NCBI GenBank assembly: GCA_963513935.1
Contig: OY740768.1
Span: 61,731,523 to 61,795,522 of the forward strand
Direction: 5' to 3'
Length of the DNA stretch: 64,000 nt
Origin: Aphrophora alni
Taxonomy: Eukaryota > Arthropoda > Insecta > Hemiptera > Aphrophoridae
Shown here: one piece after another, positions 1 through 64,000 of the stretch
Numbering within the stretch: the stretch's first letter is position 1
Layout: every line of letters starts with the position of its first letter
Program-made: the position numbers and the translations under genes
Notes under the pieces: model-generated
What the model saw: the letters and a program-made list of their open reading frames with translations, nothing else
Told to the model about the DNA's origin: nothing
Database searches by the model: none

Positions 1-40
1 GCGGGATCAGTTAGTTTTTCGCAAGCAAGCAAGTGTTAAT

Positions 41-175
41 ATGTCCTCTAAAAAAGAAGTGTTACATACTCAAGCTAGAACTATTGTGGCGTTTGTGATA
101 AAATATTTTTATTTAGAGAAGGATAATTTTGGACCTATTATTGATGTAAAAAAAGTTCTTGAAAGAGCTTACTAA
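41..175 (+). pseudogene. 44-codon fragment resembling N-terminus of a transposon helix-turn-helix protein
   Basis: An ATG at 41 opens a 44-codon frame ending in TAA at 173. It begins MSSKKEVLHTQARTIVAFVI and continues with YFYLEKDN and KKVLERAY. The lysine start, the histidine-glutamine-alanine-arginine stretch and the final glutamate-arginine resemble the first helix of DNA-binding domains found at the start of some insect DNA-transposon proteins (recollection of family style, not a search). No splice donor consensus lies at its end, so I cannot extend it. It is probably the first piece of a broken transposon gene, and its remainder is not seen in the following 1.5 kb. Confidence 0.35.
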
Positions 176-544
176 TATTACTCCCATTTAAATGTATTTG
201 AACTTTTTCCTATTTAACTTTGATTTAAATAACAATTTCTTACTCATAGCCATAACAAAACTGATCATTTAGTAATAAAAGTGATAAAGTTTCATTTTGT
301 TAAAAGTGGCACATAGAATATCCAGCTTCGACGATAATCCATGGTTTATAAATTAATTGTTCTGTTCTTTTTATCATCATTTTATTCTCATATCAATGTG
401 GTCCTAATAATTAAATTTTCAAATCATTCTAGTTTTAGATAACTACTAGCTTATTTGATTTAATCTCTAATTAGGGATCACCTTACACTATATATTATTT
501 TCAGAATTTTTTCTATCTACTTTTTTGACCCAAATTCTATGTTT
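176..544. other. AT-rich sequence without recognisable gene
   Basis: No sustained reading frame, RNA-like structure or repeat boundary is visible here. Confidence 0.6.
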
Positions 545-1140
545 TGAAACTTCACAGTGTTTTCATTATACTTTTGTAGGTTATTACCATGTTTTTACAT
601 TTAGCTCCTTACTGCTAATTGTGAACTAAGGATGTTATTGCCTAATTTTGTCTGTTACATTGCTTCTGTTAAACAACTTTGTTTAGTGTATCTCTGTTAA
701 TTTCTAAATACAACTGGCTGAAAGTTGTGTGTCAGATACCTATTGTGTATTTTCTTATCTGGACAACCATAGTGCCAACTTCTGTATTATATCATTAGCC
801 AACAAAATTTCTGTTTCTTGGACCTTCATCTAACTTAAGGTGTTTTCCCTACAGTTTTACCTTGTTTTTTTTAACATTTAGCTGCTAATTACGAAGAAAC
901 ATTTTTGTTATTACATAATTTTGTCTGCTATATTGTATCTTTTGAATAATAAAACGAGTTTTTTATCTGGAATTCACAACGACCATACAACTGACTTCTG
1001 TATTATTTCATTTGCAAATAGGTCTACATAAATTCTGTTTCTTGCAAATTCATCTAACTCATGGTTTTTCACTACACTTTGTAGCTTATTACCTTGTTTT
1101 TACATGTAATTTACTTTTGAGAACTAAAATGATGTTATTT
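545..1140. repeat. Degenerate tandem repeat, unit about 220-285 bp
   Basis: A segment with ttaccatgtttttacatt, then gctaatt, then cataattttgtctg, then a tail with acttctgtattat and tctgtttcttg, recurs starting near 560, 845 and 1070. The third copy is partial. The copies are diverged by substitutions and indels, so this is an old local duplication. No coding content is seen. Confidence 0.55.
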
Positions 1141-1799
1141 AATAATTAATTTCATCAACTCTGATCCATCAATTGCATAATATTTTTAGTTTACCTCCAG
1201 TGTGATAAAATTACTGCTGCTGCTGTTCATTGAGAAGCGGACATTTATATGTGAGTTATAAAAGATTTGATAGGTCTCTGAAAACGAGCATAACTGTTTA
1301 TACTGACTCCGTTTCTTTCTATAATGGCCATAAAAATATAGGCCTAGTTGTTAGCGGCCATATTGGTTAAATATTATGCATAAACTGTATGAATATAAAA
1401 AATAAATCGCTCTATTTATATGCTTTATGCCGAACATACATATATATTTTCGATATATGACCCGTAATAGAATTTGTAACACTTTGTCATCCTTCAGGTG
1501 TTTTAAAAATACTTTTGCAGTAGAAAGTGATTCGTGTATTTGGGTTGCATAATATATATTTATTTATATATTTTGTAGCCAAAAGTCGACTGCATCTATA
1601 TCGCTGTGCCATTAGATAAATGAGTTATTTTCTTACTATCGGCACCGATTAACTCGGCGGTCACCTACCGAACTAGATTTCAAAATAAATAGAAACTAAA
1701 CTTTTCGAATGATCGGCGCACACAGGAATAATGATTTTTTTCGACTCGACATTTTACAAAATACAACGTATTACGGTCTATGAAGAGGAATCTATTGTC
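1141..1799. other. Non-coding sequence, nothing recognised
   Basis: Mostly AT-rich. Base composition becomes more balanced after about 1600, leading into the decayed coding region next to it. No feature could be supported. Confidence 0.5.
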
Positions 1800-3150
1800 G
1801 ACCTAAATCTCTTTGGCACCGTCTTATATTGGATGTCTTAGTATTGATGGCATAGTTCCCTTCTCCGTTCTTCAGGATACAGTTTTCTTACAAGTATGCA
1901 ATGTTGACGAGATCTGCGTTGACTACAGGAACGCCTACATCTTGTATCCCACTGTGCTTAACGGAATAATTTTACACAAGATTGATCGGAAATAAAGATT
2001 CGTTATGTCTATTGGTTACTGCGTCATGGGTGTTTTTTCCCTCGCCCAGATCTCTCAAGTGGATCTCTTTTGTATGGTGCTTTTGCACTACTTTATGAAA
2101 AGATAAACATTTATCATCCTCAGTTTCTAGGTTAACCGAATATCTTTCCGTTACAGGACTAGCTGTATTCATATTGTAGTTTCCCTCAGCTGTAAGTATT
2201 GGTCTCTTAAATTAGATTATAGTATAGTAATTTAAAATTTACTCCTATTGGAAACATTAATTATCCTACACCTCTATTACTCTGCTCTAAGCCGTGTACC
2301 TTACTGTTTTTGAAGTAACGTCCGAAAGTATCGACACTCATCATATGAGGGATCAGATCTTTCAATTTCCAGAACCATGTATAAATACGACCTCCATATT
2401 TTGACAATAATAGAGGCGTTTCCGTTAGCGTGCTCAGTGTTATGGTGTATTGAAAGTCTCAATCTGTCGCAAAATTTGTTGGGATTGTCGCAATATGAAT
2501 GTCCTTTCTCTGTAACTGTTGTAGGTGGGAACAGATGATTGTATTTATCGGACCTCGGGTTAAGATTGCCTTTATCTGTGAGGATTATATGAGCGTATGT
2601 GCGTATTGGAGCTTGTACAAATGTCTTTCAGGCAAATCAGCCTATGTGTAAGTGCCACCTTAAAGTAGACGTTTAGACAAAAAATCTTACAAGTCAACTG
2701 TCTCTTTATAGTCCATAACCTGAATTATAATATATCCAACGTCGTCTGCATTAGTGGACAGTACGTATGATATAAGTAGGTTTCGGTAGATTTGATTGGA
2801 CGCCATATGACTGTGTACACTCACGCTGCCCTTGTCGTGGAAACATTCAACACTCTCCAGCTTCTCTGAATAAATCGGTAACCACCTGTTCAGCCTATTT
2901 ACTTTGATTAAAGTTCTCTCACTACGGTCATTTAGAAGGTACGTGTTGAAAAGAAGAAATTCATAGAAATTTACATCCATACATTTCCGCCACGATTCTA
3001 AGTAGTGTAGGACTACTAGTGACATTGTAATTGAGACCATCAAAGGATAATTCAATAGGGCCGCACTAGCATAGTTCTACAAAAACGCTACAGTCAACAG
3101 TCCATGAGGGTAATTTTTTAGAGCCGCAAACTGTTTTACCCAAGATTATA
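1800..3150 (-). pseudogene. Frameshifted coding relic of unknown family
   Basis: Read on the minus strand, this block has long open pieces in shifting frames, unlike its AT-rich neighbours. Pieces include CGPIELSFDGLNYNV (near 3060-3010), the 122-codon frame at 3055-2687 containing RSERTLIKVNRLNRWLPIYS, a roughly 108-codon open stretch at about 2636-2313 with SYCDNPNKFCDRLRLSIHH, an overlapping frame with GGRIYTWFWKLKDLI (about 2395-2350), and a terminal piece with NGEGNYAINTKTSNIRRC (about 1880-1820). The order is consistent with one protein of about 400 residues broken by several frameshifts and stops. I do not recognise the family. The balanced base use hints at a foreign or once-selected gene. 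Confidence 0.4.
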
Positions 3151-4967
3151 CAGTGAGGCCTAACATTGTAAACATTTAAAATTATAGTCGATGCGAAAAT
3201 TTGATTTTATTGCTAATCTATAATAGTGTTGTAGTAACATAGGTGGGTTTATCTGTAACAACTGAACAGATAAAAGTGAGTACGCCACACTTTTCGCTCT
3301 CGTTTAAAATTTCAACCATATTGTCATATTAAATTCTAACTCCAGCAGTAATCATGAGTATAATAAACGGAGACAAACAAATATATTGAACTGTATAGAT
3401 TGAAGTGAAACAAAAAAACAGGAATAGGTTCTGCAACATCATGGAAGTTTTATGAGCAATTACGTTTTTGAAATTGTATAACCCAGAACTGAAAGAACAA
3501 ACTTATTGAATGATGCAGTATTTAATGAAGAAACCGTTGAGCCCTCTCAAAATGAGAGTAGTGTGAATGTCAGAGATGTGAATTTGAATAAAAGTACTAC
3601 AAAAGATACATCTAACACATGCACTGATATAAGTAAGTTTATTTGACAACTATTCTGGAGAGATTTAGAAAACACTTCTACAGATTCATAGAATCAGATC
3701 TAAGAAATTAATGTTATATACTCACCAACTATAAAATAATGGCAACCTAGAATCCAAATGATTTTTTTAGAGAGTTCAGTTCATCGTAAACAATTTTTCC
3801 CAGTTATACTGTGACTTAACTAAAACATACCGCCAATATCTCAACGACTGAGCAACTCCGTTTAAACAATAGAGTAATACTATATTCACATTCACTAGTT
3901 AGTACAGTTTTAATTCAAGAACTAACCAATTTGACTCTATTGTCTGCTCAAAAACAGCAAATTTTAATTTGCAAGAAAATAAAAAAAAACATAATACCAT
4001 GATCTTAAGGATAATATATCTTCAACGCTGATTTTACTCTAATGGTTTGTGATGATAATTCCTCATAAATAAAATTCAAAAATAAATGGAATTGTATTTT
4101 ATTAAATCAGCAATAACCTCTAAGAATGTCATCATCACGCCTCAAATGTTTTCCGATAAGTAATCTGTATAAACATGACTTGTGTACACTTATTGAACAT
4201 ATAATTCACTTGTTTTCTCTTCTCGGAATACAGGTATAATGACAAATCATCACAATCTTCCTCATCTTACATAAGTTAGTTAAGAATTTTTGTTGGCGAC
4301 ATTTTTTTCCAAAGACCTGGCCAAACTCAAACGTCAAACTGCGAGCGAGACAGTGTCACTGGCTTGTCATTCCACAAGTCGCTGTAGCTTGGAGACATAT
4401 ATATCTGCTGTACATCTCATGTATGCTGTCGCTGTAGCTGTGTTCGAAAGGCTACCTATATACATATTTTTTGTTATTGTTGTTAGAGTAGACACACATT
4501 ATCAATAAACTGAGTAGAGAGAATATAGATAAATCATAATATTAATAATAATAAAGAAATAAAATAATACCGATATACCTACTAAATATCATAGTATAAA
4601 GTATCATAGCGCCGTTAAATTTTGTCTAATACTAACGTGACTCAATTTAAACAGCATTAATATACTAGGTCTTATCGGGGTTTACAAGTAGCAAGGATTG
4701 ATGAAAACTGCATAACCGAAACTTTATCTTTTTTATTGGTGTGTTAGCAACCTCATACATATAGTAAATTATATGGTTAATTGACCAATAAACGAACTTG
4801 ATAAATTGTAAAAAAAAACATAGCATAAATTTTATACATCCCCAAAAATAAATGAAAACCCTAAACATTTTGCCACCAAAAAGTTAGTTTGTTAATTGTC
4901 AGTCAATCAAAATTGAAATTGAACCATGGACTCTGTTTTTGTAAAAAATATTTAACTATTTAAATAG
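3151..4967. other. AT-rich intergenic sequence
   Basis: Only short chance reading frames occur (for example around 4290-4508 and 4665-4868). Their translations are low complexity or unlike any protein I know. No gene is supported. Confidence 0.6.
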
Positions 4968-5557
4968 TAAAGGAAAGGTCTAACCACAAAACCACAACAA
5001 AAAACACTAACAACACAAAAACTGTATACTTATGTTTATTCTACCTGATGTACATTTCATGCCATTGGTTGAAATAACTGACCAGGCTAATGACTTGGTT
5101 CAATGACATTGGTTGAACTAACCACAGGAAGGAGTGGGGTTGAAATCTCACTTGTACAACTTTTTATAAATTAATAGATTTAAGCCGCGTTCACACGATG
5201 CCAGTTGGAGGGCAAGTTACTTGAAGCAAGTTACTTGAACCGTGTGAACGACACTGGCTCAAAATTGCAGTCAAGTTGCTCGCCTACTTGACTGTCAAGT
5301 CGACTTGCTCGAGGAGTAGATTACTTGCTCCCCCACCACCTTAAAATCCGACTTGCACTAGTACTGGCACCGTGTGAACGCGACTGGCTTGTTTACTTGC
5401 GCAAGTTGTGATAAGAAGTAGCTAGGAGAGGTGCGTTGTTGTGGTTTTGTTTTGTAGGTTATATAAATTATTTCCATGTCAATTTTGTAAATATTGAATT
5501 CCATAATTTTTTGTTTAGTTTAACATATCAGATAAAGTTAAGTTTGCTCTGATCGTC

Positions 5558-5908
5558 ATGGCACCACGGTGGTCAGATGAAATTACAATGAAGTTTCTGG
5601 AATTATACAAAGAACGGCCGTGTTTGTGGGACCAGTTTACTGAATTGAACAAAAATAAAAATGCACGTGAGACGGCTGTATTGGAAATTGCAGAAGCTAT
5701 GAATATTGATGGTTTTGGAAGTGCTGAGGTGAAACTAAAAATTAAAAACCTTCGAACAACCTATACCGGGGAAGTATTGAAGCAATCAAAAAGTGCTAAA
5801 TCGGGTTGCGGTGCAAATGAAGTGTATGTGTCGACTCTGAAATGGTTCAGTATTATGCAGTTCATAATGAACAGAGGAACATTGAAGAGAAAAACTACAA
5901 GTAGTCTG
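5558..5908 (+). CDS. Harbinger MADF/Myb-like DNA-binding protein, exon 1
   Basis: ATG at 5558 opens 117 codons ending in phase 0 at a GTAAGT donor (5909). The start MAPRWSDEITMKFLELYKER, the following WDQF, and later KIKNLRTTY with a conserved tryptophan (LKWF) fit a MADF domain at residues about 8-95. In PIF/Harbinger elements this second protein binds the terminal repeats and helps bring the nuclease to them in the nucleus (family knowledge). Exon 2 follows at 7854 after a 1.9 kb intron that contains the C-terminal exon of the nuclease on the other strand. Reading on past the donor gives low-complexity phenylalanine-rich sequence, supporting splicing here. Confidence 0.8.
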
Positions 5909-6403
5909 GTAAGTTTCATTTATTTGCATATATTTCAGTATTTATACCGACGTGTGGATGACATCAACATTTTTTTGAGACTATTTTTTTTTTTAATAAT
6001 TTCAAGTGTAATGTAGACGATGCCAATATTTTCGTTCCGCGGAAACGTCCAGGAATATATTTGTTTTAATTTTTTTTAAATGACCAGCCAAAGTATATGA
6101 TTTTTTTTACAATATTATATGTTCCTTGTTGTAAAATAACTGACTGAAATACTTGTTCACACTATTAAACATAACAAATATCCATAACTTCACAACAAAT
6201 ATGCTAACATACAAATTTTAGATAATATATAAATGGTTTAGTTTTTACGACTTTTTTTAGTATAATCAGATATTGAAAATCTTAATCCGTTGAAGGGAAA
6301 ACATTTTTTAAGACTTAAAATGGGTGCATATATAGATTACAAAACGGATTTATTTGTCCTACCAACTGGTTCAAGTACTTCCTCCACACGTCGGTATAGT
6401 TAC

Positions 6404-7213
6404 CTAATTTTCAATTATAAATCCATTTATTAAACTGTATGAGTGTAACATTTTGTACTGCCAATGAACAGCACCTTCATTGACAAAATATCGTTTGTAA
6501 GCGTCTCTTTTATTCTTAGCCTTCTTGGTTTGCTGTTGACTTCCTATGCGTGTGACACTCGGTAGGCCAATAGTCTCTTGTCTCCAGGAACCGGCAAGAG
6601 TGTCTCCTAGGTTGTAATCTTCAATGTCCACGGCACCTCTAGGGAAATATGTGTGATTTGACAACTTTCTTAAAAAGTTGTGCAGAGCACATGAAGCAAA
6701 AACAATTTTATCTACGGATTCTGGATCTATTTGAATAGGTCTCTCAAACACTCTGAGTCTGCTAACAAGTATGCCAAATGCATTTTCCACAATACGCCTA
6801 GCTCTTGAAAGTCCATAATTGTAGATTTTGCTTTCCATGTCAAGTAGTTGACCTCCATAGGGTTTCATTAAGTATTCTTTAAGTGGAAACGCGTCGTCCC
6901 CCAACACGACACCGTCCTTTGGTAACAGACCAGATTCTAGGGAGTCCAGTAATGAGCATCTTTGAAAAACTCTAGCATCAGATACAGAACCGTTACTTCC
7001 AACATCAATGTATGTAAAGCAATAATCATGATCCACCAGGGCCAGTAATATGATACTGTGTGACATTTTGTAATTGAAGTAGGTACTTCCACAATTATTT
7101 GGGGCTCTTATTGTTATGTGCTTTCCATCGATAGCACCATAGCAGCCGGGAAAATTCCAACAGTCTCTAAAAACTTTTCCAATTATCATCCATGCTTCAT
7201 GAGATTCTGGAGT
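6404..7213 (-). CDS. PIF/Harbinger DDE nuclease (transposase), exon 2
   Basis: Minus-strand exon read 7213 to 6404, entered through a ttttatttcag acceptor in phase 0. It encodes 269 residues of the catalytic domain. The three acidic catalytic positions of the Harbinger DDE fold are visible: Asp in CYGAIDGKHI, Asp in LGDDAFPLKEYL and Glu in RRIVENAFGILVSRLRVF. Other family signatures are FNYKMSHSIILLALVD and CALHNFLR. The exon lies wholly inside the intron of the MADF gene on the opposite strand. With exon 1 it gives a 427-residue protein, normal for the family, with no stop or frameshift, so it may be functional. Confidence 0.9.
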   Translation of the reverse strand, partial: TPESHEAWMIIGKVFRDCWNFPGCYGAIDGKHITIRAPNNCGSTYFNYKMSHSIILLALVDHDYCFTYIDVGSNGSVSDARVFQRCSLLDSLESGLLPKDGVVLGDDAFPLKEYLMKPYGGQLLDMESKIYNYGLSRARRIVENAFGILVSRLRVFERPIQIDPESVDKIVFASCALHNFLRKLSNHTYFPRGAVDIEDYNLGDTLAGSWRQETIGLPSVTRIGSQQQTKKAKNKRDAYKRYFVNEGAVHWQYKMLHSYSLINGFIIEN

Positions 7214-7853
7214 CTGAAATAAAAGTACCTGTCATGATAGTTGTATTAAATAATAAATACATATAAACTAAACCGTCTGGTCTGGCATGACATATACAGA
7301 GTGTTTATAAAAAGGTTCCAAAAATTTAGGATAATGTGCCTTGGAACAAAATAAGTAAACAGGTTTTATAACCATATGTCCTAAATTCTTTGGTTTCGTT
7401 CCATTAATTTCATTCCTTTAGAAATGTTTACCATTTAATTTTTTTTAAATTTATTATTTACAGTTAAAACATTGAAATGGTCGGCATTTCAAAAGGTATG
7501 AAGTTAATAGAACGATTTTTAGTACATTAGTTGATATAAGTATGTTGCACAATAACCTTAAATTTAATCAAAATTGGTTTAGCCGTTTTCTTATTATAAT
7601 TTTTTTGGTAAAAATCTTAAATAGACAAACAGAAATACAGAACACAAAGCATTTTAGGACATATGTTTATTGGAACGTTTTTACTTATTTTGACCCTGGG
7701 AAGAGTATTCTGAAATTTTGGGCCATCTTTTCATACACCTTCTTTTTGTTTATATATACAAGGTATTAAATAGTACCATACATGTAGGGTGTTTGTAAAA
7801 AGTGTACCAAAACTTATTATAAGTAACAATTCTACAAACCCCTTTCTTTCCAG

Positions 7854-8492
7854 GAAATTGCTTCTGCTAAAAGAACAGCTGACAGTCCCGGAGGTGACAA
7901 CAACAAGCACGAAAATAAAGATGCGGATACAGTGATGCTTTCTGAAGTCGATTATGGTGAAGAACATCACAAGATAGCAGATAATCCTGCTGTTGTAACT
8001 AATGAGTCTACAGTTCAAGAAACTGCATCACAATCTACTTCTACTCCGGACCGTTCCACTTCAAAACGTTTTAAGGCAAGATCAAGAATTCAACAGATTG
8101 CTAATACAGCCCGTGAAGTAAAATCTCTGAGCGCTTACATTAAACCTAAAAAGGAGAGTGAGCATGACATTTTCGGCAAACACGTAGCTGCTTAGTTGTC
8201 ACAGTTAAATGCACGGCAAGCTATAAACGCAGTTGGGAAAATAAATTCAATCATAACTGAATGTCGTTTACAAGATCTGAATGATTCTACACCGTCACCA
8301 TACGATACTTATACGCCATCTTCTTTTGCTCAAAGCCCAGATGATTTACTTGGTTCTGATGAATCTCTGGGACATTTCAATAACTCAGTACGCGATTATA
8401 ATCAACCATCAACTTTTACCACTGTCGGTGTTTATAAAACCGTTAGTCAAGCATTACTTACGCTTGAGGACGGTTATTCAGAAAATAAGTGA
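7854..8492 (+). pseudogene. Harbinger MADF-like protein, exon 2, with premature TAG
   Basis: A good acceptor (ccctttctttccag, ending 7853) opens exon 2 in phase 0, matching exon 1. The frame runs through SPGGDNNKHENKD, EVDYGEEHHKIADNP and KRFKARSRIQQIANT to FGKHVAA, where a TAG at 8193-8195 interrupts it. The same frame then stays open for 98 more codons to TGA at 8490, and the composition does not change across the TAG. The tail probably mediates contact with the nuclease or other proteins. The single nonsense codon suggests recent loss of a full-length protein of about 328 residues, or an error; truncated, it would be about 230 residues. Confidence 0.75.
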
Positions 8493-8655
8493 ACTATGAT
8501 TTGTAACTCGTTTTAACCATAATAATTAACCTACTTTTTATAAGACAGACTTTTTCTAAGAAAATATAGTTTTATATAACATTACAGATTTTTGTTACTT
8601 GTAATTTATTTCATCTGAAATATACGTAGCAGTTAAAATTTTTTTTTATCATTAC

Positions 8656-9129
8656 CTTTATGTACTCCTTTAGACATGTATACAGAGCAACGCATACTTC
8701 TGGGATAAACACTGACATTGCTGCCTTTGAAGCACGAAATAAATGTTGAAGACTCCTGTAGCTATTTCCTGTGGCCAGGTAAGACAAGGTAATCTCTAAT
8801 TTCAATTTAGCAGAAAAAGCAGGTCTCATATTTGTGTCTTGTTTGGTAATCACAGGTTTTATGAGTTCAAGAAGAACATCAAAACTCTCAGGTGACATCC
8901 GCATACATGCTCGATATTCTGCTGGGTCTTCATTACGCAGTTCTGTTAGTAATTGGACAGAAGCACCACGTGTCTCTCTCCTGTTTATCCACTCTCTAGC
9001 CCATAATTTTTTCTTTTCCAGCTCTTCCAGTAATATTTCACTAGATTCCCTTACAAAATCCACTATAAGATTTCGCGTCATTTCTTGTACGTCATCATAA
9101 GTAACCACAGAAGATGCAATTTCTGCCAT
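8656..9129 (-). CDS. PIF/Harbinger nuclease, exon 1
   Basis: Minus-strand exon from ATG at 9129 (MAEIASSVVTYDDVQEM) to a GTAATG donor just past 8656; 158 codons, phase 0, matching exon 2 at 7213. An in-frame ATG ten codons upstream (9159) is an alternative start. The exon holds the N-terminal helical region: KKLWAREWINRRETRGA, YRACMRMSPESFDVLLELI and LSYLATGNSYRSLQHLFR, the last being the conserved helix-turn-helix-like stretch of Harbinger transposases. The 1.44 kb intron (7214-8655) contains MADF exon 2 on the plus strand. Confidence 0.87.
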
Positions 9130-9410
9130 TTTAACACACCAACTTAAACACTGGTTCACTCACAACTGGCATCGTGTGGACAGGGTCAAGGCAAGTACCC
9201 AGTCAAGTAACTTGCTTCAAGTAACTTGAAGCAAGTTACTTGCCCTCCAACTGGCATCGTGTGAACGCGGCTTTAGTGTTGGTTTAATACTCAACCTCTG
9301 AGGATGGTAACTATGTTACTGAACTGTACATCAGGTAGAATAACCATAACTATACAGTTCTTGTGTTGTTCGTGTTTTTGTTGTGGTTTTGGGGATTATC
9401 CTTTCCTTTA

Positions 9411-10439
9411 TTGTATATTCACCTCAGTGCTCTAGTGATTCTTATTATTTAAGTACGACATACATTTGGTTTGATTATGTCATAAACGTGTCTTCATTGT
9501 AAATAAATTAAAGTCGAAGTTTTAACCAATTATTCATTAATCAAAATATTAAGCGTTAACAAATAATTAATAGCCTACATATATTTTCTTACAGTAATTA
9601 AAAAAAAAAAACTTAACAATGTAATAAAACGAAAATAACAGCTGTAAATAAAAATAAGATAATGTAATGGCACCAAAACTGTGTTTTATTTTAAATAGCT
9701 GTCCTTTTTATTTGCAAGTAAGATATTTAGATGGACATTTTATGGTATAATTTTATACCAATCTAAAGCATTCACACAAAATTTTAACCGAAAAGTTTGG
9801 GAAAAAACTCATCCCCGACAAGTAGAACATTCGAATATCTTCATGGGCAAATACACTGAAGCTAATAAAAAGTTTTTGTAATGAAACTTTACTTAAGAAA
9901 AACATTCTCAATTCCAACCATGAGTCAACCACAAAATTTAAAGATTTCTTTTTTTGTGTTTTCTTAACTTCACCTTTTAAAATGTGCTTTATATATATTA
10001 TTTGAAACAAATGGACCACATTTGAAACCAAGTATCCATAAATTATTGAGTAGTAAATTTTAAAATAAAAATTGTAATTAGAATTGTTATACAGATTTAT
10101 TTTAAATTTGATGTCAATTCGTAATTTATGCACTGTATATAATTTATTTATCCAATACAATTTTAAACGAAATTACAAAACAAAGATTGACATACATTCA
10201 CTCCTCATAATTAGTTAATTTGTTTCGGATCTAAATGCATTTCATTGTCAGACAAGTACTGTATAACTTTTATAAGTCATTTTACAATAATAAAAACAAA
10301 GATGAAAATAAATTTCAAATTCTTTTCGATTTGTGACAGTAACTTGTATTTTCATTAAACGTCTGGAAATATACTTTTAAATCTACATTAAATACTGATA
10401 AATTTATAATTTTGTATACTTTTATAATTTGTATTACGG
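9411..10439. other. AT-rich intergenic sequence
   Basis: No supported feature. A 135-codon minus frame at 9753-10160 is lysine/isoleucine/tyrosine rich and looks like a chance product of AT-rich sequence. Confidence 0.6.
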
Positions 10440-11468
10440 TCTAAATTAAGAAAAATTTCGAAATATCGAAATACGAATACATTTTGTACTTACTATAATT
10501 TAAAGCATGAGACAGATTTTTATATTTAAAATTGCATCCTCTTAAAACTCTTTTCTTTATCATTCTATATCTCTTTCTCGATCTTTTAATAAAATTTTGA
10601 AGTAGACCATATATGGAATTTACATTATATGTCTTGTTTTCAAAATAAAAAATTTAAATTCAATTTGTAGTATTACCACAACTACTTGTAAAGTGTTTTA
10701 ATATAGCAAGTAATTTTTGGTCGTAAAAATGAATATAATATGCAACTTGTTGATAGGAATTTTAGGATAGTCAATAACGATTTACATTATAACACCACAA
10801 TTCACCATAATAAAAACATGTTTATATTTTAATAAATACCAATCACAATTTCTAGATTTTAGTTAAAAACCTCGTTTTTTGAGCGGAAAAACTTTATAAT
10901 TATAATGATACATTTATTATTATTCATTATAATATATCTAGTGTATAAATGCTTTTTGTTTAATTATCACAACGGTTTCTTGACACCCAGTTGCAATCAA
11001 ACATTACACTCCTTGTGGAAAAAGAACAAAGAAAATCACAAATTTAAAACATATTAGATACATTTTATTTGTATATGGATTGATAATTTACCTAATATCC
11101 GATAGTCTACTATATTTTTGATTTGAACAAATACTAATAGAAATTTGCTTTTTTCTAATAGTATTCATAATAATTGACATGCCTATTATTTTTATATGGA
11201 CTTCCTTTTGTTATTAATGAAATCTTTACATTTTAATATCATAATTCGTCATGTCTAAGTACTCAGAAGGCTGTTTAGATATATGAGCACGATTCATTGT
11301 TTTGTTTAATCCGATATTTCCATTACAACAAAGAAATTTCTTATCACTATTCAAACCTAATTCATTGTATGTTACTTACTGGGAACCAGACTAACTGTTA
11401 AATATATTATGATATTATATTTTAATTGATTATTAATGAGTTCAAGTTCATCGTTTTAAACATAGGCT
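10440..11468 (+). promoter_or_regulatory. Duplicated upstream block of serine protease gene 1
   Basis: The segment from about 10470 (atacgaatacattttgtact) to the start codon has a diverged counterpart at 35911-36933, with nearly the same distance to the start codon (998 and 1023 bp). Further shared patches include a stretch near 11260/36720 and the final taggctATGA at the start. No TATA box or initiator could be assigned with confidence. The shared block probably holds promoter and 5' untranslated sequence duplicated with the gene. Confidence 0.5.
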
Positions 11469-11705
11469 ATGACTTTATTCCCATATTTCTTTATTTTGAT
11501 ATTAGCAACGACTATACATTTTAATAAGTCAAGATTTATTTCTTCGTCCGTCGATGGACTAATAAGAAATAAATCAAATTTTTTAAATTCAAATCACCAA
11601 TTAAAGACTTATCATTTAAGGAGAGCTGCTCATAGACGAATATATGGAGGATACGAAGTTAAGGACTTTAAGAAGTATTCGTTCATGGCATATTTAAAGA
11701 GAAGA
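11469..11705 (+). CDS. Serine protease gene 1, exon 1 (signal peptide, propeptide, activation site)
   Basis: ATG at 11469 opens 79 codons ending in phase 0 at GTAAGT (11706). MTLFPYFFILILATTIHF is a signal peptide, predicting secretion. A basic propeptide of about 40 residues follows, without the six-cysteine pattern of a clip domain. The zymogen activation site is AAHRRIYGGYEV: cleavage after Arg would free IYGG, equivalent to IVGG of trypsin. YSFMAYLKRR closes the exon. Exons 2 and 3 (16487-16755 and 30319-30877) complete a chymotrypsin-fold (S1A) protease of about 354 residues. A paralogous exon 1 is at 36934. Confidence 0.85.
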
Positions 11706-12416
11706 GTAAGTCAATTTTATTTAATGCAAAGTGTTAGCATATGTAGCCATGTATTCAAGTTACTCATGTTATTCAAATATACTAAAACAAATAAATAAAT
11801 GTAAATATAAATAGAAAAACTTTATATTTCAGTTTAAGAAAACCTGTTCAAAAGTAAAAAGAAACAAAAAATTAATTAATTTAAATATAAATAAATCAAC
11901 ATACCTTTTTATATAATTCGATAAAAGTAGTTCTTTTGTGTAACTATTACAGCTCTTTTAACTCACCATGAAATGTCTTTAGGTAGACTATATTGTTACC
12001 AGGCTACTGAAATTATTAATTTGGAACCAACTGGTAACAATGTTTATAAAAAAAAAAGAAAGACAAATTTTATAATTAACAAAGACAAAGATTTATTTAA
12101 TTTGAATAGAAGTTTTGCGGATCAGATTTCACCATTCACAATTATTTTTTTGTTAGGCAAATTACAAGGTTTTTTTTAAAAAAAAAATTTATATATATAT
12201 ATATATAAAAAAGGAGTTTAAGTGTTCTGACACATATACATATACATATACAAAAGCTGAAAATGGCAAATTATATAACAAGTTTGGTGCTATCCAAAAC
12301 TTAGTCTAAAGATACCTATAAATAAATAAATAAATATTTATATATAGAAACACATCATATAAATGAGTGGATGTTATACCATTCTCTTTTCAAAAGAACA
12401 AATTCATATTACATAC

Positions 12417-12420
<4 letters not shown>

Positions 12421-12490
<70 letters not shown>
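12421..12490. repeat. (AT)n microsatellite
   Basis: About 35 uninterrupted AT units. It yields a spurious Ile/Tyr reading frame. Confidence 0.97.
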
Positions 12491-12494
<4 letters not shown>

Positions 12495-15323
12495 GTGTAT
12501 AAAAAAAGAAATATATATAGAAAAATTTAAATTTGAAAAGAAGAGAAACATTAGAATTTAGAAAATATTGAAATTTATTAAATTTTGAAAATTTTTAAAC
12601 ATTGAAATTTTTAAATATTGACGTCAATTTTTTATTTTATTAATTTTGAAAGGTAACCCCTTTGGGGTCGTGAAAGCCGAAAAGTTTGCATGCAGCACCA
12701 CCCAAAATTAATTATCTTATAAATTATTATACATTATTACATATAAATAATAAAGGACACATTATCAAACAGGGTTCAGTTCTAAATATCTATGAAGAAC
12801 AGGTTCACAATTTGAGTTCCTTTCTTTACACAAATGTTATTTTATAGTGCACTTAGTGAAGTTAGAGAAATAGTTTTTGTTATAAGCATGTCTGAAATAG
12901 TTAGGCAGAGTCTCTCAAAACAGATATCCAATTTTGCTGTACAGACTTGTACAATCTCCAGAACAAACTCCAATAAACTTGAAACAAACTCCAGCAAACT
13001 TGAACCAGCTTTTTGCTGTACAAAAGAAAAGCAAGTCGACTAGAGATTTATACAAACTTAGACATGCCATTGAACAAGTTTCTCTTATTACAATGTTTTG
13101 TTATTTCATCAAAATTAAAGGAAAATTATCGGAATTACAGAAATCCAAAAAAGATTATAATTAAGTCCTTCTTTGATGTTAATAATAACAGTATATAAAT
13201 ATCTCGATTTCTGTTTGATATAAAAGACTTGTAACAACAGTTAGAGAAAATTTCTAAAAGCAAAGATTCTAGTTCAAAAAATTTTTTTTTTTCTAGTTAG
13301 TATTTTGATATTATTTAATTCTTAATATTTTGACTGTTTAATACTTAATGTTTGACTGTTTAAAGTTTAATACATGACTGTTTAAATTTACATTTAGATT
13401 TTGTAAAGTATCTTTTAAATGAAAGAAATCTTTTTGCAAGTTATTAAGTTTCAATAAAAAACTTTGAATACCAAAAAGAAAATAAAAAACACATATTTCA
13501 ATAAACCAAGCTTAAAAATATGAACAAATTTTTGTATAGTGAAATCTGAACATACCTGGGTCGTATTGGAAGATTTCAAAAAAAAGAAACATGTGCCCTG
13601 TGTTATACAGAAAAACTCCACAAACTTTATCATTACACTTTACAAAATCACTGACATTTAAGAAAAGGCACTAGTTACATCGTGACAAGATGTCAAGTAT
13701 GATTTAAAACTAAATCTGAAGAAGAAAATATCCAAAAGGTTTCATTAAATTTATCGTGTCTACATTTTGAAGAGATAGAACTGGAATTGATGAGTCAGCT
13801 TGCTGCTTGATTCAGAGTCTATGAGGGAGGGGATGTCATACGATGTATGACAGCATCGGCCACCAGATCTCTCCACCTGACGGAAGCAATATGTTACGAT
13901 CAAGGGGAGGGTGGAAGGTAGATAAGCAGGTACAGATTATTTTTAATTGTGAATGACTTTACGGCTGGTTGATAATTTAGTACAGATTTATTTTAATTTA
14001 GTAGGACGTTACAATATTATGGGAATATTTTAAAAACCTGTCACTACATTTTACACACGTTTACAATTTTAAAATATATTATTTTACTAAAATGATCGTA
14101 AAAGTCAAATTTTGGGTTGTGGCCATAACATTTCACTTTTATTATAACTAGTACACTCTATATATGTTGCTACCTAAGACTAAATGTGTAGTGTGTTAAA
14201 TTTGTATTTCTTGTTTATACAAACAAGTTATATGTAGTTCTATGTGCTTATTGTGTATGTATTGGTTAACATAATTATCTGTAAAACAAATAACAGTAAC
14301 ACAAGCTACATACAAATCAGAATATAATAAGGAATATTAAAACAACCTGTGTTACAACGTCAACGACTATTACTCTTTATTCTTTTCAAATAATTATATT
14401 TTTCATCCGGCACGGCTATTAAATGAATTCAACTGCATGTAGAGTCAATACTAACAGACCTGATTGGAAATTGAGCATTACATTTGTATAATCATTAATA
14501 TAGATCACAAATAAAAATCATTTCATTTAAATATATTATAAATTCAACATCATTTATTATAAACTACCTTCGTTCCCTTGGAATTCGAGCTAATTATAAT
14601 ACAAAGACATAAAGTAATTACAATTTTTACGTCATTCACTGAGGAATTTTCCTTTTAGTTGTTAAATCAACGTACAAAATAGAAATGCACCCATCAAAAA
14701 ATAGTAATAAATACATGAACGCTAGTGGTAAACACGCTGTCTGTCAGAGCAATTATAATATAATGATTATCGTACTATTTTCTCTATTTTTTGAAAGGTG
14801 TAAAATCTTCATAGGTAAGTGGAAGTCCTGTCTCGATTGCGCTATTGATTCTCCATAGTCACGTTCAAGGCGGAGTTGAACTAAAATCACTTATAATTTT
14901 TAAACTCCTGAAACCATTTTAATATTAATTTTAATTTTAAATGACTTTATGATTAGGCACCAACTATGAATTTGATAAAATATATGTTGTGCGCAACAAT
15001 TTTAATAAAACAAAGACTCTATCTTGGCCAGATTAAAGTGAGGAAATAAAATATTGAAGGTAAAAATGTAAGAAAATGCGTAAAATATGTCGAAAAGTTA
15101 GATTTTTAGTACGTAATAAACTTGCAGACAAACATTGGCAGTTACTTGACCAATTTTATTCAAAAATTAAACCTAAAGAGATAATGTATCAACATTGGTT
15201 AGAAAACTACATGAAAATCGGATAATAGTAACTGAGTTTCAAAAAAAAAGAAAAAAAACGGATAGAGAGTAGGTAAACAGGCAGTCATATAGATGGACGG
15301 ACAGAGAGATATCAATTATGGCC

Positions 15324-15326
<3 letters not shown>

Positions 15327-15367
<41 letters not shown>
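15327..15367. repeat. (AT)n microsatellite
   Basis: About 20 AT units inside intron 1 of serine protease gene 1. Confidence 0.95.
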
Positions 15368-15370
<3 letters not shown>

Positions 15371-16486
15371 AATATCTGTGTTTAAATTTAAAATTAGTAT
15401 GCGAACAATTAATTAATTATAAGAATCAAACCTTAAGATAATGAAAGATCTGTTGTGTTGATGCCAATAAAAACTATTCAATTTACTAGGTACTGGTATT
15501 CCTTACAATTAAAATATTGACAATAATTATTATATACAGAATAAAACATATTTTATGTTCTAATTACCACCATTCTTTATATAACTTATACTTTATAATA
15601 TGGTACAAAATTACTTTAGTTAAAATGCGCAGGTAAATAACAAAAAATTAAACTAAAATAATTATTATTGAAATTAGAATATGAATTTTAAGCGTTTAAT
15701 CGTTAAATTGTTACCTGAGTATTTATTGGTTAAACTCTGTAAAGGAAGGCATATCGCGTCTGGAATAAAACATCTTCTCTAAAGCTTAATAATCAGATTG
15801 CTTGCTATTATGTCCGCTTTAAAGCTTAAAAGATTTGGAGATATTTTTCTTGTGCAATATAAAACTTCTTTTGTAAAATTATATCAGATGAATTTAGGAG
15901 TATAATTAAAAAAAAAAAAATTAATAGTGAATTCAAAAAATAATAATAGCAAACCAATTAAGGGTTTAATTAAGTTTTCCTAATTTAGTAAAGAGTGTAC
16001 CATTTTTTTTTTAAATAATGGTGGGGGTGATTAGGTTTTTCCCAACTCATGGTTTACCAGCGGCAAACACATTTCATAAGGTAGTATGTGCTTTACTTGA
16101 ACCCAAACTATATATACGTTTAATCGATATATACTAGGGAAATGTTACTTACTGATTATTAACATAAAATGTATATAAATTAAAAAATCTTTTTACATAA
16201 TTTGAACGGATTGCTTATATATTCCTACCGAACAAACAGCAAGAGAGACAAAGTGAAAACATGTAAAGATTAATAAAACTGTTAACTCATAAAGTTCTAC
16301 AATGTGCATTTTTTATTAATTTTAAAAAAAGTTTACAGATATATGTGATTAACACATAGGTTATATAAGTTATATATAGGTTATATTGTAACATGCCTTA
16401 ATTGGAAAGGAACGAAGAAAAATATATTTTTATAATTTTTAATTATAATTTATAAATGGCTTAGTTACCTTAATTTTCTATTTCAG

Positions 16487-16755
16487 AGCATATGTAAAAA
16501 TAATAAATCTTGTGGGGGATCGTGTGGATCTACTGTATTAAGCCCAACGCATGCTCTGACTGCTGCACATTGTTTAAGGGAATGTTCTTGTAAAGGGTTT
16601 ATTGACGACAGTAATTGTTCTAAATGTCAATTCCACAACGTAAATGATTATACGTTATATGCTGGAAGCCTTGTGCCCAAATCGTATTCAGCGAAATCAA
16701 AGTTAAAAACATATTACATTCATCCAGAACACAAATTTAGAGATATTAAACACAA
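16487..16755 (+). CDS. Serine protease gene 1, exon 2 (catalytic His)
   Basis: The exon starts after tctatttcag in phase 0 and ends two bases into a codon at a GTGAGT donor (16756). It encodes CGSTVLSPTHALTAAHC, with the catalytic His of S1 proteases in TAAHC. An unusual cysteine cluster follows at once: C-S-C, eight residues, C-x-x-C (ECSCKGFIDDSNCSKCQF), then DYTLYAGS and a HPEHKF motif. The cluster is an insertion relative to ordinary trypsins and recurs with identical spacing in gene 2. It could form extra disulfides or bind metal; the sequence alone cannot decide. Confidence 0.88.
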
Positions 16756-18579
16756 GTGAGTATCAGATAAATTTATCATATTTATGTAATTAAATCTATT
16801 TTAGTTATTAGATAGTTTAAATTATTGATCACAATCCGTCTAAATTTTGTCGTTAATCACAATTTGTTGTTAAAAGGGGTTATAAATAGTAGTATTACTA
16901 TGGAAGAATGCTGAGGAATCAAAAACTATATTATGACAGAAAAAAAATATTAACCTTCGCTGTATTAGTGTGACGCATATTAAAAAAAAAAAAAATTATT
17001 GTATGTTATTATTATATATTATTATTGTATATTATTATCCCTATTCCAAAGTCAATAAACATTTCCTTTTTTTTTACGTTTCTTTTCTAAATTAGTAACC
17101 GATAGTAGTCCTACATATAAATATCGTTAAATAAATATCCCCCCCCCTATTTAAAATTCATTTAAATATTTTTTTCTTATTTAAAATATTTTGTTTTTGC
17201 GTAAAATCGATGTCGTTTTTCCTTTTTTTCCAAACATGAAAAATATATTTTTTTTTTATTCTACCTCGAAATTTTGTTTTAATAATAGTATCCACTGGGG
17301 AAAATACCTTTCCCAAATATCATATTTTCCTCTTTAATTATAGCTAATTTTCGTGTGTAACGTATGGGGAAGTGATAAATTTATTTAGATTATATATATT
17401 TTTTTATAAAGTAACATTATTTATAACAATAGTATAATTTAGCTTTTATTAATTAAAATATTCAGGGTTGGTAACAGTTTCCAAGTTGTTTTTCTTTTCT
17501 ATAATTAATATTGTTTCACCAAGTAATCACCTTGGTATTTCATACATCAATAAACAAAAAGAATAATGAAAAAGAGAAGGAGAATGGAAAAGTATTTTTC
17601 GCAAATTTAGGGATTATATTTTAAAATGATATGATATTCTTCGTTACTTTCCAATTAAGGCATGTTACAATATAATTATTTAGCTTGCCGATTTAATTTA
17701 AATTTTTTGTATGCAAAATATTAACATTTAATAACATTAAATAAATGGAATAATTTTCAAGTAATTTTGCATTTACAGTACCGTCATAACAGCAACAGAA
17801 GTCGATTTATATATTTATTTAGTAATTAGGAAGGTCAAAATGAATTTTTGCCGTAGATAACGGAAACCGTAGTTCAAACGATTACCTAGCAATCTTTAAT
17901 AATAGAAACCTTTACATCGAATTCTAGACGTATTTACAGTTTTGTTCACTTTATCTGTAAAAGTTAATTGCTTAATTTTTGTTATTTCCTATACATAATT
18001 AAAGTTCATAATTCATATTTATTGATTTACCTTAAATTATAAATTTAAACAAGTCATAAATATAAACTTAAAAAATGATAAACAAGTCTTTTCAGCCTGT
18101 TGACCTTGAATTTGTTTTAACATGGATTCTACGATTTTGGTGAAATATAATATTCCCCATTCGCCTTTTATATAACTCCCCACCAATAATAAAATTATGT
18201 CCCTTAAATAATTATACCCCCAGAGTTAATCGAATTTATATACCGTGTATATATTTTTTAAAAATAAATTTAACTACAAATTTCTTTTACGTGGCCACAT
18301 TAATTCCCATACTAACACTAATTGAACCTAAATAATTAACAGCGGATAATTAACAGTATTGAAACTTGTTTTAAGCAAAATAGTTACCTTTTGGTTTTGT
18401 ATCCTCTTCTGTGCTAAAATTTAAACTAATTAATTATAGTTCTTTTTTGGAACCTACAAGTGATTGAACTTAATAGTACATTTTACCCTGGTGCAATATA
18501 TAACCCTTATGAGTCTTCCCAGACGTAACCTGGTATTCTCTTATCTTTACTGTTAAATTTTCTCAATGTCTAATTATGG
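16756..18579 (+). other. First part of intron 2 of serine protease gene 1
   Basis: Very AT-rich, with A/T homopolymers and a C8 run near 17140. No gene, RNA or element boundary recognised. The whole intron runs to 30318 (13.6 kb) and contains the elements listed below. Confidence 0.6.
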
Positions 18580-21500
18580 AATCCTTATATATTCTGGTCA
18601 TAGACCGGCCCCAATTCCCTTTACCATCGATACTGCCGTACCCATCGTAAATGGGTCAACAAAATCTTTTTTGCCGTATTGTAATCTGCCCCTGCCGATA
18701 TGCTCGAGCCAAATCGGGGTTTGATTCACTCGGAGTGGGATAATAGAGTCGACTCTCTATTGCAGCATCCACCAAGTAATCTGTCTTCCATAACGCAGTT
18801 TGGCGTAGAGGTACCAACCCTATCTGCTACAGTCCCCAGCTTATTATATCGGAGATATTGAGGTTCATCTAACCCCACCGCCAAAGGGCTTGATTCTATA
18901 ATACCAGTCGTAAATCCGCACCTCAGCCAAAGCCTACAATCTTTAACACCTTCTAAGTTGCAACCTATGGATACCTTCCTCATTGTGTTGTTAATCATTT
19001 CAAGAATCAATAAGTTGAACCCCGGTTTTGACAAATCTTATTTGTTTAACTAACAAGTTTCGTATTCTAGGATCTTGCAGGGGTTTATAAAACAAGAAAT
19101 CCAAAAGAAGTGTCCTATATCGACTTTTACAACGGACGTCATTAGAACACTATTACCTCAACATACCTTTCATCAATCCCTGGCTCAATGGGTATATCGC
19201 CACCAGAGGCAAGAAAATATGGAGAATAATGTCTGCAGCATCCGCGATATGTCCAAATTACTACAACCGGAAGTTACAGAGTGTTATATAGTTCAGACAT
19301 TTTTTCTGGGGTGTATTGAAAGGCGGAGGCGCTACCGTGACCAGATCAACAATTTTTAATGAACTTGTGGCTCTAGTACCCATTATCAACAACGGTATTT
19401 ATAATAACAGAGCGCAATAAATAGAAGTCAGTAACCTAAGCTCCATGGGTCCTTGGCCCAGTTATTATATCTCTCGAAAACTCGATCTAATCGCTATTCC
19501 TCTAATCAGTATAAACCACATACAAACACTACTTAACACCCACCCTTGATGTCTACACAAAATTATTACTCCACAAATACAGAACTAGCCAATAATACCA
19601 ACAACCATTAATCGCAATACCGACACGCACCGTCACCCCGTCTTGATGACAAACCCCCTCAATCGTTCTATTCACGACATTTATACTGAAGCGGACAGCT
19701 CAGAGAGTCGATCAGCGTCATCCGTCATCCCAAACGGCTCGTAACACATATACTACAACCGGAAAACTACAAGGAGCGAATAAAATTATTATAATCAAAA
19801 TATCAGGATTACCACACAAAGACGTTAGGTAAGACCAACCTGTTATCGTACCACATTACCATTAAAGGTACTTCCATCAAAGTACGTTCAAGACCTTACC
19901 AATACGTTCCCCGAAACTACAAGCTCAGAGAGAGCATACTGATAAACTCCTCGCCAAGGATGTTATTTCTTCTTCCAAATATCCCCACGCCTACCTTGCC
20001 CTTTTAGTCCCCAAAAAATGAAGGCAAAACTCTCATGGTCGTGAAATATAAACCGATTAACCAGCTTACCATGCTCGAGGTTACTCCCATCCACACTCTC
20101 GAATTGGGCTTTCAATATTTGGGCAAGTCCAAATGGTTTTCCCTCCTGGATCTAAACCATGCCTTTATTCTTATCGCTTTAACTAGGAATCGAAGAAATA
20201 TACCTTCAGGCACGACCTTTGGTGTGTTCCTATCCCAAGATTACGATAGCGATTTAATGTCCGTCGTCTTCACCTCTAGGTCATTGAACCAACACGAACT
20301 GAACTTCTCTACTATGGTACAAGATTGTTTTGCAGTCGTATTTGCACTACAAAAGATCCAAAAATACCTGGAACACCGTCAATTCCAACTTTACACGGAC
20401 AACTTCGACCTGTCTTGGTTATTATACCACCCTCGACCTGTCGGCAAGCTGGCAAGGTGTACAGAATTTATAAACTAATTTAAATCCACAGTTCAACATA
20501 TAAGAGGGTCCGACAAAATTGTAGATGACTACCTGCCCCGTCTCTTTTAACCCTCTGGACTTTCTAAAATTCCATTTACAAAACCACCATCTAAAGTCCC
20601 CCTGATAACGACCGTATCCTTTTTGTCCAGTATGCTGGATCTTTTCAAAGATATCCATGTCAAAAAAATAGATGACCCGGTCATTTCAAAAATTTAAAAA
20701 CCCAATTATACTATTACAGAACACATCTTATTTTGGAGCAGCGTACGGGTAGAGTAGTCCTACCCTAAAAATTATTGAACATCGTACTCAAGTACCACCA
20801 CGAATTACCGATTTCTGCCCTTATGAGAATCGCTAAGACTTTTGCGCGTGTCTCCAGGCATAACTGGGGTCACGAATATAAAGGAAAAATAGCAAAGCAA
20901 GTGAAAGCCTGCGTTCTATGCTAACGGTATAAACAGACTCAAACCACTCGCGTCCGACACCAGGTATCCAAAATACTTACCTCCCCTTTTCAAAAAAATT
21001 TCATTGATTACATTGGTCAACTCTTAACAGAGACCCTTAACATTTCTCCTTACGGTGGTCAATACATTTTTAAATTTTATTTTCCTCTTCCCAACCTGAA
21101 ACATAAAATCACATGCTAAAAAAAATCATAAAAAAAGTTTTTACCTCTTTTGGATTTTCCAAATATTTAGTCACTTATAACGTTCCAAATTTTAAATCAG
21201 GATTAAAGGCCCAAATGTACTTTAATTTCGGTATAACCCTTATCAGCACCTGACTTTAATACATTAAACCGTCTCTGGCAGAAAGAGTTAATAAAAATAT
21301 AAAGGTTGCCTTGCGAATCTACCATGCGAAGCATGAAAATTATTGGGACAGAAATGTTCATTATTTCCGTTTAGCATTTAACACAGCAACACGCATGAGT
21401 ACTGGAGATTCCCTTTGCAACTCAAGCACAAAATCCGCGACCCCCACCGGCTGGTTTGGAATCTGGAAAATCTGATGCCCCCACCACAAAAACTGTCTAA

Positions 21501-21740
21501 TAATTTCGTTTGGTCTTCCGTCATTGATAGTTTGAAGTGAAAAATCAAAATGTAAGTACGCTAACAATGCTCCCTGTGGAAATAAAAGTTGAAAAATTTA
21601 ATTTTAAATTCCAGGTAGTATTATAATTCTCCAAACACATAACATAATCACCTATTTGAATCGGGTTACATAGTTCCGGAGTTTTAATAGGTTTAGCGTG
21701 CCGCGTGGGCCTTGTTCAAGGGGAGTCCGAATCCCATTTA
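18580..21740 (+). mobile_element. Decayed Gypsy LTR retrotransposon, plus strand
   Basis: Order along the strand fits Gypsy gag-pol. Gag-like: 19075-19359 with WVYRHQRQENMENNVCSIRD. Reverse transcriptase: 20035-20220 with YKPINQLTMLEVTPIHTLEL and LGKSKWFSLLDLNHAFI. RNase H: 20256-20478 with SRSLNQHELNFSTMVQDCFA, YLEHRQFQLYTDN and LSWLLYHPRPVGKLAR. Integrase relic: about 20800-21570, including an HAENHWDRN-like patch near 21330 and AFNTAT near 21378. The RT fingers join RNase H directly, so the RT active-site (YxDD) region has been deleted. Many stops and frameshifts elsewhere. No paired LTRs could be defined, so the limits are approximate. Confidence 0.8.
20035..20478 (+). pseudogene. Gypsy reverse transcriptase-RNase H relic with internal deletion
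   Basis: The longest open part of the Gypsy carcass, 147 codons. Residues 5-61 are RT fingers (KPINQLT, LGKSKWFSLLDLNHAF), then after TFGVFLSQDY the frame passes straight into the RNase H domain (SRSLNQHELNFS, FAVVFALQKIQKYLEHRQF, TDNFDLSWLLYHPRPVG). The RT catalytic aspartates that should lie between are gone. The frame is open across the junction, so the deletion was in frame. It cannot encode a working polymerase. Confidence 0.8.
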
Positions 21741-22117
21741 ACAGTAATGTTAACTTTATCAACGATATTTCATGAATAATTAGACCTAGATCCCTATTTT
21801 TTTTTTATTTGAAAGAATGTTTCTTTACCTAGTTCCTCAGACAGGATTATGCCAAAATTATAAAAATTAATAATTTTTACAAAAATATATAAAAAACTAA
21901 ATTTATTTTCTAAAATTTTATTACAAATATATATATTTTTTTCCTTTTAAAGCAGTAACACTTAGCCCTCTCATCAAGAACTCCAGCTATAGTCCAAATA
22001 TCTCCTGTAAAAAATTGGTGAAGTTATCTTTATTGTTTTTGAGTAATGCGTGAAAAATTGTCCAAATTCTTCGTCAACTTTAATGTAATAGCAGATATTT
22101 CTTGTTGAAACTCCATA

Positions 22118-22313
22118 TTCAAGGATAAAATAAAGCAAAAGCTTAAAGTTTCAAATATTTATTAGTATAAATGAGCTACAATTTTTTCGCCTTGCGGCAT
22201 TGTCGGGCAACTCTACGATGTTGCCCGACGATGCCGCAAGGCGAAACAATTGTAGCTCATTTATACTATTAAATATTTGAAACTTTAAGCTTTTGCTTTA
22301 TTTTATCCTTGAA
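22118..22313. repeat. Long near-perfect hairpin (foldback MITE or hairpin-RNA locus)
   Basis: The left arm from ttcaaggataaaataaagc (22118) through gcggcattgtcgggcaac pairs with the right arm gttgcccgacgatgccgc... to gctttattttatccttgaa (22313). The arms are about 93 bp with only a few mismatches, and the loop is about 8 bp (tctacgat). No coding potential. It lies in intron 2 of serine protease gene 1, so it would be transcribed with it. It could be a palindromic MITE, or a source of hairpin-derived small RNA; no target duplication is obvious. Confidence 0.85.
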
Positions 22314-22699
22314 AATTCTTCGTTTTCGAGAAATCGCAAAAACGACAAAACCAACTGTTATTAACTAAACTTCTGTAAAAAATATTAGGTTTACAGTACT
22401 ATAACTTTTTGTGGGAGTATATGATGTTAGCATAAGTTCTCATTAAATTTTTTTATTGTAAAGAAAAAATTAATATGGTATAGGCCTATTTCAGAAATAA
22501 CGCTACTTGTTTTACTAAATGTTGCCAATTTTACAAATATTTTGTATTATTCTCCTTAAACAGCTAAAATCCAGTGCAACAACAAAAAATATCATTTTAG
22601 TCTAAGTACTAGCTAATTAAAAATATATAAAGCTTTTCCTTTACATATTTTTCAAAAAAGAGTGACGAGTATTCAGAAACGTATGGATATTCCAATAAC

Positions 22700-24340
22700 A
22701 AAAACTCAAAAAGTAAACAAGGGTAGAAAACTAAACTCTAATGAACTCCAGCAATGTATGAAGGAGTATCTGGACCTTCCTCTTCTTTATACAAATCTTC
22801 AAGCCTTCTTCAGTTAAAAGATCTCCTCTGCCTTATTTTTCTCTCAAGATCTGTGATAGCTTTTCCGCTTTTCAAACTCGCACTCGATCAGACTGTTCCA
22901 TTGCATTCAATGTATGTTTCCCAATTTTAAAGGGTTCTAGGACTCATTTGCGTTCTGTGATTTCCCCTTCAGACCATTTTGAGCAGTTCAGGGTCAGCTA
23001 CGCTTTTAAATATGGGTTTAATTTCAAGCATGACTATTTCAGGTAGATGGAAATGCTCTTTGTGACTGTATGATAGAGTTGATGGCTGCCACTTCAGTTA
23101 AGCGATTCTTTCCTGATAGAGTTTTCCCATCGACAAGTTTAGTGACAGTTCTTTTTTATTTAAATTTTCTGATTCGGGTACACATTGTCTTTTGGACATG
23201 TCCAATAAATTCCATTTTGTTAATTTGGACATCTTCATAAGGTTTTGAATTGCAAACCGCAATGTAGGCATTGGAGTCTCCGTCACCTAAATAGCCAATA
23301 TGGCGTACACCATACCGTGAGACGGATCTTGAAAACATTTGGACTGCACTCTCGCACTCCATACCACCATCACTGGTACCTAAGTAGTTGGCAACACAAC
23401 GTGCAGCATGTTGATTTTTATGTTTTCCTGGACATTTGCAAAACTTTGAAAGTACAGTTTCTATACAGTATAGCTATATATATTTGAATGTACAGTATAA
23501 CTATATCTAATATTTTTCCTGAGTCAACGGAAATCAGCGATACAATTCCGTTCAGTGACACAAGACTTCTCTTTTGTCATGATCCGTCCAATGCCACAAT
23601 GCCACAGTTCTAGGACGATTAGGTCCATCAGGACCAGGACCAGTCATTTCTACTGTCTCTGCAACTGCAGTATTTATTGACTGCTCACACAGTAGTTTAC
23701 TTGTATACCCTAATACATTTTCATGCCTACCGTAAATTGTGGGAGGCGGAGAGAAATTTTAAAATCCCGCACAGAGTTTTTGCTGGGGTATATCCTTTTC
23801 CAATAGCTCTTAGTACGTACACTAAACTAATATTTACATCATATACATTTACACTTGTACTGGGCTTTTCAGTAGGCTTAGTATCTACAGTTATCTTATC
23901 ACAAATACCTTTTCAATTTGATTACTATTTACACAAAATATCGTAAACTGTGTCGCAATCCCTAAGAGTGGCTGTTTTTTCTTTTTTTCTCTCTTTTTTT
24001 AAAAAGTTTTGTTGCAAAATTTGCAGACTGCCACATCAGTAAGAGCCTCTTCCAATATGTTGAAATCAATGATTTCATACTCAAACCTTTCATTTGTGCT
24101 CCTTTAATAATCAAAATTACTCTCAAGCTTTCGCTTAGAACTTGATGCTTTTCTAGGCCTAGCGTTGGTAGTGCTAGGAGTTACAAATTCAAAGTGTTTT
24201 CTATTTCCTTACGTTTACCAATGTTTGTTTTTTCTAATAACTTGTTCTCCAAGTTCCCACTTTTGTTTTGTTCCCCATCACAAAATAGAACCAAACTAAA
24301 ACAGTTTTAGGCTAGTTATAAATCACTTCACTTTTAATAA
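22700..24340 (-). pseudogene. Mutator-like (MULE) transposase relic
   Basis: Read right to left: YEIIDFNILEEALTDVAVC with CKFCNKTF near 24090-23990, ETVEMTGPGPDG near 23660-23620, a patch like VSLISVDSGKILD near 23545-23505, VANYLGTSDGGMECESAVQM near 23395-23340, YLGDGDSNAYIAVCNSKPY at about 23295-23245, IGHVQKTMCTRIRKF, and LYLPEIVMLEIKPIFKSVAD near 23060-22995. These are in the order of the Mutator-like transposase domain that occurs widely in insect and cnidarian genomes (family recollection). Stops and frameshifts break it at several places. It could not act as a transposase. Confidence 0.75.
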
Positions 24341-24879
24341 TAACAAGCATACTGTTGAGGTTGAATGTAAAAAAAAAAATAATAAAAAAAAAAATTTAAA
24401 AAAAATCTCGTTGAAACTCCTCATCAATGTTGAAGCTATCTCTATTCTCTAAAATTTTATGTCTTCTCTCTTTTAACATTTCAAAATACTTTACCGGTAT
24501 GGCAGTGACTTCTGCTCCCATATCTAATTAGATAATCTCTGACATAACCCCTATTTTTATTTAGACAATCTCCTTGTTCTCTTGAATATCAACTTCTTGT
24601 ATGTCTTCCCTTAAATCTAAATGAATTTACCTTATTTCAATTTTTGTTATTTTTTTAAAATAATTTCTTTAGTTATTATTTTTTCTTTGCTATTATTTTT
24701 ATTTTCAAATTCGTCGCCATTGACCTCTTTTGCTCTTATATAATTAATTAACATTTTACTATTGCAATTGTTTCCATCTTTTGATTTGTTTTTAATAAAT
24801 AAAAAAAAAAATCCATTGCTTATTTACATTAATCTATTGATGTTTTAAAATTTTATCTTCAGCCTTGTCCTCCGTTTTT

Positions 24880-25560
24880 GCGTTTCTGCCAAAACTTCAT
24901 TTGTCAATTTTTTGAACCCAATTCAGGAGGAAGGTAAGATGGACCAGGTCATAGGTGTAAGGTTCTAGGTGAGTGTTGGGGTTTACCATAGGATTTTAGG
25001 TTAGGATTTGGTTGCTAGGCTTGTTGATTTTGCTCTAACTCCGGGTTCCGTGTCTGGTTAAGCGATATTCTTTGGTTTTCCTCCATTAGGTCTACTGTTC
25101 TTAAAAACGAGATTGCTTCATGCACATTTTCCCTCAGCTTTCCCATGGTGGCTAAATTTACACTATCCTTAAAATGTTACAAAGTGGAGAAAATTAAAAA
25201 TAGTTTTGGTATAGGACGTCTAAATGACAAGCTTTATGTAGAACTTTACAAAAATAGTCTGTCCGGTTCATTTGTCCGTTCTCGTGATATCGGCCGTATT
25301 GTATTTTATTTCTTACAACTTTATGTAATTGTATTGGCCAATAATAGTCCGAAAACTTCTTTTTAAAACCTGTAAAATCTGAGGTCCCTTTTTTAACAGC
25401 TGACCACCATTCTATCGTATGCCCATTTATAAACCTTTTAACCATAATTAAAATTTTCACTCTCCTCCATGAGAAGATTCGCCACTTCATGCGCACCTTC
25501 GATTTCCCCAATGAATGTCTTTGGTTTCTCCCGTAAATTTCACCAAATTCAACTTTGCTC
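24880..25560 (-). pseudogene. Retrotransposon gag relic (second, unrelated to the 18.6-21.7 kb element)
   Basis: Minus-strand frames with EIEGAHEVANLLMEESENFN (about 25505-25445), WWSAVKKGTSDFTGFKKKFS (about 25410-25350), VRNKIQYGRYHENGQMNRTD (about 25320-25260) and MGKLRENVHEAISFLRTVDL (25147-25085) read like the capsid region of an LTR-retrotransposon gag. Frameshifts separate the pieces. No zinc knuckle, polymerase or LTR was found beside it. Confidence 0.6.
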
Positions 25561-25870
25561 TACTTCAGCTCCCCTTCCATACTTGTGAAGACAACTCTCG
25601 AGCTGGCACTCTTTGTGTTTCCCATTTCGCCTACAATCTTTACCATTAAAAAATAATAAAATCTCTCCATTGACTCAGTTTTTTTATTTATTCCCCCTAT
25701 AATATTAGTATTTCTTTCAGATTTATGATTTCCTCTCTGATTTCCCCCAATTATTTTTCCAAATTGTCTTGTTTATTTTGACACCTATCTTTTTTTCTAT
25801 CTCCGTCTGTACCTCTATTACCTATACCTCTACTTTCTCCCCAAAATCATTCCTTTCGTTTTCGTTTAAT

Positions 25871-25872
<2 letters not shown>

Positions 25873-25948
<76 letters not shown>
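25873..25948. repeat. (TC)n microsatellite
   Basis: About 38 TC units in a pyrimidine-rich region (25760-26270). It generates a spurious Leu/Ser-rich frame. Confidence 0.97.
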
Positions 25949-25951
<3 letters not shown>

Positions 25952-28620
25952 CTTGCAAGTCTCTTTTCTCCCTTTCCTTCACAAACTTCTTTTCTTCCTC
26001 CTTCCTTTCCTTTAATTCCCTTTACATTTTTTCTTTTTCCAGGTCTTCTTGTCTCGTCTTCTTGCCTTATGCACTTCCACCTTTATTTTTCTTTCCTTTC
26101 TTATCCTTTCTCCTTTCTTGATAACGAAGATCTTATTCCTGTTTACCTTTTATTTTGCTTCCCTCTCCTAATGTATTTCATTTCTCACCTGTTGATCTTT
26201 GTTCCTTTGTTCCTCCAGATATTTCAACAATTGTTTCGTATCCCTATTAGCCATTTTGAAATTAATTAGTTACGCTGTCCTATTTATGGAATTTCTTGAT
26301 GATCGTTTATTTATTTATTTCGAATCCTCAAGCAAGCTACTCTTTCTTTAATCACACTTAATTACTTTTCCTCAAATTACTATTATTGTTTTATATAATG
26401 AAAATCACTATTTATTTTGGTTCTGTAACTTGCTTCAAAATTCAGTCGTAGTCCCTAGCAAATGTATTTCCTTGTACCTATTTAAGATCTATTGACAAAC
26501 ACCCTATTTATATTCTAAAGATTTTATGACGGCAATTATGTAGCCTTTCCCTTATTTAATGTGGAATGCCCAAAATATTCTTGTAATCATTTATATTATA
26601 TTAAATCACCAATGTTTCTTACAGTAACAAATCTTCTTCTAACAAGTTTTCCAGAATGCAGACAAGTTTATCTGACTCTTTTTAAAATTTACTTAAATCG
26701 AGCGATACGTTAGGGCGCCATCTACAACGCACAACCTCTGTACCACCTTGGTTTGTAGTTTATTTTCTTGTCGTGATCTCACTTGCTTCGCTCTTGTCGA
26801 GTCGAGTTGAGTATTTCCTTTCCATGTTATGTTCAGCTTCTCTGGAATTGAATATAGAGTACTATGTTACTAGACGTATTTTTTGAATTTAATTCGCTGT
26901 GTAAACTCTTAACCTGGTTGGGAAACCTATGCGTTGCGGAAAGAACAATCCAAACCACTGGAAGTCTGGGATGAATAATTGTCTGGCCTAGTCTGAGCGA
27001 ACCCGATGGAAACCCCACCCCCTTTTTTTAAAATACTTTCCAGTTATTATATTTACTTTACAAGTAACCGAGCAGCTCCAACTACACATTACTATTAATA
27101 TTCTACTATTGGTAATCTCTGGAGCGTAGGATCTTACCCCCAACTTATCTGCAGTTACTTAACTGAGAACTAATGATGACATTTTATTTCAAAAACATAT
27201 CGAGTGATTTTAATGAAATTTTATTTTTTATGAAATTTGGGACTGTATGTTATTTATGCAAATATTATACACTCTCTGTTTTATAGGTTAAATTTATGAA
27301 AGTCAACAAAAGTGTGATTTAAAAAATAAAACAAATATTATTTATATACGAAAACTTATAACTAACAAAATATATCAAAAATACTGTTAACAGAAAACAT
27401 ACTCTTATGACAAACAAGTAATACAATAATTCACACTTGATAACTTTTCTTGAATGAACAAAATTTAAATATTCTAAACTTATGCCCAGAGCAATCCAGA
27501 ATTTAAAAACAAAACAATTTTCTTCATATTGAGAAATCTATTTAAGATATATTATATTAAAATTTGCAACTTTTCTCTCAAAACGAAATACCGGGTAACT
27601 ATAAAATCACGATATTGGAAATTGTATTCATAGAAAGAAATAAGTTTTAAATGACAAATTCTATTTCTAAAAATATTTCCCCCAACTCAGTAATTCTAAG
27701 ATAATGTTTATAGAAGTTTTGGTTTACGTCACTGTGATTACCTGTGATTAATGCGGAGTTCAGGGTCCTCATATAAGATGGATCCTGATGACTGTTGTAT
27801 CCTTAAATGGTACCTTTTCCTATAGTGACTTAGGCGGATTCCAGGAACCTGTATCAAAATTTGGCGGAGTACAGGGTTATGTTTCTGATTTTGGCGGAGT
27901 TCCGAGTCCAAGGTTATCTGCTTTATTAGACGATTCGGTGGCGAGTATCTCCTCTAGACTGATGGTATTTCGGTTTCTCGATTTACTGTCTCGGTTTTCT
28001 TTGCTTGAAACTGTTACGACTTTTAAATTTTTTCGACTGTCTATCTTTAAGCCTTTTTGGATTTGTTTTTAACTTTTCATTAATTATTTACTATTATTAT
28101 TATTAATGCTTCTTACTGTATTTTTTAATTTCCGGAGACCCGTGGTTTTGGTTCCATGACTTGATCCTTCCAGCTTCTACCCTGTAGAAACCTTCTAACT
28201 ATTTGCGGGTTTTTTAAAATTTTTCAAGAAATCGACGGACAGCAAAACACTTCAAATTTTAAGACAAGAGCAGATCATAATTGTTTCGTGCATAACTTTT
28301 ATAATTTTTTTCTCTCACCTAGTACAATATCTGATACCAACAATTTTTCTTTTACCTGCTTCACTTAGTCCCTAATATTTGTTTCCATTTCTTCCTGTTT
28401 TTCTCCATTTATGGTCTGGAATTTCTTGAATATTAATTATTAAATTAATATAAGTATATCTACTATATTTATTCTGGATCTTTTGTATTTTTAAATTAAT
28501 TGAGTTAATAAGCCTTATTAGTGTGTTTTGTGTACTTTAAATTTCTTTTCAAGTGGCAGAACCGGGAACGCAAAATCCTACCTCAAGTATTAGGATAACG
28601 TAATGACACTTTAATGTATA
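25949..28620. other. Intron sequence with unidentified repeat remnants
   Basis: No gene supported. At 27740-27910 three short imperfect repeats containing ggcgga(g)tt(c)cagg occur, giving a frame with FGGVQG and FGGVPSP. A tggcagaaccgggaa string at 28555 and a tggcgccc string on the minus strand near 26715 resemble LTR primer-binding sites but lack partner LTRs. Confidence 0.4.
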
Positions 28621-28624
28621 CGTC

Positions 28625-29690
28625 GAGATAACAATACTCTATTGATGAGGCTTAAAACACAACAACAATAACGGTATTAAATGTAATATTTTTAGACTTT
28701 TATTAACTCTGCGTACTACTTTACTACAATTATTTAGCTCACACAAAAATGTTAAACTTGTACTTAACAATACGCAATAGAACATCATTTGTATATCATT
28801 GTTTGTATATCTTTCCTAACTCAGTTTAGTACTTTTAAAATAGTAATTTAAAACACACTCTAACTTTATGCAGAGACAAACAATACTCCACAGATAACTA
28901 TTAGGACTCTAGGACATTAGGACCGGTACCTCTAATATTTTTAGATATTTTCTAAATATGCTTAACTACAATAATTTAACTCACATCCTAACCTTATTAT
29001 CAAATAAAAATATTTTGCAGCTAATCCATAAGATAAAACCTGACTATGAACGCGTTTCAACAATTTTAAGGACCTTTTTAACTCAGCTGATCACATTACT
29101 TCAGTAACGTACCTCACACTCTACCCTTATACTGGGACATATTAATACTACACATATGACCTTTCAATCACAGTAACACGGTGTTTCTAGAATATATAGA
29201 CCTTTCCCAACTCAACACACTACTTAATAAATTCACACAGTTAACTTCTTCTACAATAATTTACCTCCAACAATTTACTGGGACAACAATTCTCCACATA
29301 AGCGGGTATTAATGTGTTTGTGTTGTAAGGGTCATCAATAGAGGTATTGTTAGAATATGAGATAAATTATTGATGTAAAGTAGTATGGCGAACTGAGAAG
29401 ATAGAAACACCGGTCTTTATGCGGTTGTAACTTAAGTGTGTGTCATCATAGGAATAGTTGTTAGATCCCAGTTTAAGAATAGTGTGATGTAAATTAATTT
29501 AGTAAATTAGAAAATTATGTAGGAAGTTTCTAAACATAGGGACCCCGGTTTTATATTGGTTACGATATAAGAAGTAAAGGTAGTTACTGCATATGGTAGG
29601 AAAGTATCCAAAGACAGGAGATCCGATGGTATTAACGTAGTTGTAGCGATTTCGATAAAATTTATTAACACAGATTTATTTCATCGGGTT
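28625..29690. repeat. Degenerate satellite in two opposed halves
   Basis: Units of about 120-145 bp contain ctacaataatttacctcac, gggacataacaatactcc, ttaggacac and ctaactcagttta. Copies start near 28720, 28840, 28970, 29097 and 29250 on the plus strand. From about 29330 to 29690 the same unit continues as its reverse complement (gaggtattgttagaatatgagataaattattgatgtaaagtagt). The same satellite recurs at 50530-51960 and 53510-53770. Copies are strongly diverged. Confidence 0.65.
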
Positions 29691-30318
29691 ATATATGGCT
29701 CAATTCTTTAATGCATTTAAAAATTCATTGAAAAATTTATAAGAAATTAAAATAAATTATAACCAGAGAATGTTAAAGACCAACAGTTTACAAGAAAACT
29801 AAGCTATTAGTTCTTTGGTAAAGAGACTTAAGTGTAGGTTAATTAGGGATATATTTCTTGACAACTAGTCGAAATAAACGAACTAAGTTATATATGGTGA
29901 AAAATTGAAGTTTATGAGATACAGATATATAACTATTAAAATGACATGAGATCCATTCTGGTGAGTTTTCGGGTTAAGAGTTTAAGTGTTGGAATATTAC
30001 AAGATTATTGGTTTTACTAGCAACAATAATTATAAATAGGTAACAGTAATTGAGATGTCTATTACTTTAAAAATACAAAAGATTTAACGATTGTTGTTTT
30101 CATAGTAGTGGCATTTTGAATGAAATGTATATAAGCTATGGTTTTATTTTGTGATTGGGAAAAAAGTCACTTGTATTGTTATAGGAAATTATTTAACAAT
30201 GTACATTAAATGTTTTTTATGCGATGTTCGTCTTTTGCAAAATATTTAGTTTAAATTATGTGAAGTAAGTGTGTAAATACAATATTGATGTAAATACTCT
30301 GTTTTTATTAATATATAG
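29691..30318 (+). other. Last part of intron 2 of serine protease gene 1
   Basis: AT-rich and featureless up to a pyrimidine tract (tctgtttttattaatatatag) that ends the intron at 30318. A second AG 12 bp further (30330) is an alternative acceptor in the same frame. Confidence 0.6.
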
Positions 30319-30877
30319 ATGCATACATAGATTCGACATTGGAGTTCTGGAATTAGCTACACCACTTCAGTTTAATGACAAAATATCCATTGTCAAACTT
30401 CCTGAACCTGTTAGTTCTATACGAAAATCTACTACCACATCAAGTTTTTTTAACAGTAAAACGAATTGTTTGATTTTAGGCTGGGGTTATACTAAAAAAC
30501 ACGATAAGACACGATCAATGCATGAAAAATTGAAGGGTGCTCTAGTGCCATTAATTGGACTTGACAAATGTAAAAATGAAATTTTCTTAAATAAAAAAAA
30601 ACATAATCACAAAAATCGAACCATATATAATGAATTGTGTTCTGATACTGACATCTGCTCCAAAGCTCCTCGTTCTATAAATGGTATTTGCAGTGGAGAC
30701 AGTGGAGGTCCGATAATTTGTGGTGGTGTACAAGTTGGTGTGACCTCTTGGAGTCATTCAGGGTGTGTGGGTCCACATATTCCCAATATGTATTCTAGGG
30801 TCGACATTAATGTACAATGGATAAGGGATATCATGTCTGGAACAAACATTACAGGACGTTACATGAACATTAAGTGA
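30319..30877 (+). CDS. Serine protease gene 1, exon 3 (catalytic Asp and Ser)
   Basis: The exon completes the split codon of exon 2 (phase 2) and ends at TGA 30875. The catalytic Asp is in FDIGVLEL and the catalytic Ser in GICSGDSGGPIICGG; C-terminal VTSWSHSGCVG and YSRVDINVQWIRDIM complete the fold. The residue six before the catalytic Ser, which sets S1 specificity, is Gly rather than Asp, so trypsin-like cleavage after Arg/Lys is unlikely; a chymotrypsin- or elastase-like preference is the inference. If the acceptor at 30330 is used, four residues (CIHR) are omitted. The full protein has all three catalytic residues and no break, so the gene looks functional. Confidence 0.88.
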
Positions 30878-31375
30878 AAACTTCAAGATTGCTATTTTTA
30901 TACAATTTGTTAAATGATACACTAAATGTATCTCTAAGATTCGGAACTACTTGTACTAAAATCACATCATGTTTATGAAGATATATTTATCGTTATGAAC
31001 GCATTTGTTGTAGTTTGCTAATTGGAGCTCCTTAATTGTCTGTACAATAGTTACACCAAAATAGTACTTCATAACTTCTGATTTATTAGTCAAAAATTAT
31101 AAACAAACCTAAGTTAAGAAACCTAACAGAAGCATCAAAATATTTTCGTGATTAACATAGCATTTACGAGTTCACTGTTGAAGGACTTTCCGATCGCAAT
31201 GTATTTTGTGTTTTTAGTTTATTCCTCAATGATTGTGTTCAACCATTATACTAAGATTTTCAATAACTTAAAAGTTGTAAAGCTTACATATTCAAAAATA
31301 ATTATTTAAGTTGGTTATTGTAATTATATATTGTATAAAATGTGTGGAAAAGGCCATCTGGCTTAAATAAGTTAC

Positions 31376-31423
<48 letters not shown>

Positions 31424-32061
31424 ATATTTGTATTTACACATCAGTAAATATGTATTTAATAATACATTCACTATTTATACATATATTAAAAAAGTTTAGA
31501 AACACAATACCGGTACTTATTTTAATAATTTTTATTATTCCTTTTCAGTTTGTAGAAAAATAGAAAAGACAAAAATGATGAAAACAGATGATCATAATAT
31601 GATGAATAATATTACAATAAATAACAACTTAGGCTCTAGTTATAATAATACATATACTATATCTATTAACCAGCTTAATTTGTTTTGAAAATGGAATTTT
31701 AGTTTGTGTCTACAAATTACAACAATATTACAAAGTATTAGCTGAAAAAAAATTGTTTAAACTACAAAAACAGGTTTGTTACTCTTTGTTAATTGTATAA
31801 CAATTTTTTTATAAGAGAGTATCGTAAAAAATTAGTAAATCAACGAATAACTAGAAATAAATCAATATTAAACTAAGAATGTAAAATTAATTACTAAATA
31901 TTTTACTCGTTTGTATAAAGTAAAAAAATACTTAGAACCACTAATAATACGAGTATATTACAATTTTCATCCCTATATAAAAATTTATTTAATGAACCTA
32001 TGTCATATATAAATATGACAAATTATATATATATATATGTCATGGTCATATATATATATGA
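30878..32061. other. 3' flank of serine protease gene 1, AT-rich
   Basis: No canonical AATAAA lies just after the stop codon. (AT)n at 31379-31421. No other gene seen. Confidence 0.6.
31379..31421. repeat. (AT)n microsatellite
   Basis: About 21 AT units. Confidence 0.95.
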
Positions 32062-32170
32062 TTGTGCAGCTAGCTATGTTTAATTTGGTATTCCTTTAAA
32101 CGGAAGAATTTAAAAAATTAAAACATTAAAAATAATTTTTTAATTCCTTTTTAGACGCATACAAACACAT

Positions 32171-32218
<48 letters not shown>

Positions 32219-32325
32219 TGTGTGTTATTACAAAAATTAGGAATTACAAAAATTATTTGAATGTTTTAATTTTAAAAATTCTTACGCTTAAAGGAATACC
32301 AGCTTAAACATAGCTAGCTGCACAA
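32062..32325. repeat. Foldback element with a (GT)n loop
   Basis: ttgtgcagctagctatgttt at 32062 is inverted as aaacatagctagctgcacaa at the right end (32325), and the arms remain complementary for about 90 bp through ggtattcctttaa and its complement. The loop is a (GT)n tract at 32173-32225. No coding content; a MITE is the likely explanation. Confidence 0.7.
32173..32225. repeat. (GT)n microsatellite
   Basis: About 26 GT units with one interruption, in the loop of the foldback element. Confidence 0.95.
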
Positions 32326-34165
32326 CCCAATTTAATAATAATATAAAACCATAATAATAATAATAAATTTGTACATTTGTGTTAGCGGTATTAAACTAAA
32401 TATAATTTAAATATATAACTTTTGTAGTAATTTCCGCATCTATTGGTTTTAGATTTGAGGTATGAAATAGTTGTATAGGTACTCGAAATAAGTTGACTTT
32501 TGTTCACTTTTCTCTCTCTTTGTATTTAAATGCGCTCATATTCCTGGACCAGGCAAATCTATATTGTGAAAAATAGTAGTTTTGCCTAGAGATGTATCGA
32601 AGAAAGTCATGTTAAGCCTGCCAAATTGTATTTAAGAAATTTTTTACGATTATCGGTTTATTAGTTTTTTTTACGAATTTAAACAACATATTTAAGGAAT
32701 CACAGTTACCTATTTATAATTTTTGAATACCGTTTTAAACATTACGTTCAATTCAATTTTTCTATGACTTGATCAGAATAGATGTGATCGAATGAGATTT
32801 TTAATGAAATTGAGGTTGCAGTGGCAGAAGTTAAATAGCCAGTAAAGTTTAACTTAGGACCTTTTCTGTACAGCAAGTATAAAATGACACTAGACAGCTT
32901 TTTTTTCTTTTTTTTTTTTAATGCGTGATTAACATTAAGATTATAATTTTTGTTAATGAAACGCAACATTTCTCTCCTACGAACCAAGAAAGGGGAGGAA
33001 GGAGAAATAAAACAGACTAAGGGATGGCTCAGAAGACAATGGCTTAAACTGTCATAAAAACATTGGAAGCAAGTCGAAATCAAGAGGATTCCATACAAGT
33101 ACCAGCACCTAAACAACAAGTACATTTTGTACAGCACACTAGACACATTATCAACTAAGTAATGTACTCGTTATGTCCTACTTATAAGATGACCTGCTAT
33201 ATGCGGCTACGGTTTACCTATAATGAACATACAAATGACCAGTAGTAGTAGTCGCATCAAAGAGATCATGTCAATATTTGATTTCGACAAAATAGTAATT
33301 ATAGATGATGTTATTTAAAATATTCATTTTAGTTTAAGTAGTTAGTTATTATCAAAAACCTACAGTAAAATGTTTGTTTTGTTGTGACTTATAGAAATAA
33401 AATGAAACTCCAGATGGCTGATCTGTATATTTCCTAATTTTTTAATCCCTGTAAGATATTCAAAGCTCACAAATTGACATTAATATTATTATGTAGAGTA
33501 ACGTATAAACGTTATATATCACAGAAAATAATGGTTTATTTGTTTAATTATCCATAATCGTGTATTGTAGCGAAGCTGTCTGGTTGTGAAAAATTGGAAT
33601 TGTCCCCTTAATAAATGTGTTTTTTATGCAATGTCGAATTTTAAAACTTCTTTGTATTATACAGTGTGGCAGCTAACCTATTATATTAGTTATATGCCAA
33701 TTTTGACCACATATGAATTCCGTGAATCCAACATCATAGGATCTAATAATATATCGATGATTTATTGAGAGAATCAAATATTACCGTTGTTGGTGTAATC
33801 AATAATAGATGCCACCACAGATACTATCTCAGACATATTTGTACTACAAAAAATGTATTTCAACTGGGAAGAGTGCAAAGGAATATTTCACTGAATGGCC
33901 ACTATATTATTTAATTCAAAAACCCTTGTAGTAAATGTTATTAAATACACCCGGCCCAACATCACCTACAAAATAATTAATACAAGAAGCATATCAATGG
34001 AACTAAACACTTCTCGGATATTTTTTTTTGTATATGAAACAGTCACAAAGGACGAATTAAGAATTAGGAGTTGTTATACATATAAATTATGTATATACTA
34101 TAAAAAATAACTAAATAGTAATCGTAAAATAAAATCAAAATTTAAACAGCTCCATGCTCGTTAGC
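32326..34165. other. Intergenic sequence, no gene supported
   Basis: Short frames only. A 132-codon minus frame at 32748-33146 contains a poly-lysine run from a T tract and no recognisable domain. On the plus strand the same place gives LRRQWLKLS followed by a stop and KHWKQVEIKRIPYKYQHLNN, which could be a fragment of an old gene, but I cannot name it. Confidence 0.45.
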
Positions 34166-34169
34166 TATA

Positions 34170-34935
34170 TGTAAGTCCTCATACACATATACATTACTTA
34201 AACATAAGTAGAGGCGGATATCTCAATTATAATTAGTAATAATACTCCAAATCTGAGTATATCAGAACGTGAATGTTCATTAAAGGTAGCCAAGTCGTCT
34301 TATCAATGTCCAATTCTTAACGACAAGTTGAGATAATAGAAAATAAAGGAGTTATATTGTTCCAAATGCGAGTACACCAAGGTATCAGTATGTTCACTAA
34401 CATGGAAAGAGTTCCAACTTATACAAAATCTTTAAACATAGGTAATGATCCGCATCTCATATACACTATATGTTATTCTTGAAAAGGAGCACACTTGGAC
34501 ATCTGTATTATCAATGATATTAGGTAATCGTTTCTACTGATATAACATCTTAAATCATAGGTTGTTAAGGGCATCTAATAAATTTATATTCTTCCAAATT
34601 GGAGTACACCTGGTACGTTCATTAACAGTAGGGAAGTATTCTTAAGCATATGCAATTTGTAAACATATTTAGTGATGGTTACCTCATAGATAATAAATGA
34701 GTTGTATCCTTCCAAATCTGAGTCCACCTGAGGCCTTGGATGTGTATTAACCGTATTTACGACGTCCAGGTCATATGAAATGTTTAAACATAAATAGTGA
34801 CTGGCGTTTCATCTACAATAATGGAGTTCTATTCTTGTAAATGGGAGTTAACCTGGAAACATGGATGAGTTTAGGTACCCATATGAAATATTTAAACGTA
34901 ACTAGTGATGGTTTTATTAGCATCTGGATGTTCAT
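34170..34935. repeat. Degenerate satellite, unit about 120-130 bp (second family)
   Basis: About six diverged copies share the order: catatgaaat(a/g)tttaaacata(a/g)(a/g)tag, gtgatggt, atctcatatataataaatgagtt, ttccaaatctgagtacacctgg, tggatgttcattaacagta. Its last copy runs into the start of the pogo relic. It differs from the satellite at 28.6, 50.5 and 53.5 kb. Confidence 0.65.
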
Positions 34936-34954
34936 TAACAAGTAAATTATCCTA

Positions 34955-35675
34955 CCGACTTGAAACACTTAAGGATAAATTGGCTGTTCATATAAAAATA
35001 CTTCAGGCAGTTGGATTTGCACCAACAAAACGAGATGTAAGAACATTGGCATACAATCTTGCTGTTACTCTAGGTAAGAAGCACGCTTTTAATATAAAAA
35101 AAATGGTTTTCCTCATTTATGCGAAGACGTCCTGATTAGAGTGTTAGGAAAGCTCAAGGTATTAGCAGAGCGAGAACAGAAGCTATGATCCGTGAGGAAG
35201 TTAAAGAATATTTCGCTCTTCTCACATCCATATGGACAGATAACAATCTTTTGGATAAGCCTGGTTGTATTTGGAATTGTGACGAAATTAGAGTACAGCT
35301 GAACAATGAGCCAGGTAAAGTTATTGAAGCAAAAGATAGTAAGGATGTCCACGTTACTAGCGCTGAAAAAGGTGAAACTATAACCGTAATAGCTTGCTGT
35401 AACGCAAAAGGGCAGTTTCATCCACATTTTTGCATTTTTAAAGGTGTTTATGCAAAGTCCCAATACGCCCGAAATGCGCCACCAGGAACGGTAGTCAAGA
35501 TGAGAAAAGAGAGCACCTACATAAACAGTAAACTTTTTATGGAATGACTTACCGAACATTTTATTCCACGAAAGCTTTCTGGTAAAATTTTATTAATCCT
35601 AGATGGTCATGGGTCACACACGAATTGTCCAAACATGCTGCAAGTCACCTCTGATAACGTCGTCATCATCTTGTG
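34955..35675 (+). pseudogene. pogo/Tigger-type DDE transposase relic
   Basis: Pieces in order: AVGFAPTKRDVRTLAYNLAV (helix-turn-helix side, about 34995-35060), MRRRPD then SVRKAQGISRARTEAM (35119-35190), IREEVKEYFALL, the first catalytic acid region in IWNCDEIRVQLNNEPGKVIE, then GETITVIACCNAKGQFHP and the second catalytic Asp in LLILDGHGSHTN (near 35597). Defects: a frameshift near an A8 run (35096-35104), TAG at 35137, TGA at 35545, and truncation after NVVII near 35670, before the third catalytic residue. In intact pogo elements this protein binds and cuts the element ends. This copy is dead. Confidence 0.85.
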
Positions 35676-35910
35676 AGTTGTAGATTTTAAAATATTTGTA
35701 ATTTAATTGATATATAGAAGTATTCTAAAATTTACATCAGTCAATAATATTTAACTACTGTCTTTTTATTTCTATTTCGCAATATAGCCCAAGTACATTA
35801 TAAAGCATACTTTTGTTTATATTTATTCATTTTATGTAGTCTTCGTTTATTATTAAGGGTAAAATCAAGTCAAAGTTGGTCTTAGTTAGGAAAACACTAA
35901 ACATTATAAA
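35676..35910. other. AT-rich spacer
   Basis: No feature between the truncated pogo relic and the duplicated upstream block of serine protease gene 2. Confidence 0.5.
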
Positions 35911-36933
35911 ATATGAATACATTTTGTACTACTTATAATTTAAAACCTAAGCCCGAATGTACTGCTGAAAGTTTTACGTTCCTAAACAGTTTTTTATTTA
36001 ATTTGTAATATTATTTTATCATGTATATTACAAGAAAATTATTTTTCAGAATTTTAACAAAACTTTGAAACTTATCATAATGGAATTTGGTAATTACCTA
36101 TTTTGTTTCAAAAATATTTAAAAAAAAGTAAAATTTTACAATAATTATCGGAGACGAAGAATGTGTTTTAAATTTCACGCATATATTGGGTTTATTTATA
36201 CAAAATATTTCTTTAAAATATTAATAGAGTTTTAACAATTAATGAAATATTCCTCTTCGTGTAAAGTTATATCACAGGATATTCAGGACAATGAATTCAG
36301 ATTTGTATTATTCAACATACACAATTCAACAAAACTAAACATGTTTATAAAGTAATAAATGGCAGTTCTTGTCTTTTCAGTTTCAAAAAATCAGCAAAAG
36401 CTTTTATGCTTAGTGGAAACTTTATTATATAACAATCCTATTTATCTAATATAGAATTGTTCTTGATTACATATTTTAACTATTTTTTCACAACCTAATC
36501 TCCATTTTAATCAACAATAAAAGGCTTAAAGAAAAACAAAATAGTTATTAAAGGATACAACAAAAATATTGTTTTAATTTTTAATATCCGTTACTAATTT
36601 TTTGAATTTAATAAATCGTAATAGAAGCTCGTTTCTTTGTAATAATCTTCTATCTCGTAAAATTTCTCTTGTTACAAATACAATATTTACATTTTAGTAT
36701 CAAAATTAGTCACATATTAGTACTCAATAGCCTCCATAGATATATTAGCGTGATATTCTTTTGTGTATTTACTGTTTACATCACTTTTGACGAAATTTAC
36801 TATCATTATAAAAGGAATCATTAAACGTGACATATTGGAGAACAAACTAACTCTTAATACTAAAAAAAAAAAAAATTATTTTAAATTTATTATTAATCAG
36901 TTTAGAAGTTCGTCATTATTAAGTCTTTAGGCT
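35911..36933 (+). promoter_or_regulatory. Duplicated upstream block of serine protease gene 2
   Basis: Begins with atatgaatacattttgtact, the counterpart of 10471-10490 upstream of gene 1, and stays recognisably related in patches to the start codon (taggctATGA). Distance to the start codon is 1023 bp against 998 bp in gene 1. It shows that the duplication copied at least 1 kb of upstream sequence. Confidence 0.5.
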
Positions 36934-37164
36934 ATGATTTTCTTTCCATGCATGTTTATTTTAACACTAGGATCAATTATACATTTTAATATGTCAAACT
37001 TTGTTTCTTCTTTCGACCATGATTCAATACCCAACAAAAAACATATTTTACATTCTAAACAATTATTAAGGAGAAAACTAAGTAATGTGAAAAGAAGAAT
37101 AATTGGAGGACACGATGCTACCGACATTAGAAGTTATCCGTACATGGCGTACTTATTGAGAGTT
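36934..37164 (+). CDS. Serine protease gene 2, exon 1 (signal peptide, propeptide, activation site)
   Basis: ATG at 36934 opens 77 codons that end in phase 0 at GTAAGT (37165), the same structure as gene 1 exon 1. MIFFPCMFILTLGSIIHF is a signal peptide. The propeptide is basic and without a clip domain. The activation site is NVKRRIIGGHDA, giving IIGG as the mature N-terminus. YPYMAYLLRV ends the exon. Exon 2 is at 49794, 12.6 kb away. The protein is diverged from gene 1 but plainly paralogous. Confidence 0.83.
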
Positions 37165-37204
37165 GTAAGTAAACTGTATTAAAAATAAGTAGTAGTGTAT
37201 ATAT

Positions 37205-37209
37205 ATATA

Positions 37210-37252
<43 letters not shown>
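37205..37252. repeat. (AT)n microsatellite
   Basis: Interrupted AT repeat followed by a short GT tract. Confidence 0.9.
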
Positions 37253-37255
<3 letters not shown>

Positions 37256-37375
37256 AGTATGCGTGTGTGTGTGTGATTGTATATACATAAATAAATTAAA
37301 AAAATATATACAATATTATATATTTATAATAATATAATATTATAATTATCTGTTTATCAAACTAAATACGATAAG

Positions 37376-37380
<5 letters not shown>

Positions 37381-37439
<59 letters not shown>
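37381..37439. repeat. (AC)n microsatellite
   Basis: About 30 AC units directly against the 3' end of the LINE fragment (minus strand), so it may be the element's simple-repeat tail. Confidence 0.95.
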
Positions 37440-37440
<1 letters not shown>

Positions 37441-37445
<5 letters not shown>

Positions 37446-38095
37446 CCTGACTTGACAGAGTCCATTCAGGTAAAACCTCGCGACAGATTATGCAGAAGCC
37501 CAGGTTTGGTAGATGTGGCGTGCAAGGTGAAGGGTGGGAGTTTCCTTACAAATACCTTGTTAGTGAATTTATTGGAGGAGCTACAAGATACATCTTCTTC
37601 TGCTGCCTACTCGATACTGAAATAAGAGTGGAAAATTAGACTGCATACAACTGCATCCTGGTGGCAGCAGCTTGGCTCATGCCGCTGCGGTGCACCCTTT
37701 GGTCTGAAACAGAGCTAGAAAGCAAAGAGTTTGAAATTTAGGTATGTAGTAGGCCATGCATGGTTTTATAGGCCCAAATGAGAGATCAAGGTCGGTCGTG
37801 CGAATAAGGACAGCGGCCGTCTGTGTTTGTCAAATGTTGTTTCATATCTACCTAGTGAAGAGATTTGTGTTGAAGTTAGGTGTGCGTGGGCCCCCTTGTA
37901 GAGATTAGCTGATAATCGTTGAATGTGTTGTTTGATAAACGGCACATTTAAGTCTTTATGTAAGGTCCTAACTCTGGTGCATATTGGTGCTTTAGTGATT
38001 ATTCTCAAAACGTTGTTTTGGAATATATGTAGCCTGCGCATGTGTGTGTCCCCAGTGTGTCCCAGAGTATGTGGATCGGCGGCCGTGGTGGTTCA
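37441..38095 (-). mobile_element. 5'-truncated Jockey-type LINE, C-terminus of ORF2 and 3' UTR
   Basis: The minus frame from about 38095 to 37766 encodes PPIHILWDTLGTHMRRLHIF, then QNNVLRIITKAP, LHKDLNVPFIKQHIQRLSAN and HAHLTSTQISSLG. This is the tail that follows the reverse transcriptase domain in Jockey-clade LINEs (family knowledge). About 320 bp of 3' UTR follows to 37441, ending at the (GT)n tract on that strand. 5' truncation is typical of LINE insertion. No endonuclease or RT catalytic region is present. Confidence 0.75.
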
Positions 38096-39029
38096 TCGAT
38101 GCCACGCTAGTTTTCACTAGCGTCGCTCACCGGCAAGGAAGATTGTAAACGTCATACAATTACCACTATCATTCTTATTTGTATCAAGAACTTATACTTA
38201 CTTAGTGATTTAGTGATTAGTGTTATATTTAGCATATATCTTTTTGGTACGTTTTGACATGGGTCATTTAAAAACGTTTCCATCAAAAAAGAAGAAACGA
38301 AGAATTACTACGTGTTTGGAAGCACTGAACAACGAAAGAAAGTAAGTACTAAACTTATATGTATTACCAACCACCTCCTGATCAGATATTATTTAATAAG
38401 TATGAAAAGGATATATTATAAATTAATCTATTTAAAAATGAATTAAACTTAGATACATAATTTCTTTACCTTACTTTTACGCTTGTTTATTATGCGAGAG
38501 TCATTGGTAAAAGGAAAAAATATATCTACCAGGTAGTTCATCTCACTGTTATTTATTAAAAATAAATAACATGTCCATGAAATTTATTAAAATCTACATC
38601 CATTTGCTCAACAATAATCTGTCAGGTTTGTCATTAGGAAAACGATAAGATATATTTCTTTCACTTTTTTTGCACTTGTCTAGTGTGATTTTTACGTCCA
38701 AATACTAAACATGTTATTTTTACATTATACTTGACAAAAACAAACTTAAATTCGTTATTTGAAGAATGCCTTGCCGTAAAAACTTCGAGTTTACGGTATC
38801 ACACCTCCGAAACAGCCAATAAGATTTTAACAAGATACCTATCAAATGAACGAAAATATTGTCAAATTTCATATTAAAGAGTTCCAAATCTTTACATTAC
38901 TTTTTATAACTTATATAACGAAAAAAGTGGAAAATATAGGTGTTATTTTACAATGTTTGAGTAAATCTCAAATTACTAGATTATTACAAAATATCTAGTA
39001 AACGTAACAGCGTCAAATATATGTAAAAG
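38096..39029. other. Intron sequence with a possible short coding exon
   Basis: ATG at about 38260 opens MGHLKTFPSKKKKRRITTCL, then EALNNERK, directly before a gtaagt (38342). It could be a first exon of the element whose nuclease relic lies at 39.03 kb; this is inference. A small hairpin, cgctagttttcactagcg, lies at 38105-38122. The rest is AT-rich. Confidence 0.35.
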
Positions 39030-39465
39030 TGTCTATCATCAGCTAAAGACCTAACGCCAGAGGACACAATCAAGACAAGGAAGTGCACATTCTGGATAGT
39101 TGACAAAAATGGTGAAGTAGGTGATATAAACCGAAACCATAATTTTTATTACCAGATACAGGGACAGCTGAGAATGACTAGGCGCCAATTTTTCTATTTC
39201 ACATTATGGACACCAAAGGGGATAAAAATAGCCAAAGTTGACCGTGACGACGAGTTTTGGAAGGAAAAATGTTTCCCAAATTCGAGCGAAATACAAGTAC
39301 TGCCTTCTTCCAGAAATCATTGACCCGCGACACAACAGGTCCATACCGATCAGAAACCCACTCTACATAGATGAAGCAAAGGCCAAAGCAGATAATGAAA
39401 AGAAAACAAAAGAAGCGGGGAAAAGACTGTGCAAAGCCCACGAGCCAGATGCTGGGTGCTTATAA
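39030..39465 (+). pseudogene. YqaJ/lambda-exonuclease-like nuclease relic
   Basis: A plus frame reads DTIKTRKCTFWIVDKNGEVG, then NHNFYYQIQGQLRMT, FFYFTLWTPKGIKIAKVDRD and EFWKEKMFPKFE, then a frameshift near 39280 moves to CLLPEIIDPRHNRSIPIRNP. The Tyr-Gln-x-Gln-Gly-Gln motif and the WTP-KxxKVxRD stretch are those of the YqaJ-like viral recombinase/exonuclease fold that is carried by some eukaryotic DNA transposons. The upstream active-site part is missing. The fragment is non-functional. Confidence 0.72.
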
Positions 39466-42400
39466 ACTTTGATCGTGTAAATTATTTTCAACGTAAATTT
39501 GTTATGCTCTATATGAGTTGGCCAAGTATTTCGTTGCTGGATTGTTTGTATTTAGTTTTCTTTTGTAATATGCATTGATTAATTTTTTAATTGTCCTCAT
39601 ATTCCATGTAAAATTTATTATGTTTGGTATGTTTTGATATTTATTGTAAATTGTCTGCATTTTGTTATCAATTGTTTACTTTTAGGGTTTTATTTATGGT
39701 AATTATTACTTTATACATTTTCACTGGATTTTTTTTTATAACACCATTTTTTTATGGTATTTGTTTTAATAGTGTTATGACTTTATTGATTTTTGAACCG
39801 TTCATAGTATAACGATCTCAAAGGATCAACAATTGATAAATAATTAATTAATGTCTAGTATAAAATATTAAAATAATAATAATCGATAAAAAGGTTAAAA
39901 TTAATAAATAATTGTAAGAATAAGTAAATTGGGACAAAACACATGTTACCAAGCAAACTATACCGACAATAGCAGCTGCAAAGTTAAGTTGGGGAGATAA
40001 CGGTACTAATTTGAAGAACGTGACAAATACAAGGAAAGAAAACATTCTGTTTTCTTTGAGGGAAGAAAGTTCACCGACATACATAAAAAAAGGCACGGTT
40101 AAAGTAAAAAACATAACGGAGTTTTGCTACTCGAAGCAGCTGCGTATCATAAACAGGGAACCTAGAAAAAATGAGAAAGGAAATACCTAACGGTATCTCC
40201 GAGGGGCGAAGTCAACGTACGTTAAAAAAAATAACGTTTAGAAAGTTTGGATGTCCAATCAGAAGAGACCTGAGTTTCAAAAAATTAGATATAGACCAAT
40301 AGGCGAGAAGGACGCGGAACTTGGAAATCGGGAGAGGCAAGATCCAACGGAAAGAAGAGTCAGTCTAAAACTGGGGGTGAGAGTGTGTAGGTCTTGGCCT
40401 GGAGCTGGGAATCAGAGTAAGGAGGTGTTAAGAGTCTTAAACTGAGAACCTGAGGGTTTAATTCAAAGTCGTCGAATAACTTAAAGGCAGAGTTGCCTCA
40501 AAATTTAGTAGATTTTGTTTTTGTAATAATAATTAAAGTCAAGGAGTATTAAAGTTGTAAAGGAAGAGGAGAGAATCATCGCGTCGAATTATGAGTTAAA
40601 TTGAGAACGAGTTAAGAGACCAAGCAGCGTTTAGCAGAAATAATACAAGGGATTCACCATTCGTCAAGGAACCAGGATTGCAGCATCCGACCTCCCAGGA
40701 TAAGGATATACATGTGTTTAGTGCGTCGTTAGTGAAGAAAGAGAAATTAAATAAATAAAAAGCAGTGGGTGATTGTGTTTGTGTACAAGTGCCAAAAGGG
40801 GACGAGGCGTAACTATTGATAAGTACCAAAATTTATAATTAATAATCATTTAGAATCTAGTATTTCACTTTGATGAGTCATAAAAGTTCCCATGCCCGAG
40901 ATTAAGAGTGAAGTTTTTTATAAATTAAATTAAGAGAAAGTAATTGAGCTAGCCGGCAAAATAAAAGTAATTTGAGAATAATATAATTAAATTTAAGAAA
41001 ATTGTTTTGTAATAGATTTGCTATAAATTAATAAGAACATTAAGACAAAATCTGTAGAGACATTCGTAGAGTTTTTATGTAAATTGAATAATAAATTAAG
41101 ATTTTAAAACGGTCAACAATTAAATATTGTGTATTAGCATAAATTAGTTTTTTAAACAATGAAAGTGTGAAAGAATGAGTAGTCTTAAGATTGATATGAA
41201 TATTTAATTGAATGTGACTCTTGTTACATAAATAACCAGATGAGAATAAATCCAGAAGATGGTTAAAAAGTAGAAGTTGTTTGTGGAATTAATTTAATTC
41301 AACCATCCTAGTTTTGGTAAGATTTCGATAGAAATCAAATAAAATTAATTGTCAGAAATAGATTAGCGCAAAATAAGTGTGGCTAATAATGATTAAGTTT
41401 AAAAGTAAATTCATAAATGCAAATTAATTCAAAACAAATTAATGCAATTCAAATTAAAGTAAAATTAAATAAACGGTAAAATAATTAAATAAAGGTAACG
41501 TAGGTTAAGTTACAATAGGTTTAGATCTGCGTTGTTTTTTCCGATGTAATATCAATGTAAACTTTACGTTTTTCTTTGTTATCTCCGTTGGTTTTGTTAC
41601 TAGATTATAACATTATATTGCATTCGTTGTAATCTATTTTGAAGTTGTTTACCATTATGACCATTTTAATATTTATACTATTGTTTTACTTTTGTTAATT
41701 AACTACTGTCATGTATTATTTAATTTTGTACTTTTATAATCGATGTGTAGGTCTACTTATGGTTTTTGTCATTTATCTTTATATTAGTAAATAAAGAAAA
41801 CATTAAAAAAATGGTTTTGTTATTTTTTTACTTTTTATATTTTGATATGTTTTATGTAAAATGTATTTAAATAATGTCAACGAATAAAGGTTTATTATAT
41901 TGCAAAGAAATATTGGGAAGTTAGTCATGAAGAGCCGCGTTGTAGTCGATGTGCTAGTAAGGTGGTTACAGCCTATCTTGAGTCTGGAATAGATAGGATG
42001 CCAAAACACAAACAATGTGGAAACCATTGGACCGTGCTAATAGTCAACCTCTTCGGTCTATTATGTCTGCTCAGAGTTAGGGACACGGCCGGCGCAGTGA
42101 GGTGGCCCAGTGAGTGAGTCATACACTCCTGTTATACAAACAGAAAACAGGAGGGTATTGGTTCTCAATTATTCAACATCACAATGTCAGGTGTCGTAGG
42201 CTGTTTGATGATATTTAATGATAAACTATCTTAAAATCTAACCCTCAAAATAATATATTTACCTATTGTATAATTAAAATAAATTTCAAACAAGCGTGGA
42301 AAATTTTGCAATGATATAAATGATTGTAATAAATAACTATTTCAAATCTTATTAAATGTTATTCGATGAATGCCTACAAATTTCCCCATTTTTCTCATAT

Positions 42401-42776
42401 GGACTAATATGATTTCTGGTGTAATCTCTGGTCTTGTAAGAGTTACGACGGTAATTAATTAAATTTTAACAGTGAGTTGTTAAAATTTACTACAGTTCTC
42501 CCAATTTTTACAAGGTCACTATTTTTACTCTAATAGCAACGCAATTAGAAATTTATATTATTGTTACATATTTTTACAGAATATGTTTCTATTTATAATC
42601 TTATATTCTAATATTCTAAGAATAGATTCTATTTAAATCTATGAATGCCAATCAATATAACTTAATCGATTCTTAAAAATAGTGATTTGGGAATTTTTTG
42701 GAGGCCCCTATACCCACGCGGGTTAAAATATAAGAATGATTGTACCGTACTACAGTATTGGTTACCGACTGCCGAT
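39466..42776. other. Intron sequence, no gene supported
   Basis: A slightly more purine-rich segment at 40120-40860 and a GC-richer patch at 41930-42220 may be remnants of unidentified repeats. No domain was recognised in any frame. (Intron 1 of serine protease gene 2 covers 37165-49793.). Confidence 0.5.
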
Positions 42777-43880
42777 TAGGAATGACAAACAAATATCGAT
42801 GTTTGTGAAACATCGATGTTTTACAAAAAACATCGATGGTTTGACATCGATTGTTTTATACCGATGTTTTTGAAACATCAATGTTTTCTTCCGATATATC
42901 GATGTGTTAAAGAAAGGCGTCACTGAGCTTTCTGAATCACATTACTTAGCAGCTGTTATCAGTAACATAAACAATTACAGCCTTGGGTCCTAGACTATAA
43001 GTTATTTCTAACTATCTCTCGTATCTTATCAGTAAATATCCTTTTGTTTACTTTTCTCCGCCCAACTGAATTGAAGCGCCCTGATTTCAGTTTGACTGAA
43101 AGAAACATTACTATATTTATAAATTTTTTTAGTGTATAATTTTTATCTAATAATTTCTTATAGTTAATTTTATCATAATTAAAACCTACAAATGGCTCCA
43201 AAGAGTGACTTGTGGAGGCACTTTACAAAAGTTAGTAAAATAGAAGCTAAATGTAATACTTATGGAAAAGTTATCAAAACTTCAGGTAACACCTCAAATA
43301 TGAAGTGTCACCTAAAACTGCATAAATTTAAAGACGAAGTCGGGTGTAAATCGTTTGTTATGATAGATGCGGCAACAAAGTCATCACCATCACAGCAATC
43401 CATTCATCTTCTTTGGACTTAGGAGTGTCAACCGAATGACAGAAATAACCAGTTGCGATAACAAATAGACCAACAGCTACGCATACGCAGACATCTATTC
43501 AGCACTCATTTGGAGAAATGAAAAGTTAATGACCAATTTAATTAATATATTTTCTTTTGAAGTGTCTGTAATTTATTTAGAAATTTCGAAATCTTATTAT
43601 CTTTTTGGATATTATATATATTAGTATTTTTCCATTTTGTTTTAACCATTAGTTCACAGTATTTTGTTTTAATTAAGGCTTTTGTTCTGTAATCATTTTG
43701 TCGTTTCATGATTATATTTTAAATTGTAATTATTTGTGTAATAATTTTAAATTTAAAAAACCTAGGAATGTTTGAAAAACATCGATGTTTTCATCCTGAT
43801 GTTTTAACGCTATCAATGTATTATAAACGATACATCAATATATCGAAACATCGTAGTTTTCATTAATTTTGCCATAACTA
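42777..43880 (+). mobile_element. Non-autonomous hAT transposon with 8-bp target duplication
   Basis: CTGCCGAT occurs at 42769-42776 and again at 43881-43888, the 8-bp duplication expected for hAT. Between them the ends are related inverted repeats: TAGGAATGACAAAC at the left and, read from the right end, TAGTTATGGCAAAA. Both subterminal regions are packed with copies of AACATCGATGTTT-like palindromes, the likely transposase-binding sites. The 1.1 kb interior keeps only a BED zinc-finger reading frame; the catalytic domain is absent. Confidence 0.88.
43192..43422 (+). pseudogene. hAT transposase N-terminal BED zinc finger, truncated
   Basis: The 76-codon frame starts MAPKSDLWRHFTKVSKIEAK and includes CNTYGKV, GNTSNMKCHLKLHKF. 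It matches the BED finger layout (W, F, C-x2-C, H-x4-H) except that the second cysteine of the C-x2-C pair is Tyr, so zinc binding is probably lost. The frame ends soon after the finger. In full hAT transposases this finger binds the element ends. Confidence 0.8.
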
Positions 43881-43888
43881 CTGCCGAT

Positions 43889-44080
43889 AGTGCATGATGT
43901 TCTCCTATTCGCTAGATGGTTTCTAGTCCTACTAGTGGCCGCGGCGATAGTGGCGCTACCGCATTCTTGCATTTGAAGGTGCTGTGAAACAGCGATATTT
44001 TTGTTGACTCCGGCCCCCTCTTATATGTACTTCATGCAACTTTGAAGTGTCAGAAAGAAATTTTCCTGCTATGAATAAAA
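43889..44080. other. Spacer with possible MULE upstream coding remnant
   Basis: GC-richer than its surroundings; may be the eroded upstream part of the Mutator-like fragment that follows. Nothing firmer can be said. Confidence 0.35.
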
Positions 44081-44084
44081 AAAG

Positions 44085-44210
44085 CTTCCATCAATGTGCG
44101 TTTGGCCTATGCCTTCCGATGTATCAGTAAAGGTGAAGTTAGCGCACATAACTTTTGCGGCATGATGAATTTGAGACGCATGAGAAGCGGACAAAATATT
44201 AGTTGGAACT
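44085..44210 (+). pseudogene. Mutator-like transposase N-terminal fragment
   Basis: The frame at 44096 gives MRLAYAFRCISKGEVSAHNF and CGMMNLRRM. An NxRLxYAxR-IGKG-like start followed by FCGMMNLP-like sequence is the entry to the Mutator-like transposase domain (family recollection). Only about 40 residues survive. It is from a region of the domain not seen in the larger relic at 22.7-24.3 kb. Confidence 0.5.
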
Positions 44211-44324
44211 GGCCTGATAACGAGTGTAATCGGGTAACTCTTCTATTACTGATCGCTTTTATGAAAGCCTTAACTTGAGCCTTAACAATGGCTATGAAAG
44301 CGATTGACTGGTAGAATTACGCAG

Positions 44325-44880
44325 TGAAATTGAGATCAACTTATTTCAGATGTATTTAAATGAGTTATGTCCTTCTCGCGAGACCATTAAAAAACGAATC
44401 TGCTACCGTAAACCTCGATAGTATCAGAAAGTATACGTTGTATATGTTATAAAAGCGTACTGATAATGTAGAATACTATGACATTTTCGAAAAGTTTACA
44501 CCACCAATTGAACCGATTAAATAATTTGATTTGGACGTCAATGTTCACTATAATTACAAGCGACATCATTGTGACAACTCAGTCGTCTCATCAATTTTGC
44601 GAATTAAGTTTTTGCCATGAGTCTTGATTTAAACGGCAACAGTTCTACATTTTCTTCTGATTTCTTTTAACTGATTGATCTAACCGACGGAGATTGAAAA
44701 GTCTTCCTTATCGAATTTTATATGTTCAACTCCATTCCCAATAAAGAAGATGGAATTATTACTAAATTATATCTCCGTAAAGATCAAAACCGCGATTTTG
44801 AAGTAACTTTAATTAACATACAGGTTGATACAAATCGAAGATAGCGAAAAGTATTATAATGAAATCAATAAGCTTTCCAG
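44325..44880 (+). pseudogene. Polinton/Maverick-like relic: adenain-type protease end plus start of structural gene
   Basis: Plus-strand frames parallel the better preserved minus-strand copy at 62.5-63.3 kb. Protease part: RPLKNESATVNLDSI (44370-44420), TDNVEYYDIFEKFTPPIEP, then LDVNVHYNYKRHHCDNSVV (44540-44583). The C-terminal segment that should carry the catalytic Cys reads SSILRIKFLP, so that Cys is gone. The structural gene starts ATGAGT at 44616 (MSLDLNGNSSTFSSDFFQL, then FYMFNSIPN) and overlaps the protease stop as ATGA, as in the other copy. Several stops and frameshifts; dead. Confidence 0.78.
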
Positions 44881-47844
44881 TAATGGTCTAATATTTTAAA
44901 AATAATATAGAAATAGATACATTTGTAGGACACATGTTAAACTTTTTGTGATCACCGACAAAGGTAAAGCGTTAGGGAAAATGTTATAAATCAGTCAGAA
45001 CACCATTCACAACTTTAAAGTGGGAAAAAAAGAGAAAAGCACTTAAATTAGACCCAGAATCATTGTAGGCAATTAAGTCATAAATAACTATAATATTAGA
45101 AACTTAAGGACAATCACACACAAAACTCATAAAATGTAACGTGACAACAGTTTTCTAAACGGTAACAATTTTGAAACATTAAAATTTGATTGGCTGACAA
45201 AAATTAGCTGCTTACGTTCATTGGTTAAAGTAAATTAAGAGAGAGGGAATAAGTATTTTTTAGCATCGACAAAGTAAAAATTATAGAGAGTCTTGGAGAA
45301 GAACTCACAGCATAGGGGTCGGCGAAGTAAAGCCAAAAGTATTCCTAAAGTAGAAATTAGTATTTCCTATAAGTTATAATTCCAGTTATAGTAATAGTAA
45401 AGTAATAATTTTTTTAACACGTATGTTTTAACCGTGTTTGTTTTTACAAAGTAAAAGTATTTAACACCTTAGTGATCTTCGTTGAAGTACTAAAGAGGTA
45501 CATCTACAAAATGTTGAGTGCATCTTCATGGTAATTTGAAGTGAATCATTTATTGATAAATCACATAGTACAGTGTAGTGTTTGGTGAACATCATTAAGA
45601 AGTAATAAAGTGAAAGTTCTTCACTCAACTATCAGCACTGGATTAATTACATAGGAATAGAACAAAAGTGGATTTGGTATTGTACTAATTATAGACTTTA
45701 ATTGGAAACTAAATTGTTAAAATGGCAATTCTCTGTATTATTAAAATTTCACTCACTTTATTAATTGTTCATTAAAGAGCTCCTCCTGAGCAAATAGTGT
45801 AAAATAAAAAACAAAAGTAATTGGAAAATAAATTCAAATAAAATTAGATATTTCAGAGCTAATGTTAAAGAGTATATTTGGACTTCATCATTAATAACTT
45901 TCCTTGTGTGTTGACAATCCAAGGTATAATAATTATTTCATAAATTTGATTTATATAATATTTCTGAAATTATAATAAAATAATTATCGTTAGAGTATAT
46001 TGAATCGAAACTTCTGACCATAATGTTTTCACTAAAAGCAAAAAATAACCGAAGTGTAGCGTTTGTGGTTTCTGGTGCAGTCCTAACATGGGAGAGATAA
46101 GGAAATCAATAATGTGCATATAGTAATGATATTATTATACGATGTGTTGAATACGTATGCATGTATAGTGACGTTACTACATGATGTTATAATTACGTTA
46201 AAGTATCAAATGACGTATCGAATGGGATAAGCGTTTAATATCAGTACTATATTATTCTAAATATATTGAGGTCATTATTATATGTAATCATGTTGAATGT
46301 TACTATATGATGTCATAATTACGTAGCGAATAAGCGCAAGCATTCGTAGTACTGTGTAAATCATCGCTTAAAATAGTGTCGTTAATATTACTGTCTCTTT
46401 AACATTTCTGTTTATAATAAAATATATAATGTTGTCTCATCGATCTGTATCAGGGACTGATTATTACCATTTTATAAATTTAGATATACTGTATTATCAA
46501 AGCTCACTCATTCATACATTCTTCGTAGAACGTTCAAATATTTATATTTTAGCAATTACAGAGGTTTATACATCTAATTTAACTATATAGTTGTAAGCAG
46601 CAAGTTAGCACCAATCACAGTACTAATAGAACTTATGTTTGAGTATTTATGCTTCTTTTAATAAATTTTTATTTATTGAATTAATATAAAAAACTTTTGA
46701 AATGTATTTATACAATTTAAATCAGTCTTCGTCAAATGTAAGAGTTTAAATTAAAAATAAATCGTTGTTGTTTTCTTTCGATTAACAATTTTATTTTCAA
46801 GATATCTTTGGTGGGAAACGTTGCCAATATTGGTTTATTTTTGGCATCCAGTTGATTACATTGTCTGTGACCTCCAGACAAATATCTACTTTGTTGTCCT
46901 CTATGATTTCTGTCTCGCAGTAAATATTTTGGTATGAAATTAGGTCGATATATCATAAGCATTTAAAATTAGACTCATTGTTACAGTTATTGTCTAAACC
47001 TAACATTGCAGAGCTAAAAACGAACATATATTTTATCTTATGTACAATAGTTGTGTATCCTAAATTGTATTCCGTAGGTACAGAGTGTAATTTGTAAATT
47101 TTAAAATAAATTTTATCAACAATAACTAAATTTAGAAAATATATAATGATTTTTCATTTAAATTTACAATTGAGCTCTTGCTTTCGAATTCCCACATGGT
47201 CTTTAGTTATGTACTCTAGTTATCTTAAACCGTAAAACTCACAGTACATTATCCCACTGTGCAATTCTTTGGTCGAGATAACTCAAGGATGAAGTAAACC
47301 TATTTTACAAAATGTTAGTGAGTTTTCTAAGTCAATCATTGACTCAAAATATTAGAAAATCTTTCTATTTATAGAAAGTAGTTTATTCCATTGATCACAA
47401 AACTTATTTATTTTTTTAGATAATTGCAATTAGTTTCTACAATTGTTGAATTTTTTGTTATATATACTGCGAATTGTATAGTGGGATTATAATTGATTCT
47501 TAATGCTAATCATCTTTATTTTATTACAGATCCTACTCCATCTACGATAACTCTCTGTATTCTTACACTATTATTATTTCTTTCAAATAATATGACTTCT
47601 AATTTTGCATTAACGGGTCTTTTCTATTATACGACCGCATGGCTCAAATTATTTTCTATACCGTACTAACAGAATGATAATAAAGTTGGTTTTCTCGTAA
47701 CAATTGATGAAATCATCTATAAAATAAATGGTTTCATTGTTTTTCACAAAACACACAAATATACAAAATAGAAAACACACTAACACAAACTAATTACATG
47801 TGAACGTTTTTATGACTTTTACACTTCTGGTTAGGACTGGGTTA
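44881..47844. other. Intron sequence, mostly featureless
   Basis: A diverged direct duplication of about 125 bp is centred at 46170-46330 (gttactacatgatgttataattacgt and its variant). A 76-codon minus frame at 46732-46962 has no domain I recognise. No gene supported. Confidence 0.5.
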
Positions 47845-48600
47845 GGTTAGTTTCTACACTTCTGGTGGCCCAAATACTACAATAGCTTTGATAATTTGAT
47901 CGAACAGATCAGTTTCTTGATGGCATTTCCGCCATAGAAATTCACATAAATAAGAGTCAAGCATGTCCCTGCTTGTGCCACACTCTTTACTATTTCGTCT
48001 TTTTGCCGACGCACGCAAAGATTCTATTCGTTGAGTATAAACTCCAGATATGGGGTCGACGAAATTCCCGGAATGGTTAGCTGTAAGATGCGTGAAGTTC
48101 ATGTTAGGTATATTTGTTATGCCACTGTAAGATTTCCACATATCTGACATAATCGTGGTTCCAGGATCAATACACTCTGCTATAGTAGAAAGCAGCATTT
48201 CAGCTGTTCTGTTTGGCACAGCATACAAGAAGCACTTCTAATCCTCCCTACATATCCCCCCCAAACACCCATTGTTGAGGATACTCTCGGCCAACGTGAT
48301 TTTTTCTTTTCGAAAAATACTACTCGTCCATTCCAATGGTTTTATTCATTCCGCCAATTTTCGTTGTATTGTTAAGAATGGAATGTGCACAAACTTCTCT
48401 TAAATAATTTTTCCAGTCTCTTATCGATCCTGCACTCATACCTAATTCTTCGGCACAAAACTTAGTGGTAGTGTATTCTTTCGTAAATGAAAAAAATAAC
48501 TGTTTCAATAGGAAGTTTACTGTCTTCCAGCCAAGTACCTTTCCTAACGCCAAATGCAACGCGATAGTCTTTTTTGTGACACCGCCACCGATCATGAGAA
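47845..48600 (-). pseudogene. Merlin (IS1016/ISXO2-like) DDE transposase relic
   Basis: Minus strand: 48595-48320 encodes TKEYTTTKFCAEELGMSAGS, DWKNYLREVC and KIGGMNKTIGMDE, where a TAG replaces the residue after the first catalytic Asp-Glu region. KRKNHVGREYPQQWVFGG follows, then a G7 run with a one-base frameshift (48257-48263) and a second TAG near 48237. From 48228 to 47854: VPNRTAEMLLSTIAECIDPG, TIMSDMWKSYSGI (second catalytic Asp), LTANHSGNFVDP and LCEFLWRKC. Merlin elements are the eukaryotic relatives of bacterial IS1016. Terminal repeats were not delimited. Confidence 0.82.
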
Positions 48601-49793
48601 TCAGTCAAACTTAACGAAGCTTTAATTTTTTATAAGTTCTTTCAAATCCGATTTTAAAATATTAAATACCAAATGTAGCCAAAGCAAGGTTTTCTTACAT
48701 GTCGGTAATGATGACCGCAACTATTGTCGAATATTACAAATTGACGTCGGGTAGATTTAGATATACAAGGGCATTAAATGAGCTTCGTAGAACGCTTACA
48801 ATAAATAATAGCCTCTCTGTAAAAACCTATACCACTACAACTACATGTGAGAGTAAGCTATGTAAAATTTGCTACCAATCGTAAATAAAAGTCACTTTGT
48901 TACCTTGTGGCCATTTAATAGCCAGTACCGCTTGTTCACCCTAATTAAAGATTTGTGGTGTGTGTAGACAAAAGATAGATGCCACTGTACGCGTATTCAT
49001 TTCATAATGGAAAACTTTACACAAGTTTTACAATTTTTAAAAACTATTTTTAAATATACCTTCAACTAAACCTAGAACGTTGACGGCGTTTGGGGACTTT
49101 TCAAACCAATGCTGGGTTGAATCTTGTTGTTTCCTTTAAGCGACACACGGGACGAAAATAAATGATAATAGATAAATGACAATAAACAGAAAGAATCACT
49201 TATGGCCATTGGTAGAAGAAGGATTGCTGGCCCTAAGAGGATTAGTAGAGGCTGACTCCATCAAGGAAAAATTACATATTAAATGTAAGACGTCAGTGGT
49301 GATATGATCAGACACAGCGAGAGGACAAATGTATGGAATCTGAAGGAATAACATTATGAGGTAATGCTACTAAACACAATCAAATCATAAACACTGCTTC
49401 TCGGAAAGGTTGTTGACCTACAAATCAAAGCGAACTACCGTTATTATCCATTCATAAAACGGTAAAGTAACTACCGAATGCGGAAACAACCTTGTTTACT
49501 ACGTCTGGTATTAGGAAATGACCTCGTATGGTATGTCTGGAAATTATGTCCGAAATGCGGAAATCAGAAGTATGACTCATGTGTCTGGTATACATGGAAT
49601 GTCTGGAATGTGAAAGTATGAAGGATTGGTATTACTTATCTAATAACGTGGTTTCTATTAAATTCCAAATATATGAGGAATAAAACACTTAAACCAGATT
49701 CGTTATTGTTTGATTTTGGTTTGTATTACTGTACTACAGTTTTGTGATTATACATATTTTAAATGGCTTAAATACATTAATTTTCAATTTCAG
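48601..49793. other. End of intron 1 of serine protease gene 2
   Basis: No gene. Contains short repeats of atggaatgtctgg/gtctggta type at 49500-49620. The final 40 bp match the equivalent end of gene 1 intron 1 and finish in a good acceptor (tttcaatttcag). Confidence 0.6.
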
Positions 49794-50053
49794 AGCAAAC
49801 ATAAGAATACTATGGAATCTTGTGGATCCACTTTATTAAGTCCAACACACGCCCTGACTGCAGCGCATTGTGTCAGGAGTTGTGCCTGTAAAGCTTTTAC
49901 TGACGACAAAGACTGTCGAAAATGTTTTATCAGGAATGTAAAAAACTATATATTATATGCCGGAAGTACTGTTGCCAATTATTCTTTAGCGAGATCAAAG
50001 TTAAAAAATATTTTTATTCATCCAGAACACAGATTTAAAGATAAAACACACAA
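49794..50053 (+). CDS. Serine protease gene 2, exon 2 (catalytic His)
   Basis: The exon starts in phase 0 after tttcaatttcag and ends in phase 2 at GTAAGT (50054), the same boundaries as gene 1 exon 2. It encodes CGSTLLSPTHALTAAHC with the catalytic His, then the same extra cysteine cluster (CACKAFTDDKDCRKC: C-x-C, eight residues, C-x-x-C), YILYAGS and HPEHRFKDKTHK. Exon 3, with the catalytic Asp and Ser, is not found between here and 64000. It may lie beyond the window (gene 1 intron 2 is 13.6 kb, this one would be at least 13.9 kb) or be lost. Confidence 0.85.
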
Positions 50054-50529
50054 GTAAGTATGAGATATATTCATCAAATAAATGTAAATAAATTTGTTGC
50101 AATTATATAATTTTTTAAATAATTATAATAAATCAAAACAAAATGTTAAATTTTTGAGAAAGGATGTAAAGGAATTATTTATACATTGTTATGAGAAAAA
50201 AAAATACGTTTAATCCTACGTAAAGAGAATGGGATATAAATAGTTGTGTTACGTTCAAAGAGTTGTGAGAAACAAATAATAAAATTATGAAAAAATTATT
50301 CACATCAAGGAATGCTTACTAGGTAACATTTCACATAAATATATATGTATGTGTGTGTGTTTTTGAAGAGATAGCAAGATGATTATGATTTCAGGAAAAA
50401 GTAGTATATATAAAGCTACTACAATAATAATAGTGATAAAGACGTTAGTGTGGTTATAGAATAACAGTGTGTATCTTATTATAATTAAAACACAATTATT
50501 CACCCTTAAATATCATGTTGGAAAAAGAA
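50054..50529. other. AT-rich intron sequence
   Basis: Nothing recognised. Confidence 0.5.
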
Positions 50530-51960
50530 TTAAATCTTTTTAGGCGAATAACGCTCTTAGCATCCTTCAACACATTACACTGGTACATAATAAACCTCCA
50601 ATAATGACAGTTCAGATAAAAACAGAAAATGAAATGCGTCTCTGCTTTGTTTCAATTTTTCTAAACTAATATGTATATTATTATTTACATACTCAAATAA
50701 TTGACATTACACTCACAGATTACACTTTGTTATAAAATTACTCTAAATATGACGGAAATGACCGTACTCATACAGGCATCTCAATTATTTACACACTATT
50801 CCTATAGGTAGGTCTGCTTTGTACTTTACTACAATAATATGTGTCATACTAACCTTATATTGAGTATACTTCTATTATGAACTTTTAGAACACAACCACA
50901 CTAAGAACGGCGTCTGAATAATGTTTAAACCCTCCATAACTCTGCTTAAAAATTGACTACAATAATTTATCTTATTATCTTATATTAGGACTTAAAAATA
51001 CTAAACAGATAATCCTTAAGAACAAACATACTTTGACCGTCCACAAAATTTAAACCTTTTAAATCACGGGTACTGATTGCAATCTTTATTGCAATGATGT
51101 GACACACACGCTATCTTGTACTGGGTCATAACAATGGTCCATTTATGGCACTTAGGACACAGCCAAGCTTAGAATGGCGTCTATAAAAAGTTCAGACCTT
51201 TTTTAAACAAATGTTACTATTTTACTACAATAATTTACCTAACAGTTTAACATATACTGGAATATAAACTAGCTCCAATGATGACCCTTAGGACACAACT
51301 ACACTTAAATCCACGTCTCTTAATATTTCTAGTCATTTCCTACCTCTACTTAGACCTATATTACGATAATTTATATTATATTTAACTAACACTGGGACAT
51401 AACCATATTCCAATTATAACATATTAACCACATCCAAAATAAGACGGTGTCTACTATTTGTAGGTCTTTACTATTTCTGACTACCACTCAACTTCTCAAT
51501 ATAACTCATATTGGCACCTAATGATATTAAAATGATAACACTTTGGAAACAACTACGTTTAGACCGGCCTCTCTATTATCTTTACATGTTTCCTAACTCA
51601 GTTTACTAGTCCACTATAAGAATATTTCTCATACTCTAACTGATACATAACAATTATGAACCTCATAATATGGCCACAATGAGAATACCGCCTCTACAAA
51701 CTATAGCCCTTTGCTTACTCAACTTCTTATATCACGACAATAATCTACCTTAAAACTAAGATGTACTGATACATAACGCTTCTACAATGTTTACCATTTT
51801 CTAACTCCGGTCACTATTTTAATACAATAATTTAGTCATAATATAACTTACATAACAACGCCGCAATAACGACTATTAAGACGCAATCACGCTTAGTGCG
51901 GCGTCTCTACGATTTTTGTACTTGTCTTAACTCAGATTATGAATCAGCATTCTCAAGATT
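50530..51960. repeat. Degenerate satellite block, same family as 28.6-29.7 kb
   Basis: Diverged units of about 120-145 bp in plus orientation with tactacaataatttacct, actgggacataacaat, aatgatgacccttaggacacaa(c)tacacttaga, (c)ggcgtctct and tcctaactcagttta. Recognisable unit starts lie near 50830, 50950, 51090, 51229, 51362, 51614, 51737 and 51819. Confidence 0.7.
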
Positions 51961-53510
51961 TTAAATAACCAAGTAATTTAATTGAACTTAAACTTTAAGT
52001 TTACTCAAGTATACGGATATCGGTTGTCCTGCGATAGCTTATTGATTAGCTGTTGAATACTGCCTTAATAGAGTTCATCTTGGCAATGTATAGTTTGCTC
52101 GACAGGAGGATTGACAGTAATATTTTTAACGTCAGATTTGATATTAATGTAATAAAATGTAACATCTTTAATTATTGTTTTACACATTGTTTGCATTGTT
52201 TTAATTGAGTTGAGAATGCAATTAACTGTACTCAATACGAAATATAATTAAGACAACAGTATTCTGAAAAATGAAGGATTTATTTCAAATCAAGTAATAA
52301 CGATTTTTTTTTAATTCACAATGATTACTTTTGGTAGTTATTGATTTGCGTAGCTTGACTCTAGGAAAATATATTTGTTTATATGTTTACACTGCAAACT
52401 ATGAGTGTTTACAGATTTACGGGTGTTACATTATCGGCGTTACACCGCATGGACTCCTCATGAATAACTTTAGACAGGCACTTTCATGGCTATCCGGAGG
52501 TTTTCCTTCAGACATTTATTAATTTGAAGTTACGTATTGTTTCTTACAACAACTAATATGGGAAAAAATAAAATAATGTGTAAAAGGATTTTTTATATTA
52601 TTTTCGTATTTGATTTTCTTTAAAATAATACAAAATATCGGCTAACCTAAATTCTTAATGATAATAATAATAATAATAATAATAATATATTTAAAATTTG
52701 ACTTATTCTGTGATTACGAAAAAATAAAAGGTTATTTGGTACGTAAGGGCAAAAACATATACAGGAAGATTTGGTACATTTATTTTTATTAATTTAATTG
52801 TATTTTGTGAAGGGTAATATTTACAGTATTGCCCTATTTTTAGTTAGTAATAATGAATAATTATGTACACTATAATTGTTGATTTTTTGCTCATATAGGA
52901 AATCAATAAATATTAGTTTTTATTTTGGTATGATTATAAAAATTTATTTACAAATCTGATTAATTTGGTAAAATGATCCAGAACAACTAAATAATTGTTT
53001 ACTTTTACGTTATATTTTATACTTTTATTACTAGATGATTGTTACTTATTTTGAGCTAAAAGTGTATAATTTTCATTAAGCATGTTGTTGATTTAAAAAA
53101 AAATGCAAGATAGTAGTGTTATGTTATCCAATTACAATACAACTTTAATTGTAATAACAATTTTTAAGTTTTATCTCAAAATCTAATAATTTAAATCGAT
53201 TTAAAATAAATACTCAGTTTTTTAATATTGTCTTGGTTACAAAATAAATTGTTTAAAAAAAATATATATAAAAAAAAATAAAATAAAAAAAATTAACTAT
53301 TAACTAATAATAATTAAAAGAACGTGGCGAGAAGTTTAAGCCATTATTTAAGCAGTATTTATGTATTATTGTTATTATGGTTATATCAATGAGAAAAAAA
53401 AAGTAAGTTAACAAGATAATGTTACTCAAAAACCATTTGCTCAGTAGCTTTAAAACCCATATAATATATATTACATTTTGATTACATATACATACATATA
53501 ACTTCACTAC
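51961..53510. other. AT-rich sequence, no gene supported
   Basis: An (ATA)n tract lies at 52660-52686. A 63-codon frame at 52331-52522 is open but unrecognised. Confidence 0.5.
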
Positions 53511-53770
53511 AATTCTCTACTTCACACTTTAATTAATTTTGAGATATAACTATGTTCCCATGACAATACCTAAAACACAATCACAATAAAAAAGATATTT
53601 CTTAACTGTTAAGAACTCTCTTAACTCAACGTACTGCGTTACGGAAATAATTTAACACTCATTCTATCCCTGTTACGTTACATAACTAAATACCAATGAC
53701 TATACCTAAGACACAACCACACTAAAAATAATATATCCTAACAGTTAAAGTAGAGTACCCGCCACTATAG
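53511..53770. repeat. Short satellite block, same family as 50.5-52 kb
   Basis: Two to three diverged units with acataacta(t/a)..tcccatgacaatacctaaaacacaa(t/c)caca and ctcttaactcaacgtactgcgttacggaaataattta. Confidence 0.55.
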
Positions 53771-54085
53771 CACAACATGGCGGCTGTACCACGTGACGAC
53801 CCCCACCCCCTCCCCCACCTCCCCTTACCCCCACCCCACTCCCCAACCTCCCCTTGCCCCCTCCCCTTGGCCCCTCCCCCTTGCCCGCCATTTTGTTGCC
53901 CCCACCTGGTAGACGTCATTGCCCCTCCCCGACGCCATTTTGTTGCCCCCACATGGTAGACGCCATCGCTCCTCCCCCGGAGACACCATTTTGTTGCCCC
54001 TTGCCCTGCCCCCGCCATTTTGTTGTTTTACCCAATCCTTGCCCACCACCACCACCACCTGTAAGACGCCATTGTTTGCCCCCTC
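53771..54085. repeat. C-rich minisatellite with GCCATTTTGTTGCCCC units
   Basis: A strongly C-rich plus strand (G-rich minus) with reiterated (g)acGCCATTTTGTTGCCCC at 53887, 53933, 53983 (variant), 54013 and 54067 (variant). The same motif and base bias recur inside the large palindrome at 58340-58675 and, inverted, at 58790-58975. Overlapping proline- or glycine-rich frames here are artefacts of composition. Confidence 0.8.
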
Positions 54086-54148
54086 CTGGATTCGAACCTG
54101 TGAAGTTAAGATTTGAAGACGGACACGCTACCTACTGAGCTATGATGC
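54086..54148 (-). other. tRNA-derived fragment (SINE head or tRNA pseudogene)
   Basis: On the minus strand there is an A-box-like TAGCTCAGTAGG (complement of 54131-54142) and, 43 bp downstream, a perfect B box GGTTCGAATCC (complement of 54088-54098), the internal RNA polymerase III promoter of tRNAs. A partial D-stem is possible, but the anticodon stem is not convincing and the ends do not pair as an acceptor stem. It runs directly into the minisatellite, suggesting a SINE head rather than a working tRNA gene. Confidence 0.6.
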
Positions 54149-54237
54149 ATAGTATTACAAGTTGTATATTTAACGTATTATATAACGTTTAAAAGAATAG
54201 TTATATTAAAAAGTTAAACGGTACGCTGATCCGTAAC

Positions 54238-54290
54238 GCGAGGTGTACCGAGTTTTTCGCGCGCGCGCGAAAAACTCGCGTACACCTCGC
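54238..54290. repeat. GC-rich hairpin with (CG)n centre
   Basis: gcgaggtgtac (54238-54248) pairs with gtacacctcgc (54280-54290); inside it cgagtttttcgcgcg (54249-54263) pairs with cgcgcgaaaaactcg (54264-54278). One unpaired C at 54279 is the only defect in 26-bp arms with no loop. An imperfect continuation (ggtac..ccgta on the left, its complement on the right) extends the palindrome to about 54220-54312. It lies 550 bp outside the left end of the large inverted repeat. Confidence 0.93.
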
Positions 54291-54525
54291 TATACGGGTA
54301 CCGCCCCGTACCTTCAACCATCTACCAATTTGTCTCTGGATTAATAACATGAAAACTAATGTTTTAATAATTTTTATTCTCTCTCTCTCCAAACAAAAGT
54401 GATACAAATAGTTTAAAAAACAATAACATTAAAGAAATTGATTTGACAGAAATTGATTTATTGGCACATTGTGTCTGTTCTCAGTAATGTGGGGAGTGAA
54501 TTATCGACTCTAATAAACTTTCCTT

Positions 54526-54837
54526 GAACAAAACAGAATAGTTATCTGTACTTTGTACTAAACCGGGGAAAATTAAATGATACTCAGAAATCATTCCATG
54601 AAGCCGGGTATATCGAAAGAGAAATCCTAACCTCACGTAAACAGTGAACAAAACAGATTATCTGTACTTTGTACTAAACTGGGAAAATTAAATGACACTC
54701 AGAAATCATTCCATGAAGCTGGGTATATCGAAAGAGAAATCCTAACCTCACGTAAACAGTGAACAAAACAGATTATCTGTACTTTGTACTAAACTGGGAA
54801 AATTAAATGACACTCAGAAATCATTTCTTGAAGCCGG
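54526..54837. repeat. Tandem repeat, 2.6 copies of about 115-120 bp
   Basis: Copies start with gaacaaaacaga at 54526, 54646 and 54761 and include ctgtactttgtactaaac, actcagaaatcatt and atcctaacctcacgtaaaca. Copies 2 and 3 are nearly identical. The third copy is cut off exactly where the large inverted repeat begins. Confidence 0.9.
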
Positions 54838-55147
54838 AAGCCTCATATAGGTAAGAAAGGGGGGTCGCGTCGCTTTCTGCTACCTCGTTTCGGCTACCAT
54901 TCCAAGGTCAGGTGTGTTTAGACAGACAGGTTCTGACTGGTCTATGTCAGCCGGATTGTACAACAGTGCGTAACACGGAGGTTCCTCGGGCCGACCCAAC
55001 GTTTGACTCACTGTCTACCAGGGTGTAGCACATGTGTTTATGTATCGTGTTAAACCTAAAAGATTGTTAACCTAGACTTATTAAAGTTCCTACTTTTGCC
55101 TAAACCTCTGCTTACCACAGTCCACACGGGTGTTAGTCTTGCCACTA

Positions 55148-55410
55148 TTTAACAACCGATTTACCAACCAAAATATACTTTTACCAACCAAAATACACTT
55201 TTACCAACCGATTTACCAACCAAAACCAACCGATTTACCAACCAAAATATACTTTTACCAACCGATTTACCAACCAAAATATACTTTTAGCAACCGATTT
55301 ACCAACCGAAATATACTTTTAGCAACCGATTTACCAACCGAAATATACTTTTTGCAACCAATTTACCAACCAAATCTTGGTAATTTTATCTACGGTTTGG
55401 TAAATCGGTT
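55148..55410. repeat. Iteron-like tandem repeats beyond left Rep-like gene
   Basis: Seven copies of a GATTTACCAACC core (six exact, one with one change) at about 55157, 55208, 55229, 55262, 55294, 55326 and 55359, separated by aaaatatacttttac/gc. Typical spacing is 32 bp. Short regularly spaced repeats next to a replication initiator gene resemble iterons, but that role is inference. Confidence 0.85.
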
Positions 55411-55520
55411 CCTAACAAACGTTACGACGTTCACATCAAATATCTTCATCTCTACTAAAAAGAGTTTTGGTGGAATGGAGGTAACAAATTACAAAGAATA
55501 TTATTTTAAAACATTTATTT

Positions 55521-57857
55521 TTAATTACAAGCACAGAAAACAACTCTTTCTTTGTGCTTAATTGCAGTGGTTTTTATCTTGTCCAATTTAACATTAAATT
55601 TATAGTTTAAATCTACATTTAGCACTTTTATTTCTCTTTCTAACCAATAATTCGAAACATACAATTCATCTAGATTTTGGAACTGCAAAATATAACGGAT
55701 CTTATGTCTGTAATCAATTTGTTTGATTCCACACACTACTAATTCTGTCCCTTCTTCTAGCTCTTCCAACCGACGACACTCTCTTGGAATAACTTTGCCT
55801 TTTATTTCTTGCATGCCAAGGGTGGATACTTGCTCCACTTCGTCCTGGTTGTAGGGGAAATCTTCTGGTTTTTTCCAAGCATCTGTTAGTGGCTTAAGAT
55901 CCTCTACCTTCGCAAAAGAATGATTATTAAAAGTGGTAATTCCATTCGTCGTAAATGTAAAAATTGTTTCTTCTGTCGCTAAATGCACAATGTCCAGGTC
56001 GTTGTTGGAGGTTAAAACAAATCCCTCTTTTTTTAAATTTTGTTTGTCGTTGTAGACATCCATTAGCCACGATTTGTACTTTCCTTTAAAGAAGTAAACA
56101 CTTTTACTCCCATCTCTTTCTGCGAGTATTCCAACAAAGGCATATTTCGCTTTAGTGTTAACGGTAAATGCGGACACCTGGTAGTCTGCATGTATATCTA
56201 AATTCTTCCAAGTCTTGTTAAAATATGAGCCCATCCGCTCTCTTTTCTCTCTAATAATTTTCTCTTTCTCCTGCATTTCTTTGTATTCCTCTTTTAAGGA
56301 AGCAGCATGTTCCATGTATTCCAATTTTCTCCGTTTTAAGTCAATTTCTTCCAGTTCCAGTTTTCGTTTCTTCGCAGACAGTAGGTAAACGGTGGAGAAT
56401 GGTTCTGTCTCCTTTATATTGTAGGGTTGTAGCCTGTTTGTAATATTCGTTCTCTTCTTTAAAATCTGTGGAATAATATTACTCGTTGGAACCATCCCAC
56501 AGTTCTCGAGGCTTACATCTTTACAAATCGCCGAGAAAGCAGTACTAGATTTCGAGAAGAATGTCTCTCCACTCTTAATGTAGCACTTTTGCACCACACT
56601 AATATGCTCTCTATTAGCGACATCTTCCACAATCTCCAAGTAATTTACAGGCAAATAGTTAAAACTATATGCAGAGAGTACGTAATTAATTATTTTTTTC
56701 CTCTGGTCTTGGTCGCTTGGTAAAGTAAGTTGCACCCCGGTTAACTTCCTCGTGTTACTGTTTCCCCAGTAAGCATATTGTAAAAGATTATTGTACACTA
56801 CACAGCAACTGTTCTGGAGACCGTCAGCTAATTTCGTCCACATTTTAGGGATGGCAACAGAGTAAAACGGGGCTTCCTGGAAATAAATTTTGCTGTCTTC
56901 CAGGAGCGTTACACAGCTGTCCAGAGGATGGTCGCCGCTACCGTTGTAGATCGTAGCCTCCAATCTTGTAATGCCATGCTCCTTACCCAGTGGGGACAGA
57001 AACGTCTGTCTTAATCTGGAGTCTGGACAGTTGACAAAATCCACAATGTGGTTACCAATTTGTTTGTTAACGCCAGGACTCGTAATTTGGCACACGAACT
57101 TGTTGTAGATTTTTACTCTTGCACCAGTAGGAGTAATCCAGGTTAGGCAATCTATCCCAACAGACTTGTCGTTGTTAACAATTGTATTGTAGTTTTCTTT
57201 GTACTGGTCGCCTTGGTAACGAAAGTCATGGTCCTGTACTAAATGCTCACACATCTCTCGCTTGTTAAAGATCCCCACAAAATCTTGTGTAATGTCCAAA
57301 TCCATAAGGTAGAAGTCGTGGGCTTGCAGCTCCAATAGTATTTCGGGCATTTTTTCCAGTAGAGTAGCCAACTCAACATCCGCTAACTCTACCTTGTAGG
57401 GGATTGCAATGGGATTTTTAAATTTTTTTGCAATGGCTTGCATCCCATCTGCTCCAATAATATTGCATACACGTTTCGCCATAGGTCTCTTTCCATTCAA
57501 AGGGAATGGTAATTTTACTTTTACGCCATGTCTTGCCGAAACAAAATCCGTAAATTTCCCACGAAGATAACTGTTAAATGCTCCACAGATATTCTTCTTT
57601 ACGAGGCTCTTCCCTTGTTCGCAATCCGAACTGTCGGTTATTTTAACAAGCATTATGTTGTCGCAGAATGGTTTTGTAAGCGGAGTTAGTGGTTTTATAT
57701 TAACTCCAGACAGCAACTCTTCTCCTTGCGAATAATTAATATTTCCAATATCTGTTACCAGGTTGTTGTTGTGCAGATTTTCTTCCAGAAGCCAAAGTCC
57801 AAATCGTTCGTTGGTTGGTTTAATCCTGCTACCCAAGAGCTCGGAGACCTTATACAT
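55521..57857 (-). CDS. Rep-like protein, left copy (about 778 residues)
   Basis: The first ATG (57857) gives 778 residues; the frame is open 7 codons further upstream to a GTG at 57878, and residue numbers here count from that GTG. No domain is obvious at once, but residues 193-200 are DLDITQDF, 256-260 KIYNK and 304-312 TRLEATIYN. A D-x-D-x3-DF strand, a Tyr in a K/R-x-Y-[DN]-K motif and a following R-x-E strand is the layout of Rep_trans-type rolling-circle initiators, where the Tyr cuts DNA (inference). No Walker A helicase motif is present. Residues 503-549 form a charged coiled coil (KKRKLELEEIDLKRRKLEYM). The C-terminal 230 residues are unassigned. Intact, single exon, and divergent from the right copy. 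Confidence 0.85.
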   Translation of the reverse strand: MYKVSELLGSRIKPTNERFGLWLLEENLHNNNLVTDIGNINYSQGEELLSGVNIKPLTPLTKPFCDNIMLVKITDSSDCEQGKSLVKKNICGAFNSYLRGKFTDFVSARHGVKVKLPFPLNGKRPMAKRVCNIIGADGMQAIAKKFKNPIAIPYKVELADVELATLLEKMPEILLELQAHDFYLMDLDITQDFVGIFNKREMCEHLVQDHDFRYQGDQYKENYNTIVNNDKSVGIDCLTWITPTGARVKIYNKFVCQITSPGVNKQIGNHIVDFVNCPDSRLRQTFLSPLGKEHGITRLEATIYNGSGDHPLDSCVTLLEDSKIYFQEAPFYSVAIPKMWTKLADGLQNSCCVVYNNLLQYAYWGNSNTRKLTGVQLTLPSDQDQRKKIINYVLSAYSFNYLPVNYLEIVEDVANREHISVVQKCYIKSGETFFSKSSTAFSAICKDVSLENCGMVPTSNIIPQILKKRTNITNRLQPYNIKETEPFSTVYLLSAKKRKLELEEIDLKRRKLEYMEHAASLKEEYKEMQEKEKIIREKRERMGSYFNKTWKNLDIHADYQVSAFTVNTKAKYAFVGILAERDGSKSVYFFKGKYKSWLMDVYNDKQNLKKEGFVLTSNNDLDIVHLATEETIFTFTTNGITTFNNHSFAKVEDLKPLTDAWKKPEDFPYNQDEVEQVSTLGMQEIKGKVIPRECRRLEELEEGTELVVCGIKQIDYRHKIRYILQFQNLDELYVSNYWLEREIKVLNVDLNYKFNVKLDKIKTTAIKHKERVVFCACN

Positions 57858-58337
57858 CTTGGAAGGGGCCACGTTCACTATTCAAGCTACTAACGTAAAC
57901 TGAGCTATCTCCATCTAATCTCCTTTCTTAAACAGTTAATCGCGAGTAGTACGCATGCGCAGTAACATTGTTACGCACTGTTGTGCAATCCGGCTGACAT
58001 AGACCAGTCAGAACCTGTCTGTCTAATCTAAACACATCTGACCTTGGAATGGTAGCCGAAACGGGTTAACAATCTTTTAGGTTTAACACGATACATAAAC
58101 ACATGTGCTACACCCTGGTAGACAGTGAGTCAAACGTTGGGTCGGCCCGAGGAACCTCCGTGTTACGTGTAATTAAAAATAAATAAATAAATGTTTTAAA
58201 ATAATATTCTTTGTAATTTGTTACCTCCATTCCACCAAAACTCTTTTTAGTAGAGATGAAGATATTTGATGTGACCTTGGAATTGTAGCCGAAAACGACA
58301 AGACCCCCCCTTTTTTTTTCCTTTTTAAATATATAAC
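57858..58337. promoter_or_regulatory. Upstream region of left Rep-like gene
   Basis: It contains a short palindromic stretch around tacgcatgcgcagtaa (57950-57965), then blocks A' and B' and the inner inverted end. A promoter for the minus-strand gene should lie here; no TATA box was identified. The right copy mirrors it at 58967-59446. Confidence 0.45.
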
Positions 58338-58678
58338 GTCCCCCTGGCCCCTCCCACCCCACCCTACCCCTCCTCCTTGACCCCCACCCGCCCCTCCCCC
58401 TTGCCCCTCCTCCTTGCCCGCCATTTTGTTCCCCCTCCCTCTGCCCGCCATTTTGTTGCCCATACCCATCCCCCATGACCCTCCCACCCCATCCGCCCCC
58501 TCCGCCCCCTCCCACCCCTCCCACCCACCCCTTGACCCCTCCCCTTGGCCCCTACCACCTTTCCCCTCCCACCCCTCCCACCCACCCCTTGACCCCTCCC
58601 CTTCGCCCCTACCACCTTGCCCCTCCCACCCCCTCCCCCTTGCCCACCATCCACCGGGAGACGCCATTTTGTTCCCAG
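58338..58678. repeat. C-rich, G-quadruplex-prone sequence of the palindrome centre (left)
   Basis: C runs such as ggcccctcccaccccaccctacccc (58343-58368) give G-quadruplex-forming G tracts on the minus strand. GCCATTTTGTT units occur at 58419, 58447 and 58661. The part to about 58495 is mirrored on the right; 58496-58678 is an extra tandem expansion of cccctcccacccctcccaccca without a right-hand partner. Confidence 0.85.
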
Positions 58679-58751
58679 GTTAGGTTAGGATAGGTTATGT
58701 TAGGTTAGGTTAGGTTAGGATAGGATAGGTTAGGATAGGTTAGGTTAGGTT
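58676..58751 (+). repeat. TTAGG-type (insect telomere-like) repeats at the palindrome centre
   Basis: aggttaggttaggataggtt...ggttaggttaggttaggata and further copies: a run of about 15 five- or six-base units, TTAGG mixed with the variant (TTA)GGATA. TTAGG is the telomere unit of most insects. The tract is short and interstitial and lies in the non-palindromic spacer between the arms. Confidence 0.85.
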
Positions 58752-58789
58752 TTTAGGAAAATGGTTGCCACACGCCCGGGAGATGGTAG

Positions 58790-58985
58790 GGGTGTGGTGT
58801 GGGAGGGGGCGGGTGGGGTGGGAGGGTCATGGGGGATGGGTATGGGCAACAAAATGGCGGGCAGAGGGAGGGGGAACAAAATGGCGGGCAAGGAGGAGGG
58901 GCAAGGGGGAGGGGCGGGTGGGGGTCAAGGAGGAGGGGTAGGGTGGGGTGGGAGGGGCCAGGGGGACGTTATATATTTAAAAAGG
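58790..58985. repeat. G-rich, G-quadruplex-prone sequence of the palindrome centre (right)
   Basis: Mirror of the left C-rich block, with aacaaaatggcggg at 58850 and 58875 and a G-quadruplex-type run ggggtagggtggggtggg at about 58935. Confidence 0.85.
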
Positions 58986-59446
58986 AAAAAAAAGGGGGGG
59001 TCTTGTCGTTTTCGGCTACAATTCCAAGGTCACATCAAATATCTTCATCTCTACTAAAAAGAGTTTTGGTGGAATGGAGTTAACAAATTACAAAGAATAT
59101 TATTTTAAAACATTTATTTATTTATTTTTAATTACACGTAACACGGAGGTTCCTCGGGCCGACCCAACGTTTGACTCACTGTCTACCAGGGTGTAGCACA
59201 TGTGTTTATGTATCGTGTTAAACCTAAAAGATTGTTAACCCGTTTCGGCTACCATTCCAAGGTCAGATGTGTTTAGATTAGACAGACAGGTTCTGACTGG
59301 TCTATGTCAGCCGGATTGCACAACAGTGCGTAACAATGTTACTGCGCATGCGTACTACTCGCGATTAACTGTTTAAGAAAGGAGATTAGATGGAGATAGC
59401 TCAGTTTACGTTAGTAGCTTGAATAGTGAACGTGGCCCCTTCCAAG

Positions 59447-61783
59447 ATGTATAAGGTCTCCGAGCTCTTGGGTAGCAGGATTAAACCAACCAACGAACGA
59501 TTTGGACTTTGGCTTCTGGAAGAAAATCTGCACAACAACAACCTGGTAACAGATATTGGAAATATTAATTATTCGCAAGGAGAAGAGTTGCTGTCTGGAG
59601 TTAATATAAAACCACTAACTCCGCTTACAAAACCATTCTGCGACAACATAATGCTTGTTAAAATAACCGACAGTTCGGATTGCGAACAAGGGAAGAGCCT
59701 CGTAAAGAAGAATATCTGTGGAGCATTTAACAGTTATCTTCGTGGGAAATTTACGGATTTTGTTTCGGCAAGACATGGCGTAAAAGTAAAATTACCATTC
59801 CCTTTGAATGGAAAGAGACCTATGGCGAAACGTGTATGCAATATTATTGGAGCAGATGGGATGCAAGCCATTGCAAAAAAATTTAAAAATCCCATTGCAA
59901 TCCCCTACAAGGTAGAGTTAGCGGATGTTGAGTTGGCTACTCTACTGGAAAAAATGCCCGAAATACTATTGGAGCTGCAAGCCCACGACTTCTACCTTAT
60001 GGATTTGGACATTACACAAGATTTTGTGGGGATCTTTAACAAGCGAGAGATGTGTGAGCATTTAGTACAGGACCATGACTTTCGTTACCAAGGCGACCAG
60101 TACAAAGAAAACTACAATACAATTGTTAACAACGACAAGTCTGTTGGGATAGATTGCCTAACCTGGATTACTCCTACTGGTGCAAGAGTAAAAATCTACA
60201 ACAAGTTCGTGTGCCAAATTACGAGTCCTGGCGTTAACAAACAAATTGGTAACCACATTGTGGATTTTGTCAACTGTCCAGACTCCAGATTAAGACAGAC
60301 GTTTCTGTCCCCACTGGGTAAGGAGCATGGCATTACAAGATTGGAGGCTACGATCTACAACGGTAGCGGCGACCATCCTCTGGACAGCTGTGTAACGCTC
60401 CTGGAAGACAGCAAAATTTATTTCCAGGAAGCCCCGTTTTACTCTGTTGCCATCCCTAAAATGTGGACGAAATTAGCTGACGGTCTCCAGAACAGTTGCT
60501 GTGTAGTGTACAATAATCTTTTACAATATGCTTACTGGGGAAACAGTAACACGAGGAAGTTAACCGGGGTGCAACTTACTTTACCAAGCGACCAAGACCA
60601 GAGGAAAAAAATAATTAATTACGTACTCTCTGCATATAGTTTTAACTATTTGCCTGTAAATTACTTGGAGATTGTGGAAGATGTCGCTAATAGAGAGCAT
60701 ATTAGTGTGGTGCAAAAGTGCTACATTAAGAGTGGAGAGACATTCTTCTCGAAATCTAGTACTGCTTTCTCGGCGATTTGTAAAGATGTAAGCCTCGAGA
60801 ACTGTGGGATGGTTCCAACGAGTAATATTATTCCACAGATTTTAAAGAAGAGAACGAATATTACAAACAGGCTACAACCCTACAATATAAAGGAGACAGA
60901 ACCATTCTCCACCGTTTACCTACTGTCTGCGAAGAAACGAAAACTGGAACTGGAAGAAATTGACTTAAAACGGAGAAAATTGGAATACATGGAACATGCT
61001 GCTTCCTTAAAAGAGGAATACAAAGAAATGCAGGAGAAAGAGAAAATTATTAGAGAGAAAAGAGAGCGGATGGGCTCATATTTTAACAAGACTTGGAAGA
61101 ATTTAGATATACATGCAGACTACCAGGTGTCCGCATTTACCGTTAACACTAAAGCGAAATATGCCTTTGTTGGAATACTCGCAGAAAGAGATGGGAGTAA
61201 AAGTGTTTACTTCTTTAAAGGAAAGTACAAATCGTGGCTAATGGATGTCTACAACGACAAACAAAATTTAAAAAAAGAGGGATTTGTTTTAACCTCCAAC
61301 AACGACCTGGACATTGTGCATTTAGCGACAGAAGAAACAATTTTTACATTTACGACGAATGGAATTACCACTTTTAATAATCATTCTTTTGCGAAGATAG
61401 AGGATCTTAAGCCACTAACAGATGCTTGGAAAAAACCAGAAGATTTCCCCTACAACCAGGACGAAGTGGAGCAAGTATCCACCCTTGGCATGCAAGAAAT
61501 AAAAGGCAAAGTTATTCCAAGAGAGTGTCGTCGGTTGGAAGAGCTAGAAGAAGGGACAGAATTAGTAGTGTGTGGAATCAAACAAATTGATTACAGACAT
61601 AAGATCCGATATATTTTGCAGTTCCAAAATCTAGATGAATTGTATGTTTCGAATTATTGGTTAGAAAGAGAAATAAAAGTGCTAAATGTAGATTTAAACT
61701 ATAAATTTAATGTTAAATTGGACAAGATAAAAACCACTGCAATTAAGCACAAAGAAAGAGTTGTTTTCTGTGCTTGTAATTAA
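59447..61783 (+). CDS. Rep-like protein, right copy (about 778 residues)
   Basis: Mirror copy of the left gene; ATG at 59447, TAA at 61781, open to an upstream GTG at 59426. The predicted protein differs from the left copy at only one position (Val658 left, Ile658 right, counted from the GTG), caused by G against A at 61397. Motifs DLDITQDF, KIYNK and TRLEATIYN and the coiled coil are identical. The 3' end runs into the same block (61770-61885) and iteron-like repeats as the left gene. Two intact copies with so little divergence mean recent duplication, gene conversion between the arms, or selection on the product. Confidence 0.85.
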   Translation: MYKVSELLGSRIKPTNERFGLWLLEENLHNNNLVTDIGNINYSQGEELLSGVNIKPLTPLTKPFCDNIMLVKITDSSDCEQGKSLVKKNICGAFNSYLRGKFTDFVSARHGVKVKLPFPLNGKRPMAKRVCNIIGADGMQAIAKKFKNPIAIPYKVELADVELATLLEKMPEILLELQAHDFYLMDLDITQDFVGIFNKREMCEHLVQDHDFRYQGDQYKENYNTIVNNDKSVGIDCLTWITPTGARVKIYNKFVCQITSPGVNKQIGNHIVDFVNCPDSRLRQTFLSPLGKEHGITRLEATIYNGSGDHPLDSCVTLLEDSKIYFQEAPFYSVAIPKMWTKLADGLQNSCCVVYNNLLQYAYWGNSNTRKLTGVQLTLPSDQDQRKKIINYVLSAYSFNYLPVNYLEIVEDVANREHISVVQKCYIKSGETFFSKSSTAFSAICKDVSLENCGMVPTSNIIPQILKKRTNITNRLQPYNIKETEPFSTVYLLSAKKRKLELEEIDLKRRKLEYMEHAASLKEEYKEMQEKEKIIREKRERMGSYFNKTWKNLDIHADYQVSAFTVNTKAKYAFVGILAERDGSKSVYFFKGKYKSWLMDVYNDKQNLKKEGFVLTSNNDLDIVHLATEETIFTFTTNGITTFNNHSFAKIEDLKPLTDAWKKPEDFPYNQDEVEQVSTLGMQEIKGKVIPRECRRLEELEEGTELVVCGIKQIDYRHKIRYILQFQNLDELYVSNYWLEREIKVLNVDLNYKFNVKLDKIKTTAIKHKERVVFCACN

Positions 61784-61906
61784 AAATAAATAAATAAATG
61801 TTTTAAAATAATATTCTTTGTAATTTGTTACCTCCATTCCACCAAAACTCTTTTTAGTAGAGATGAAGATATTTGATGTGAACGTCGTAACGTTTGTTAG
61901 GAACCG

Positions 61907-62175
61907 ATTTACCAAACCGTAGATAAAATTACCAAGATTTGGTTGGTAAATTGGTTGCAAAAAGTATATTTCGGTTGGTAAATCGGTTGCTAAAAGTATA
62001 TTTCGGTTGGTAAATCGGTTGCTAAAAGTATATTTTGGTTGGTAAATCGGTTGGTAAAAGTATATTTTGGTTGGTAAATCGGTTGGTTTTGCTTGGTAAA
62101 TCGGTTGGTAAAAGTATATTTTGGTTGGTAAATCGGTTGGTAAAAGTATATTTTGGTTGGTAAATCGGTTGTTAA
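61907..62175. repeat. Iteron-like tandem repeats beyond right Rep-like gene
   Basis: Eight copies of ggttggtaaat(c/t)ggttg with aaagtatatttt spacers, the inverted counterpart of 55148-55410 but with one more copy. Confidence 0.85.
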
Positions 62176-62481
62176 ATAGTGGCAAGACTAACACCCGTGT
62201 GGACTGTGGTAAGCAGAGGTTTAGGCAAAAGTAGGAACTTTAATAAGTCTAGGTTAACAATCTTTTAGGTTTAACACGATACATAAACACATGTGCTACA
62301 CCCTGGTAGACAGTGAGTCAAACGTTGGGTCGGCCCGAGGAACCTCCGTGTTACGCACTGTTGTACAATCCGGCTGACATAGACCAGTCAGAACCTGTCT
62401 GTCTAAACACACCTGACCTTGGAATGGTAGCCGAAACGAGGTAGCAGAAAGCGACGCGACCCCCCTTTCTTACCTATATGA

Positions 62482-62954
62482 AAGGATCCTGTCACAATGT
62501 TACATTCTATGCGAATCACGTTCACTTTAATAATATCGACCGGTAAATCGGATTCGTGTTTAGTAATAGCTTCCAATTTATCGCTATTAAAACCTAGTAA
62601 TATTCCGATAGAATCGTCGCTGTCGAAATGAATCGCTGCAGAACACTTAATCTCCGCTTTAAGTGTGTTATTGTTGGGTTTCAGTGAAAATGCCACCCCC
62701 GGCGGCAGTTGGGCTTTGATATATTTTTCAATATCCTCGATTTCGTACGAACCGGTGGGAATACTAATGATGACGTCGCTGTCGGCGCCGGATATTCGTA
62801 ACTTGTTATTTACACCTTCCGTTATATTGGGGATGGAATTGTAGGTGGCAAAATCTATGAGGCCGATTTCCCACTCGTCATCATCGCTCAGTTCTATGAT
62901 TGGAAAAAAATCGCAAGCAATTACAGGTCCACTACCGCTCAGAACAATGCTCAT
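62482..62954 (-). pseudogene. Polinton-type structural protein gene, truncated at its 3' end
   Basis: ATG at 62954 begins MSIVLSGSGPVIACDFFPII, with DDEWEIGLIDFATYNSIPN, and later GISFSL-like beta segments and GILLGFNSDKLEA; a short protein of this type follows the protease in many insect Polinton-like elements and is probably a virion component (family recollection; function not established). After IECNIVTGS the frame crosses into the inverted-repeat element at 62482 and reads unrelated sequence (FHIGKKGGSRRF) to a stop near 62403, so the natural C-terminus is lost. Start and protease stop overlap as ATGA. Confidence 0.75.
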
Positions 62955-63324
62955 TGTTGCGATAGAAACTTTAGGCACAAATGTCCGCAGACAACTGAGT
63001 TGTCACTCTGATGACGTCTGTAATTATAGTGAAGATTGACGTTGGAACCGAAATATCTAGACAATTCGATAGGGGGCCTAAGATTACCGAAACTATCAAA
63101 GTACTCTACGTTAGGTCCTCTTTTCCTGTAGCATACCCAATGGGTACCCTCCCCCGAAATACTGTCCAGATTCACAACGGCCGATTCGTTTTGCAATGGT
63201 TTTACGGGTAGAGTGTCTCTCATATAGACTCCTCTGAAATGCGGTATTTTCAGTTTAACACCGTATTTTTCAATGTCAATGTTAGTCAGAGGTTTTATCG
63301 GGATCGAATCTATCGGCGTTTTTT
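62951..63324 (-). CDS. Adenain-type cysteine protease of Polinton-like element, N-terminus uncertain
   Basis: The frame is open from about 63324; the first ATG is at 63223 (MRDTLPVKPLQNESAVVNLD). Catalytic positions of the adenovirus-protease fold are visible: His in GTHWVCY, an acidic residue in VEYFDSFGN, Gln in YRRHQSDNSVV and Cys in CGHLCLKFL. In related viruses this enzyme matures capsid proteins. No ATG lies in the 34 codons before 63223, although that stretch (PLTNIDIEKYGVKLKIPHF) looks like genuine protease sequence; it starts at an A9 run (63319-63327) where the PLA2 frame overlaps. The gene may therefore be fused to, or frameshifted from, the PLA2 gene. Confidence 0.8.
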
Positions 63325-63867
63325 TTTACACGTTTGTCGTCGTCGTCGTCCTGAGCCCCTTACATAAGGTTTTAAGTAAAGTCCTTTGCCCTTCAACCGA
63401 CTCAACAGTTGTTGAACCGTGTGCTTTTTTCCCCCTCTCCTCCTCCTCCGTCTCCCCCCACCTCCTAACTTTGTTTTCGCTTTCATAGCGGCTGATACGG
63501 CCAGCGCAGCAGCGCGTTCGGCTAAAGTAGCGTCCCCCGATTTAACCCTACTCCAAGCTTTACCCGCTAATCTATCGTCCGCCTGTCTACGATTTTCCGA
63601 ATCACTATATTTACTGTACGCTATATCGTGCTCTTTACAAGCTTCGTCCAACGGATTGATTCCTCTATCACCACGAGCTAATCTCTTGGCTAGTTTTGTA
63701 CCGGGACCGCAATAATTGTACGACGGTAGATGTAGTTCAACCGGTAATAGATCGATAGCTTTATTTAAAACAGTGTCACCAGCACTCAATAACCTAGACA
63801 CAAGTCCACGTCCTTTCTTCACCGCTCTTCGTCTACGACTGAGCGATGTTGATCGTTGCACTGCCAT
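63310..63867 (-). CDS. Phospholipase A2-domain virion-type protein of Polinton-like element
   Basis: ATG at 63867 (MAVQRSTSLSRRRRAVKKG) gives 185 residues; an in-frame ATG at 63897 is less likely. The PLA2 calcium loop YNYCGPGT and the active-site helix with His-Asp in DEACKEHDIAYSKYSD are present, as in parvovirus VP1 and adintovirus PLA2 domains, which breach the endosomal membrane during entry (family knowledge). Basic stretches (GGGGRRRRRRGGKKH and the C-terminal RRRR..KKKRR) suggest nuclear localisation or DNA contact. No break within the frame. It ends TAG at 63310, overlapping the open protease frame. Confidence 0.85.
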   Translation of the reverse strand: MAVQRSTSLSRRRRAVKKGRGLVSRLLSAGDTVLNKAIDLLPVELHLPSYNYCGPGTKLAKRLARGDRGINPLDEACKEHDIAYSKYSDSENRRQADDRLAGKAWSRVKSGDATLAERAAALAVSAAMKAKTKLGGGGRRRRRRGGKKHTVQQLLSRLKGKGLYLKPYVRGSGRRRRQTCKKKRR

Positions 63868-63889
63868 TTCTATACTGTTGACACGGAAT

Positions 63890-64000
63890 TTATACACGAG
63901 TATAAATTATCTCCGATAGTAGGGTGTACAACTCCCTGAGACGATTCTCCTTCATACAAGTGATTTTTAACACATCGAAAATATCAGTATAAACCCCCGT
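63890..64000 (-). CDS. C-terminal end of a further Polinton-like gene (partial)
   Basis: A minus frame open from the window edge ends at TAA 63890, reading YTDIFDVLKITCMKENRLRE then LYTLLSEIIYTRV. It sits 23 bp before the PLA2 start codon. Too short to name; the rest lies beyond the window. Confidence 0.5.
   Translation of the reverse strand, partial: TGVYTDIFDVLKITCMKENRLRELYTLLSEIIYTRV

What the first reader, a model, noticed from the sequence alone, without database searches (positions are those of the whole stretch)
54842..62481. Near-perfect 7.6 kb palindrome with two intact, divergent Rep-like genes
Two inverted arms of about 3.65 kb each carry a complete gene of about 780 codons whose products differ at one residue (55907/61397). 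A head-to-head inverted dimer of a single-gene replicon is what rolling-hairpin or foldback replication of a linear DNA element leaves behind. The small differences (one coding substitution, an 8-bp indel, a substitution at 59079, unequal repeat numbers) argue against a simple chimeric-read artefact. I know of no described transposon class with this layout.
Basis: partly seen in the sequence, partly recalled or inferred. Interest (0 to 1): 0.88.

Follow-up and report, generated by a model that had tools for sequence, protein, structure and literature searches.

The report
Mirrored Rep element riding on Polintons
The 7.6-kb palindrome is one of many copies of a mobile element that carries two mirrored copies of a replication-initiator-like gene around a telomere-repeat hairpin, and it appears to spread by riding on virus-like Polinton transposons in an animal genome, probably an insect's.

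Summary
The palindrome is real: arms 54843-58523 and 58784-62481, 99.1% identical, each with an intact 778-codon gene. It is no artefact: of the 58 copies of the gene scored in its own genome, 40 form 20 opposite-strand pairs, none same-strand, and 56 have no stop. The window copy lies inside a Polinton with integrase, PolB and 6-bp target duplications, and cuts its penton gene. Five other palindromes have Polinton-type ends (5'-AGTAGA), 6-bp duplications and, where scanned, no other ORF of 200 aa; a sixth lacks the duplication. Both layouts share a (TTAGG)n hairpin centre. Arms differ by 0-2 of 2334 nt within 8 loci, loci by up to 41; pN/pS 0.10-0.32. The N-terminal domain models as a TBP-like fold near Rep_trans initiators, with cysteine where their catalytic tyrosine should be. 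Best reading: a palindromic Rep-encoding satellite of Polintons, probably copied by foldback. Rep activity and integrase use in trans are inferred.

The parts
53743..53748 (.). 6-bp target-site duplication AGTTAA, left copy; the right copy follows the Polinton's right end in L054 at 2478-2483
53749..54426 (.). Polinton left terminal region starting 5'-AGTAGAGTACCC, with C-rich minisatellite and a tRNA-like stretch (54088-54185); 53806-54426 matches the right end (L054:1738-2402) inverted at 88.7%
54427..54842 (.). remaining left stretch before the palindrome, with 2.6 copies of a 115-bp repeat
54843..58523 (.). left arm of the palindrome; outer end is the conserved terminus 5'-TCATATAGGTAAGAAAGGGGGGTCGCG
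55524..57857 (-). Rep-like gene, copy 1, 778 codons (stop 55521-55523)
55148..55374 (.). 12/32-bp tandem repeats (ACCAACCGATTT type) in the 3' flank; unit number differs between arms
57969..58312 (.). inner end built from copies of outer-end modules (57969-58066, 58064-58167, 58178-58274 match the reverse complements of 54882-54975, 54969-55072, 55431-55526 at 92, 100 and 98%), then a second terminus-like GACCTTGGAATTGTAGCCG..CCCCCCC
58339..58676 (.). C-rich minisatellite; its first part is mirrored in the other arm
58677..58751 (+). (TTAGG)n array, arthropod-telomere type; one orientation only here, both orientations in the complete relatives printed
58752..58791 (+). half of the conserved central hairpin (..AAATGGTTGCCACACGCCCGGGAGATGGTAGGG), running into the start of the right arm; the other half is missing in this copy
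58784..62481 (.). right arm of the palindrome, same outer terminus
59447..61780 (+). Rep-like gene, copy 2, 778 codons (stop 61781-61783)
62482..62951 (-). Polinton penton (minor capsid) gene, cut by the palindrome after ..CNIVTGSF; its homologue P0045 continues for 76 more residues
62954..63322 (-). Polinton protease-like ORF (adenain type by recalled resemblance; no Pfam match above cut-off)
63313..63903 (-). Polinton ORF with phospholipase A2-like domain PF08398

Best explanation
A family of mobile palindromes that act as satellites of Polintons (Maverick/adintovirus-type elements). An intact copy is a mirror of one arm: Polinton-type end, one Rep-like gene, (TTAGG)n array, central hairpin. 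Shown in the copies examined: the palindromic layout at many loci, one shared centre, Polinton-type ends with 6-bp duplications, no other long ORF in the stretches scanned, purifying selection on the gene, arms nearly identical within a locus. Inferred: (1) Polinton integrase, and perhaps its protein-primed polymerase, act in trans on the ends; (2) the Rep-like protein nicks at or near the central hairpin or the TCATATAGG terminus and starts foldback (hairpin-primed) copying, which rebuilds both arms from one; (3) the same activity lets the Rep unit, ending in TCATATAGG, enter Polinton genomes, as in the window and L026, where no target duplication was seen.
For: Protein search of the own genome: 58 of 1238 candidates scored, 56 of 58 without stop; 20 opposite-strand neighbour pairs, 0 same-strand, 18 copies unpaired in that list. 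Identical 6-bp duplications at 6 of 7 elements with both ends read: L010 CACGTT, L012 CTCCTT, L016 GGTGTG, L023 CTCATA, L027 TCTTGT, window Polinton AGTTAA. Central hairpin in 21 sequences searched (window, L010-L029): 16 complete, 4 part, 1 not found; z -12.7 and -12.1 in the two complete copies folded. L010, L012, L016, L023, L027 as fetched: every ORF of 200 aa or more lies in the Rep region. ORF differences between arms at 8 loci (window, L016-L021, L027): 2, 0, 0, 0, 0, 1, 0, 0 of 2334, against up to 41 between loci; pN/pS 0.10-0.32 over 9 pairs. Window copy inside a Polinton with rve integrase, PolB, ATPase. L026 abuts a PLA2 gene, L013 has an integrase fragment 0.4 kb outside its terminus. 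Seven type B loci (L014-L016, L021, L027-L029) and L024 share a stretch of the window Polinton's terminal region, 54088-54185. The terminus TCATATAGG abuts different flanks. Polinton integrases are numerous: 150 of 1930 candidates scored, all 150 matched, most with open frames of 316-336 aa.
Confidence: 0.65

Rival explanations
1. The palindromes are passive defective derivatives of Polintons: ends fold back during protein-primed replication and give short inverted dimers (as in viral defective genomes) that Polinton proteins copy and integrate. The Rep-like gene is a passenger or has another function and starts nothing itself.
For: Polinton-type ends and 6-bp duplications; copies with broken Rep genes still bear duplications; protein-primed replication of linear DNA favours inverted-end products (established knowledge).
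Against: pN/pS 0.10-0.32 over 9 pairs and 56 of 58 scored copies open: the gene is kept for something; the unit has its own precise terminus TCATATAGG against unrelated flanks; the hairpin centre is kept while the gene's orientation to it differs between layouts.
Confidence: 0.24
2. A small linear DNA virus or linear plasmid of its own (hairpin ends, Rep gene) that integrates repeatedly and merely happens to lie in regions full of Polintons.
For: 33 of 44 relatives of the protein are on contigs whose longest is 1.6-6.9 kb; L026 2666-6062 looks like a monomer with about 144-bp inverted ends.
Against: Target duplications and 5'-AGTAGA ends are of the Polinton type; flanks at the TCATATAGG terminus include Polinton genes (window right side, L026 left side) or AGTAGAC-ended repeats (L010-L013, L022-L024); no capsid gene found in the palindromes.
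Confidence: 0.08
3. Assembly or library artefact (missed adapter, chimeric read).
For: Perfect palindromes are a known artefact type (recalled); type B arms are identical; L015 holds 200 N.
Against: The same centre at many loci, an asymmetric loop, 6-bp duplications at 6 of 7 elements, private differences between arms in the window and L020.
Confidence: 0.03

Closest known systems
Polintons / Mavericks (adintovirus type)
   Same: 5'-AGT termini (recalled as a Polinton feature), inverted terminal repeats, 6-bp target duplications; the window copy lies in one
   Different: The palindromes read showed no integrase, polymerase or capsid gene, only a Rep-like gene twice, mirrored around a telomere-repeat hairpin
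Rep_trans (PF02486) initiators, pT181 RepC/RepDE, and archaeal Rep-Arvir
   Same: Predicted TBP-like fold, acidic D/D/E pattern, IYNK and RxE motifs; a hairpin at hand as possible origin
   Different: No PF02486 match among those listed, cysteine at the place of the catalytic tyrosine by spacing, about 440 extra C-terminal residues (long helix, OB-like end); eukaryotic. [quoted passage not shown]
Transpovirons
   Same: Small linear parasites of larger DNA viruses, tied by their replication proteins to the Polinton world (PMC11071308, passages read)
   Different: They parasitise mimivirids and encode Tlr1-like/PolB-helicase proteins; a palindromic genome or Rep-like gene of this type is not mentioned in the passages read
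Foldback elements and palindromic non-autonomous transposons (recalled)
   Same: Long inverted arms, apparently non-autonomous for integration
   Different: A conserved protein-coding gene under purifying selection in each arm, a shared hairpin/TTAGG centre
Parvovirus/AAV rolling-hairpin replicons, Helitrons, Replitrons (recalled)
   Same: Rep-type initiator with a hairpin as a possible mechanism
   Different: Those use HUH-type Rep; no HUH family matched the window protein at E<=1 in Pfam and the closest folds differ

Membership tests
Rep_trans (PF02486) | profile match to PF02486 | tested here: not met
   Window protein: 0 Pfam families at E<=1. 30 members of A1: PF02486 not among the 25 of 26 families shown, each hit by one member
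Rep_trans (PF02486) | TBP-like catalytic fold | tested here: inconclusive
Rep_trans (PF02486) | acidic D/D/E metal ligands in motifs N', I and IV | tested here: met
   D66 30/30, D188 29/30, E300 in R-x-E 30/30 of A1; motif list from PMC5714925 passages; assigned by motif order, not by superposition
Rep_trans (PF02486) | catalytic tyrosine in motif II | tested here: not met
   By spacing to IYNK the place is C237: Cys 28, Ile 1, Thr 1 of 30 (pT181 RepC read). No structural superposition was possible. Y251 in IYNK is 30/30, another possible nucleophile
Polinton/Maverick | 6-bp target-site duplication | tested here: met
   6 of 7 elements with both ends read; L011 fails
Polinton/Maverick | inverted terminal repeats beginning 5'-AGT | tested here: met
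   AGTAGAC or AGTAGAG at both ends of L010, L011, L012, L016, L023, L027 and of the window's Polinton; AGT as a Polinton trait is recalled
Polinton/Maverick | encodes rve integrase and PolB | tested here: not met
   Window's host Polinton: met. Palindromes: nine Polinton protein pieces against L010-L032, L055, L056 hit only L013 (integrase fragment, outside the terminus) and L026 (PLA2, flank) at E<=1e-5; a diverged protein could be missed
Parvovirus-type rolling-hairpin replicon | HUH Rep with SF3 helicase | tested here: not met
   Window protein has no such family at E<=1 in Pfam, PHROGs or NCBIfam; among other members only weak single hits to helicase models
Parvovirus-type rolling-hairpin replicon | hairpin-primed copying of the genome | not testable with these tools
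   Needs replication intermediates

The most novel reading that the evidence does not exclude
A hyperparasite of an animal virus-like lineage: a palindromic DNA satellite that encodes a eukaryotic TBP-fold replication initiator of a new catalytic type (no canonical tyrosine), uses a telomere-repeat hairpin as origin, rebuilds its mirror arm each cycle by hairpin-primed copying, and relies on Polinton integrase, polymerase or capsids in trans; relatives of its protein occur in at least two insect orders (Hemiptera, Orthoptera).
Probability: 0.4. Interest if true: 0.93.

Novelty: categorically new. Interest (0 to 1): 0.88.

Why it matters
It would add a third layer of parasitism (host, Polinton, satellite) in animals; DNA-virus satellites of this sort are known to me mainly from protists (recalled). 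It would place a Rep_trans-like TBP fold in eukaryotes, a group that a 2026 paper describes as bacterial with a distant archaeal family (PMC13107129, passages). And it offers naturally copied long palindromes with a conserved hairpin centre, in which palindrome formation and arm homogenisation can be followed over many copies.

Tried and rejected
Family searches gave no match above a cut-off for the protein: Pfam none, PHROGs best E 0.053, NCBIfam best E 0.0062 to a coiled-coil protein far under its cut-off, PDB sequences none or E 0.12 at best with the profile. Scans of IMG/VR and GTDB contigs found no relatives, nor did phages or plasmids. hhalign of A4 against pT181 RepC: probability 0.15 percent. 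Simple insertion into the penton gene was rejected: the missing C-terminus is not in the left flank or elsewhere in the window. Flip/flop of the hairpin loop was considered as evidence for hairpin transfer and dropped: in a symmetric palindrome loop orientation equals insertion orientation. Host telomere motif: 8 contig ends fetched, one of N only, none with a TTAGG array, so the link to host telomeres is untested. ARAGORN finds no tRNA in 53600-54600. Empty-site, terminus and type B end searches stayed unanswered. Rep_trans-type fold: TBPs rank equally, so the fold match alone decides nothing.
Full report
Observation. The palindrome was confirmed by inverted-repeat search and arm alignment: 54843-58523 against 58784-62481, 99.1% over 3701 columns, 260 nt between. 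Two complete 778-codon genes point away from the centre and differ at two bases, one silent, one V/I.

Genome. The window is C3:61731523-61795522 of an unnamed 1.70-Gb assembly in 388 contigs. A 1-kb piece of the gene gave 48 matches with 40 of 209 candidates scored. The protein gave 58 matches with 58 of 1238 candidates scored; 56 of 58 have no stop inside. In that list 20 neighbour pairs lie within 6 kb, all on opposite strands: 15 convergent, 5 divergent (the window among them), 0 same-strand; 18 copies are unpaired. Some unpaired copies have truncated partners (L013, L026); others may have partners among the unscored candidates.

Two layouts among the 20 loci read. Type A, as in the window: 5' ends of the genes face the centre (L010, L012; L011 and L023 with a deletion in one arm; L013, L022, L024 damaged or half copies). 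Type B: 3' ends face the centre (L016-L021, L027; L014 with an indel and L015 with one arm truncated, 200 N in the locus; L028, L029 damaged). L025 and L026 are irregular. ORFs of both arms could be compared at L016, L017, L018, L019, L021, L027 (0 differences each), L020 (1) and the window (2). Over whole arms, arrays included, identity runs from 97.5% (L014) to 99.9% (L013).

Centre. In both layouts the middle holds TTAGG-type arrays on each side of a hairpin..GAATGGTTGCCACAC..[loop TACCAACC..CATCTCCC]..GTGTGGCAACCATTC... In 21 sequences searched with that stem, up to 2 substitutions allowed (window and L010-L029), it is complete in 16, partial in 4 (window, L022, L026, L028) and not found in 1 (L024). 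The two complete copies folded as single-stranded DNA form stems of 29 and 30 pairs (-30.2 and -33.2 kcal/mol, z -12.7 and -12.1); the window's half does not (z -2.1), nor does the TCATATAGG terminus fold notably (z -1.5). TTAGG is the common arthropod telomere motif (abstract of PMC8977481 in the listing). The host's own motif could not be checked.

Outer ends. L010, L011, L012, L022, L023 and L024 end outward in the Rep unit's terminus 5'-TCATATAGGTAAGAAAGGGGGGTCGCG, and then run on for 220 bp (about 122 bp in L024) to 5'-AGTAGACATACC. Type B copies lack the TCATATAGG terminus in the stretches read (0 of 11 loci L014-L021, L027-L029) and end in 5'-AGTAGAGTGTGGGG, read at both ends in L016 and L027. 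Directly outside, identical 6-bp repeats stand at L010, L012, L023, L016 and L027, not at L011. Retrovirus-type integrases typically make 6-bp duplications (PMC12220804, passages).

The window's host element. Left end 53749 (AGTAGAGTACCC), right end C3:61806926 (L054:2477), AGTTAA on both sides, inverted repeats 88.7% over 673 columns. Right of the palindrome come a penton gene cut after CNIVTGSF (homologue P0045, 69% in the alignment, goes on for 76 residues), a protease-like ORF, a PLA2 ORF (PF08398), then in L033 a matrixin, an A32-type ATPase, an ORF with a weak chromodomain match, rve integrase and PolB in two ORFs. So the palindrome sits in a Polinton 21.7 kb long including the insert, and has replaced the end of the penton gene and whatever lay beyond. 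L026 abuts a PLA2 gene (80% identity) and an integrase match lies 1.3 kb before the fetched stretch. L013 has an integrase fragment (62% over 45 aa) 0.4 kb outside its terminus.

Which Polintons? The type B ends (AGTAGAGT, C-rich array) resemble the window Polinton's end, and its stretch 54088-54185 recurs at 87-90% in L014-L016, L021, L024, L027-L029. The L010-type repeat gave 50 matches with 40 of 568 candidates scored, among them eleven convergent pairs; three are palindromes L010, L012, L023, and a Rep copy lies inside a fourth (C3:115861655). None of the 150 integrase matches listed lies inside the eight other pairs. So the helper of the L010-type copies is not identified.

Coding capacity. 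In L010, L012, L016, L023 and L027 as fetched, every ORF of 200 aa or more overlaps the Rep region. Not scanned for ORFs: the right ends of L010, L012, L027 and the outer arrays of L016. Nine Polinton protein pieces searched against L010-L032, L055, L056 hit only L013 and L026, in flanks. Of the 20 loci, none of L010-L012 and L022-L024 holds an intact 778-codon gene; intact genes are in type B loci, in L013 (one) and nearly in L026 (777 residues). Other loci with intact divergent genes exist.

Selection and homogenisation. Nine pairs among 21 intact ORFs give pN/pS 0.10-0.32. Between-locus differences reach 41 of 2334, within-locus 0-2. So each palindrome carries one sequence twice: arms are rebuilt from one template at each cycle, or they convert each other.

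Mechanism. Shown: layout, ends, duplications, selection, arm identity. Inferred: Polinton integrase in trans; Rep action on hairpin or terminus; foldback copying. The inner end of the window's left unit is assembled from three pieces of its outer end, joined at a few shared bases by my reading, which suggests template switching.

Literature. Searches listed no paper whose title or abstract start describes a Rep-encoding palindromic Polinton satellite. Only listings, first lines of abstracts and the passages named were seen; most subscription journals are not held.

Noticed in passing
G000, whole genome: Polinton integrases are very numerous: 150 of 1930 candidates scored, all matched, most with open frames of 316-336 aa, so Polintons seem recent and possibly active in this genome.
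   Followed up: partly
window 44617-44775 (+): Weak tblastn match (44% over 54 aa, E 0.01) to the N-terminus of a Polinton penton: perhaps an older Polinton relic.
   Followed up: no
window 54088-54185; also L014-L016, L021, L024, L027-L029: A stretch resembling a tRNA-derived sequence (by eye) recurs at 87-90% in several elements' outer regions; ARAGORN finds no tRNA there in the window.
   Followed up: partly
L033:657-1538 (-): The Polinton carries a matrixin metalloprotease (PF00413, E 4e-29), perhaps a captured host gene.
   Followed up: no
L022:7195-7240: A half palindrome ends inside the hairpin loop and runs straight into other DNA, which could mark the opening point of the hairpin.
   Followed up: no
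L026:2666-6062: Looks like a single (monomer) Rep unit with about 144-bp inverted ends, followed by a truncated inverted copy.
   Followed up: partly
C3:115859009-115870192 and seven other convergent terminal-repeat pairs of 4.5-19.6 kb: Further elements share the L010 terminal repeat; their contents were not read, except that a Rep copy lies at C3:115861655.
   Followed up: no
window 16436-16826 / 49740-50124: Two direct copies 74% alike; the second overlaps an ORF (49677-50057) that looks like a trypsin-type protease by eye.
   Followed up: no
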